DNA of 64,000 bases from Phytoseiulus persimilis (Eukaryota; Arthropoda; Arachnida; Mesostigmata; Phytoseiidae): assembly GCA_037576195.1 (NCBI GenBank), contig CM075102.1:49224745-49288744 (forward strand). The letters run 5' to 3'. Of the stretch, positions 1 to 64,000 are shown one piece after another. The translations under genes and the position numbers were made by a program. Position 1 is the first letter of the stretch. Each line of letters begins with the position of its first letter. The notes under the pieces are model-generated. The model worked only from the letters and a program-made list of their open reading frames with translations. It searched no databases and was not told the DNA's origin.

Positions 1-2875
1 GCCGTTGAACATCAACGTGGCCGCAGTTCGCAGGAGGCGCACCTCAGACATGCTGGCGCCGGAATGATCCTGGGAGTCTGGAGCGCCACACCGACCGGCT
101 CGCCGGATACAGCAAACGCGGATGAACGGCATCCCAAGGACGCCGTTCGTGCAACAGACGGACTTCCCTCTTTTTTTATCGAGCTCTCCTCCCGGCTGGT
201 CCCCGTTCGTCTCATTTCCTCTCTCGTCCTAACTAACCGTGGTCGGAATCGGCAACAGTCACTTAGTGGGGCGACCATACACAGGCTCTTGTAGCTTTGA
301 CTTTCCTCCCACCCGTCGTCCTTCCTCTTCCCCTGTAGCACCAGGAAAAGGATCCTGCCGACGGGACATCCTCCTGTCGAGCGGATTTAGGCATTTGCCG
401 GCGGACCCCTCGCTCGACCTTGCTCGCTAATAGTCACCCGAGCATTGAGGCTCGCTTTTCCAAGGCGATCAGACGTAAATCATCGCTGCCGTCCCTCGGC
501 TCCCTCCCGATGAGGGTCGTTTTGCCACGAGTAGACCGTCGTCACTCTCTCCGGCTCTGTTCATCGGAAGCGGAACGAATCACCCGTCCGGTGGATTGCA
601 AGAGGCCCTAATCCCGCCCACTAACAAGACGGTACGAACAAAAGGAACACACTGTTGGTAGAACCGATCGATCTTGGTCGCGCGGACCCCCAAACCTGCG
701 ACAAAATGGTGCGGTGCCCCGGAATCCATGCCGCGCACTGGTTATCCGCAGAGGGATGGCAAACTCATCCGTTCAGAAGAGTTCAAACAAGTCCGAAACT
801 CTTCCCTGACCGCCGGCACGCCAGTGGCACTTGGGCGATCTTTTGTTACTGCTTTCAGCGCCCTGCCTGAACTATTCTTGCCAAAGAGACGACCAGGCAG
901 CGCCAGACGAGAGAAGTCTCAGATGGACGAACTGACCCGCCAGCGGAGCGAACGAAGAACGAACCTAACTCACAGGAGCAGAAAAGGTGCCTCATGGCCC
1001 GGAAAAGGCCCGCTCTGCAGTGATGATTATGAGGAGAACATATGGCTCGAAACCGACGCTTCTCAACTGGCGTCGCTGTCCGCAGTAAACGGCCTGCTGG
1101 TGTGCAGTATTAACACTCGAGTCAGGCTCGCCGAGTGGCCTCATGAACGACAGGCCGAAACGAAGTCGCCTCGCTTCGAGCGCCGTTTCTCCCGTCGGCC
1201 CCTCAGACGCCCAGCTCGCTGCCATCCGTCACCGGATGCATATTCATCTTCCATCACTCAATAGAGGAGCGGAGTGGACGGCGCACTTGACAACCATGAC
1301 GAAGATGATGATGTTGTCGTAAGCGTCTGAATTATTATTGGACCCCTTCCAACGTCAATTCGAAGCGTTTTTGTGCGCGGTGCGCGCATCCAACTGACTC
1401 TCCTCGAGATCTTTCACCAGCCGGTGGGGCCCACACTACTGGTTGCTGCTGGACCGCGACTGGGTTCCGTTGTGCTCGATTGCACCACTTCTGGCATTCC
1501 TTGCTGGGTCGTTGGGAACACCCAAAGGCCACACCGGGTCCTCCCGTCACATCGGGCCGATAATCAGCGAGAGTCAGATGTGGCAGACGGGACGAGGAAC
1601 CCGATCTAGCCTCGCGAAGTATGAGAAATCACTTCGGCTGCCAACCGCTTTGCCGAGTGTACTGAGGGGGGAAATGCGGCGTTGAGCGGCATTCCGAGAA
1701 ATCGCTTGTCGGGAGGAGATATTGAGCCGTGGGCTAGAATCTGAGGAGCCGAAGGCGGACCAGATCCCTATAGAAACTAACAGTCCAATAAATGTGGCTG
1801 CTCAAACGCACGCTTGTCCCCCCCCCCCCCCCCCCCCCCCGCAAGCTCACCCGCCTGTCTGCCTGCTGCCCAGTTGGCAAGAGCGCAGCGGCTGCGGCGG
1901 CGGCGAGCACTGAAGTGGCCACTTCGGGTCGACTAATTCCATTACTCAGACACAGGACAAGCGGTGGCAAACACGGTGCCATCAAGCCGACCACCCAACG
2001 ACCGCCCCGTGCTGCTGGTTCCGCTCCCACTTCGCTCGAGCTCCTCGGAACCCGGTTCGTCGGATGGTTGGCTGAACGGAGAAAAACAAATCAGTCGCAA
2101 AACGCCCCAGAAGGCAAGCTCATTCACATAGACTGAAACACCGCTGGTCTTGGAAAGAATAGAGATCAATAACGATCCCTGCCAACGAAGCCGGTTGTTG
2201 ATAGAGCAGAGATCGCTCGATCCCTATTCGCTCAACCGCCCGCCGCTCGTTCATTCTCCCGATGACATAGATTGGGGATCTACGTCGGCATCTCCTCCGC
2301 TATCGATGTCGCCATCGTCATCGATAGCATAGCATGTTGGAGAATTCAAATTATTTTGTCGACCAGCCGCAGCAGTGCCCCGAACGCGGTGAAGCAGAAG
2401 CTGCAGAACCTATATCATCCTCGAATATTCGTCTGGAGCAGCCGTGAGATCCATATTTTATTCCGTGGATGCCTTCGACGGCGATGCGTCAGCTCCCGAT
2501 CAGACGGAACAGGAGTCGTATCCAGAGAGGCTTGCCCCTGAATCTGTCAAGGGTGTGTCTTCTGTCAAGGGGTTTATGCCTTCGTTGCCACACGGTCCAA
2601 TCGGGTTCATACTCCGCAGACACTCGGCTCTGAACAACGCCGAACGAACGAATTCTGACTTCGGATACTTCGCTCATCCTCAGCCTGTTAGTTTCCTTCC
2701 TCCGGGGTTTCGTCGAGTCTCGCTCGAGCCGCACGCTCCGTACCTAGGTTCTGCCGCTTCCTTCGCTATTTTTTGCAAATGTCGTCGCACCGTTCTCGAT
2801 TGCTCGGATAATACGATAGACTCCATTCGTCCTCAGGTCGTGCGGAGAAGAACATCAACGCGTAGCGGCACTCAC
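1..2875. other. Intronic DNA of the PLC-beta gene, no exon found
   Basis: This stretch lies downstream (on the minus strand) of the only recognised PLC-beta exon and is read as intron. The expected next exon should begin in phase 0 with a D-P-K type sequence of the PH domain. I looked on the minus strand for an acceptor followed by such codons and did not find one, so the next exon is probably outside the window. A 196-codon plus-strand open frame (about 674-1264) has no recognisable domain and is treated as chance. The stretch contains a 23-base C run, annotated separately. Confidence 0.5.
1818..1840 (+). repeat. Homopolymer C run (23 bases)
   Basis: An uninterrupted run of C on the plus strand (G on the minus strand), the longest homopolymer in the window. 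It lies in presumed intron sequence of the PLC-beta gene. Runs of this length are prone to polymerase slippage and assembly error, so the true length may differ. Confidence 0.95.
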
Positions 2876-3022
2876 CTTCGGCACACCTCCTCGTCGGATA
2901 TCGTTCACCTGAGACAGTTCGAGTACGGAACCGTCTTTCCCGTCGCTTTTCCAGAATATGAAGAAGCCACAGTCGTCGACTTTGAACAGCGCGTTCTGCT
3001 CCACCACGATCTGCTCTTTCTC
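2876..3022 (-). CDS. norpA: Phospholipase C-beta, single N-terminal exon (norpA/PLCB4-like)
   Basis: This is one internal exon of exactly 49 codons, phase 0 at both ends, bounded on the minus strand by an acceptor (ttgttacag before GAGAAA) and a consensus donor (CCGAAG followed by gtgagt). The translation includes NALFKVDDCGFFIFWKSDGK and SQVNDIRRGGVPK. These match the conserved N-terminal PH-domain stretch of metazoan phosphoinositide phospholipase C-beta (pattern F-R/K-V-D-x-x-G-F-F-x-x-W-K-S-x-G-K ... E-x-S-x-V-x-D-I-R). The match is closer to the norpA/PLCB4 branch than to the Plc21C/PLCB1 branch. The family hydrolyses PIP2 at the plasma membrane under Gq control, producing IP3 and diacylglycerol. 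The first exon, carrying the initiator Met and the F-D-R-W type motif, should lie to the right but was not found. All remaining exons must lie left of the window, so this is a small part of a large gene. Confidence 0.9.
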
Positions 3023-6000
3023 CTGTAACAATCGAATCGAGAACAGTTAGTCGACAACCCGATCCAGACTGATCCATCGCGCGTCCCCCATTCAACAGCG
3101 AAACCAATCGCTTGGATTGATTCTGTCTGCGACTCCATTCATTCACGGCAACTCTTCTCCTCGGTCATCCACGACGCCGAGGGGGGCAGTTCCCGCTTCT
3201 GTCGAGACTGATGTCAAAGAGCGTCGCGAGCGGTAGCAACTCCGATGGCGAGTTAGTGAATATATGACTATACGCATGCCATGGAATGCCCCGCATTTCC
3301 AAAGAGGCATCGCGTGCCACACTTCATCAGTCGCTGGTGTTAACGACATAAGAGGCCTGCCTACACAACTACGCCAGGCCGACGGCCAGCTCTGCTTACT
3401 TAACAATTCCACTTGCTCCACCCGCGTACACAGTGGCCTGTCCTCGGCACACCATCGGAACACCGGTATGTGGCTCCCCGGTTAGTCGGTCGGTCCACAG
3501 AAATGCCGCCGCACGAATACCGTAAGATCCACTTCGTACTCGTATGCAGCACCACCACCAGCAGCTCGGTGGTGACGTTAACACGATTATCAACGTGCAT
3601 GAAGGCATCAGTGGATGCCGGCGACCGCGACCGACCGGGGCGTCTACTTTCCGTTCTTCCGCACAACGGCCTAACGAACATTTTCCTCGCGATGTGTCAA
3701 TTTCCCTGCCGCCCATTCCCCGGACCAGCGTCGTCGATCGCCTTCGCCCATACACGCTGCCGGATTCCTCGTCCGAGCTCACCATACTGAGCTTTGAGCG
3801 ACGCTGGACCCGACGTTCCAGCTCCGTTCCGAAGGAGAACCCAGAGCTCGCCGACTGGGAAGCGCCCGCTGCGGAATAGTGACGCGGGTAGCGGGTTTGC
3901 TGACAGGCTCGAGGTTCTTAGCGGGAGGACGCTCTCAAGGTCATCTGCGTTCAAAGGTCAGAGGTCTTGCGCTCAACATATCGGCAGAAGGTCCGGACTG
4001 GGAGTCGGCGGAAAGGAAAACCGAGGACGGGAGAGGCGCCCGAAATGTGTCTGCGAGTTTTCCCGTCGAGTCGAGGATTGACTTCCCGGAGAGAGCCTCA
4101 TTGATTGGCGGAGAAGACAGACCGTTTGGGCCAGCAGCTGCATAGCTCGTTGTTCTAGAATATGAAGTGGCGTGAGTGAGTTACTCGGATCGAGGGAGGA
4201 TCATCCCGAGTGAATGTGCTCGAACCGCAACTTGACTCTCCGTTTGTCGAATTCTTCAAACGAAACGGCCAGCACGTCCTGTGAATAACTCCCTCCTTGG
4301 CACGCGACTCTGGCCAGCTTCAGACTTAATGTTCTCGACGGCAGCTGATTCAGCGGAAGGCTTGACTGACTAGCCGAAGCTGGAAATTGTGCTGTCCACG
4401 CAAGATGATTGCAGGTGGTTGACGGCCCGCGGCCGGCCACCAGGACAGTTCGGGAGAAAAATTGGGAACGAGACACGGCAGGAAATGCAACCGATGAACG
4501 GACGGTGTGTTGAGCCAGCGGAAAAGGCTTTCAGTGCCGCGCGTCCGAGTGGCTCCCTTAAGTGGCTGTGTAATCCAATCATTCCCTCCTGGGAGTGGGG
4601 AGGGGTTAGCGAATTTCCTCGCCGAGGATTCGCACAAAACAGGGAAGAGCTCCACGACAACATCAACCGCACAGTCCCAGCCACACTCGAACAACAAGTT
4701 GCACTGAGAGTAACAATGACATGCTATTCCAGAAAGTAGAGAAAGCCACGGTGGGCGACAAGTCCGAGCACAGCCGGTCGGAGTGGAAGGACAAAGTTTC
4801 GCCCCGATACAAACAGCACCAGGTGCGCAGCGATGTACTCCTCAACATACAAGAAGGTCATACGATGGGAGAACCGTGGGGAAGGAGGAGGCCAAGGATC
4901 GGCGACGCTGAGAACCAGGCCGCAGCGATCCAGGTTGCTGGGCGTCGAGGCGACGAAATATTCGGAGACTCGAGGGGCTGGGGGATCGAATTGGGGATGA
5001 GACGGGGGTGGAGGCTTCTAGCCGTTGGAGGCGAGCGTGGGGCGAGACTCAGAGAAGCGTGGGATCGCATGGACGGGAGCTTGTCGGAAGAATGAAAAGG
5101 TTACGGGACCGGGAATGAGCGGGAGTGGGGAACAACGGACCCAGGCATCAGACCATTCAGAATATTTGGACCGCGAGCGGACTGAGCATATCTAAGGGGG
5201 CCTATGGACCACTCTGTTAGAGCGGAAAGGAATCGAGGACAAAAGGATGAGAATTGAGAAAGTTGAGCGATTTGGGTGGAGGCGAGAGCGCGAATTATCG
5301 AGGGCGTGAGGCTGGTGGAGGCTGCTGTGCAAAGGAGTTGAGGAACGGTTCCAAGCACGGAAGACGGCGACGCACGAGACGGAAGATGTTGAGCAAGCAG
5401 GAGGGATTCTTCCCTCTCCCGTACAATGATTGAATTCATCGTCATAGCGTGCTTGGAAAAAGGTTGGACGACTGATGGAGGGAGGTCCGGTGAATCCACG
5501 ACGACAAGAAGAGGAGAAGAGAAGCGCGAACGAGAGAGTAGTCTGGGGGAAAGAGCGTTGCGCTCCCACAAGGGAGGCGGTAAAAGAAATAATGAAGCGC
5601 CTAGAGGAAGCGAACAGAGGCTATGGTACGAGCCCAACAAAGCCGTTCGCGAGCGGACGGGGATTGACAAACGCGTTTCCTCGGACTCGGATCGGGAGGA
5701 AATGCAACGTCTGGCTCTGAAGTTTGCGGTCGCCCATTCTTCGTGTGCCTTTCAGCCTTTTGATTCATAATTCCACCTCTTCCCTCCTGCTTCCTTCGTA
5801 AGTGATGAGTCTGGATTCTCGTTCAGCTCCCTCAATTATAGCTCCTCTGTCTCAGCCGCTTCCGGATTATGCGGAACTTGCTAGAAGTAGAATTTCCCCG
5901 ATCGGCTTCCGTTCGGCACGAGTTCAGCGCGCCGCGTCATTCAGGCAGTCGGAGAACAGTTTCGAAACACACCCTTCTGGGCGGCTGGCAGCATGGCGGG

Positions 6001-9000
6001 CCGGAGCGGTTGGCGAACGGGTTGGCATTCGGCTTCCTGCCAAGTGCTCCGAGCCGAAGTAAACCGCAGGAAAAATTAACGACACACTGGGTAAGTTTGC
6101 CACAGAGTGGAGTGGCAAGAAGTCGAGCGCTACGCCTGGCGTTGACTCCGCTTCATCATTGCTCCCCTCGTTTTCGCCTGAGCTGAACAGCGCCGACGAC
6201 TTCGGCATTGGGAGGGGAGCATGAGCACGAGAACGCCCAGTCAACGAAAACAGATCTATTTTCCTATCCTCTCTCGCAACGCTGTGTGGCCCGCCCGGAG
6301 CGGAGCTCACTCTCGTGCAATGTGAATGATCCGGGGCTTAGTTGAATTGAAGACCGCGGATTCTTCTCCGGAGAAGCAGACGCTCCGTGTAAGCAATCTT
6401 CCGCGGATTCGTCTCGAAGCTCCTTGTAGTTCTACTTCTATGTCTCGGCCGCTTATAAGCGCTGCGCTTCGGAAAACATGCAATTCCTCAGACCTACTTC
6501 CATTGTGCAGGCGAACACGGCGGGAGCGGCAACGTATTACAGCAGGAGAGATGAGCGATTTCAGCAGTCGCGGCTTCCCCTCGAGCGATGCGGCATCGTT
6601 CTATCTCGACACAGCAGCCGTGACCCGAACAACGACAACGTCGGGCGATGCCGTTCCAGAAAGCCAGGAGCAACTCGCCCATGTTGCTTCTAGGCGTCAA
6701 CTAAGGAACACTCCACCGCCACGGGGTTTTCCGTTTTCTCGCCGAAGTATCTTCCCTCAGACCCAGCGGCGAAACGAAGGAGGGGAGGGGCCAAGTGCCC
6801 CGAGTACAGACTTCGCGGACGCGCAGATGCGAGACTCTGATTCATTCTATCGAATGAGCACCATGATTACGATTCCGTTGCCAAAAGATGGAATCAGACC
6901 CCCCGTGGCCAAACTGGGGGGTGTTGGTGTCCTCCGGTGAACTCTACAGAGAGCTGTTGTCGATTATTTTCCATCAAAGAGCTCATGAGCGCTGAATGAG
7001 GTGAAAGAACCCATCCCCCCTCTGCATCGACCCCGACTGCTCCCAACTCCCTTAAGGGAACCTTGAGCGGTAAAAAGACTTCGTTGTTCAAGTGACTTAT
7101 TGAGATATGGATATCAGTGATTTGATGCGGAGAAACTCTGGCTGAGAACAAGTTCGAAGCGTGATCGTGTTTTCCCTGAGAAGCTCATGGAGGAGGTTGG
7201 GGGACGAGGGAGAGCACGTTTCCCCTATGCCTTCGGCGGAATCGGACGGTATTGTCCACAAAACCTGTTTCCGTCCTTGTTGGGAAACCCCTCACGGTCC
7301 TCCGGCAGTGGTGGTTCCCACAGATGCACGACGGCAACGCTCGCCGACGTCGAACCGCGTTGGTCGTGATCGTGTCCTTCTTCACTCGATTCAGAGAGGA
7401 AAATGTTCACTCTCCTCTCCGTCCTCGTCGAAAGCCCGTACCGGAAGTTGTTGTTTTTTCCCTGGGGACTTGGGCGATGCGGTCGGGGAAGTGGAACAGC
7501 GATTGGGCCTCAGTTTTCTCAGTTCGATAATACGTTCCGAAGGAGCGGGCGGAATGCCCTAGCCTATTCTGGGAAATCCACCGCTTCGGCTCAGCATTCA
7601 CCTGAGCATAGACGGCCAGAGTCAACTTTGCCAGTTGGGAATCGCGTGACCAAGTTCGTGCCCAATGTTAAGGTCCTGGTCTATCCGACGAATTCGAACG
7701 ATCCTCAAAGGTCAGAAACCTATCAGCGGGACTGCGGCGAAAATACCACTTCCGCCTCGAGACCTCGAGGAATTCCAGCGGAGTTTGCCAATTCCCTCTG
7801 TCTCGTTCGCCTCTTCGTCATCGGTGTGACCGCCGTGTTCGGTTCGTATGTTTCCGGGGCTCGCGAGGCCGCGAACGAATATGTGAACGTCGGGACGTCC
7901 CAATCGCCCGATGGCTCCTGTTCAACATCAAGGCCTTCGATGATGCTGTGAAGGAGGGGCGAATCGCGGGGGGATCATTCGCCTAACGAAGAGCGACGGA
8001 GATATTATGAGAAACGCTCAAAAACTAGGACGACCGCTGGAGCGGAAGCCAGTGTGGCTCTAAAGTTCTTGACACCGGAGGCTGACATTAAGGTCACCGC
8101 CACCGTGTGAGGCCCACGCTCCACAAATTCCTTCCAAGGCGTCACGCCTTGCGCCGATAATAGCCTCTAGTGAATCGTCGTTCTACTCAGTTATTTACGA
8201 CCAAATGCATCGACCTCGCCTGGTGAGGAATTGCAGCCAGTACACAAGAGTCCAATACTTATTTATCCTTCGTCACTTATTCCCTCAGATGCTGAAGCAG
8301 AATACGATCATGGTCGGGATTCGATCTCGACTCGGATGGACAAACCTAGCGGTCCCGCCGAGTCTGAGGAGGGGACTCGTTCTGGACAGAAACAGGGAGC
8401 TCGTCGCAGAGAAGAGGTGGAACTTCGAGCAACGACCAACACGACGCGGCTTTATGTCCAGCGCGAGGCTGATCAATATCAGTCCGCCTGTTTTTGATAT
8501 TCCCGACTCGGATAGTGGAGGTCTACGTCCGTAAAGATAACGATGGACGTATAAACAGTCGACATAGAAATCCACGATCGGGTGAAGCGGGTGCGTCGCA
8601 ATTCCCTCGGCTCCGCGAGCCCTCCGCGGACAGAAAGAACACGAACTGTTTTGGTGTTCTTACGCATGTTGAAGATATATGGATCAATAAAAACCGGCAC
8701 GATAGGCCCGTGCATCGGTGGTATGCTTTTCATGACCACCTGATCGGTATCTACCAACAATGGTCCATAAATAATGAACATAAAGCCCGAATGAAGGTTT
8801 TAGTCCGAACGCAATAAGCTCCGCGTTGAGAGAAATTAGTTCATGAATGGGAGCGTCCGCAGACGTTCGTGTCGTCGCCTTCCAGGAGAGGATATCGAGA
8901 GAAACGAAGCCCAGCTTGAGTGATGGTTTTCGTGTTCGTGTCGTGTGGGTCCAACGGATGATTCACTATCTTGCCCAGGAGGGATTGAGGACTGCAAGCC

Positions 9001-12000
9001 GCCGGGAGCGGACCTTGCAAAAACTGATGTGAAACAAAGGAGTGCATCGTTCAAGGTCTCGGACTGCACGATATCGTCGCCTCGGAGAAAAAACTGGGAA
9101 AGAAAGGCTGAGAAGACAGCTCCCTACCAAGTACGAGGCAGCGGCTTGGAAAATGTCCATTTTGGAGATTTATTCTGGATATACTGTAGCTTGTGCGCAT
9201 TCTTTATGCAGGTATTCTGCGGCCAAAGTTCTCATTTTTCTTGCCGTTTGACCGGCACGAGAAGTTTGCAATGGCTTCATTTTTCTCGGTGGGACCAATT
9301 TTTCCGGGAACAGACATCGAGAGAGTGTTCAACGGAAGGCGTTCACAGCGAGAAACGGAACGACGGGCCCAAGGTACAAGCACCGGCGGCTGGAGAAGAC
9401 CCGGTCGCTCGGAATGACAGGACACAGTGGAACGGTGGGAACGAAAAGAGGAACAACAACCATTGAAGTCAGGCTGAACCCGCTTCCGAGAATCGAGTTT
9501 AGTCCCCAAACTGAACCGTCGTCGCCGACTCTTGAAACCCAGCGGAAGGTTCGGGATGACTCCGGTTCGAGTCCTTCCGTGCCGCCGAAGAAGCTGACGG
9601 ATGCCGTTGAGTTCTTTTCAATCTCCCGATGTATCGAGTGCCCTCCTTTCGAGCTCTCGAATCCCCTGTACAAGCTGTAGTGCATCGTATCTGGAATGCG
9701 CTCTCGCTTTCTGCGCTTGGAGCTCTTCCTAGCCACAGCGCTCCAATTTATTTTTGCGCCTTTATCAATCGCGAGGCCTCCGATCATTCTGGCGCCTTAG
9801 CCAACTCGGCCGCTCTCCGATGTTTTGGCGGCACGCTTCTTTTGCTTCCATGAAACTCAGGCACGCCCTCTCCCAACCCCCGCTCGAAATCTTTCCCCCT
9901 CGCCCTCCGATCCGATTCATATCCAGTATTTTTGTTGGAACGCAGGCTCGGGATTTTCGAGTTCGTCGCTTCACACAAGAACATGTTGCTAGGGCCTTTG
10001 GTAGTGAGACGTGCGATTCGGCTCGGTTGCACTATAACTCATTCTGCCGTCATTGCGCATCAAAGGACACGGGTGGTGCTGCGAGGATGCTGTACGTGGT
10101 CCAGATCTTGGCATTAGTTCAGCCCTTGATGATATAAAGTCACTCATCGACGTCTGCGCACTCGAATGCTTGAATAGAACGAGAGCCTTCGGCCGCATGG
10201 CAGCAGCAATTAAATGACGCCCTTCACGGAAGCCAACATCCATCAGAGGCGAATGAACAGTTGGCCTCTCCGCGTTGCTCGTCAGACCGAGGCTGTATTC
10301 TTGGTCGCAGCTTGGCGTTCGTCCCGTCTTCCTTACGTCCGTTCCGCGCTGCCAAAAGACGAGAACCGTCGAATACGTGCACTGTGTTCCTGTCGTGTTC
10401 TCCCTGCTGTTACCGGGGCAAGGACACGGTAGGACAAAACTTTTCCGGCCAAACCCTTCGTCATCCGCTTCTTTGTCCCATCCGAGATCACAAACCAACA
10501 CTGTACGTATGTGATGCTATCTACGTGATATCCATTGGCCGGTTAGTTAAGTCGTCTGTCGGAGCCTCGATGATTTGACCAGCCTCGAAAGACCCCATCG
10601 ACGTTTGAGGAACGGAACGAATAGAAATCGATGCGTTCGAGAGCAGAGGACGCTCCTCGGATCCGTTGGACGCGGGCACGTTTCGAACGCTGGTGACGAC
10701 GCAGCGTTCGAGCCCTCCGCGGGTTCCATTGCCACAGCTGAACGGTCGGATGCTCACAAGTCGAGCTAACTTGATAAACAAATAAACTGCGCATTGATGA
10801 TTGAGCAAGCTGTGATAAGATTAAGAGAGGATGTCGTCGTCTCCACGTCGCTTGATCTTCGTCTAATTAGGACATCGGCGCATGTCAGAGGTCGTCGACG
10901 AGTACGCGCCGCCCGTTGACTCGAATTCACGCAGAAGCTGTAGAGGTCAAGAAGGAGCTCACGTTTCATCCGGTCTGTCTGTCTGTCTTCTTTCTCACAA
11001 TCAGTCGCTCGTCTGCACCGCCGTTCGCACCAGCCGCTGCAGACCGGCTTTCCGTGGAACGTTCCCGGGGGTTGCCGAGACGTCTCAGCTCCCGGTGGTC
11101 AGAGCTCGTCTATTGCTCGTCGTCGATGTTCCGACAAGATGGACCTCCCTCTGGAGCCGGATCCCAGCTCTCATTGTTCTTAGTCTATTTCTCGACGTTC
11201 ACTCCCTCCTCCGTCACTGTTCCCCACACGCGGATGGCCTGTCTATCGTTGAGTAGTGGTTGAATTCATGAGTCATGGGAACTGCTGCACTGAGGCGTTC
11301 AGGGAGCGGCAAACACTCGGAGGCTCAGCTTTTAAGCTCCATGTCGAACTCTTCTCGATGTTGACTCCTCCTCGAGACCGGAATCAACGCTTGACGATGA
11401 TGCAGACTCCTGTGGTGGTTTTCGTTCTTGAAACAACAAGCCAAGATGCCGAGCTTAGAGCAGGGAACGCGGAGCAAAATGAGTTGGTCGAGCTTGATGA
11501 CGGCTGCGACCTACTTGAGAACGGGAGGCTTCATGGCATGGCACAGGGGACGAACGTGGCTTACAGTCGCAAAGCGTTAGAAACGCTATGGGCTCTATTC
11601 CCGGCGTCGGCTGATCTCTCGGGACCACAAAATGGAGGCACATACAGATAGTTAGCAGCCGTTGAGTTCCGCGCTCGTGGAACGATCAAATGATGATCAA
11701 TCGTCCAGCCCGCCTCGCACTTGCTGGTAGCAAAACCGGAGGATACGTGCTACAAAAGCAGGTCTCGTAGCTTCGGCTCACGCCCGAAGATTACGGCGCT
11801 CTGGGAAACGGTCAACATGTTGTGGTGCCAGACGTGAATTCGCACGCATCTTGCGAACCGGACAGGAACCTCGGCCTCGGAGTTCTCCTGCAGGAACTCG
11901 CGCGGCCGTTTCTCGTCCCAGCCAGAGGTAGGCGAGGAGGAAAATAGACGGCGCGTGACGCACGGACAGAGAGAGGTAGCAGAGTACAGTGGATCGCGAC

Positions 12001-15000
12001 TTCACTGTAGTTCGCGACGGCCCACTTCGAGCAGCGCTTCTGGTTGGACCGAGTGAGAAAACCAAACAGCTTCTGTAGGTTGGCGCTCGTCGAAGCCATA
12101 AGAGAACGGATGAGTTTTTCTTCGCTAACAATCGCTAATTCGGCCTGCACCGGCCCGGTCCATTGAGTTCAGATTAGGCTCATTCCACTAATCGCTGGCC
12201 TAGCAGGACGCGCCGGCAAAGTTCACAAATAGAACCTCAGAGAGCTTACCAGGCCATCTTGAGGGTATCGTCGTTTTTTGAGCCGGAACGAGCGGCCGAC
12301 AGCCACCCTTTCGTTCGTTCGTTCCGTGAGAGCGTCGATGATGGTGAAGATGATTATGATGAACGACGAAACTCAAAGAGGAAGCAATTAACATAATTCC
12401 CTTCTTATTCGGAGACAAGTGCTGGTAGCTGCCACGAGCGCTTGAACAATGGCTACAAATAGCCTAACGACCTTGGAGGGTTTTTGAGGTGCGAACAAAA
12501 GGATTACTCGACGAGTGGAGGTGCCGCATCCTCTCTATACATGTACATCGCTCCCTACGCGAACTCCCCATGATGGAGCGAAGACTTCACTCAGAACGTT
12601 CCCTGCACGTAGACTCAATCGATGCGAACAGATCCCTCACCACGGCATGAGCATCGACACGAGGGCGGGGCCCCCGCTTCGGACGTTTTGCACATCGCGG
12701 CGGCAGCAGCCTGTTATGTATACGAGGCTCTATGTTTAGCCGACAACAAAATGAAAAGGATCTCATGTTTTCGTAATGTCGCATCTCGCGCAGACAGCGA
12801 CAGAGACTCAATGGAGCTCACTTCCGACTTCCTTTCCTCCCATGCTTCTCGCATTTCTTCGTAGTCGGCCGTTCACAGTGTGCTCCGGAGAACAAATCAC
12901 ATGAAAGAGCGTTTCGGTGTAGAAGTGGCTGAGGCTGCTCCCACGACTTCTTGTCTCCCGTATCGGCTCGGCAAAGTTAGACTGAGATGAATAAAAGTGA
13001 TCACCGGGCCGAAATACATGAGGGCGGATGTTCCGTGTCAGCGAGAAATAGAGGCATTCGAAGGGTTGAGGATTCCAGGCGAGTCAGGAATCAGACTCGA
13101 TATCATTCTGACGTGCCTCCGTGATTTTTGGAAGCTCATCTTTTGTTTCCAGAATCCAGCAGTTCTGTCTCGAGTCTGGATCTCATCATTACCCCAGTCT
13201 TGCCAGCTCGCTCGCAGATCGACAAATTGACCGTTGGATGAGCTGGTCCATTAGCTCACCGAAGCTCGGAATTCTCAGGAAAAGCTCGAATTCAAAATCT
13301 ATTCCGAGTCGTCGGAGTACCAACCGAGAGGAGAAGCTTCAGAGGGACGCTGCCGATAGACATACAGGGCCTCCTGGAGCGACCTCATCAGTGAACGTTA
13401 GAGGATTCAGCGTCCGAGTACAACTATCATCGACTGGAGATCCCTCGGTAGTTGGAGCTGGGTTCAGTCCGAATTTCCTGCCTCCTCGTCTGCTTCAAGC
13501 CGATTCCATCGATTCGGAAAGCTTTGCAACTGCAGATACACTCCGATTCTCGCGAACGTCTCAATCGGAGCTCTTTTCATTGCGGAACCGCTCACCCTCC
13601 ATGTTGCCCGTTCGGAGTGAGTATTCACTATTTATCTGTGCAGCTGTTAGAGCGAACAAAGACGGACAGACTCGATCACAAAACAAAGGTTTCTCCGGAG
13701 AGGGTCACCCTCACAGGACTTGTTCTTTTTGGCAAAGGCTCCGCGGGACCTCTCCGCGCCAATACTCTTGACGAGAAGCGGATTATCTCCATTACTCCAA
13801 CCAGAAGACCGCGGGGTTGAAGTAGTCCGAGCGAGACATGAGCAAAAGCTCTCTCTATTTCTCTCACTTGTTCTCTCTCTAATGGGAAACTCAAACAAAT
13901 GCAGCGACGACGAAGGGAACGGAGGGCAGAATGAGACAGGCGACCATGGAAGTTTCCGAAGCGGCGAGCAGTACCACCAAATATGTTCGCGCAGTAAGAA
14001 GCTGTCGAACCCCGTCGGGCAATATGGAGCAGGGATTTCGAGCCGGCATGTCCGTCGAAGTTTTGTCAATAGTCGGTGAAAAACGTGTCCGCCTTGACTT
14101 GCCGGTCGCGAACGAGCATCCAAGCACAGTGAGTGACCTTCACGCGGTTCAATGCGATTCGACCACAACAGGCGGATTCTTGCGTGCGACTTTCCTCTGG
14201 TGATCCTCGAATGCCTGGACTGCGGCCAACCGATATCGGGGTACGGAGTTGCTTTCCTTCCCCGCGCATGAACCACCACCGCCAGTCTTCAAATGCTGTA
14301 TAGGTGTGTTCATGATTCTCCGCGATGTAACCAGGTTGTGCCTAGTCTGGCACGCGAGCCGCTAGAGCCACAGCATTCTTCGTCGACAGTGCATGGATAC
14401 ATCAGCCACGAGTATGACTCATTGTCTTCTCATGCCATTAGCATGACTGACAACAACGGCGCGGAGTCGCATTGCAGCTTCCAGTCAGGCGCAAGAGAGA
14501 CAGTGGATCCACCCTTTGGGCGTTTTGTCTCATCTCCCAGGCCAAGGGAAAGAGGCTGCGACTGCCTTTTCCTCCCTTCTTCCCGAACGTCCTTTTTCTT
14601 CCTTCCTATCGCCTTGGGCTCCCCTGTTTCCCTCTTCGTCGCCATCGCCAACGCTGTCGCGTTCCCGGTACTACATTCAATATTGTTTGTCGTCATATCG
14701 TAAATAACGGCCATGTAGTCGGCAATAACATATGATATTACACGAGCCCAAGATGAGACGAGTGTATCGGGGCATTTCTCGGAGAAGGACACGTCGTCTC
14801 GATGCCTGAATACAGGCTGTGCATGCTCCGGCTTAGAATGCCAACGAATCGTCCACGGAAAATAGTTCTCTGCCGAAATATCGGCAATCCATGCAGGCGA
14901 AGAGTTCAATCGTTCACCTTGTGGGTGGAAGTTTCACCGCTCGGAGGACTCTCCACGGACGCGAACTCGCCCTCTGAGGTCGAGATCATTCCGGAGAAGG

Positions 15001-18000
15001 GGCAAAAAGCCTGGTCTCCGGGCGGGAAGTGCCGACAGCTTTGGCCACAGTCCGGAGGTGCCGCTCGGCGGGTCCGATGGAACGTTCGTCCTAACATGAT
15101 TTGTCGGCTCATCAGGCACAGATGGGGAAGCCCTGCACGATGGCGCAAACGTTCCATTTGTTCGTTTATTAGCATATAACGAACGACACCGACAGCTTCC
15201 GCCGGCCGACCCGCTCTCCCGACGAGCGTCGTTTGGTCCCCGATGGCCGAGCAGAACGGCACACTTCATCTCCGGGTTGAGGCGCGCCGATTCGTTCTCT
15301 GACGCCAGACATCTGATGCGCACGCCCTCGGCCGATAGCGAACAACACATAAATTCGCTCGAGACTTTGTCAGGCATCTTGCCTTTCCTCGGCGGACATC
15401 GCTTGTTTGCGTTACATTTTGTAATAGGCATCCGGCGCCGTCAATATTGAATGTTCCCCGAGCGGGCCTCCGACCGATGGACCGACGACCTTGTTTATGC
15501 CGGGCGACCGAGAGGGTGAGAGGTGGGATCCGGACGAATGGCGCGACCTTAGATTGTCGTGTGCAACGATGCCTCGCCTGCCGAAGAAGAGAGCGAAGGC
15601 CGCGGGAAGGCATCCGATTCGATGGACGCGCGTGAGACCTCGCGCATGGATCCTTAGCCTAGCTGACGGAGGCGTTCGTGTTGATGAAACCGTTTTCGGC
15701 GTCCGTCGACGAACTTGCTTCGACCGCATTCAACCGTCTGCGTGGTATTTTGCTGGAGCCCAGGGGCGTGAGGGAGCGCGGGATTCGCTCCTTTCTGACA
15801 ACAGCCTCAGACTTTTCCGTGACCCCAGAGAAGGCTCCTGTCCTCAGCGGTGGCCGCGGCTCAGACTCTGAGGTCGACTTCAACCTTGACTCCAACAACA
15901 AGCCATCCCGCGTACGACCTCCACCCTGACCCTACCTCGCAGACATACACCGCGAGAAATGACGCGTGATATGGCTGCTGCCGCCGCCGCTGGTCCCGTT
16001 CGTGAGGAAGGAGGAGCGGAGAGACTGACGGGGGAGATGACGAACGGGAACGTTGGCAATGGGAATCGAGTGCGGGGGAGAAAACCATGAATAATATACA
16101 GGTCTCGTTTCCCGAACGCTGCTCCGTCGACTTTCGCTTTGTTCCATTCGACAAGAGATGGAATATGCCGAATGTCACGAGACACTCTGAAGAGTGGGAA
16201 TTGTGAAACCGGTTTGGCACGGGAGACCGTTGCAGTCGGGACGTCCGTTGCCGCCCCTCCGGCTCTGCTCCTCGGGAGATAATGTGAATGAGGAGCACGC
16301 CCGAGGTCTTACCCCGGCTTCCAGAGTTCCGAGACGTTCATCTGATCCATCATCAGGATTATCAACAGCACCCGTTTCGATCATGCGTGCGCCTTCATCC
16401 AAAGATCCGCAGTCAACTCGCGAATGAATTACTCGGGAATTGTCGAGACGAGCGTTGCCTATCCGAGTGTCAACTGGTCGATTGGCGGCGCAGCGTCGAA
16501 ACGATGACGAAGCAGAAACCAGAGACGAAGAGGATCGGCGGCGCAGTGCGACGCTACCCGATTACATTGAAGTCATCCCGCCGGAACGGTCGAGTTCTAC
16601 TCAACGCGATGCAATTCGAGAAAGTGAGAGCAAAAGGCTCGAGAAGAGGCCTCTCCAATGTTCCTTCCTCCCAATTTCCTGCAGCGGTGCTCCCATTCCA
16701 TGAACGACCTACTAATACAACGGCTTCGAAATCATGAGCGTCGAATTCAAGCTCGCTTTCCTAGTCCGAATGGCGATCTGTAGCCTCGTTCGACGGTTCG
16801 CCTCCGCGACTGTTTACGTACCGGTTGCTGAACATTTACGTAATCTATGTACATGAGGAAAACCCCGCATTTACATTCGCACGGCTCAGCTGGAGAGAGA
16901 CCATCGACCTTACCATCATCGCGTTCATTCGTTCGAATGGTGCCGTCGTTACGTTCGCTGCATCGCCAGCTCGAGCTAGTTCGTCTCTGGCGCTAATACG
17001 ATATCGTTTCTTGCTTCGAGCATTTCTTCTGCAGCTCTCCCGTTGTTCTGTCCAAAAACGAACAGAAGTCATCCAGCTCCCGAGAAGCGGAAAATCTCCT
17101 CTGCTCGCTCTCCGCAACAGGGATACAAAAAAAAAAAACCTCCGGCGGGAAGCCGGGGAAAAGTCAGCGAGGAGAAATCGTACAACAGCCGAAATCCTCG
17201 CCGCTGGTGAGGATCGACGAGTCAATTATTCGAATCAGCGAGGTATTCCATGAAGCTTTCCGGAGAGAACGACATGGTTTATTCCTCGAAATCCCTCCAG
17301 CAGACGGCGTCCAGCCCGCTTTCAACTCGTCAGCGTATCGAGCCCGGAGATCCGTTCGCACATCTATGTTGCTCGTCGTCTGTTCGAGTGTTTGTTTTTC
17401 AATTTATTACCGCACTCGCGATGTTTCTTCCATCCGATGCGGAGCTGCTGCCGATGCTTGACCCGGGCGCTGACGCTCCCACTCCTGCAGGGCACACCGT
17501 CAAATGATATCGGCTCGTCGTCCCGCAGAGAATTAAAAATGTGTTCCTACGTGCAGCGTCGCACCCTGCGTCGTCGGGTTGAACTTGCTTCCTCGTCTGA
17601 GTCGGCGTGCTGAATCTCCTTCAGCATTCAGTGACTGGGAGTTCGCACAGCTTAACTGCACCATCTTGACGAACGTTGCCTTTGTTCTTCAGGGCGGGTC
17701 ACCCATGCGGCATATTTTTAATTTGGTTCCGTTTGTTTGTCCGCCAGCCAGCAGGAATTCATTGCCCTGCTCTGTCTTGTTTTCGCACACATTTGGATCT
17801 GGAGGAGCTTCCCGCACCGCTCCGCGGAATTTCTCAAAAAGATGCGCGCTGTACGACATTGTGCAATATGGTCGGAGAACAAAGCGAGCTCTGAGAATAA
17901 GTCTCAGCAGTGAATGAGATTCTGATTCCGTCGGAAGAATAACGCGCTCTAGTTAAGATGACTGGCCGCTTCGCCGACTGGTCGGCTACTGCGCCTGTCC

Positions 18001-19568
18001 CTTGCCGCCCAAGGTAGTGCAAAAAGGGTGGAAGTGAGAGGAACTGTGTTCGCGGCGGCTCCTTTCTTCCTTTGCTTCAAAGGGAACAGAGTTACGGTCG
18101 GAGCGAGCGCTGCTCGCTTCCATCCTGGCCGTACTGGCGGGCGCCAGCGGCAGCGGCGGCCGAGAAAAAAACAACGGAAAACTTCTCCACAGACGAAACG
18201 AGGGGTCCACGACTCCGTGTGCGGGGTTTTCGAACCTTTCACATCACAGCGTCCCTTTTCCCTCTCGCTCAGAGCCTCGCACCCCGATCGGGAGCGTGGG
18301 TGCCACGCTCAAAAACAATGGAATGACGCAAAGATCAGCATCAGGTCGGTGGACGATGCCGAACATCATCCGGCGTGAGACCTTCAATACAGCGCGTCGT
18401 ATATTGATTAGATCGAGACGATAACGGGGTGTGATGCCGCCCCTGCTCATGGAACAGTATTAGTTGTTAACTCATGTCCTGTTGACGGACAAAGGAAGCA
18501 ACACCTCCGGCGGGTCTCGCGCGAGACAATGCCGGACTCGCTGCTTGCGTTCCAGCTCAACTCGATCGAGAGCTCCGATAGAGAATCTGGCGCACACGAG
18601 GCAACCGACCGACCCGAGCGTCCGGGAGTTCTGGATCTCTGCAGTGACGGAAGTGCTCAGGATTCCCATGGAGCGACTCGACGGAAGTCCCCCATAGTGT
18701 TTAGGGAGGACTGGCCCTCAGTGAAGCTCCTCGAGGGGAGAGAATGGGGAGATTTCGGGCTGCGGACAGATCGCACGAGACCACCTGGGGCAGCTTCTCG
18801 ACACGACGATCGACAAAACCTTCGTGGGAACCTACAAAGTTCCCGAATCGAGTTTCGATTCCGTCGCGAAGAGCTTCCAACGGAGCGGTGCAGCTATTTA
18901 CAGCGCTTTTTTTCTCGTTTCTTCCATTCTTGGCCCTCCCGCCGTGCCGTCCTGTTGTTCGATCCTATTTCTCTTATTGTCCTCCTCGCTCAATGATGTC
19001 GCCAGTCAAGGGGGAAACGAGTGACGGTCTATTTCAGTTCATGTTCCTCTGTATTTTGAAAGACTCACTCAGACTGCAGCCGGGTCGCCAGCCACCAAGT
19101 CATTCCGTCGGACTTCCGTCAAAAGCTAATTTTTGTCGCTGGCTTTTCACGAGTCTTTTCAAGTTTGGTTTGCAGCGAGGCTCGCAGAGCAATTTTAAAC
19201 CCGCTTTCAGCCACAGGAAAGTGGGATCATGAGCTCCTCCAATGCACCAGCTGACCCGCGGCTGGAGACATGTCCTGGATCTTTCAGGGCACGCTACGGG
19301 TTTGGAGCCTGACCGCGTCCCTGGAAAACTTGCAGGAGCTGTTCACGCAGTGAGGAAAATCGAATGCGGACTCACCTCCTCCCAACGATCGAAGATGCAG
19401 CCCTGGAGGAGCGCTTCCGGTACCGCCTTTTTCCAGTTGAATTCGTAGGCCTTCGTCATTTTCCCCCGTTGTCCGTGGGTATGAGCGAGAAATTATCCCG
19501 GGGCAGAGTTCTGTTCGCTGCTCCCCCGGCCCGACTGCCCTTGAGAGAGTCTCCTCTTCCGGACTGTC
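3023..19568. other. Long stretch with no recognisable gene
   Basis: Sixteen kilobases of roughly half-GC sequence on the 5' side of the PLC-beta exon. It may be first intron or promoter-proximal DNA of that gene, but this cannot be shown because the first coding exon was not located. Several open frames of 180-216 codons occur (for example 6326-6940 plus, 7403-7951 plus, 13121-13771 plus, 13647-14279 minus). They overlap one another in different frames and show no known domain, so I regard them as chance frames in DNA poor in stop codons. The plus strand is conspicuously purine-rich from about 4850 to 5700. I see no tRNA, rRNA or repeat array here. Confidence 0.5.
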
Positions 19569-20474
19569 TTGGTGGGTTTTCAGTGTTGCCCTCCGCCACG
19601 AGGGCTTCCCGCGCAGGGTGCTACGAATTGCCCTGCGGCATCACCAGCCGATGCTGTCGCTGGTCGTCTTCGTCTCCGTCGGACCTTCAGTGTTCTCCAC
19701 AACGTGAGGTTACCAGCCATTTATTGGAGTTGCCGACGATTCGCACCCATGGCGATCTCAGCTCGCCATCAGTCCAAGCTCGGCCAACGCCTGAAAGGGA
19801 AAATCTTTGAATGTTCCTCTCCTCTGACTGCCGTGGAGCTCCCCGGATCTCTTACCCGACTGAGATCAAAATCATCCTCGAACATTGGCTCCGTGCTCGG
19901 CGATTCCTCGCGGAAACCCCATTTCTCCCAGACGGGAGCCGCGAGGGCTTTCTCGAATGGTGCCTACGAGCAGGAAGTGGAAACTTCAAACGCATTTCCG
20001 AGTTCCTTAACGAATGCGTGCAACATAGCCTCAAGGGAAGCTCACCATCACGGGCCGCCTGAGCTTGATGCTCTCAGCGAGGAATACGACATCAGAGAAT
20101 GTGCAGGAGAAATATTTCCGACCACGCAAACGCTAACGATCCCAAAGTTTGCTTCAACAAGCCGAGCACGCCCGACGAAATACGTGTGGAGGGAACAAGC
20201 ACTACATGTAACACGGTCGGAAAGGACACAGATTGTTCAATTCGACGTAACAATCGAGGAGCCCTGCAGGGCTTCCTTTCGCCGCTCTGCGGAATACTTT
20301 GATGGATTGACGAAGCCCGCCACAAGTGCCGCTGAATATATAGCTCGCTGGAGGCCCGCTCGTTCTTTCGGAAAACTCACACAGGACTCCAAAACCGCAA
20401 GCGCCAACTTAGACTCTGGAACTGAGCTCTCGAGCATCGAGTTCTCCTTCGCGTTGGCGAGTTTTCCGGGCTGA
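19569..20474 (+). other. Long unrecognised open frame (301 codons)
   Basis: This is the longest open frame in the gene-poor part of the window. The listed start is not clearly an initiator, and the translated product is rich in Ser, Arg, Ala and Thr with no domain, signal peptide or membrane segment that I recognise. Its length is somewhat more than expected by chance at this base composition, but overlapping frames in the same DNA are also fairly open. It could be a decayed mobile-element frame, an unusual disordered-protein exon, or chance. I do not assign a function. Confidence 0.15.
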
Positions 20475-23400
20475 AACACGTGCCGAATCATCTGAGGCTC
20501 GAGCATGGCGCGAGGGTCGAAACAGAGTCTAAGATTGCCGGCGAAAATTGCCCAATGCGCAGACCACCGAATTTCGACTCGAATCTCGTCACAACGTCCG
20601 CTTATCGTAAAGGATCAGACGGAGCAGCTCTTCGTTCGTTGCTTCGCAACCCGAGAGCGCAAGTGGAAGGCGGGATAAGCTCTTTCGAGATGTTTCGGTG
20701 GTGACGCATTGAAATAATTGTCACCCGCTCGAGCCAGAATCAGCATCCTCCCGCAGCTCGAGGAATTCTTTCCGAGGGAGAACGGATCTCTGTTGGACGA
20801 AACATAACGCCAAAAGATCAGCGGAATCCATGTCGGTGGTAGCGGAATGTCTCTGGTGATTCCAAGTCTCCTCGGAAATGCCCAGCGCGGTTCTGTCTAT
20901 ATATACGTAGAATAGAGGAGGAGGAGGAAATGATTCGATGGGCCACAAGTTCACAACGCACCAGAGGGCCGAGCAAACCAGTCATTCCCTTGTAGAGTTG
21001 CTGTCTCTCACAGAGATTACTGGGCAGGAGCCGAGAATCGTCTCTCTTCTCGTTGGTTTTGTCCTCGGATGACGACTACCGCTTCTGCGGAGAGTACACA
21101 TTCACTGATTGACTCAGGCACGCAGACACGCCCGTATAGTTTGATGATTTCATTAGCAGGCATTCGCGAAGCGGAACAACTTCTGTCATGCGTCTTCGCA
21201 TTCAACGCTAGACTAGGGCGGTTGCGAAACCGGCATCCAAGAGTCTTCCGAGCGCACGTTATAAATTTGTCGTGAAATTATGAGGAGCAAACTTCGTTAG
21301 CGAAAAACACCGAGTGGAATCTTGCGTCTCCGGAGCCGTGAACAGCGCGAACACTAAGAGTCGTGTCGGTTTGCAGATACCTGAACCTTTTACTGGCTGA
21401 CAGTTTACCGCCCTAATCGTGAGCTCCTCTCCGCGTTTCGCAACCGAGAGGCTCCCACGAGGGACGAACGGTCGAGCAGACCCGCGGCTGAATCGAAATC
21501 CACTCGAGGCGGGGCCTGAATCAGAGTGGAGGTATGAATCATCGATGCACATAAGGAGCCGCAGACCTTTCCCAAGCGGGGAGTAGCATTTCACGATGTT
21601 CAATCACCGCGTTAGGCAGCAGACGAGCGAAGGATCGGCTCGGGGACGCCGGCTTCTGGCCATAAATATCGCGTTATCCATTGGAATCGATGAATCCATC
21701 CATCCGGGTTCTTGTTTACTCCGAGGATCGAATGCTTGTCGAAGCACCGATTTCCTGCGGGAGTTTTCTCCCGTTGCGCTGGGGCAACGTCTCGGAAGAA
21801 GTTCGCAGTTCTTCGAAGGCGCCGACGTCTCGATTGTTTCCTCCCGACACTGGCATAACATGCTTAGCGCGATCCCTTTCGGTTTCGTCCTCTCGACAGA
21901 CTACGAGAACTGAAAACTGGGTTTTCCGCTCCAGCGAGCGCGTGCCGCGGGAGTGGAAACTATAGCACCTCGCGAGCGTTCCGTTGAACGAATTCGGCTC
22001 GGCTCCATTCACAGCGCTCGAGAAAAAGAACACCTGTTACAGATGGGGAGCGGGACCGTTGGAGGAAGTGCCGTGATCGGAGTATTCCCAGAGCAGGACA
22101 TCGCACTCACCAGAACGGGGCGGCGGAACGAGGATTCCATGAGTTCCACGGGAACGGAGCGTCCGAAAAGGACTCAACACCGGGAAAGACACCTCGATTC
22201 GGGACTCAGGTCGATAATAGGTGAGCGTTTCCGCGACTCGAACACACACACACGAGTCCGTCCGCCCGCGAAGAAGGTCATGAACTAGGACCAACGGAGG
22301 GCACGAGCGAAAGGCACAGCTCGACGGAACGTCACCGGGCTTTCAGGTTCTCGGCTCGAGAGAAACTCCCGCGGCTCAAGCCCGGTGAGGAACTGCGAAA
22401 AAGTCAAGGGAACAGAGGACGCGTTCCGTGTGTGTCCTCGAGCGTCAAATTGAGATGGCTGCCGAATGCCTGAAAGAGTCAGCCGGCAGAGTGGGGCAAG
22501 CAGCTCCAAGGTCAATCTCTCGTCTCGCAAAGAGGATGAGATTATCCCGGAAAAAAATTGAGCTTCATCATCGATCTTCGATAAATATCATCGAGGACAA
22601 AAACTCATCGACGACTAAAAGCTGCCGGCGGACAGACGGCTGATGGTCGGGAGGGAACAGCGGTCGCCGAGGCAGCGTTCACGTATGCTCCTTTTCATGT
22701 GGCCACTTCATCAGCGGCTCAGATAATCACAGATATTTATGTCCGAGCAGTAACAATCTCTTGAGACTCAACGAGCAAGCACATTCTTTTGCTTAGGAGA
22801 CATCCTGATGCTGCCAGGGCCACTTTGGGGAGAAGGGGAACCATCGAGCCAGTCGCGTGCTCTCAATCAATCATTCATCGAATCGCGCGAGCACATGTTG
22901 CCGATCGGGAGGCCGAAGGAGAGCCTGAACCGAGCCGGGGCGAAGCCGACGTCCACCTTCGCGAACCGCGTTCGCGGCCACGCTGCGAAATCGCGCGGAC
23001 GACCTGAGTGAGTTCAGAGCCCGCGAAAGAGATTCTTCCGGAGCCGCGCTTCATTAGCAAGATAGAGTAAATCGCTGCCACGTAACGGTTCAGCGGATTG
23101 GGAGGAAAGAAAACGCCATCTCAAAGTGGAATCTGCTCGGCGGAAGATTCCTCCTGCGCCTGCCCCCACGAGTTAGTCCCCCGATCTGTTTGGGGCGAAA
23201 ATAGTTCGCCCAGATCCGAACAGCGCGAGATACGTGAACGATATGCAAAACCGATCGACTTGCGATTCTGCGAGGTCCCCGGAGCTCGGGCTCTCGCGTA
23301 GTTCCGGCGTAAGCGAGCGCTTCTCGTTCCGAGAGGGAAATGCGCGCTGTCTATCGACCTTCCTCGCATCATCCTACAATTAACGGATCGATAATTCAGC

Positions 23401-24600
23401 CCTGGCCAACAATTCGCCATCGCTCGACCGGAGCAAGCGGCTATCGCGGGGCAAAACGCCAAGAGAGACCGCCGGGGCCCGAAAACAGACCAAATTGAAG
23501 CGCCGAGCGGATCGATAGAATAACGTCTAGGATACCTGAAAGGCCGGTTCGATGATCGCACACTGTTCGGCAGCGATCCTGATTGCGGAGCTTGGCGAGC
23601 TCTGTCTCTCGGAGGTTCCTCTCTCCGTACGTTCCGCAGAATGCGGAGCAAGCACACTGCTGGGGATCAGCTTCCAAGAGCGTCCAGGGAGTCACAAATG
23701 TTCAAGCAAACCGGAATCATGCTCCAGCATGATCATCATCAACGGCGGTGGCAACGCACAAGCAAACGATAACAGAGCCAAACGCACCTGCCACAAGGGA
23801 GATTAGAAAGTTTCGAGCGCGCGTAATGTTCCACCGCCGACAACGGAAGTAGCTTCGGCAGCTGAAGCGACGTGCACTCGCTGAGTTCCAGAACCTCGTC
23901 TGCCGGCGCCGGCTGAATCCGCTCGGGAATCTCGTGAATTTCGAGGACGTCTCGATCGGAGCGGATGTCGATCCGAGAAACAATGCCTTCCTAGATGGCT
24001 GGCTTTCTGGCAGGCGGGTACTGTCGATCCGATGTCAGCGATCCAACAGCAACGCCAGTCAAAGAGTCAGCGAACCAAGTCAGCCTGCGCTGGAGCTACT
24101 CGGACAACCTACGACCTAGACGAACGAAGGGACGAGCTGACAAACGGACGGGCGGGCAGCAAACCTGTCAACTCGCTGGGTCCTCGGATGGCTGGCTCTC
24201 CTGCGGCTTCCGCGGCAGCAGCAGCTATCACTGAAGTGAACTCAGTGAACCGCCGCATTTGAAGATGATGAGCCTGAGGTCTAATGGCTTCCTAAGCTCA
24301 TGCTCGTTGCTCATGTACGTAGCAGCGCTTTTCAGAGCAGCGAGCAAGCTGCTAACTGCTAAATATAGGCATATTGTCAAACAGCAATTACCCTGCGGCA
24401 TGCTTCAATGGATCATGAAAAGTCGACTGCTGCTCCGACCGAACAGGGGCCGCTGTCGCCGATACGAGATCCGTGGGATGGCTCGCCGCAATATTCGCGA
24501 GCGTCTCGAGACCGCGTATCCCGAGGTGGGCGAAACGCCGACCGGCGGGGGAGCGTTCAGAATCGAACGGGCGCCCGATTCTACGGCGCTACGGATCTCA

Positions 24601-24617
24601 GGGGGGGGGGGGGGGGG
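24601..24617 (+). repeat. Homopolymer G run (17 bases)
   Basis: An uninterrupted G run on the plus strand. It lies inside overlapping open frames on both strands, which it extends by encoding polyglycine or polyproline. Such frames therefore say little about coding. Confidence 0.95.
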
Positions 24618-26365
24618 CTCGAACATCGAAGAATTGCAGTGCCTCCGCAGTCGGTCCAGAACCGCCCAACTTCCGGATCCATGAGCGGAAAGCCGGAGTT
24701 CTGGGCCCCGCTCGGGACGTCCTCGGAGCACTCGTCAAGCCCAGATGACACAAAGCTCGAGGCTGTTCTCGGAACGAGTCGATGTATCGAACACGAGTCG
24801 GAGAGCGATCGTGGGCGGCGCACAACTCCGGGCGCTCAGGTTCGGTCGGATCGACTAATGGATAGAGGAACGTGGAAAGATCGTCGGAGCTCTCGGAATG
24901 GCGGGACTCAGAGCTCGTTTCAGAAGTCTCTCGAAAAATAATATCTCTCGTCAACTCGGAGTGCGGCATCTGGCTCCGGGCGAGCGAACGAGCGAGCGAG
25001 CCCTCCTCGAACCGGAGAATAATCTCTTTAGAATTTGTTACCGGTGCCGTCGATACGCGCTGTAACTACGGTCTCCGACGTTGGATATTCAACTGCTGCG
25101 GTGGCGGCCGCCCCCGCTGCTGTGTGAGAGCATGTGAATAATCAGAGCAGATGGATTCGAACGAGGAAAGGTGCACTGTGAGCCCTCCGGAGCGAATTTC
25201 ACTGCGGCCGGCGCGGCGACGCGCCCGTGATGTGCTCTCCGACTCACCTAATGCCGACACAAGGCGGCAGGTCGCTTGACTTTGCACGACAGGATAATTA
25301 AAGGGACATTAATCTCATTTTTGACGGAAGGAGCTGGCGCTCCGATCTCGTTTCCAAGGGCTCGCCTCCGGTATGACGTCGTTTCGTCACTGTCTCCGCA
25401 GCGTTCGGCTGGCAGCGCTCACGCACGAAATTCTGTCGGACCCTCGTCTTCCCGAGACGTGAAAAGATGATTAATAACTATACCCAATAGCTCAGGACAG
25501 CTCTTGAATCTGTCATATTCGCTTCAAGTGGGATGAATGTCCAGAACCGAGCGGTCGTATCGCAGCGCGCAATCCTCTTCGTTGTGCTCTTCTCACTCAT
25601 TAAACACTGCAAACTACGCGTGTGAAGCGTCACGTACACGCCACCGACGAGCGTGACGCTCTCTATCGATTTCTGGAGTGCATTTCTCAGCGTTCCCCGC
25701 GCTCGATTCCACGTTCTCCTCCCGGGCGTCTTCCGAGACAGCTGCTCGCAGCGGGTCCGCAACCGAAAAGCAGATCGGAACCCGAGTTCCGATATTGAAT
25801 GACAGCCGCCCGCTGGAAAACTGAAATCGTCGGCAGAGAATGTACGGAGCCTGAGATCACTCATTCCATACGACGCATCGGAACGTGACCCCTCCCCCCG
25901 GAAGCTTGACACCCCACCGGTAAAAAATCGAAACCTTCGTGGAAGAAAACTGGGAAAGAAGGCGGAGGAGAATACACATTGCAACAGACGTGCGACAAAA
26001 TGCATCGAGTTTCCACGGATCCCCATGTGTCGGCAACGCGGTTTTCTGGAAGCCGCTGAAGGCTGTGTGGGTGAAGATTCTTCAGTGAAATGGAAAACGA
26101 ACACCTCGAACGCGCAGCCCTCGAAAAAACGCCGCTCTGCCGAACATCGAAACGTTGCGCTACTCAACCGACGCGGAACTCAATGGAAAATCGGGCAGAC
26201 GACAAGAGAAAATCGTAATCGAGACATGCACTCGAAACACGAGTGAACCACTCGTGAGTGTCCCGCTCTGTCGCGGAGTGTCCGCGCGGAAGGATTTTTC
26301 GAACAGCTTTTCCCACGGCTTGCTCACGCCGGCGGCGGCCTTCCCGCGCGCGAGCAAACCACCTT

Positions 26366-26405
26366 CGAGCGAGCGAGCGGGCGGGCAGGCGGGCGAGCGA
26401 GCAGC
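26366..26405 (+). repeat. Imperfect GAGC/GGGC tetranucleotide repeat
   Basis: About ten imperfect copies of a four-base unit (GAGC, GGGC, GGCA variants). A shorter relative with GAGC units occurs at about 24978-25000. Simple-sequence DNA in non-coding surroundings. Confidence 0.75.
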
Positions 26406-27372
26406 ACTGTAGTCTTCTTAGCGGCCCGAAGTGAATTTGATGGCGTTCATCCTGACCACAGCTGGCCGTTGGTTCCGTTTTGAGTTCAAGCCACTGCACC
26501 GAAAGATCGGCATACAGACCGATGAAGCGACGGATGAACGGGCGAGGAACGCATACAGGGACACGGCGAGAACTCTCGCAGCGAGAGCCCGGAGCGAGGC
26601 AGAGTGATGCTACACAGCATCATCATCATGTCTGTTTGTATAATTCAATGCTTCTTCTATCTATACACAGCCAGCGAGAGCGAGTGAGCACCGGGAACGC
26701 GAACAAGAATAACGATCTGCCGAACTCACTACCTTATCCAGCCACGAGAGCGGACCCTCCGAGGGAACTTATCTTCCAGCTCTGAACAGCCTCCTTGATC
26801 GGTGGACTCGAGTCTTTCCCGCCCGCCGTCGAGCCCTGTCAACGCAACGCCGGCGGATAACCGGATCGGATCAGGGAAACAGAAAACCGTCGCCAGAGAA
26901 ATCTGCAACCATGTGTTCCAGAACGACCTGGAGCCAAGAGTCATCGCCGTCAACCAACTGTTTGTTCGAATCGCAGCCCCAGGAACTCTGCTCAAGCCTC
27001 CGTCAGGTTTCTCCACTTACAGTTGTTCTCGCTAATCTGTCTGGCGGATTCGTATCTGACGATCCACAGTGCATCGATCGATCGATTAACCAGACAGTAC
27101 GTCCACCGTTGGTTGAGATTCTCGGGACTGCGGATCCGGGTTTTGACAATCCAGAGCGCGATGTTCAAGGCTCCAGGAACGGGCACATAACTCCGACGAC
27201 TCGCGTGTGAACTACCTCGGGACACTCACTTGCTTGGGGCCGTAAGCTCCATTCACTTGAGTTCTATCATGTTGATCCTATTCTAGAGAACCGTGTTCCT
27301 CCTGTTACGAGCAGGGTCCAAGTGTTATTGTGCAGAGTCTGCGGGCTTTTAGCTCCTGGCCTTATAGTAAAT

Positions 27373-27452
27373 TGTGTTGTTGCTGTGGTGGTCGTGGTGG
27401 TGGTTGTTGTGGTCGTCGTTGTCGTCGCCGTTGCTGTTGTTGTTGTTGTTGG
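27373..27452 (+). repeat. Trinucleotide repeat (GTT/GTC/GTG)
   Basis: About 80 bases in which nearly every third base pair repeats the pattern G-T-N or T-T-G, mixing GTT, GTC, GTG and TGC. The minus strand would read as polythreonine, broken by a few alanines. It looks like a decayed microsatellite rather than a coding tract, because no flanking protein-like sequence or splice site supports an exon. Confidence 0.85.
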
Positions 27453-30400
27453 TCTTCTATCCCCACTCACTGCCTCTCCTCACGCACACAAGAGCAGCTG
27501 ACGAACAACACTCACTGCCACACAGAACTGCTCCACTCACTGGCAACCAATCCGCCAAAACGGCGGGCACAGACCACGAAAACAGCCCTTACCATCTCCC
27601 TCAGAGCCGTGAGGAAAGAGTCTCTGAGGGAGAAGGGACCGAGACCGCGACAACGGGGAGCTCCTCCGGCGCGAAATTTCCAACTTGACAACTCTCATCC
27701 TCTGCATCGAGAAGCGCGGCCGCGACTGCCGTTACCTCGGTTGCGGTCGGTCGGGCCGAATGAGCAAGAGGCGATGGCCACGACTTCAGAATCAGCGTTA
27801 CGAGCAGAAGCCGACCGCTGAACTTTTCTGTTGCTCCGGCAACCAGCGCGGGTTCCCGTGCTCCCAAGAGGCACCCGACTTCGAAAAATACGACCGCGCA
27901 GCCACAGTTTTGGGCGTTCACGAACGATCAGGACTCGGGACGCGCACATGAGTTCGGACGATACGCCGATTCGTCCATCCCGACAGTCCCGTTCCCGCTT
28001 CATCCGTTTCTGTCACAACTCCAGGGCTCCTTATTCTCTCGCGAGAGTTTGGGAGGAACCACCCTTCGGATAACTCGCATCCAGACGAGATGAACTCAGT
28101 ACTGTGCACGAGTTCTCCTCCGACCGACTTCAGGTCATCGCAGCCCGATGCGTTGGCAACGAAGCTCGATGCGAAACGGATTGGGGCCGCAGAAGACCGT
28201 TTCAGTTGTGACGAGGGATCGTTTTCCAGGATATTCGTTCATTGTTCCTTGATTGAGAATGGTTATGTTCTTCCTTGGTAACTTGAGCCAGGCCACGCAT
28301 TGTATCCGAGGTTGATATTTGAGTAGCTCTGAGCGGAAGTCAGCGAATGCGAAGGTCAGCTGGTCTAGCCCGATCGCTACGTGTCGTCAGAGGGCTCGTC
28401 CGACGACCAATTACGCGATCAATCACCGGCCGTGCATTGTTCAGAATTTTGTCAAACGACGTCTTTCCGCAGCCGTTTCCGACAGAGAAGTTCCCCGGCC
28501 ACTTGAATGAATCACGGCTGGTTATGCCGGAAAAGTGAGAACGCTCGAACTTGGACTGATCGGAAGACTGCGCGGCTGACAAGGCAGATCAGCGGCTTTG
28601 AAATCCCGGATTCCATTCCAAACGCCATTTTTCGCTCGGAATACGAGGGTGGCGGGGCGTGACGACGGGAACAGATGTCAACAGACTGTCACCCGTGAGT
28701 CAGCGGCTCAGTTTCCTCCAGCCTATCTGGGCTCTGAGTGACATGGATCACAGAAAGGATCCACGCAGACGGCCGTAACAGCGTTCTCCGCACCCACAGT
28801 GCGTCACTGCGCGATGTAGCGCTGCTTATCGCGCGCGGGCAAATTCGATTCCGTCTCCCGAACCCCAGCTGGGGGGTTCGTCCCCGCCTGTTGCGTCGTG
28901 ATGTTCCGAGGGAACGGCCGCGAGGAGATCTGGTCCTCTGCAACGGCGATCGGTGTCCGTAGCGCTCAGAACCGCGCGAGTATGCGCGTTGCTCAGGAGC
29001 TGAAACGCCCGATGTAGGCATGCCGTGTCCATCTGTACTCCTGCCGGTACCGTTCTCCTGGGGCCCAGCCGCAGAGGAGTTCTGCAGTTGTTGTCGTAGA
29101 TCCCTCCTCCGTTCTAGTGGGAGGCATCTCCCTCCCCGCCAACGCCTTTCCCTCCTCTTTATTTTCTTCCATTCCAGCATTGCCGCCTGTTGAGTCCGCA
29201 GTCCGCCACTGCATCACTTCCTCGAGCGTCTGACACAGCTGCACGAGGGATGAGACGAGAGATATCGGCTCGCAGCGACAGCTGCCAATGCGCGCTCAGA
29301 AAACATGAATGGTCAGGGGATGTCGAGTGATAGAAATTCGTTTTCTGAGCTCACACGCCGACCATCCACCCGACCGGAGCGACGAATTACGTCTCAACTG
29401 GAACGTCGGAGACCCTTCGTTCCGGAAATCCCAGAGAACATCCATCCGAGGCTTCCGCAACCGAATACTCCTGGAAGCCTCGCCTATTGTTGAGGATGAT
29501 TGAACGAAACTCTGATCTTCTGAAGGCCGCTGCCGCTTCATATCGTTCTGGAGCGTGTTGGGAACGACTTCCACTCGATAGTCGGAGTCAGGCTTGCCGA
29601 GGATTCTCCGAAGAATCGATCTCCACAATAGCGCGATAAATGAGGCCAGACGTATCTCAGAACGCCGGAAGCACGCATACGGGGTTGCGCAACGCCCCTA
29701 GTCCGGGAGCTGATCGGGGTTGGATGAGAAACAAAATTGATTCTTCGACTCGGAACTATAATAAGATGCGATCCCTTTGCCTGGGCCTCAGGGAATAAAT
29801 TCTAATTATCATTCCTGCCTCTCAGGAATTTCAGAGAATCGGAAATCGATTCGCAGTTGCCGTCACCATCGAGCCTAGAAGCTGAAAGACGACTGCTGGC
29901 ATATTCTTTCGATCAAAGAACGAGGACTGGCATCGGCGAAAGCAAAGCCAGTACAGATAAGGGTTGCAGATTCGGAAATCGACTCGAGGTACAATAGAAC
30001 GGGCAACATCGAGGTATCGCAGTTGAGATGATTCATCGATGCGCCACAGGAGCCGAGGCGGGTCCGCATAGAATCAAAATGATCAATGCGGACTTCCCTC
30101 GCGGTCGATCGCGCTGCTCAAGGCCGCTGAGCATTTGGGTCGATAACCGGACGAATCCGGAAGCGGGAATGGCAAGACATCCCGATACAAGCACAAGCTT
30201 GAGGATATGTACCCTCGGAGAGCCGGTCCGTCTTCGCTTCTCAACGGGGAGAAACCCGCGACTCATTCAAAGAATTCCGAACTGAGACAAAAACAAGATA
30301 ATTGACTTTTTGTGCGAGCACAGTGATCTATGTAGTGGACTTCCCAGAGAAAGTGTGGTTTTTTCCACAAGATTTTGCAGCGAAATTTTCCGGGAGCGGA

Positions 30401-32509
30401 TGACCGCTTCGCTGTCGACAAGTATCTTCGAGCTCTTCAATCCATCATTGTAAGACTGGTGGTTCGTGCGCCATAGTGGCGAAGGCCGTCGCTCGGCGGC
30501 TGCAGACAGGAACAGGAGAACAGGCACCGGCGTCAGTTCGACTGCCGGAAAATGATGTAATCACAGCCTGAGATAATCGGTACCGGCTCTCTCGCCGCTC
30601 TGAAGGAACTTCAGGCGGCAGGTCGGACTTCGTCGATTCCCAATCTGACCGCTGATCTTCACCTCCGGTCGAGTCCCTTGAAGTCAGAAACGCTCCTAGC
30701 TGATCCCGAGAAGCGACTGAGGAATGGTATCGAGGTCTCAAGTTGAATGCTTGTCTGTGCGAATGATTGTCAATTCAGTGACTTCATGATAATCACGGTA
30801 CTCGCCCACGAGGTCGAGATCTGATTCTGATATTCCGTCATCATGATGTAGCCGAATAGCCTTTTTCGATTTGTTTACCGAATTGGAGGAAGCGAGGGAG
30901 GTGACCAGCCGAGTCCATTCTCGTCGGGGTTTGGAGACCTTCGCCGTCAGTCGATTTCCAGAGCGTCGTTCGTACACCCTCTCTCGTTGAAATTTTCCTC
31001 GTCTCCAAGATCTGGATGAGTTCGAGCTCTAAGAGTATCGGGGCATCTTGTGAGATCAGTTGGGCATTTCCGAGCTCAAAATCTCCCGGAAGCCTCCAGA
31101 TGGGAGGCAGGCACGTGCTCCTCCTGATCGGACAGTGTCGTGGATTGGCGACGGAGTGTTCCATGGCCACTAGTGACTCACGCGCAGCTCCTGCAAATGA
31201 TTATTGGACTTTGAATGATAGTTGTTGGATAGCGAACTCTGTCTCCTTAGGGAACGGTCGAGAATTTCATTTTGGAACAAGAAACTGCAGTGGATTGTGC
31301 GTCGTGGAGGGTTAACCGATGTAAACCATCGAGTGTACGGGAGATTCAGGAGTGGATGTCAACAACAAGTTTCGATTCGGAGACCATTTACCCAAGCTGC
31401 CCAACGAAGCGCTTTCATCCGGATCAACGCCATCCTTCGCTGTTACTCCCACACATCCCCAACTCCGTCTGTTCGAGCCCATGAGGCCTGCGTTATTCCC
31501 TTCGCAGCGCTCAGCCGTTGTCCAGTATTCCCGCGACTCGATGGTGGTGGAAAACTTGAGAACGTGCGAAGTTAGTCTAAGAAATGAGTGGAACTCATAT
31601 GTCACCGCACTACACGAGGGAACTGACAGTTCGGAAAACGGAGAGAGCTGAGATGTCACCTAACGACACAAGAAAACTGAGGTCTCAAGAGAGGCTCGAA
31701 AGAGGGATGTCCCCTTCCTCAACGTTCGTTGGAATAGCAAAGCATCACATGCTCTGAAGGAGGAATCGGGTACTGTTGAAGTATATAATCTGTAACACTG
31801 AACTCGTTTGCAAGTTATTCATAATCAGCCTTCCACCTCATTGGGCTTATCCCACGACGAGCAAGTTTCGACTCGGAAACGTCTTATTTGAGGCGACTGT
31901 ACCTTTTTGGCTCATTCGTGTCTTCGAGCTTCATTGGTGATGGACGGATATGGTTTCAGCTTCCTCTGGACGTCTGTGAACTGACGGGGGATGGTCCTTT
32001 TCGATTTTGGTTCCGCTGTCATATTTCTTCGATGGCCTACGCCACACCGTGGAATCTCGAGAAGCTCCATGCACAATACTTTCGTTTGGTTGCGAATGGA
32101 CGCTCAGCTATCGAGCTCCGCAGGAGCGGCACGGTTTCGAGTTTCTCGAGGGTCACCGTTCAGTTCTGTACCCAACCAGTTGAGTTATGAGACGTTTCGC
32201 CAAGCTCACCGGAATCCGGATGTCGACACGATACATCGGTGGAATCTAGAACACTGGGGAGCTTTCTCCCTGCAGTGAACCATTGAAATGAGCGTTGTTC
32301 CACTTCGGACTCTCGTCACTTTCCAGTATTGTTGAAATCTCGAAAGCAAAAACGGCCATCGGCAGGTCCCGAGATTTCCGATAGAACCGTCGAAATGCTT
32401 CATCTGGGACGCCCGTGCACGCGGTCCTGCCGACGGCCAGCGGATCCAGGTGGCGTTTTTTTCGTCCGGTTCATCAGAGCGAATTCACCACCCCTGAAGA
32501 ATTGCCCTG

Positions 32510-32782
32510 CTATGCTAGTGCGAAGACCAGTTCTCTCGACAACGCAAGAATGGTATCTTCCAGCGCCGCAACGAAGTCCATTAACGCCGGGTATCCCAGC
32601 GCGCCGGCCCCAGTCGGACCGAGACCGGTAACTACTCCCCCAACGATGGACAAGCCTATTTTGTTTTTTCCGTCTCTGCTGTCATGCTCCCACAAGAAGC
32701 TCTCCGTTTCGGGCGGACGATGGGTACCGTAGGATAATCGGTCCATGTTCGTGCTTCCCTGAGACATCCACTCCGGCTCCTG
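32510..32782 (-). other. Candidate unassigned exon or small protein
   Basis: On the minus strand a good acceptor (ccaattctgttccag) precedes an open frame that runs to a stop at 32510. An in-frame ATG lies at 32767, which would give 85 residues. The first half is polar and mixed (contains MDRLSYGTHRPPETESF and FLWEHDSRDGKNK). The second half is Gly/Ala/Val-rich and hydrophobic enough for one membrane segment (GLSIVGGVVTGLGPTGAGAL). Residue composition is more protein-like than that of neighbouring frames, but I recognise no family and see no strong donor if it continues. The plus strand is also open here, so chance is quite possible. Confidence 0.25.
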
Positions 32783-33701
32783 CTGGAACAGAATTGGTTT
32801 CATTGAAATGGCTCTACAAGTCAGCGGCGGGAAGAATAAACCCGAGAGGGCGTCAGTATGTGAATGCGGATGTTCTCGAGTGTTGTGGAAGGCGCAACCA
32901 TTCACTTGGATAGGAACGTCGTACACTGAAACTTGGAATTTCAGTGTGATACGTGTGACGCACGTAGATCGTTCTCGAAACAAATCAGCTCATTGCCTCT
33001 TTTTTTTTCGTCAGCTCAGATGGCTCGCGAATTCTCACAGGTGGCGCAGCTAAGTTTGCTCGCTGTGAGGTGGAAGGGTGTCCATCTGACACAAAGTGCC
33101 CGCTGTTACCAGCATCCCGCTCTCAACTGGGAAGAAATAACGAGCCAATGCATGAGAAAGTCGCCATGAAAATCGTTCGTTTCTGGTGTTTCCGCCGGAA
33201 ACTGACCACCGGGGCGGGGATCGAGTTTTGATGGATCGAAAAAATCGACCGGAAAATGTCTCATCGATCGGATGGGAGAAAGAAAGCGCAACTTTAGCAT
33301 GGGGTTCGTGACCAGAAACCAGTTATCGTGAAGTCACAGAGCCCTCTTCGGTTAAGTTTCAGAGGATCCGCGGCACCCGCTATTGTGGCGGCATTTTTAT
33401 GATTTGGCTCGTGGGTTCTTCCCAGTTGAGAGCCGGATGCTTATTGTCGGATGAACACCTTTTCACATCACACCGAGCGAACTCAGCCGCCAAGTTTTGA
33501 AAAATAGAGATCGGAATGGAACGAAGGACGAGAGAGGCAGTTGGTTAGGTCAAAAATGTAGTCGAATAAATGAGCTACATCTTTCTTTCGAGATTACGAG
33601 GAATCCGCCTGTTCAGTTCCGGATAACGGTCAAATGAAAAATGGCAAGAAACATCTCCGACCTAACTTGAGCACCCTGTAGCTGATACCCACTAGAGAAA
33701 C
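32783..33701. other. No recognisable feature
   Basis: Non-coding spacer between the candidate exon and the reverse-transcriptase remnant. No open frame here looks protein-like, and I see no repeat unit. Confidence 0.5.
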
Positions 33702-34262
33702 CTAAGGCTCATTATCCGCAAGATGCGAGAGGATAGAAGTTCGAAAGAGTTTGAGAGTAGGTTGAAGGGTAGGCTTGGGGGGGAAAGGCATTCCAAAGGT
33801 GAGATGTGCGAGGGAAGAAGGTAGAGTCGAACTGAGCCGAGCGATTGGTGAATAATTGGACAGATTAGGCGTGCTGTTTGGCACTACGTCTGGGTACACG
33901 GACGCGGACCGGATGGGGAGGAACGACGGAAGGAATTTCAGCTGAGCATCGTCCATGGGAGTGTCGGTGGAACAGACAGAGGTCGCTAACCTTGCGTCAG
34001 GCGGACAAAGTTTCGGGAGGGGAGGTCAGGGTCTCACCGCGGATGAGACAAAAAGCACGCTTTTCTATAGAATCGAGGACGGGGAGGGATGAAGGAGCGG
34101 CGCGCCCCCAGACACGCGAGCAGTACTCGAGAGAGGAACGAATTCGGGTTTCATTGAGCAAAAAAATGTGAGAGGGGAGAAATAGAGGTTTTGGGTGAGT
34201 TTTCTTTGAGAAAAGCGTGAGTTTTGTCTTCAGTGAATTGAACCAGACCGAATTGGTCCAGC
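33702..34262 (-). mobile_element. Decayed non-LTR retrotransposon, reverse transcriptase C-terminal remnant
   Basis: Minus-strand translation shows the typical C-terminal end of a LINE reverse transcriptase. A stretch reading LNETRIRSSLEYCSRVWG is followed by LDSIEKRAFCLIRG, then KVSDLCLFHRHSHGRCS, FTNRSAQ, FFPRTSHLWNAFPP and a final KLFRTSILSHLADNEP before a stop. This order (I-R-S-x-L-E-Y-C-S-x-V-W-G, D-x-I-x-x-R-A, L-x-x-F-x-R, F-F-P-R-T-x-x-L-W-N) is characteristic of jockey/CR1-type elements. The copy is dead. It has in-frame stops after LTSPPETLSA and after RRSAKQHA, and a frame slip at the seven-base run at 33777-33783. The catalytic core was not found upstream; only a weak continuation (to about 34262) is visible, so this is a 5'-truncated insertion. 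Confidence 0.8.
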
Positions 34263-36300
34263 CTTGAAGAGCCTACGCGAGACTCCCTCCAGAACGGGCA
34301 TATATGTAGATTGCGCATACAGAACGTGCTGCCCATGCTGACCACTGTTCACATTCGGTGAAATTCCTCGACAAGTGAAGGATTTGAGACTCGAAATCCA
34401 ATATATTTATAATTCCAGCCGGTCGGAGCTTATGGGGCACTAGGTTCGAATTATTGGTGCGGGTAAGCTATGTAAGACCAAATCCGAGGGGCACTTCGAG
34501 GAGGGACGATAACGCGAAGATCAGGGAACGTGGGCTCTTCAAGCTCAAAGCGGGAGTATGGAAACATGGAATGAGACGACGAGATTCTTGCCCGCGTTTC
34601 GGTGCGCTCTTCGACATCGCAGTCAACAACGACACCGAAAACATACCCGACTGAAATGCGGCACAAATTTTAGGCGGCTCTCCATCCCGCCATTCCAGTG
34701 AGCAGCTCGAGAGACAAGAGAAACACGATCCAGCGGGAATAGACACGGCCAAAACTTCTCCCACTGGCTGAATTGTAAAATATGATACCGTTCTCTCCCT
34801 GCTTAAGGTCAGAAACAATCCGGGTATCATACGGACTGTGCACTGAAATCGCCCGTCCATCGCAAATCCCCATCTCTCGCCACCCGAGCGTCGGATCATG
34901 ACCTCGTTCGGTAGACTTCGTCCCTCGACCCTCTCAATTGTGCGGAGCGCTACCTCTCTTTGCTTTTTGTTTTGTTGTGCGCGTGTTCTTCGTTCAGTCA
35001 AGACGCTAAGCCGAGCTTCGGGCGCGTCCGCTCCGATCAGTAGCTGAAGGTAATCCTGTTCTCTGCCTTGAATCTCCCTTTTGTTCTGCCGCTGGCGCAT
35101 TCTGGAACCCATAAAAGCGATTTATCGGAGGAACCGGCCGCGAAATCCAGTATTCACTCTTCTCATTGGCCGGTTTCAACTCAGGAATAGAGCTCGCAAT
35201 TTCAAGCATCAATTGATTCATTACTATCAGGGGGTGCTTTGAAGAATTGATGAACAATGCCACGAAGTTCAGGCTCTTGCCATGAGCGCGGTCCCTGTCC
35301 GTGTGAACGAAGGCTCAACATGTTCCCCAAGAAACAAACGGATACAATAGATTCACAGTTCCGCGTTCGCTAAATCTGGCCGGTCCGCATGGTTGTCTCG
35401 GAGGACTGACTCCGACGATGGATGGCTCAAGCGAAATAGATCTCGAGAATGTCTGAGCTCGTCGACTGAAGAATCCGTCTCAATGCTCATCCGTCTCACC
35501 CGATGAGAGAGGAACTGATATGACAATCATCCGTTTTTGAATTGATTACCAGGGAAGAATGCATGAAAATCGAGAGAAAACGCCGTACGAAAGAAGTACA
35601 TCGATTCGATACGCTGCCTGATATAACTCTTATCCTGAGCTTCTGCAATGACCCTGAGACCAACTGAGTCAACAGAAAGAATGATTTCTAAGGACAGGCA
35701 ACAGAGCTGATCGCTAACTCTGCCACGGGCGGCATGCACGCTGCGGAAAGGGCTTTTTAGACGTCCGTCTTATGAGAACATCGTAGGCTGAGCCCGAATC
35801 CTCAGAGAACAAACGGAATAATTTTTCCCGTCCTCATCCCCAGCGGCCACCTCAGATTAACACAAGGTTATTTCTGGGCTTGGACTGATCAGCGGTCTCG
35901 TTCGGAAACAAAAAACGGCTCCAGAAGCATTCCCACCTCGATATCATCCTAAGGTGCTCGCTCAATGGGAAATTCGTTGGCTCGTGCAACTCCAATCGGA
36001 GGACGCAGCGTTCGTCTCACAAACTCACAACTCGCAGGATTCCACTTGAGAACGGGAGCGCGCATATTTCGATTGTAGAACTTGGCGGTGCAAACCACAA
36101 TATGGATGGAAGCGAGGACTTTGTTTTCCGGTTGAACCTCTCAGCCCGCCCTCAGAAGTGTCCCGGGATTACCTTTCGGTATTGCTTCAGTAACACTCCC
36201 TATCGCCTCGCAAATCCCATTGCGGGCGGTGGGCTTGGCTTGAGATGTTTCAGATTTAATTCTGATATAAATTAAATCCTCTTTTTACCACATAAGGAAT
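34263..36300. other. No recognisable gene
   Basis: Two kilobases between the two mobile-element remnants. A 214-codon minus-strand open frame (34468-35112) abuts the reverse-transcriptase remnant, but I could not match it to a gag, endonuclease or reverse-transcriptase segment. I leave it unassigned. Nothing else stands out. Confidence 0.45.
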
Positions 36301-36390
36301 TTTCGTTGTCGGCCGGGGATCGAACCCGCGATGGAAGCGAGGACTGACGCGTCTTAATGTGCCCTAACCCGGTAGCACTTCGACGCAGCA
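36301..36390 (-). mobile_element. tRNA-like element, probably tRNA-derived SINE
   Basis: The minus strand carries a good RNA polymerase III B box (GGTTCGATCCC, at 36317-36327) inside a CGGG/CCCG T-arm-like hairpin. About 32 bases upstream is an A-box-like segment whose ends pair as a D-arm (GTGC...GCAC, 36359-36378). No seven-base acceptor stem or convincing anticodon arm can be built, so it is not a functional tRNA. Sequence after the B box (GGCCGACAACGAAAA, then A/T-rich) resembles the junction of tRNA-derived SINEs of arthropods such as the tick Ruka family. Family membership is inference. Confidence 0.5.
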
Positions 36391-38806
36391 CGTGCATGCT
36401 CGTTCAACGGAATTCAGCAAGCGTGTAGAAAGTACTGTGGAATTTGATGCCACAGCGGAAAACAAAGCGGAAGTTTCACCCACGGAATCATGACGCGGAT
36501 CTCAATAACCGAAGACGTGCTTAGACCTGTTACCAATGACACCCGAGCAACTAACAAGAAGATCGATAGATCGATCGAACACAGGGCAGAGTACACAAGA
36601 AACTGGTTTATCGAAACTGCATACTTTAGCGCAGCCATGTAATCGGACGTGAGCCGCTGAGGCGAGACTGTCACCTGGCTCTAGAGCGACGCTTGTGTGG
36701 AGTAGAACTCTATGGAGCGGAATCAGAGAGAGACCTGGGAACTGCCCTTTTAGATCCTGTATTATGTAATAAGAGCCTCACATTCCAGCTCATTTCCCAA
36801 TTTTTCTTGGTCGTGCGTGAATGCATGTCTTTCCTGAGGCTCTTTCCTCTATTCCCATTGCAATTTTCCCTCCTTTCCGCACTCGGAGTTCCTTTCGTGA
36901 ATCACAGGGTGTCCCCTTCGTGAGTTGTTCGTCAGAGAAAAAGGAGAGGAGAAAGAAGGAGCGCTGGGGCTCCAATCGAGTTCCTGGCTTGGTGAATTTG
37001 AAAAAGTAATGATGTTGAAGTTCTGTTTGCGTGAAAAGTTCCGAAGTTCTGTTGATTTCAGTATCAAAATACGATGATGGGAGTTCCATCCACGGAGCTC
37101 GCACAGCGAAATAAAGGCGACCATACACGATTCCAGTTCGGGTGCGACCAGACAACCTTCACTGGAGCCGAGACAAACACAACGGGAAAGGCCAATGGAA
37201 GAGTCAGCAATAACCGGAACTCTGCTGCATCCCTTCTTACGAGGCTCCACCGGGCTGTATATGAGCTCAGAGACTGGAACCCGTGTCGCTCACCTCGATG
37301 ATTCGACGCGGATGCGTGTGAGTGTGTCATCCAGCGCTCCACGTGAGAAGCAGGACGTTTCTCCCCAACTCTTGAAAGGCGATACTCGCAATTCTGCTTG
37401 ATGATAACGTTCAGTGTTCGTCCACCGCACGATCGAGTCTTCATCTCGACGCCGTCAACTCGATCGGAGCTCGGCCACAGAAGGGAGGCACTCGGGCTTC
37501 TTGTGGGGTGTCTTCCGCTTGCAACGGGTAAGGAGCTGGAAGTGCGTCACAAAGCTGCTCACAGATATCGCCGGTGGTTCTCTCAAGCCACGAAACCGTC
37601 TGCGTCTCAAAACGCTCTGTCTTGTAGCCCAACCGGCTCTACATCCCACCAACTTGAAGTACGTGACTGCAATCAACCCACGTTAAATGAAGAACCTTGA
37701 GTCCGTGCCTTCGTCCTATTGCTCGACTTCTCGACTGCGGCTTCCTCCAACGCGTTTCCTGAACCATAACCTCGGTGCCTTCGTTTTCGCCGAACATCAG
37801 CCACGAGTCGCCTGCTTCGGCTGCGCCAGCCAAGAGCCTTGCTAACCGTCAACGAGCGACTTCATATCATTGCTTTCATAAGGTAATACGTCCGCTGAGC
37901 CAACGGGTATGGTTCGACCGACCTCGGAATCGTTTCCATAAATCGGGCTACCCCCAGGGATCGATTTCGTCCGTAAAAGATGCTCCAGCGCGATTCGGAG
38001 GTATCGGATGTCGATTGGCGCCGACGCCAGAGGCTCGGGCGTCATCCCGACGGAGAGCGGTCTTGGAAAAGTCCGAGCTCCTCAAGCTACCGTGAATGTT
38101 TGTTAGAGATACTTATTTTTCGTCCCTCGTGACATAGATACGTTGTTCAGTGGTCGCAACAGCTTCCCGGGAGAGAACAGAATGCAGAGTTCTTCCTCCG
38201 ATCTACAGACCCATTTCATGGGAAGAACGGGCTCACAAGCTCGTGATCTCGACACTCTCTGGGGGAAACGACACAGTACTTTTGGAACACTTCAAAGGAC
38301 CCCGTGGGCATTGCGGTCACCTCAGCCATTCTTCATGGCGATGCCGACCGAACTACGGAATTGTCTGAAATTTCATCGGCTAGCTGTTGTCGCAGATAGA
38401 GACGAGCCTGAGGGAAGCGAGCCACCGGAGTTCGGAACACGAACTCTGTGCACATCGGGTTTCTCGTCGAGAGAACAAAGAAGTGTGTAAACAATCTTTG
38501 TGATGGACCGATTGCATCAATGTTTCGATGTGCACGTTTAGATTTGAGGAGGCGCGCAGTTGATTCGCGAGCGCGGTCAGCGTGGCAATAGTCGCCGAGA
38601 ACATCAGCTGCACATCTGTTGATTTCATTTACAATTGAACCCAACTCTAGAGCCGGAAAACATGCCATCATCGTCCAGAGGTACAGTTTTACTCATACAG
38701 CCGAGGTCAGATCCCGAGCCAATGAGCTTTACCTGCCCAGCTCGTGATCCGGGAACACGTAGTTGCTGGGGCGAATGAGAACATTTTATTTTCTCCGTGA
38801 AGATAG
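36391..38806. other. Region 5' of the Tudor gene, upstream exons not resolved
   Basis: The Tudor gene must have further 5' exons, and this region is the likely place. Two plus-strand stretches are candidates. One is about 38151-38330, after an acceptor-like gttgttcag, reading LPPIYRPISWEERAHKLVIS. The other is about 38395-38488, after tgttgtcgcag, reading RDEPEGSEPPEFGTRTLCTS. Neither has a donor that fixes the phase. A minus-strand frame at 38380-38628 (VQLMFSATIATLTALANQL) is also fairly protein-like. None is certain enough to call. Confidence 0.3.
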
Positions 38807-41800
38807 CCGGGATACTTGGGCTCAGCCCGCGATTCCCTGGCGTACGTCGCAGCGGAGCACAGCGAACAACACGAGCAACGGCTGCAGTTCAGCCACGACC
38901 AGTTCGGGAGGGCTGTACAGGAATTTGCCGAAAGGCGCCCCCGCAAATTTTCCGCAAAGTAAAAAGGTTGGTGACTAAGGACATCTTGCTCAGTGAACTT
39001 GTCAAACCACGAGCCTTGCTTGAGTTGGGGGACGCCGCCACGATTGAGAAAAGATGGCAAGCTCAACTCGATAGAGGCTGCAGTTTCGCACTACACTGCT
39101 CCTTCCAGGACCCCTCTGAACCTTTGGGGAAGAGGGTATGGGATCACGAGGAGAAACAGGCAGAACCCGTCATCGCTCGTCGGAACAAATTGGTCGAGCG
39201 TTCCAGAGAGTATCTGCCCTGCTATGTCAAGCCTCGGCGCAGCGTCATCGAAACCGATGAGGAGCTTGAGGTCCGTTCAGACGCGATCAACAGGAGACAG
39301 GTTAGTTCCATTACGTAGCCAGAATCTCGTTCGTCATAGTGATATCGTTCCCCAGTAGTCATCTCGCTCGGAGTCTGATTCGCTCATATAAACTCGATGC
39401 GGATGTTTGTCCCCCAGGTGTGGGTCCGACCCATTGGTTCTCCATCGTTGACTCTGAGGGAAGCGCTAGAAAAGGCTGAATTGGTTCCTCTGCCAAGACT
39501 CAGGAAGGCGTATCCCATACTGGTCCTGACCCGCGATGATCAGCGAAAACGGTATTCTGAGACCATTGGAGATATTATCGCATTCATACTATGGCGGGAA
39601 CTTTCAAGCCTCCCTGTGGCGCTCCAATCACACTCCGACATGTTGTATAAGAGCCGGAGCTCAGCCAGGCCACAATGAAAATCAGTGCGATCAATCAGCG
39701 TGATCTGATGTAGATTCCCCACAAATAGAATGAGGGTAACCGAATCTGAGCTCAAGACTCGCGACTCCTTGCGAGAACTCATCGTATTCTTCTCATCAAC
39801 AGGGGACTGATTATAAGTGAAGACGGAAATTCCGTGGAGTATCTGGACGTTGACACTGGTCGAGTCGAGGAAGCCAGTGCGGAGCTGGTGTTTAAGCCGG
39901 ACGCTACCCTGCTATCGATTCCAAATGCCGCGATACGGTGAGATATGTTCAGTTTCCTTGTCGTTTCAATACATCGAAACGATACCGAGAGCCTTCCAGG
40001 GAGAACACCTCTCCGTTTATACATATAACTCATTTATTTAAACAGCTTGATCGTGCGCTTGGTTCTCCTTCTTCTTGCCACTGGCTCGAACCTGGTTGAA
40101 CGTCTCAGGATTGGCGGGAACGAGGTTGAACTCCTTGGCGAATTTACCGAGATCTCGCTGCATGGCGAACGCATCTTCGCCGTCGGCGTAGTATTTGGCT
40201 TCTGTGTCGCAGATCGCGAACCCTATGGATGGTAAAAGATTAGTCTTGCGATTCCGTCGAGCCATTCCGTCGGATCCATCCCGAAACAAAAACCATGACG
40301 GGCTCAGTTTTTCGTTCTCCTGGAATCTCACCTAGAGTATTCTGGTAGAGGTTCAGGGCGGCGCGGTTACTCCTACGGACGTGGAGAGATACGTATCTCG
40401 CGTTGAAACACTCCACCATTGCACGACTACTCTGATCCATGAGTTTTTTCGCCAAGCCACACCGCCTTCAGATAGACATTCGCGTTAGAAAAAGATCGCC
40501 GCGACACAAAGGAGCGTTCACACTGATGCTCAGTGTGACGTATCATTGAATCCGCTTGCTCAAGCGCTTCATCAAGTCACGGAGAGTTGGATAATCAAAC
40601 CATTTTCACCTATGTGATCTCTTCACTGCGAGCGAAGTTATATGGCCATGGGGTTCAGCATCATCACGATCATTTTCTTCCTCCATCTTCGCGAGCACGT
40701 AACCGACAATATCGCCTCTCTCGTCCTCGGCGACGTAACTTAATTGTGGCCAGCTGAGCCCATGGTAGAAGTAGTACTTCATTTGATAGTTTTCGGGCAA
40801 GCAGAGCAGGTTACAATGCTGCATGTTCATCAGATCCTCTGTTGTAGCGCACCGAATACTCGCCATATCGTCAGAGTCGAAGCCTGCCACTGTCCGGGGA
40901 AAAATACGGTTCGGCGGGCAGACCTACTGCGAGAACGTTTGGGTTGTCCGTAGGCAGACAGAACGAGCTCACAATTCCCACCTCGAAATGTTTGAGCTCG
41001 TTATTAGGAACTCTGTTCGATGCGGCAAAGAAGTGTAAGCACAAGAAACGGAGAGTCGACTGGATACGCCACTGATTCCGCGAGTGTCTGGGATTCGGGT
41101 CGGCTGCGAAGTTATGAATCGTAGCGCGCGACGCCTTCCGTGCAATTTCCATGATACTGAACGGGAATTCTGTGACATTGCTGCGCTGAGCGGAACGACG
41201 CGGTGCTCACACGTCGGGTTTCTCCTGTGTTTTCATGTCGAAATACCCAAAATCACATTCATGCCTTCTTCTACAGGTGTCGACTTGACACGAAAGATGA
41301 AGAATTGGATTCTAAGCTTCAAAGCCATAAGGCGAATTTGTCTCAGTGGACGAGAACGAGAGTCCATGTCATGAGATGGGGCTGCATACCAACTGTTTAT
41401 TTGAGCATCATCGAGCCGAACTTCGGTGAGTTTCCTGATGATTCCTGTTATTCTTCGTGGCAATGTCTTCAGTTCCGCCGGAACAGTCCTTGAGAGATGA
41501 TGGGAGCGTTCAGGTCCATTCGCGTATTTGCTTACTCATGTCCCGAACTGTAGATCTGAAGCCTGTGGTCGAACGACAACGGAGCGAGCCGGAGCGGAAG
41601 ATACAAAAGCTATATCGAACACTTCCGGGAATAGTGATACCTCCACCGTTCACCATCTTGAGGAACTGTTCCGTCTTACACGTGGAGGAAGATAATGCCT
41701 TCATAGTCCAGAACGATGCACCGTTCGAGACCGATCCGTCTGAGTCTACGGGAAACAACCAGTCTAGCCCTTCATTAAGGGAGCAAGAACAGCTTTATCT

Positions 41801-42361
41801 TGAGGGAGACATTGTTCGTGCTCAATATAATGAGCTAGAAATGAGGGTGATGATACGAGAAGTGACCGGTTCGGCTGTCGTAGTTCGCTCCGTCGACAGC
41901 GGCGCCACATACGAGGTCGGGGATTTCCGTGAACTGAAGCCACTGCTCAAGAGGTGAGTCTAGGGTTGTATTCGAACCCGATTTGAATTCTGATTCAACC
42001 GAGCAATGAGGAGAACTTTCCGTCTCCATTGTGATCTGCAGTTTATTCTGAGCATTGCGTTCCTCGATGAAAAATTTTGTCGTCTCAATCCACCACCAAT
42101 GCTTCCAGGGAGCCCTCGAGGGCCATGCGAGTGACACTTCCCAGGGAATACCTTAAATTGAGTCGGGAAGAATTGCCCGTCCTCCTCAAGACCGGAGTGT
42201 TCGACGTGTTCTTCGAGAGCAGCGAGAGTACTCCAAGAGTCCGCCTCTTCACTCAACGAGGGCAGGAGATACACGTTTGCCTTGCAAAGAAAACCGATCC
42301 CGTGATTCGCGCAGACGACAGTGAAGATGAAAGAAGTTCAACCAGGTCTTGCAGAGGCTGA
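38807..42361 (+). CDS. Tandem Tudor-domain protein (5' end incomplete)
   Basis: Seven exons join in consistent phase: 38807-38966, 39109-39300, 39418-39551, 39803-39937, 41277-41425, 41473-41953 and 42109-42361 (stop TGA). Most donors are gtgag or gttag type, and acceptors are pyrimidine-rich. The first exon encodes a Ser/Thr/Asn-rich, probably disordered segment. Exons 3-5 give one extended Tudor unit with the barrel signature ([10 protein letters not shown], then [19 protein letters not shown], then [11 protein letters not shown]). Exons 6-7 give a second ([34 protein letters not shown]) followed by the second half of the extended fold. The family binds symmetrically dimethylated arginine, commonly on Piwi-clade proteins in germ granules. 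Here the D-Y-G-N aromatic motif is replaced by DTGR and DSGA, so ligand binding is doubtful. The exact ortholog is not identified. The 38966 donor (gttggt) is weak, and exons upstream are missing. Confidence 0.78.
40033..40038 (-). promoter_or_regulatory. Poly(A) signal AATAAA at the NAA10 stop codon
   Basis: The minus strand reads TAAATAAATG at the end of NAA10. The AATAAA hexamer begins on the last base of the stop codon. If used, the 3' untranslated region would be only the few tens of bases to the cleavage site. No other canonical hexamer was noted close by. Confidence 0.55.
40038..40866 (-). CDS. NAA10: N-alpha-acetyltransferase 10, NatA catalytic subunit
   Basis: Three coding exons on the minus strand, 40610-40866, 40332-40465 and 40038-40222, join in phase to 191 residues. 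Introns are 144 and 109 bp with GTGAAA and GTGAGA donors. The product is the catalytic subunit of the ribosome-associated NatA complex. With NAA15 it acetylates the N-termini of nascent proteins after Met removal. The GNAT fold is nearly invariant with animal NAA10: [20 protein letters not shown] (11-30), [12 protein letters not shown] (74-85), the acetyl-CoA loop RRCGLA (86-91; usually RRLGLA), [19 protein letters not shown] (108-126) and [10 protein letters not shown]. Met at 40866 is chosen because it aligns with the family start; an upstream in-frame candidate at 40890 would add eight residues. The C-terminal tail after the GNAT domain is short and charged, about 40 residues shorter than in vertebrates. 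The whole gene lies within an intron of the Tudor gene on the opposite strand. Confidence 0.97.
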
Positions 42362-42445
42362 TGAAGCGGCCGGCAGCTGACTGGGAATGATAACTTGTGA
42401 TTGCATCCAGATCAGCTGAAGTGTTCGGCGGCTGCTTTCCTAAAT

Positions 42446-42451
42446 TTTAAT
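42446..42451 (-). promoter_or_regulatory. Possible poly(A) signal ATTAAA of the AMPK-alpha gene
   Basis: On the minus strand an ATTAAA hexamer lies about 225 bases past the AMPK-alpha stop. It is the nearest plausible signal that I can see. Its use would carry the AMPK-alpha transcript across the 3' untranslated region of the convergent Tudor gene. Confidence 0.35.
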
Positions 42452-42555
42452 CGTAGATCATGCTTTCAGTGGAATTTCAAGTTTGAATTAAGAGTACGCA
42501 TCCATAAATGATATCGAGCACTGACAGGTTAGCATTGTTATGGCTCGTGTCCGAG

Positions 42556-42561
42556 AATAAA
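42556..42561 (+). promoter_or_regulatory. Poly(A) signal AATAAA of the Tudor gene
   Basis: A canonical AATAAA hexamer 195 bases after the Tudor gene stop codon and about 115 bases short of the convergent AMPK-alpha stop. It fits as the Tudor gene cleavage signal. Confidence 0.6.
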
Positions 42562-42674
42562 GCTCGTCGAAGTGATGGAGGTTAACTGATCTGCCAGGAT
42601 CTCATTTTTTCTCGCTTTCGTTGCCACTGAACTCACAAAGCCGGGCTCAAAACCGTCGGGTCACCAAGCATGAT

Positions 42675-47220
<4,546 letters not shown>

Positions 47221-50200
47221 TCAAAAGATCGTTGTCAAGTACCAACCTTTCGGAGTCGATGCGGCTGGCACTGGTTCGTAGAAATGACCAAAACTATGTC
47301 CAGTCGCGCTTCCTGGAAAACCAGCGAGTTGGATTTTAGGAGTGGTATATTGGGAGTTGATTTCATTCGTTTCCCCCTCCGATAATACTCTCGAAGGGCT
47401 CAGATGGGATGCTCCGATCCACAAACCTGCTAGTTTGTCTCCGTCACCGATGAGATAATTGCTCGGATGATTGAAGGCCTTGAGCGTGATGTTAAGCACG
47501 GCGCTGTGACCTGCGAAAACGAAAAATCATGGATGAAGGGTATTCGGAACGCGAGGGTTCGACTTCGTATATGAAACACAGGCGTTCCACGTTGGTCTGA
47601 TCAATCGACATGGGGAGTGGAGTTCTAAGCCGTGGATGGAGGGCTTCGGCAGAGATATTTCCGTTTCTTCGCGGTCGCTCACCCTCGACAATCGTGAACG
47701 GTGTCTCTGTCGTTTGGAATCCTTCGGCAGACACGAGCAAAGTGTACGCTCCCGGAAGTAGAATGCGCCAGAATTCTCCTGTGAATTGACGCTTTCGGGG
47801 TGAGTCGGTGGGAAAATGAATTGCGCTCGCCTCATATAATATCAAGCTACTCGTGACGCTGGGAGACGAACGAATGGATGGATGGACCTTTGGGCCTTTT
47901 ACTCGCTTCCGACTTCAAATCGATATAGAATTGGCTTCCCAAATGCGAGCGGAAGATTTCGAAAAATTTTCTATAGACGAATGCTCGCCCCAAGACGGAG
48001 CGCGTGTTATGGCATAAACATTGGCGAATAATGCGGGGTGCTTCGAATTCGAAGGAATCAGAGTCCTTCCACAATTTGATTTGGCACGCTTCTTCTCCTG
48101 GGACGCATGTGTTGTGTGGCATGAAATGGATCGAGCTTCCAAGAAGTTCCCCTCAAGGATGATCGGGGGATCCGAAGGGTCTCTTACCTCTCGGGGAAGT
48201 ATGGAAAGCGACTTGTTGCCGCTCTTTGATCACGAGTCGCGCGCCTCCGATAGGACCTCCTTGATCATCTGATATAATGCCTGGAAGAGGAATTCGGATA
48301 TCAAGCCTGTCGTCGAGCTGTTTTCGTATTCCTCGAGTCGTGGGGGAGCCGCCCAAGAGCATGTGAAGGGCCGAGTGGGTAACACCGTCTGCAGCGTCAT
48401 TGCGAAGCCACATCAGGGCTGGGAGCGTTGAACCCGAATCCAATCCCTTCTGCTCACGCTCCAACTTCGAGGGTGGTCGGATCGGCTCCTACTGATCGTG
48501 TATCGTAGTATTTCAATAAAATTGGGCGAACATTTTCAAGTGGAGCACCGATGGAAACGGCAGAACCGGGAGCTGTTTGGCGACGCACATCAGTGCCCGA
48601 TATCAGTTCTGAGCCACGGATAACGGGCCCATCTTCAATAATTTATCGCTGGCATCACCGTCAGCACCGGAAACTCCTGCTGGACAAGGTGGGAATGTCT
48701 TGCACGAGTTCAATGGAGCAAAAACAAGGGGAAGCGTCGAAACTAGAAACGATGTCCGCATGCACAGCTCGAGATTCCGTCGCCATGTGCCCATCACTAT
48801 TTACGGGGATGCGCGAGATGACTACAATGCGAGTGTCTCACACATCCTCCTCCACGTATGGATGCTCTTCCAGGATGGTCTTCCTTGAACGGCCGGAGTT
48901 CGGGAAATGTCATATCTTGTGACGCGAACCCGACGTTTTTGTGGAGTAATCGGATCTGGCGGGGCACGCTCCCGCTGTGATCAACGAACACCATGCAGGA
49001 ACGTGGAAGTAAAATCGATCAAGAGTCGATTAGTTGCGTAACCGCTTAAGCAAGTGGAGTGTCCGTAGATATTCGACCGGAGTGGCGCTATTGGGTTTCT
49101 GGGGCAGTGACCTTGGCTGGAAATTATTGTCGCTGTCACCGGCGCAGGATTTATCGGGTGGCCAGGTAGCCAACCAGACTGCTCGGAACGGTCCAATACG
49201 ATTGGCTTCACGGACGCCAGCTTTATAGCAGACAAATTGATAATCATTCTCTCCCGGTCGTCGATGTTTCTTCGGCGCAAATGGGGACGAATCCAGCTCG
49301 AGAAGGCTTCCACTCCACGATTCTATTGCATCTTGACTTCAACGTGGAGGAGCGGCTCACTTTGGAGTCTCCCGGAAGACAAGCGGACGCTTCTTTCTCG
49401 CGTCGGAAAGCGCGCAGCGAGCGAGAAAATGCGACGAGTCGGAAGACTCCGCGGGGAGCCGCGTACTCGACGACTGATCGCACCCCTGGGCGGCGCCGGG
49501 ACCGTTTCGAAGAATAGAAGAGGAGAGTCCGCATCCTACGGTGGACCTCTCAGGGACCACGTTCGCACTACATGAGTCTCCAAATGACGGAGCGATCTGG
49601 TATCCCCACCTTTAACTCCTCGATGTGTTTCTTCCATCAGACGGATCATGGGACGAATGTTCTCTGCCCAGAATTGACGAAGAGTGTGTTCGGGAGGATG
49701 CTTGCAGCAGGAGATCTCCAATGTGATTTCGAGAGAGCCCCCCTGCACGTAGCTGAAAGCGATGACTCGGCATTAGTGGAGACTTTCGAATCACCCGCCG
49801 TGACATGTCGGACGAATCCGAATTGCCTGAGCTCGATCAAGAAAAACTCACCTGTAATCAGCCATACTGCCGGCGAACGGATACCAATTCGCTCCGTTTA
49901 CGATTCCTTCCTTGAAAGTCCGGCCATCACGTTCGCACCCGACGCCTTTTAACACAGAAGGGATTGTAATTATTACCTCCCCATTGAATAGTTACCTACT
50001 TTGACAGTTTATTGTTTCGATCGATCGAGCTTTAATCCTTTACGGCTTCATGTGCGCGTTGCGTCCTGGAATTCCATTCCCTACTCGGTGTAACTGCCCC
50101 ACTAGCTCCGGTGGGTCACCGCTACCCTTTTCACGACATGATGCCTATGTTTGTGAGGCGTTCTGTTTGATAGTTCGTCACGTTCCCCCGAATCCGCAGC

Positions 50201-53200
50201 GCCGTCTACTTGCTCTCCCATGTCTATCGAATTCGGTCGCGCTCTTCGGTCAGAGAAGCGGTGAAAACTTCGAAACTTCATTCGTTATAAGTACCTTGAT
50301 GCATCACTGGATGGTTTTGTGAGTAGGTGCGTGCCAAGTGTTTGAAGACATCGTCGTCCGGCGCGTTGTTGGAAGAGTACTCTGCAAACGAAGTTCATCG
50401 CTTAAGCTGGAATTCACTCCGAGCATACACGGAAATTTTGTTGAGGTTGAGATTGAGTTCCGCGTCGCATTGACTCGGCAGAAAACGCCGTTTCCGAGAA
50501 CGATCGACTTCCATAGGGATGCAGACCCCCGTGGACACCGTCCAGATGGAGAAAGTCCAAACGACTCTTCGTTCGGAATCGTTCCCAACAACTTTCGATC
50601 ACTCTTCCAGAGCGATTGTATAATGGCAACCGATTCTGCCAAAGTTTCTTCCACCAAAAACAAAAATTACAGAAATGCGTGCCGAACACGGGTGGCGTTC
50701 TTCAGCGGCGGTGGGCGTGCTGGGAGAAAAATTTCACCGCTTAAATTGATACGCATCCCCTGCCGGAACGACTTTTAACAACAGGCGCAGGGCACGCTCG
50801 GTCGAGGCAATGTCGGCCCATGCTTGAGCGCTCCCCGCTGCTGCTGTAGGGTTTTACGGGCGAGAGATCAGAAAGGTCACTTCAAAATTAGCGAAACATC
50901 ATAGAAAACCGATGGGAGAACTATTCAGACCGGATGACAGAACTCAAGCTCTGACACATATAGAAACCAGTATGTCTATTCCTACGGCTCGGCGTCGTTG
51001 CACTGGATAGCAATAATCAGAAATGGAGCATCAGGTGGTAGCGCACGGGAGCCGACGCTGCTGCCATGATAGTGCCAACAAATATAGGGATGGATCGAAC
51101 GCGTCTCGACAACAGGGATTCGGACGAACTCGAGCTCGGAGCATCAAGAGTAGAAACTGGAGAGAGGCGGTAAGACGGTTGCATGAATTCGATCAAGAAG
51201 CGGAGATATCCCAACTTTAACGAGGGGGTGGGGTGAGGGAAGAACTTTTAAACGAGGTCCGTTTCACCGGAATCCGTGGGATCATCACCTCTCTGCCGAT
51301 ATTTAGGTCTGTTTAGGAGTATCTCTCACGATTTGCCTCCCACTCGAAACGCAAAAATTCGAGCAAATTTTTGATGCTGTTACGGTGAATCGGTTTGCCT
51401 CCCCATTCGCTGCCGCAAAGAATTGGCAACAAGCGGCCGGAGAGATAATCACTTCATTGTTCCGTCCTTCCAACCCAGATCGTTGGAAAGAAGTAAAGGG
51501 GACCCGGCACCTGAGCCTAAGACCACTTTTCAGTGTTGCCCCTTCAGCTACTTTTCAACCACAACCACACCACCGCAACAACAACCGCCGAATTCACTCC
51601 TACACAAACCACCAATCTGAGAGCTGTTTTCATTACATTTCTGCGAAGGCTACGTGAAGCTGCTTTCTACTTTTCCGGATCCCTTTTCACTGCGGAAAGC
51701 TTGTTCACATGATTAATCGAGGCCTGATGACTAAAAACTCATGCCCTCCTCGCATCGAACGCTCGCGAGGCTTTCGCATTGGACAAGGCGCCGCAGCCGA
51801 AGCCTTCAGGGAGCCTTTCAACGCTGTTACGATTCTAATGTGAACAAGGTTCAACTGTGCTAAGGTTGCACTGCAGCTGGCCGCGATGGCGATTTCGGCT
51901 CGGGAAAGTTCACTGGACGGAATTCTCCCTCGTTCGATCGCGCGTACTACATTCTCCGCACTTTCCACGGCTCAGGTCTTGATTAGACGCGAACCACAGT
52001 CGTTAACGTCGCGGCAGCGAGCCTTCGAGCCGAAACGTTATTTTGATGGGAGGGCGGGTCCGTTCTGCGGAGAAACTTCATCGCAGTCAAAGGGAACGAG
52101 CTTCAGAAACTCTGCTCAAGAACTTGGTACTTGATTCTGATTGGAACAGTTTCCGGAGATCGGACGTCAACGATTTTAAGTCAACCTAATGACTCGAACG
52201 GTCGGATGCGTGAAGGATTGAACGAACGGACGAAGAACGGCGTGACCACTGTTAGGTACGACAGCGTGACAAAACTAACGGAGCGATGCGTCATCCGCTG
52301 GAATCATCAAGGAAATCGCAAAGTCATGGCGCGAGAAGTTTTGTTTCGACGGACTTTCTTCTCGGCCACGCGATCGTGCGCGTTCCGCTCTCCCGATCGG
52401 AACCAGCCGAACTCTCGAAGTCTGTAACTCGGAGATCTGATGGTAAGGCTCTGGGTTGACCGGGACTCGCTTCGGAATCCTCGTTATCCACCTGGAATGG
52501 CCAAGCTAAGCCAATGAACCGATTCCACCAAGCGCTCCGAAGTTTGTGTCTTCGGCAAGGATTATCCGTGCACTTCATGCTTCCTTTCCGGTATCACCCA
52601 GTAGGGTCATTCGGAGCTGTTGTTGCCACCGGTGTTCCTCAAGACGTTGCTACTGGTGCAACAGCTGCGCCCTTGTCGATCACTCCCGGGTGGGCCTGTG
52701 AACGATTCACCACTTCGCCACTAGCGTGATGACCTGCTATCGGCGGAGCGTGACACAAATGATAATATCTACATACGCGCACGGACACGCTCATTCACTG
52801 CCTAAGCAGCTGACTGACTGACAGGAGCACCGATGAATCAATGCAATGATTGACCGCGCTCACACGAAGTGATAGATCAGCCAGATCGGTTTTCTTCATC
52901 AAGACGAGGCGAAAGCTCGCCTTAATCCCGTGGTATTCGGAATCTGTGCCGATCGGCCGCCGCTTGAATTTTGGCGCCGCTATTCCAAAAACGGCGCGCG
53001 TCGTCTAAGTTACGAGCCGGAGGGGGCCGTAACGCCGTTTAATGATCGCTGGATGTATCTATAGTTAACCAGTTACAATGTTTGCATAGAGTCGTCGATA
53101 GATACGCAGTCGAAGCGCTCAGTTTTGTTGCCACACCTGTCCGCAGAGCGTGTAATGCGAGTCTGAACGGAAGAAGCATCTGATTTCTGATTTGCTGATC

Positions 53201-55595
53201 CTTCGCACGAACAAGCAAACTGACAGACAAAACAAGCACCACAAAAAAGTAACAAAAGCGAATGATAAAGCGAGCACCGCTCTGACGTCATTGCGAGAGC
53301 TCTGGGTGTGAATTGTGGTTTCCATACTTCTGCGGAGCGTTTTTTCTAGAGATAAAGACTCAGACAGACCACCGCGAGAACAAAGCTTGTAGTTTCACGA
53401 CTGTCTCGAAGGATAAATTGAAGTTGGCAAAAAGTTGCAACGGAAGGTTTGACTAACAATCTTTGAGCTTGGGTTAGGTTGCAGAGGGATTCTAACCTTT
53501 TTCAATCGAGCCACGCTTCAAGGGAATTCGTTCGTCTGAGCTCCTTCGGCAAATGTCCACGTCTGGGACTGATTTGAAGACGAGCATGACACGTCAAAAT
53601 CGCCATGAATCGATCAGTCGATGGACAGGCATCCGAACAAGCTGTCTGGTGAATGAGACACATCTGCATTGGATGGGGGAACGGAACAAAAGAGCAGCGA
53701 AGAGACCGAAATGGGGGAAAACAAGCTTTCCATGTTATAATAAAAGAGGCGGAATCGTTTAAGAACTTTTTGGAGAGTTCATCTTTATCGCCGCGCGCAT
53801 ATCAAATGTGATTGCTCGCCTGTTACTGAATGTGCGCTCGCAAGTCGGCCGTTTTCGTTCGTTTGAAATGTGGCGTGTGCTCGTGGGACGCATTCCAAGC
53901 AGTTTTTGCGGTAGATTATTTTTTTCGCGATAGATAAAAGAAACGATGTCTCTCTTTATGCTGAGAATGATGATGAGCCCAATAGACGGGAGTAGAACAT
54001 CTGTTGTTCAGCATGCAAACAGTACTTGGTTACACCTGAACGAGGGATCTACGGCCTCAAAGCCAATTTCGGAGCTCGTTATTCACTTTCGGATCGAACA
54101 CCCGGGATGTCCTCAGTTCCGCGGACTTGCGACTGAGCGGGAACGATATTTTTCTCTCTTCAATTGTTGCTCGAGCGCTCGTGCCGTCATCATTTTTCCC
54201 TCAACGTGATCTCCCGGATTCGTTTGCGCTCCTTATTCGCGAATCCGCGACGCTCCGCGAGACTCAATTATAACGTGGTCGCAAGCTCCGCAGAATCCAT
54301 CCGGTCCAGCCTCACCGGAGATTCGAGCTATTTTACCCGAAATACTTATCAATGTAGTCGTTTATACAGAAAAAAAGCTGCTGGACAATCGGTTCCACTT
54401 GAAAGCTGCTCCATGGATTCAAAGGAACAACGAAACCTCACGAGAAGCCGAAGGTTCTTGCTCGATTTCTGCGCTTGGAATGGGAAGCATTCCGTGAACG
54501 CGAGCGAAGCTTTGACAACACTGGGGAACCAGAAAAGTGGGATATCGGGCGGAGAAAAATTCCGATCGCAGAAATTCATGATTCAAGTCATGGCCAACAA
54601 TTGACGATCGACGTCAGCCCTATAGCCAGGTTTCTAATCGCTCAGTCGGTCGATTGAGCGGGTGAGCAACGGCGGTCTTGATTAGCGACTGCAGGAACTG
54701 AATGCTCCTGATGATGAAGGGCGGTTCTCACAGAATGGCACGTTTGAAGCTCTATGTCTGCCCGAACTCGATCGAGGGCTTGTGGAATATGTTTCGTTGG
54801 TAGGGCTAGAATCTGAAGGTGGATCGACTCTCCTCATTTTCATTCTTGAATCGAACTTTTGTCCCGAAATTCGCATCGAACGGGACTCCTACTCTCTTAG
54901 GCTGCCCAAGCAGGGTTCCCCGACTTGTGGAGTGCTGCAAGAGCTGTGAGCGCCTACTTACCGACGCCGTTGTCGAACGGGAAACGGACCAAGAGAGCCC
55001 CTCCGTGCAGGTTTGCACTGAGTACGAAAGGTACGACGTTCATCCACCGCATCACAGCGCTGGTCTCCGGTTGCTCTTTTTGAGATTGTCCTGTGCCCAC
55101 GACGACGGGGAAGTTTCTGTTCAGATCGAAGTCGGCTGCGTTGTTCCTACCCGTGATCCCCACGCAGTTGCCGTGTTGCGATCGCTCCATGCCATCCGGG
55201 TTCATGGTGGGCATAATGTGCACGATCGTGTTCTCCAAGAACCACTTCATCTGCGGGTCCGTGTCAAAGGTGTTCACCATGTAGGTGATGAGGTGTAGGA
55301 GCATTTCCTTGCCCACGACCTCGTTGCCGTGCATGTTGCCGATGTAGCGGATGTTTGGCTTCAAGAGCTGGTCTTCCGTGCTCTGTGAGGTGATCATGAC
55401 CGCCCAGAGATCTCGACCTTCTATGGATTTGCCGACGGAGTACAATGTGACGAGGTCTGGTCGGTAATTCGTCAAATTGACCAGCACATCCGTCATCTGT
55501 CTAAAGTCATGGTACCGGTAAGGCAGCAGAAACCTCGCTTGCACTGCGGTCAAAACGAGCGCGAGGACCCAGCACGTCAGCTGGAGGAGGTGCAT
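47221..55595 (-). CDS. Secreted M14B zinc metallocarboxypeptidase (carboxypeptidase M/N/D-like)
   Basis: Seven exons join to a complete 478-residue protein: 54962-55595, 50295-50381, 49852-49945, 49610-49752, 48188-48280, 47683-47778 and 47221-47510. This regulatory carboxypeptidase class removes C-terminal Arg or Lys from peptides in the secretory route or outside the cell. Residues 1-20 are a signal peptide (LLQLTCWVLALVLTAVQA). Zinc ligands are His89 and Glu92 (GNMHGNEVVGKE) and His197 (SANLHGGAL). Substrate residues lie in GRNNAADFDLNRNFP, and the catalytic Glu is Glu284 (SLEITLEISCCK). Exons 5-6 encode the transthyretin-like domain (GIISDDQGGPIGGARLVI, GEFWRILLPGAYTLLVSAEG, then SAVLNITL). 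The last about 75 residues match nothing known and lack a hydrophobic GPI-type tail, so the product is probably secreted. The Cys usual before F-E-I-T-L-E is Ser. The last exon could instead splice at a weak gtttgt near DKLAG. Confidence 0.93.
50382..54961 (-). other. Large first intron of the carboxypeptidase gene
   Basis: This 4.58-kb intron separates the signal-peptide and zinc-site exon from the rest of the carboxypeptidase gene. The other introns are 99 to 1329 bp. Its donor is GTAAGT and its acceptor ttcgtttgcag. I find no nested gene, repeat array or mobile-element remnant inside. Several open frames under 150 codons (for example 50338-50778 plus, 54164-54604 plus) lack any recognisable motif. 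Confidence 0.75.
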
Positions 55596-58500
55596 GCTGT
55601 ACAGTTTATTTCGTCCCTCCCAACTACTGCTTCCGAGTTCACGTTTGTAGAACGCGCACGATCACGCACCGCTCAACGAATGGTGGCACAGCACAATTTA
55701 CACGATGGAGAGGAATCAGCGACCTGGAGCGTCAATCCAACATACTCCTAGGCTAATAGGCATCTGGTAGAAACGATGTCATCCTCAGCGAGATGTGCCC
55801 ACACAAGACCTGAGCGAAGCGAGCACCGAGTCAAAGACGATCCGCGGACGAGCAGTTGTGTTGTATTGCGAACCGATTGATAGACTGATAGGCTATCCAT
55901 GACGCTCTAACGGTTCTCCCCCCTCACGCGTTCCCTCTTGCGGACAAACGGTGCCCTCTCCGCCGAAACTTTCGGCGGATTGCCGCCGCTGCCTCGTCGG
56001 GCACTTGGAACAACAAATTCTTGGCGGCTCACAGACTATTCTGTGGCGCACAAGACGCTCGCAACTCTCAGCATGGGAACGATGAGTGCCCATTAAAAAC
56101 AATGCGGATGAAAGCAACGACACGAGGCCTGTTAGTTGTTCACTTTCCGTTATGCAAGCGATTGGAAACGGCACTTCTCGCAAGTTCCCAGCAGCCACTT
56201 CAAAAAATCCCTCACAACTAGTAAAGGCTCCTGGAGCTTCCAACATTTAAGTTTCCCTTCCCGGAGGGATGCGTGGGAAGGAAACTTCCTCGACTGCGAT
56301 TTTTCTCGTTTTGTGAACGCATGTGTGAATCTAAAAAGTAAATTCAATTCCAAATAAGCGACACCACGTGCGTCTAAGACGAGAGAAAAACTGGCTTGCG
56401 ATGTGAGAATGGCAATCACAACAGCAAACACCGGTAATTCTTCAAACTTGCTGTAAGGAGATGCGAGATTTTAAATCCCCATACACTGGATCGAGGAGCT
56501 CGAAGTCCGCTCCTAATCTGACGCGGTCCTCTGACGAGGATCTCGCTCGTCCATACTGAGTCATTTTGCGATATCCATTGACGCAGGCCCAATCTCATCT
56601 GCTACTGCGAGGATCAGGGAGCTCGATCAGGTCGACGCATCAATGTTTCATGCGTAGTCTATAATTTCTCGTCTGTCATTCCATGAGCCACTTGCTGAAT
56701 GCTACAATTCGGATCTCCCACGAGCATCCACGAGTCGAACGATACTTCAAGGTGTCGGGCTCTGTCTCAAAGTAGATCATACAAGCTGTTCTTGGATGCA
56801 TAGAATGGAACACAATGCACGGTTTAACCAATGGTGAACTACGCAAGTCCAGCCGATAGCTCTAGTTACCGAAGGAAAGACAGTCCGTGATTCGTACTAG
56901 GTCGATTCTTCGAAGACATTTCAAGGTTCGTTCATTCTGTTCGAAGCGATATTGTCATCCGGAGAGGCTTGAACAGAAAGTAGAAGCAATCCGGTTCAGA
57001 ATATAGAATATGAGATGAGGCGTTCACAGCGCGCTCGGTCATTCACAACTTCGATCTGCATTCCAGTTGTCATTGCTGTGTTCACGAAGGCTAAGATTGT
57101 GCCCGAATCGGCTCTATCCGTTGAAGGTGCTGTTGCACGTGAGGCATTCAGGAACTCTATGCAATGTGAGCCGATTGTTGGTTACCGACTCTGAAGGGAT
57201 CGTCTCAACGTTGTGTGAATAAGAATTAGATCATCTGAGCGTGTGATTTGAGCTTCAAGATCGAATCGGGATTGAATCGGAAACGGGTCAAAACGCTCCG
57301 CCTCGAGGTCGTTATGCTTGAAATGAGATGTTTTGAGTGGCGATCCCACGAAATTCCGTATTTTAATTATGGAGGCAGATAATGGTAAGAATGGGGACGA
57401 AAGTGGGAAACCTGCTTGTGTTTATGTGGACAGGCTTCCCCGAAAACTGAGGAACTGCGGTAGGGTGCAATATCGTGCATAAGCAGAGCTCCCCGGAGAG
57501 CTGAGATAACTTTCCGTGGTATCGAGCTTGTCGGCCGTGAATCATCAATTCAATGAACGGAAAAGTTACCGTTCTCAATCCGCAGGCCCATTTGCGTGCT
57601 CGTTCAGTGTGGAGCAAGGTTCGACAGAATATTCTCCATCGAGGGCACCTTCGACCGCTAAACCAGTCTCCGTTGATACGAGTCTCGACTTGGAACAACC
57701 GATTCGCCGATAGGGAAATTGTGTTTCGTCATGAACTAGAAATTCTGTCGTTCTGAAAGGCAGAGTCTATGTACTTGGGTTTTCCCGCAAAATACGGCGA
57801 ATTTCCTGCGAAGTTTTCAGCAGATTTCGGCAGTGCTCTCGCAGTCAGTAACTCCAATTTATTGCCCAGACCGGCCGGACCATTCTAACAGTCTCCTATG
57901 GCGAGGACAGAGGCGACATCGCGTTCAGCAACTTGACAGCCTAATTCACGCCAAGGCTAGGAATTCGTTCGATTTCACTGCACTGCTTCTCGTTCTTCAT
58001 TGTCGTAACTAAATGATGGGATACAGAAGAGATTCATAGCAATCCGGAACACAGTCGAGGTATCGCCGGAGCTCTTCCCGGGTGAATCCCTTCATATTCT
58101 CGCAAGAAGTATTCTTTATCCACTTTCGGTAGAACCACGAGTCTCAGTCGCGCGAGAGAGGGTTGAGAATGTACGGCGCCAAATTGAGCTTGGCGTGTAA
58201 TTTATTCCTGAAGTGCAATGTATGTGATTTGCATGACGTTCACTCGCGGTCCGTCTTCCAGCATGAGGAGTGAGAACTGGAACCTGCGAACGCAGAAGTG
58301 TGAAGCCGATGGAGAACCTCATCCAATACGTTAAATTACGGTTCACCATTTGCAAACCGCAATTTGCAACTGCAAAAACATCTTTCAAACAACGGTATAG
58401 GCTGAAGACACCCCGAGTCATGGGAGAGTCGCATTACAACGGCGTAACGGGCAACGGTTTCTAGTTCGAGTGTTTTCATGCCAACACAGATTCCCTCTCA

Positions 58501-61500
58501 ACTACGGTATTGAGGAAATGAAATACAATGTTTTGTGACGAGTACTATATTTTATAGTCTCTTCGTGGATTCCACATTTGCTCCGTCAGCCCAATGGCTG
58601 CAACGCTCGTCTGACTTGCCAACTCTTCCGCGGGTCAGAAAAGGGAAAGCTGGTCAACATGTAGAAGCGAAGGATCGTAGCAAGCCTGACTTTCGATTGC
58701 TTTTGAAAAGCGTTTCACGAAAGATTCGTCAACCTCCTTCGACAAACTTGTCAACTCGCTTTTCACCGGATTTCAGCAACGATTTCAAGAAACGGTTAGA
58801 ATGAAGCGAGGCATCCCCAAACATTTTGCACATCGACCTCTCTCCTTCTATTTGAGTCCTAGGGATTATTCGGACTGTTCTTCGTTTGAATTCGATCTCG
58901 TGTGCGGAAAATCAGTCAGGACATCCAAACATTCGACATTTCAAAATGTGAAAGGACACGTCCAAGTATTCCATCCCGAATGTTTCCCGTGAGCTGCTCA
59001 TGCGCGATCGGCAGTGTCCGTACGTGTCCGCCATCTCATCAGTTGAGTCGTAAATTGGTTTTCCCATTAGCTTTCATCCAGTGGGGTGCTCGGAGAATTC
59101 GTTGACGCGGCCATCGCACAGAGTACTTTTCATGAATTGTTCAATTCCAACGCACATTCTGTCGATTCAGTCACTCTTATATTGTCTGATCCGAAGAGTT
59201 CCGTATCGCGATGGTGTCTTATCTAACGCTCGGTGGACCGCAGCGAACAAAAAGTTGAGAATTCACTTCGCAATAGTTGGCCCGACATGAGAGAAGTCTG
59301 AGCAGAGTATCAATGGGAAACCTCGAGGCACTCTTCGGAACGGACGTTTGAAATAAGTTCGCTCTCCATCGAATTCACCGCATCGTGGAAATATATGGAT
59401 GATTTGAGAATGATCAGTTCTGCAGATCAGGTACGTTTCGGGGGATGCGTCATGCGGGACACGATGCAAAAATCACATCTGAAGTCAGGCGGGAAATGAT
59501 TCCTAACCAGCAGGGCGTACTCGCCCCCGCCAATGGGGTTTCTGACATATGACGAGATGTATATGGACAAGAAATTATCAATTAACCACTCATCCTTCAA
59601 CGGACCCCGACAGCGTAGGAGGAAGGCTCTCCCAAGCAATCATTCGATCTGACGACAAGAACTGACGACGATTCGTCAAGAAAAGTTCGTGCGGTTCTAT
59701 ACTCTGAATTCTACCCTGGAAACCGCACGAGCCTTTTCAACGACCTAGTAGATGTATTCTTGGCTGATTCTATGCAAAAAAGTCTCTCAACACAAATGAG
59801 GAGAGGGGCTGATAAATATCGGATACTCGAGCCAGTCGCACGGTGAAACTTCGTGAAGATTATGTATCGAAGTAGGCAGCTGTCAAACGCGAGATCTCGC
59901 CTCTCGCTTGTGTGCCCACAGGAACAAAGCAGAAGCCCCCGATGCAGGCTCTTACCGTTCCAGACTCGACGTAGCCATGCAATCCACATCAGCGTAAGCT
60001 GCCGTAACACTCTGTGTCCTCAATGGAATCCGAACGTCGTTTCTCGCGGGTGCTGCTTCTGTGGCCGTGACTCGCGAGTCCAGCTGATCCACAGTTCGAA
60101 CATTTTCTGGATTGGCTCACCCCCACTGCCACCCCACCACGGAGCACAGCAGCGTATATGAACCATTCCTCCAGAAACTCTCGAGATGCGAATGACGTCG
60201 ACGGAGCGACGCACGTGAGCGAGCTCTCACGAAAGTACACGTCGTGAACAGGGCGAGATAAAACTCTGCTTGGCGTCATCAAACTCTCACAGTCAGAGGT
60301 GTTCCTCATGAACCTTCCTGTAGCTCTGAGGACGGACACACAAAGTTGAGACTTCAGCTCGAGTTTGTCCTCGATTAAGATCAATCCTTCGTTGTACACA
60401 CTGGTTGAAAATGTTCACGGTCGACAAAAAAATTAACAACCGGTACTGGAAGCATCAGGCAACGAGCCAGAGTTGAAACGCTCCGACGATTACTCCAGCT
60501 GGGAACTTGAGCGACCGCAGCGTCCATTTACGTCAGGATATTTGTCATACTTCATTTGATCAATTCCGTCAGCATTCGTGAAATGCTCACCCTTACGTCC
60601 ACCGATAAGCGGGAATTTGTGTTCCCGATAGGAATCCCACACCAAATGAGTGCACACGACACGGAGATGAGTTCAGCTTCGGGTAAAATGTTTTGATGCA
60701 GGGCGAGAAAAATGACGAGTCCACTGGTAGCCCGCGAGACGCTGCTCGCTGTCGATGTTGATTCGGTTGCCAAAAATATCGCCATGGAGATGGCGCTCAC
60801 CGCATCGTCGATAACAGAGAGGTTGTTGAAAAATAACGACATTGTACTGTGTAGTAATCGAATTCCAATTTTGGTTTCCAACCGCTTGTGGCTCGTCTTG
60901 GTCGCGCACCGGTGGCGGAACGATCTGAAAAATCGATTTCTCCGTCGGCGTCACAGGCTCTTGCAATGGTGCGAGATGAGCCCAGCGATCACGACCAGTG
61001 TCGTAATTTTTTGGGATTAGTCTCGGAAAGGACCTTCAAAAGTGAATTTGTTTCGAGAGCGGAATCACGACAAATCAAGCATCCAACGGGGCAAGTACCG
61101 CGAAATATTCCACCGTGGAAGCATCTTTACGAATCCAGAGAACAGAAAGTCCTGGATAACGCCAAACCACTTACGACAGGGGTTGAGTATTGTTTCCTAT
61201 TAGCCGGTTAATTCCCGTTCTCGTGAGAAGTTCAACACTCGAAAAATCTCAGACGGGTCTTCATCACGATGAAACCAGCTGCTCACTTCTGGCAGAACCA
61301 AGCAAGATATGATGTGAGCCCCTGGGATGAATGTGAAGATTTCTGGGTCAGTCTCGTTTGAGGTAAGTCCGGTAAGATGGAAAGATGATCCGCTAATCGC
61401 CGGGGACGTGGGTGAAGTGAGATGAACATAATTCACACAAGGCTTCCCACGCCGATCAATTAGCGCACTTCATAGGAAAATGTTTCTCATGGATTTACTC

Positions 61501-64000
61501 CTGCTGAACGACAGGAAAGCTTGCTGGATTCCTGAGGTGAGCTGGATCATGCGAAGTCTCCGATGAACCGATCTTGGTGGATACCAATCAAAGCCAATGA
61601 AGCGGTTCGGGTAGGGATCGGTAGCGTGCTTGAGGGAACGTTCGGAATATTCCAAAATGTGGGCGGGTCACTTTCTCCAGCCGTTCCCCGTTCTGGTCCG
61701 ATGTCACCAGTGTGTCATTGTGACAAAATTCATCCAAGCTCGGAGAAAGAGAACATTTGTTATTCAATGTGGAGACGGTGCCGCTGCTTATGCTGCCGCC
61801 GAGGCCGTTATAGAACCGGGAGTCGACCGCCGGAGTTTATGAAAAAAAAAAACGAAAACAACCGTGGCAACAAGTCAAACAGTGCGACGCAATGTGAGGC
61901 ATTCCGCTTGAAAACTTTCTCGTCGTCGTGAGGTCTCTCAAGATGTCTGTGCTGACCGGTCGACTTTTTGACAAACTGACAAAGTGGCTGACTGACGCTG
62001 TAATTCATCGCCCCATCTAAAAAAAACGAAGACGAGCGTGTCATTCAAGTTGAAGCCAACGCGGCGCTCCGTAGTTACAACACGGAGTCCCTGTAGCAGA
62101 AACCCGATTTGCATGATTTTTTCGCACGCAGCACCGCTGGAATCCCATCGCTGTCGCCGTTGTTCTTAGCCTCCGATATGTCGTCGTGGGCTTCGACGAA
62201 CCGATGGACAATACGCATCGTAACTGCAATCGCGGCGACAATAACTTTCTCTTGCAGTCTTGAGTAGAGTCAATAAGGTGAGCGGCTCCGCAGCCTGGTG
62301 AAGGCATTGATAGCCGTCACCATTGGTTGCTGTGAGGCTCGCGACCTTCGAAATTCATCGGCCCCCTCTCACGCTTGATATACTTGAGTCCTTCCGAAAT
62401 GCGGCGAACTCGAAACAAAAACAAAGTTTCCAAATATTGCAGATTTCGCCTTCAAGGATCTCATTGCGTACCCGGGCGGTTATGCATCAGCTCAGCTTCG
62501 AAGAAGCCCTCGGCCGTGGATGGTTCACTCAACTTGGAATGGTTTCGAACTGCATATGGAATGAATATCCGCCAACCTTGTGGATTTCGGCGCCCTAGAA
62601 GTTAGGAAATCCAGCTCGACAGAGTTCATCTTCGAAACTTTGACCACCCGCTCACGAAACACGAGAAAGATGAACGAAGAGTCTGCGCACATCTCCCGCG
62701 CAGTAGTCTTGAAATTGCTACCGCTCGACTATAACATGGATGCTTACGGGAATCATCCGGAAGGAGTCCAGGCGAAATGTGCTACTTAAACGCTTCCAAT
62801 TCAGTTGATGATTGTTCCTCCATTGTACGTATAATTTAGTTTGCTCACAGTGTTCAGAAGGTAGATAAGGGTAGTGCCTGGCAAGGTGGGACTTGAATCT
62901 CGCTGGTTGGATGAAGAGGCCGAATATAAGCCGGATCGACGATTTAGACACACTTTCCAAGATACAATGAACATCGGAAAAACAAACAAATTACGTTTTT
63001 TGGCTTGATGTTGCCGCGACGCTATCTCTGACTGTGGGCTCGCTCAAAGCGCTGCTAATAACTCCGCCCCATCGATTCGTTTCCGATTGAGATCTTTTGA
63101 AGATCTGTCTCAGGCCTCATCCTTGGGTGTTTGCGTCGAACCTTTGTACAGTCATCTCATGAATGTAGCAAGCGTGGCGGCGAAACTTACGGAACTTCGG
63201 CGAAGTGGCCAACGAGCACGCGAAGGCGTTCTATGGGCCGCTCGGTATTCCCTCTCTTTTTTGTTGTGAAGTTCCTTTTTTCCCTACACTTCTCTGTTCG
63301 GTATTTTTCTACTTCAGAAGCCTCCCCGGGTCGTTTGTTTCAAGCGACCAAAAAGTTGCTTCCCGTTCTGCAGCGGCGACGGTGACGGTTGTTCGGTGGC
63401 TCGATACCGATTCCCTCGTGAACATCGGAACACCAGACCGGCAACACAAGGCTGACAAAATCGCCTTTCTTTACGAGTCTGGATTTCGACACGATGGATA
63501 TATGGATAATTGATTGATTGATCGAATGGATGTGCGGATGGAAGCACTGGTATGCTGAGCACGCGCGCGCTACCGCTGAGCGGTTCCGCAAATTTTCGAT
63601 GCAGGGATAGCAACCCGGGTCGAAACCGCACTGATTTCGCTTATCATTCGCCTCTTCTATTCCCACTTGTTCGCGTTTTCCCCTCTTTTCATCCAAGCTG
63701 ACGGCTCATCGAACTTTTGGCTTCTTTGGCAAACTATGGAGAGGGAAGAAAGCGAAAAAATATGATCTACGCTCGGAAGATTATTTGTGGTAAACTGCTG
63801 TGGGTTTCCGGCGGAATGAATTAATCGGGAAACGAGTGGACGATTCAAAAAATGGTTCGGCTTTTTTGACGGGCGCACGTTTTCAGTGCGACCGCAGCTG
63901 GAAATCGATCAAGGATCGACTCCACAGACACGATCCGCATTGTTCACACGGAATCATGACTGGGAGGGAAAAGTGCTCACCGTGATATGTTTGTGTTTAA
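55596..64000. other. No confidently recognisable gene
   Basis: The first few hundred bases should hold the promoter and 5' untranslated region of the carboxypeptidase gene. Beyond them I cannot name any gene. Two minus-strand segments have good splice-like borders: 59956-60106 (donor GTAAGA, reads RVTATEAAPARNDVRIPL) and 60801-60924 (acceptor gatttttcag, donor GTGAGC). For the second, all three frames are open, so it gives no real coding evidence. Plus-strand frames near 61630-61842 and 63087-63269 are short and unrecognised. A B-box-like sequence on the minus strand near 62890 has no A box. Confidence 0.45.

Follow-up and report, generated by a model that had tools for sequence, protein, structure and literature searches.

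A complete NAA10 gene predicted to lie antisense within an intron of a Tudor-domain gene in the mite Phytoseiulus persimilis

In Phytoseiulus persimilis, a complete NAA10 gene appears, with good support from spliced frames and homology, to lie antisense within an intron of a Tudor-domain gene. The locus was read in a window of 64,000 nucleotides (the whole stretch of DNA analysed; assembly GCA_037576195.1, contig CM075102.1, forward-strand positions 49,224,745 to 49,288,744), and its features are collected in the table below. According to the spliced frames, the NAA10 coding span (40866-40038, minus strand; 829 bases) is wholly contained in a single host intron predicted at 39938-41276 on the plus strand, where it fills 62% of the 1339 bases; on one side, 100 bases separate the NAA10 stop from 39937, the last base of the preceding host exon, and on the other, 410 bases lie between the NAA10 start codon and 41277, where the next host exon begins. 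The first-pass annotation had described a complete three-exon NAA10 nested antisense in a Tudor gene, and re-reading the window bears this out, with frames and homology in agreement and the junctions 39937/41277 of the host and 40610/40465 of NAA10 falling exactly where it had placed them. Open frames, splice signals and homology directly support both genes at the locus, and neither is closely duplicated in the assembly. The best explanation, which the sequence renders highly probable, is that two unrelated protein-coding genes share the locus, NAA10 occupying the host intron in antisense orientation and each gene producing its own mRNA.

Table. Features of the nested locus, in positions of the window (a slash marks a splice boundary).
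Feature	Position	Strand	Basis
Upstream coding exon of the host, frame continuous with the exons that follow; 5' boundary tentative	38994..39300	+	open frame, donor ACAG/GTTAGTTC
Host exon, beginning of Tudor domain 1; ends ...AACG/GTATTC at 39551	39418..39551	+	splice sites, phase
Host exon with the core of Tudor domain 1, closing in ...NAAIR; CAACAG/GGGA ... TACG/GTGAGATA	39803..39937	+	splice sites, phase, profile alignment
Host intron, GT-AG, phase 2, contains NAA10	39938..41276	+	predicted from sequence
Host exon finishing Tudor domain 1 (CRL...) and continuing into a further segment; TTCTACAG/GTGT	41277..41425	+	splice sites, acceptor ranking, profile
Host exon, core of Tudor domain 2	41554..41953	+	splice sites, Pfam, profile
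Final coding exon of the host, with the TGA stop at 42359-42361	42109..42361	+	splice sites, frame
First coding exon of NAA10, with the start codon from 40866	40610..40866	-	spliced frame, PDB match
NAA10 coding exon 2	40332..40465	-	spliced frame, PDB match
NAA10 coding exon 3 with stop TAA (40040-40038)	40038..40222	-	spliced frame, PDB match
AATAAA hexamer, candidate poly(A) signal, sharing position 40038 with the NAA10 stop	40033..40038	-	read from sequence

NAA10 is the catalytic subunit of the NatA N-terminal acetyltransferase, in which NAA15 is its partner. The product predicted here has 191 residues and is encoded across two introns, both GT-AG. Its top matches in PDB are chains named N-alpha-acetyltransferase 10 (residues 1-162, E 1.5e-81), and the same protein matches NAA20 (E 9.6e-24), NAA30 (E 7.5e-11) and NAA50 (E 1.9e-5) less closely, making NAA10 the nearest relative. 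A Pfam Acetyltransf_1 match (E 1.4e-19) accompanies this assignment, and the sequence RRCGLA, which aligns with RRLGLA, agrees with the acetyl-CoA binding motif R-x-x-G-x-A; in an NCBIfam search, none of the 17 matches to the protein reached its cut-off. The whole GNAT domain is shared with structures 9fpz and 6c95, presumably human, over residues 1-162 with three gapped residues, whereas the full-length NAA10 chains of the best PDB matches comprise 235-236 residues and the mite protein ends after 191 with a short lysine-containing tail. When NAA10 was searched against its own assembly (181 Mb, 127 contigs), six matches were obtained at E <=0.001, three of which are its own exons; the remaining three, at two other places, are only 32-36% identical. 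The locus thus apparently carries the sole NAA10 of the assembly. Because the gene contains two introns and lacks a close duplicate elsewhere in the assembly, its derivation as a retrocopy was rejected.

Under the preferred reading, the host would be a plus-strand gene carrying two degenerate Tudor domains, and its 1.34-kb intron would house an unrelated protein-coding gene, NAA10, on the opposite strand. NAA10 would be transcribed from its own promoter, probably located in the 410-base gap that lies between the host exon at 41277 and the NAA10 start codon, and would be spliced twice and end about 100 bases short of the other host exon, so that each gene would have a separate mRNA. The candidate poly(A) signal lies 95 bases from that exon boundary. 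We infer both the transcription and splicing of the two genes as drawn and the positions at which NAA10 transcription starts and ends. It had previously been claimed that the nesting places the NAA10 promoter inside the host intron; such a location is likely but is not forced, as the 5' UTR might extend into the exon at 41277.

How the arrangement came about, and whether it has consequences for expression, can be considered on the same layout. Because NAA10 is interrupted by introns and the assembly showed no close duplicate of it, there is room for an origin in which a single-copy, intron-containing NAA10 came first and was later enclosed by the Tudor gene as the latter captured exons farther downstream. 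We regard this as unlikely; if true, the promoter of the enzyme would have become locked in the host intron and its expression coupled to host expression. A functional role for the nesting, in which host transcription regulates NAA10, or the reverse, through antisense interference, would be compatible with two separately transcribed genes. The opposite strands and the tight spacing to the host exons (100 and 410 bases) would suit such regulation, and interference between nested genes in Drosophila is on record in a passage of PMC8467205, but another passage of the same source reports that mammalian nested genes diverge in expression no differently than unnested ones, and regulation of this kind seems quite improbable here. 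Hypomorphic Naa10 (vnc) mutants of Drosophila show oogenesis defects, according to a section of PMC6063908, so that ovarian expression common to the host and NAA10 is conceivable.

Further evidence for the nest concerns the host junction that spans NAA10. The two bases CG at 39937 and the G at 41277 together form an arginine codon, after which the reading frame continues uninterrupted until the TGA that closes at 42361, whereas reading through past 39937 meets an immediate stop (CGG TGA). The earlier claim of a perfect-phase join from 39937 to 41277 that finishes a Tudor barrel (...NAAIRC) withstands scrutiny at the level of sequence, where phase, open frame and acceptor rank agree. To rank the acceptor, AG sites in 39990-46000 were tried with the donor at 39937 and scored by a TUDOR profile of the mite's own genome, aligned from 20 of the 25 genomic matches above the Pfam cut-off, with the host left out. 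When 12 residues were kept past the junction, 41277 ranked first among 388 acceptors with 22.6 bits; the other acceptors averaged 15.8 bits (SD 1.2; next best 21.4), and the entry with no continuation scored lowest, at 14.0. An open frame of at least 45 codons is kept by 64 of the 388. With long continuations (up to about 130 residues), 41277 ranked sixth of 387 entries, comprising 386 acceptors and one without continuation; the five higher-ranking sites, at 41507-41780, lie within the Tudor domain 2 exon or shortly upstream of it and so bring in that second domain. On the donor side, 95 of 144 GT sites were scored, and 39938 led with 15.5 bits against 5.0 for the runner-up, in a comparison biased towards it as the sole donor that keeps the whole Tudor exon, with the earlier host introns left in.

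These results bear on the proposal that two separate plus-strand Tudor genes or fragments merely flank NAA10, with no splicing across it. A weak Tudor-like stretch does lie on each side of NAA10, and the upstream part has an uncertain 5' end. Nevertheless, the upstream exon halts inside a Tudor domain at a good donor (TACG/GTGAGA), the downstream exon supplies the missing end of that domain in the right phase from the top-ranked acceptor, and the open frame 41176-41493, which holds exon 41277-41425, lacks any ATG from the stop that precedes it up to the residues CRL..., all of which make two independent genes very unlikely.

A single host gene is further supported by the continuity of its frame. 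The six host exons from 38994 to 42361 join as one open frame through five GT-AG introns, with no stop or frameshift between 38994 and 42358. Upstream of this, a 509-residue host model was assembled with a start codon at 38662 and an exon at 38826-38958; it is open throughout and was used for the Pfam and PDB searches, its first ~50 residues being uncertain. The model needs a 35-base intron at 38959-38993 (plus strand), and this frame-restoring GT-AG stretch is probably too short for a genuine intron. An alternative donor at 38842, taken from the list of splice sites, would give a 152-base intron in phase, and an open frame at 38779-39315 runs on upstream without the 35-base intron. Codon usage marks 38932-39273 as coding-like, by a score whose training set included part of the host exon 38994-39300.

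Downstream, the host meets a gene for an AMP-activated protein kinase alpha subunit (42678-44165, minus strand), a single open frame of 496 residues with kinase, autoinhibitory and adenylate-sensor domains; the two genes converge, their 3' coding ends lying about 310 bases apart. Between 38000 and 44500, no structured RNA was found at Rfam gathering scores. Farther along the window, an open frame at 54957-55661 (minus strand) encodes a zinc carboxypeptidase (Peptidase_M14, E 3e-50). The first part of the window (1-36000) has a G+C content of 50-58%, and no segment of it passes the codon-usage score, which was trained on three genes only; four long open frames from this part gave no Pfam match.

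The Tudor character of the host emerges mainly from the joined product. Against Pfam TUDOR (PF00567), the 509-residue model scored 28.9 bits over two stretches, above the curated cut-off of 23. The upstream part up to NAAI had no TUDOR match at E 10; once the residues after 41277 were added, it scored 12.9 bits (E 0.12), below the cut-off, with an alignment extending to position 120 of the 121 in the profile. By itself, the downstream part scored 19.8 bits, also below the cut-off. The own-genome profile recovered two host domains, at 20.2 and 17.7 bits, the first of which spans the junction. When the genome was searched for TUDOR exon by exon, 25 matches exceeded the Pfam cut-off, none of them at the host locus, where no single exon matched at E 0.001. 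Tudor domains are thus not rare in this genome, given the 25 other exon-level matches. A comparison of the host with PDB returned nothing meaningful, the best hit being an alphaRep chain at E 0.032. Recent duplication was likewise considered as the source of the host and rejected: five of its six assembly matches at E 10 are the host itself, and the sixth has an E value of 0.637.

Aromatic cage residues in the Tudor barrel mark the germline Tudor proteins that read sDMA. At the profile positions 'rfyRa' and 'ffvDyG', domain 1 of the host reads QRKRG and LDVDTG and domain 2 reads LEMRV and RSVDSG; the methyl-arginine cage is therefore missing, the expected aromatic residues being absent from both barrels in the alignment to the own-genome profile. 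Like multi-Tudor proteins (PF00567), the host has two TUDOR matches and a joined score above the cut-off; it departs from them in being non-aromatic in both domains where they carry aromatics at the expected cage positions. The earlier interpretation accordingly stands in part: the nesting holds, while the description of the host as a probable germline gene is not established, its Tudor domains being weak and devoid of the usual cage, and a germline function for it is a guess. The absent cage residues, the weak similarity and the lack of a paralogue in the assembly could also suggest that NAA10 is an ordinary gene in the remains of a decaying Tudor pseudogene, but the six joined exons open from 38994 to 42358, their GT-AG sites throughout and the distinctive codon usage of two host segments (both among the score's training data) render this extremely improbable.

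Nested genes are an established feature of animal genomes. One part of PMC3786989 puts them at ~6% of genes in Drosophila, with ~2.1% for C. elegans and 0.5% for human, and describes most as situated in large introns, an opposite-strand orientation being frequent. In the text drawn from PMC8527503, a survey of 1058 eukaryotic genomes found a negligible share of nested intronic genes outside animals, and in a ctenophore, 12.24% of exonic bases were nested intronic, a level called similar to that of primates and some arthropods. Because such nested genes are common in animals, the arrangement in P. persimilis is in itself ordinary. A literature search covering titles and the openings of abstracts found no description of NAA10 nested in a Tudor gene.

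The locus offers a clean case of a conserved enzyme gene without a close second copy placed antisense in a small intron, and, as an atypical nested gene, it could inform how nests form. It also carries a practical warning, in that a deletion in either gene may affect the other, and unstranded expression data for one may be confused by its partner.

Several known pairs provide points of comparison. Two of them, 2mit within tim2 of Drosophila (a passage of PMC3786989) and the gart/Pcp pair (a passage of PMC3160391), resemble the present locus in that one intron holds an entire coding gene, unrelated to its host and oppositely oriented; those pairs involve other genes, whereas here a conserved enzyme occupies a 1.3-kb intron. 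The papilin/helicase pair of the tick Rhipicephalus microplus, described in part of PMC3160391, likewise represents nested genes in a chelicerate genome; shared exon regions are reported for that pair, in contrast to NAA10 and its host, whose coding exons do not overlap. The typical nested gene, as characterized in a passage of PMC8467205, is short, intronless and often a young duplicate, from which NAA10 differs in having introns and no close second copy seen in the assembly. The locus is a new example of a known nested arrangement, in which the pair of genes involved is unusual.
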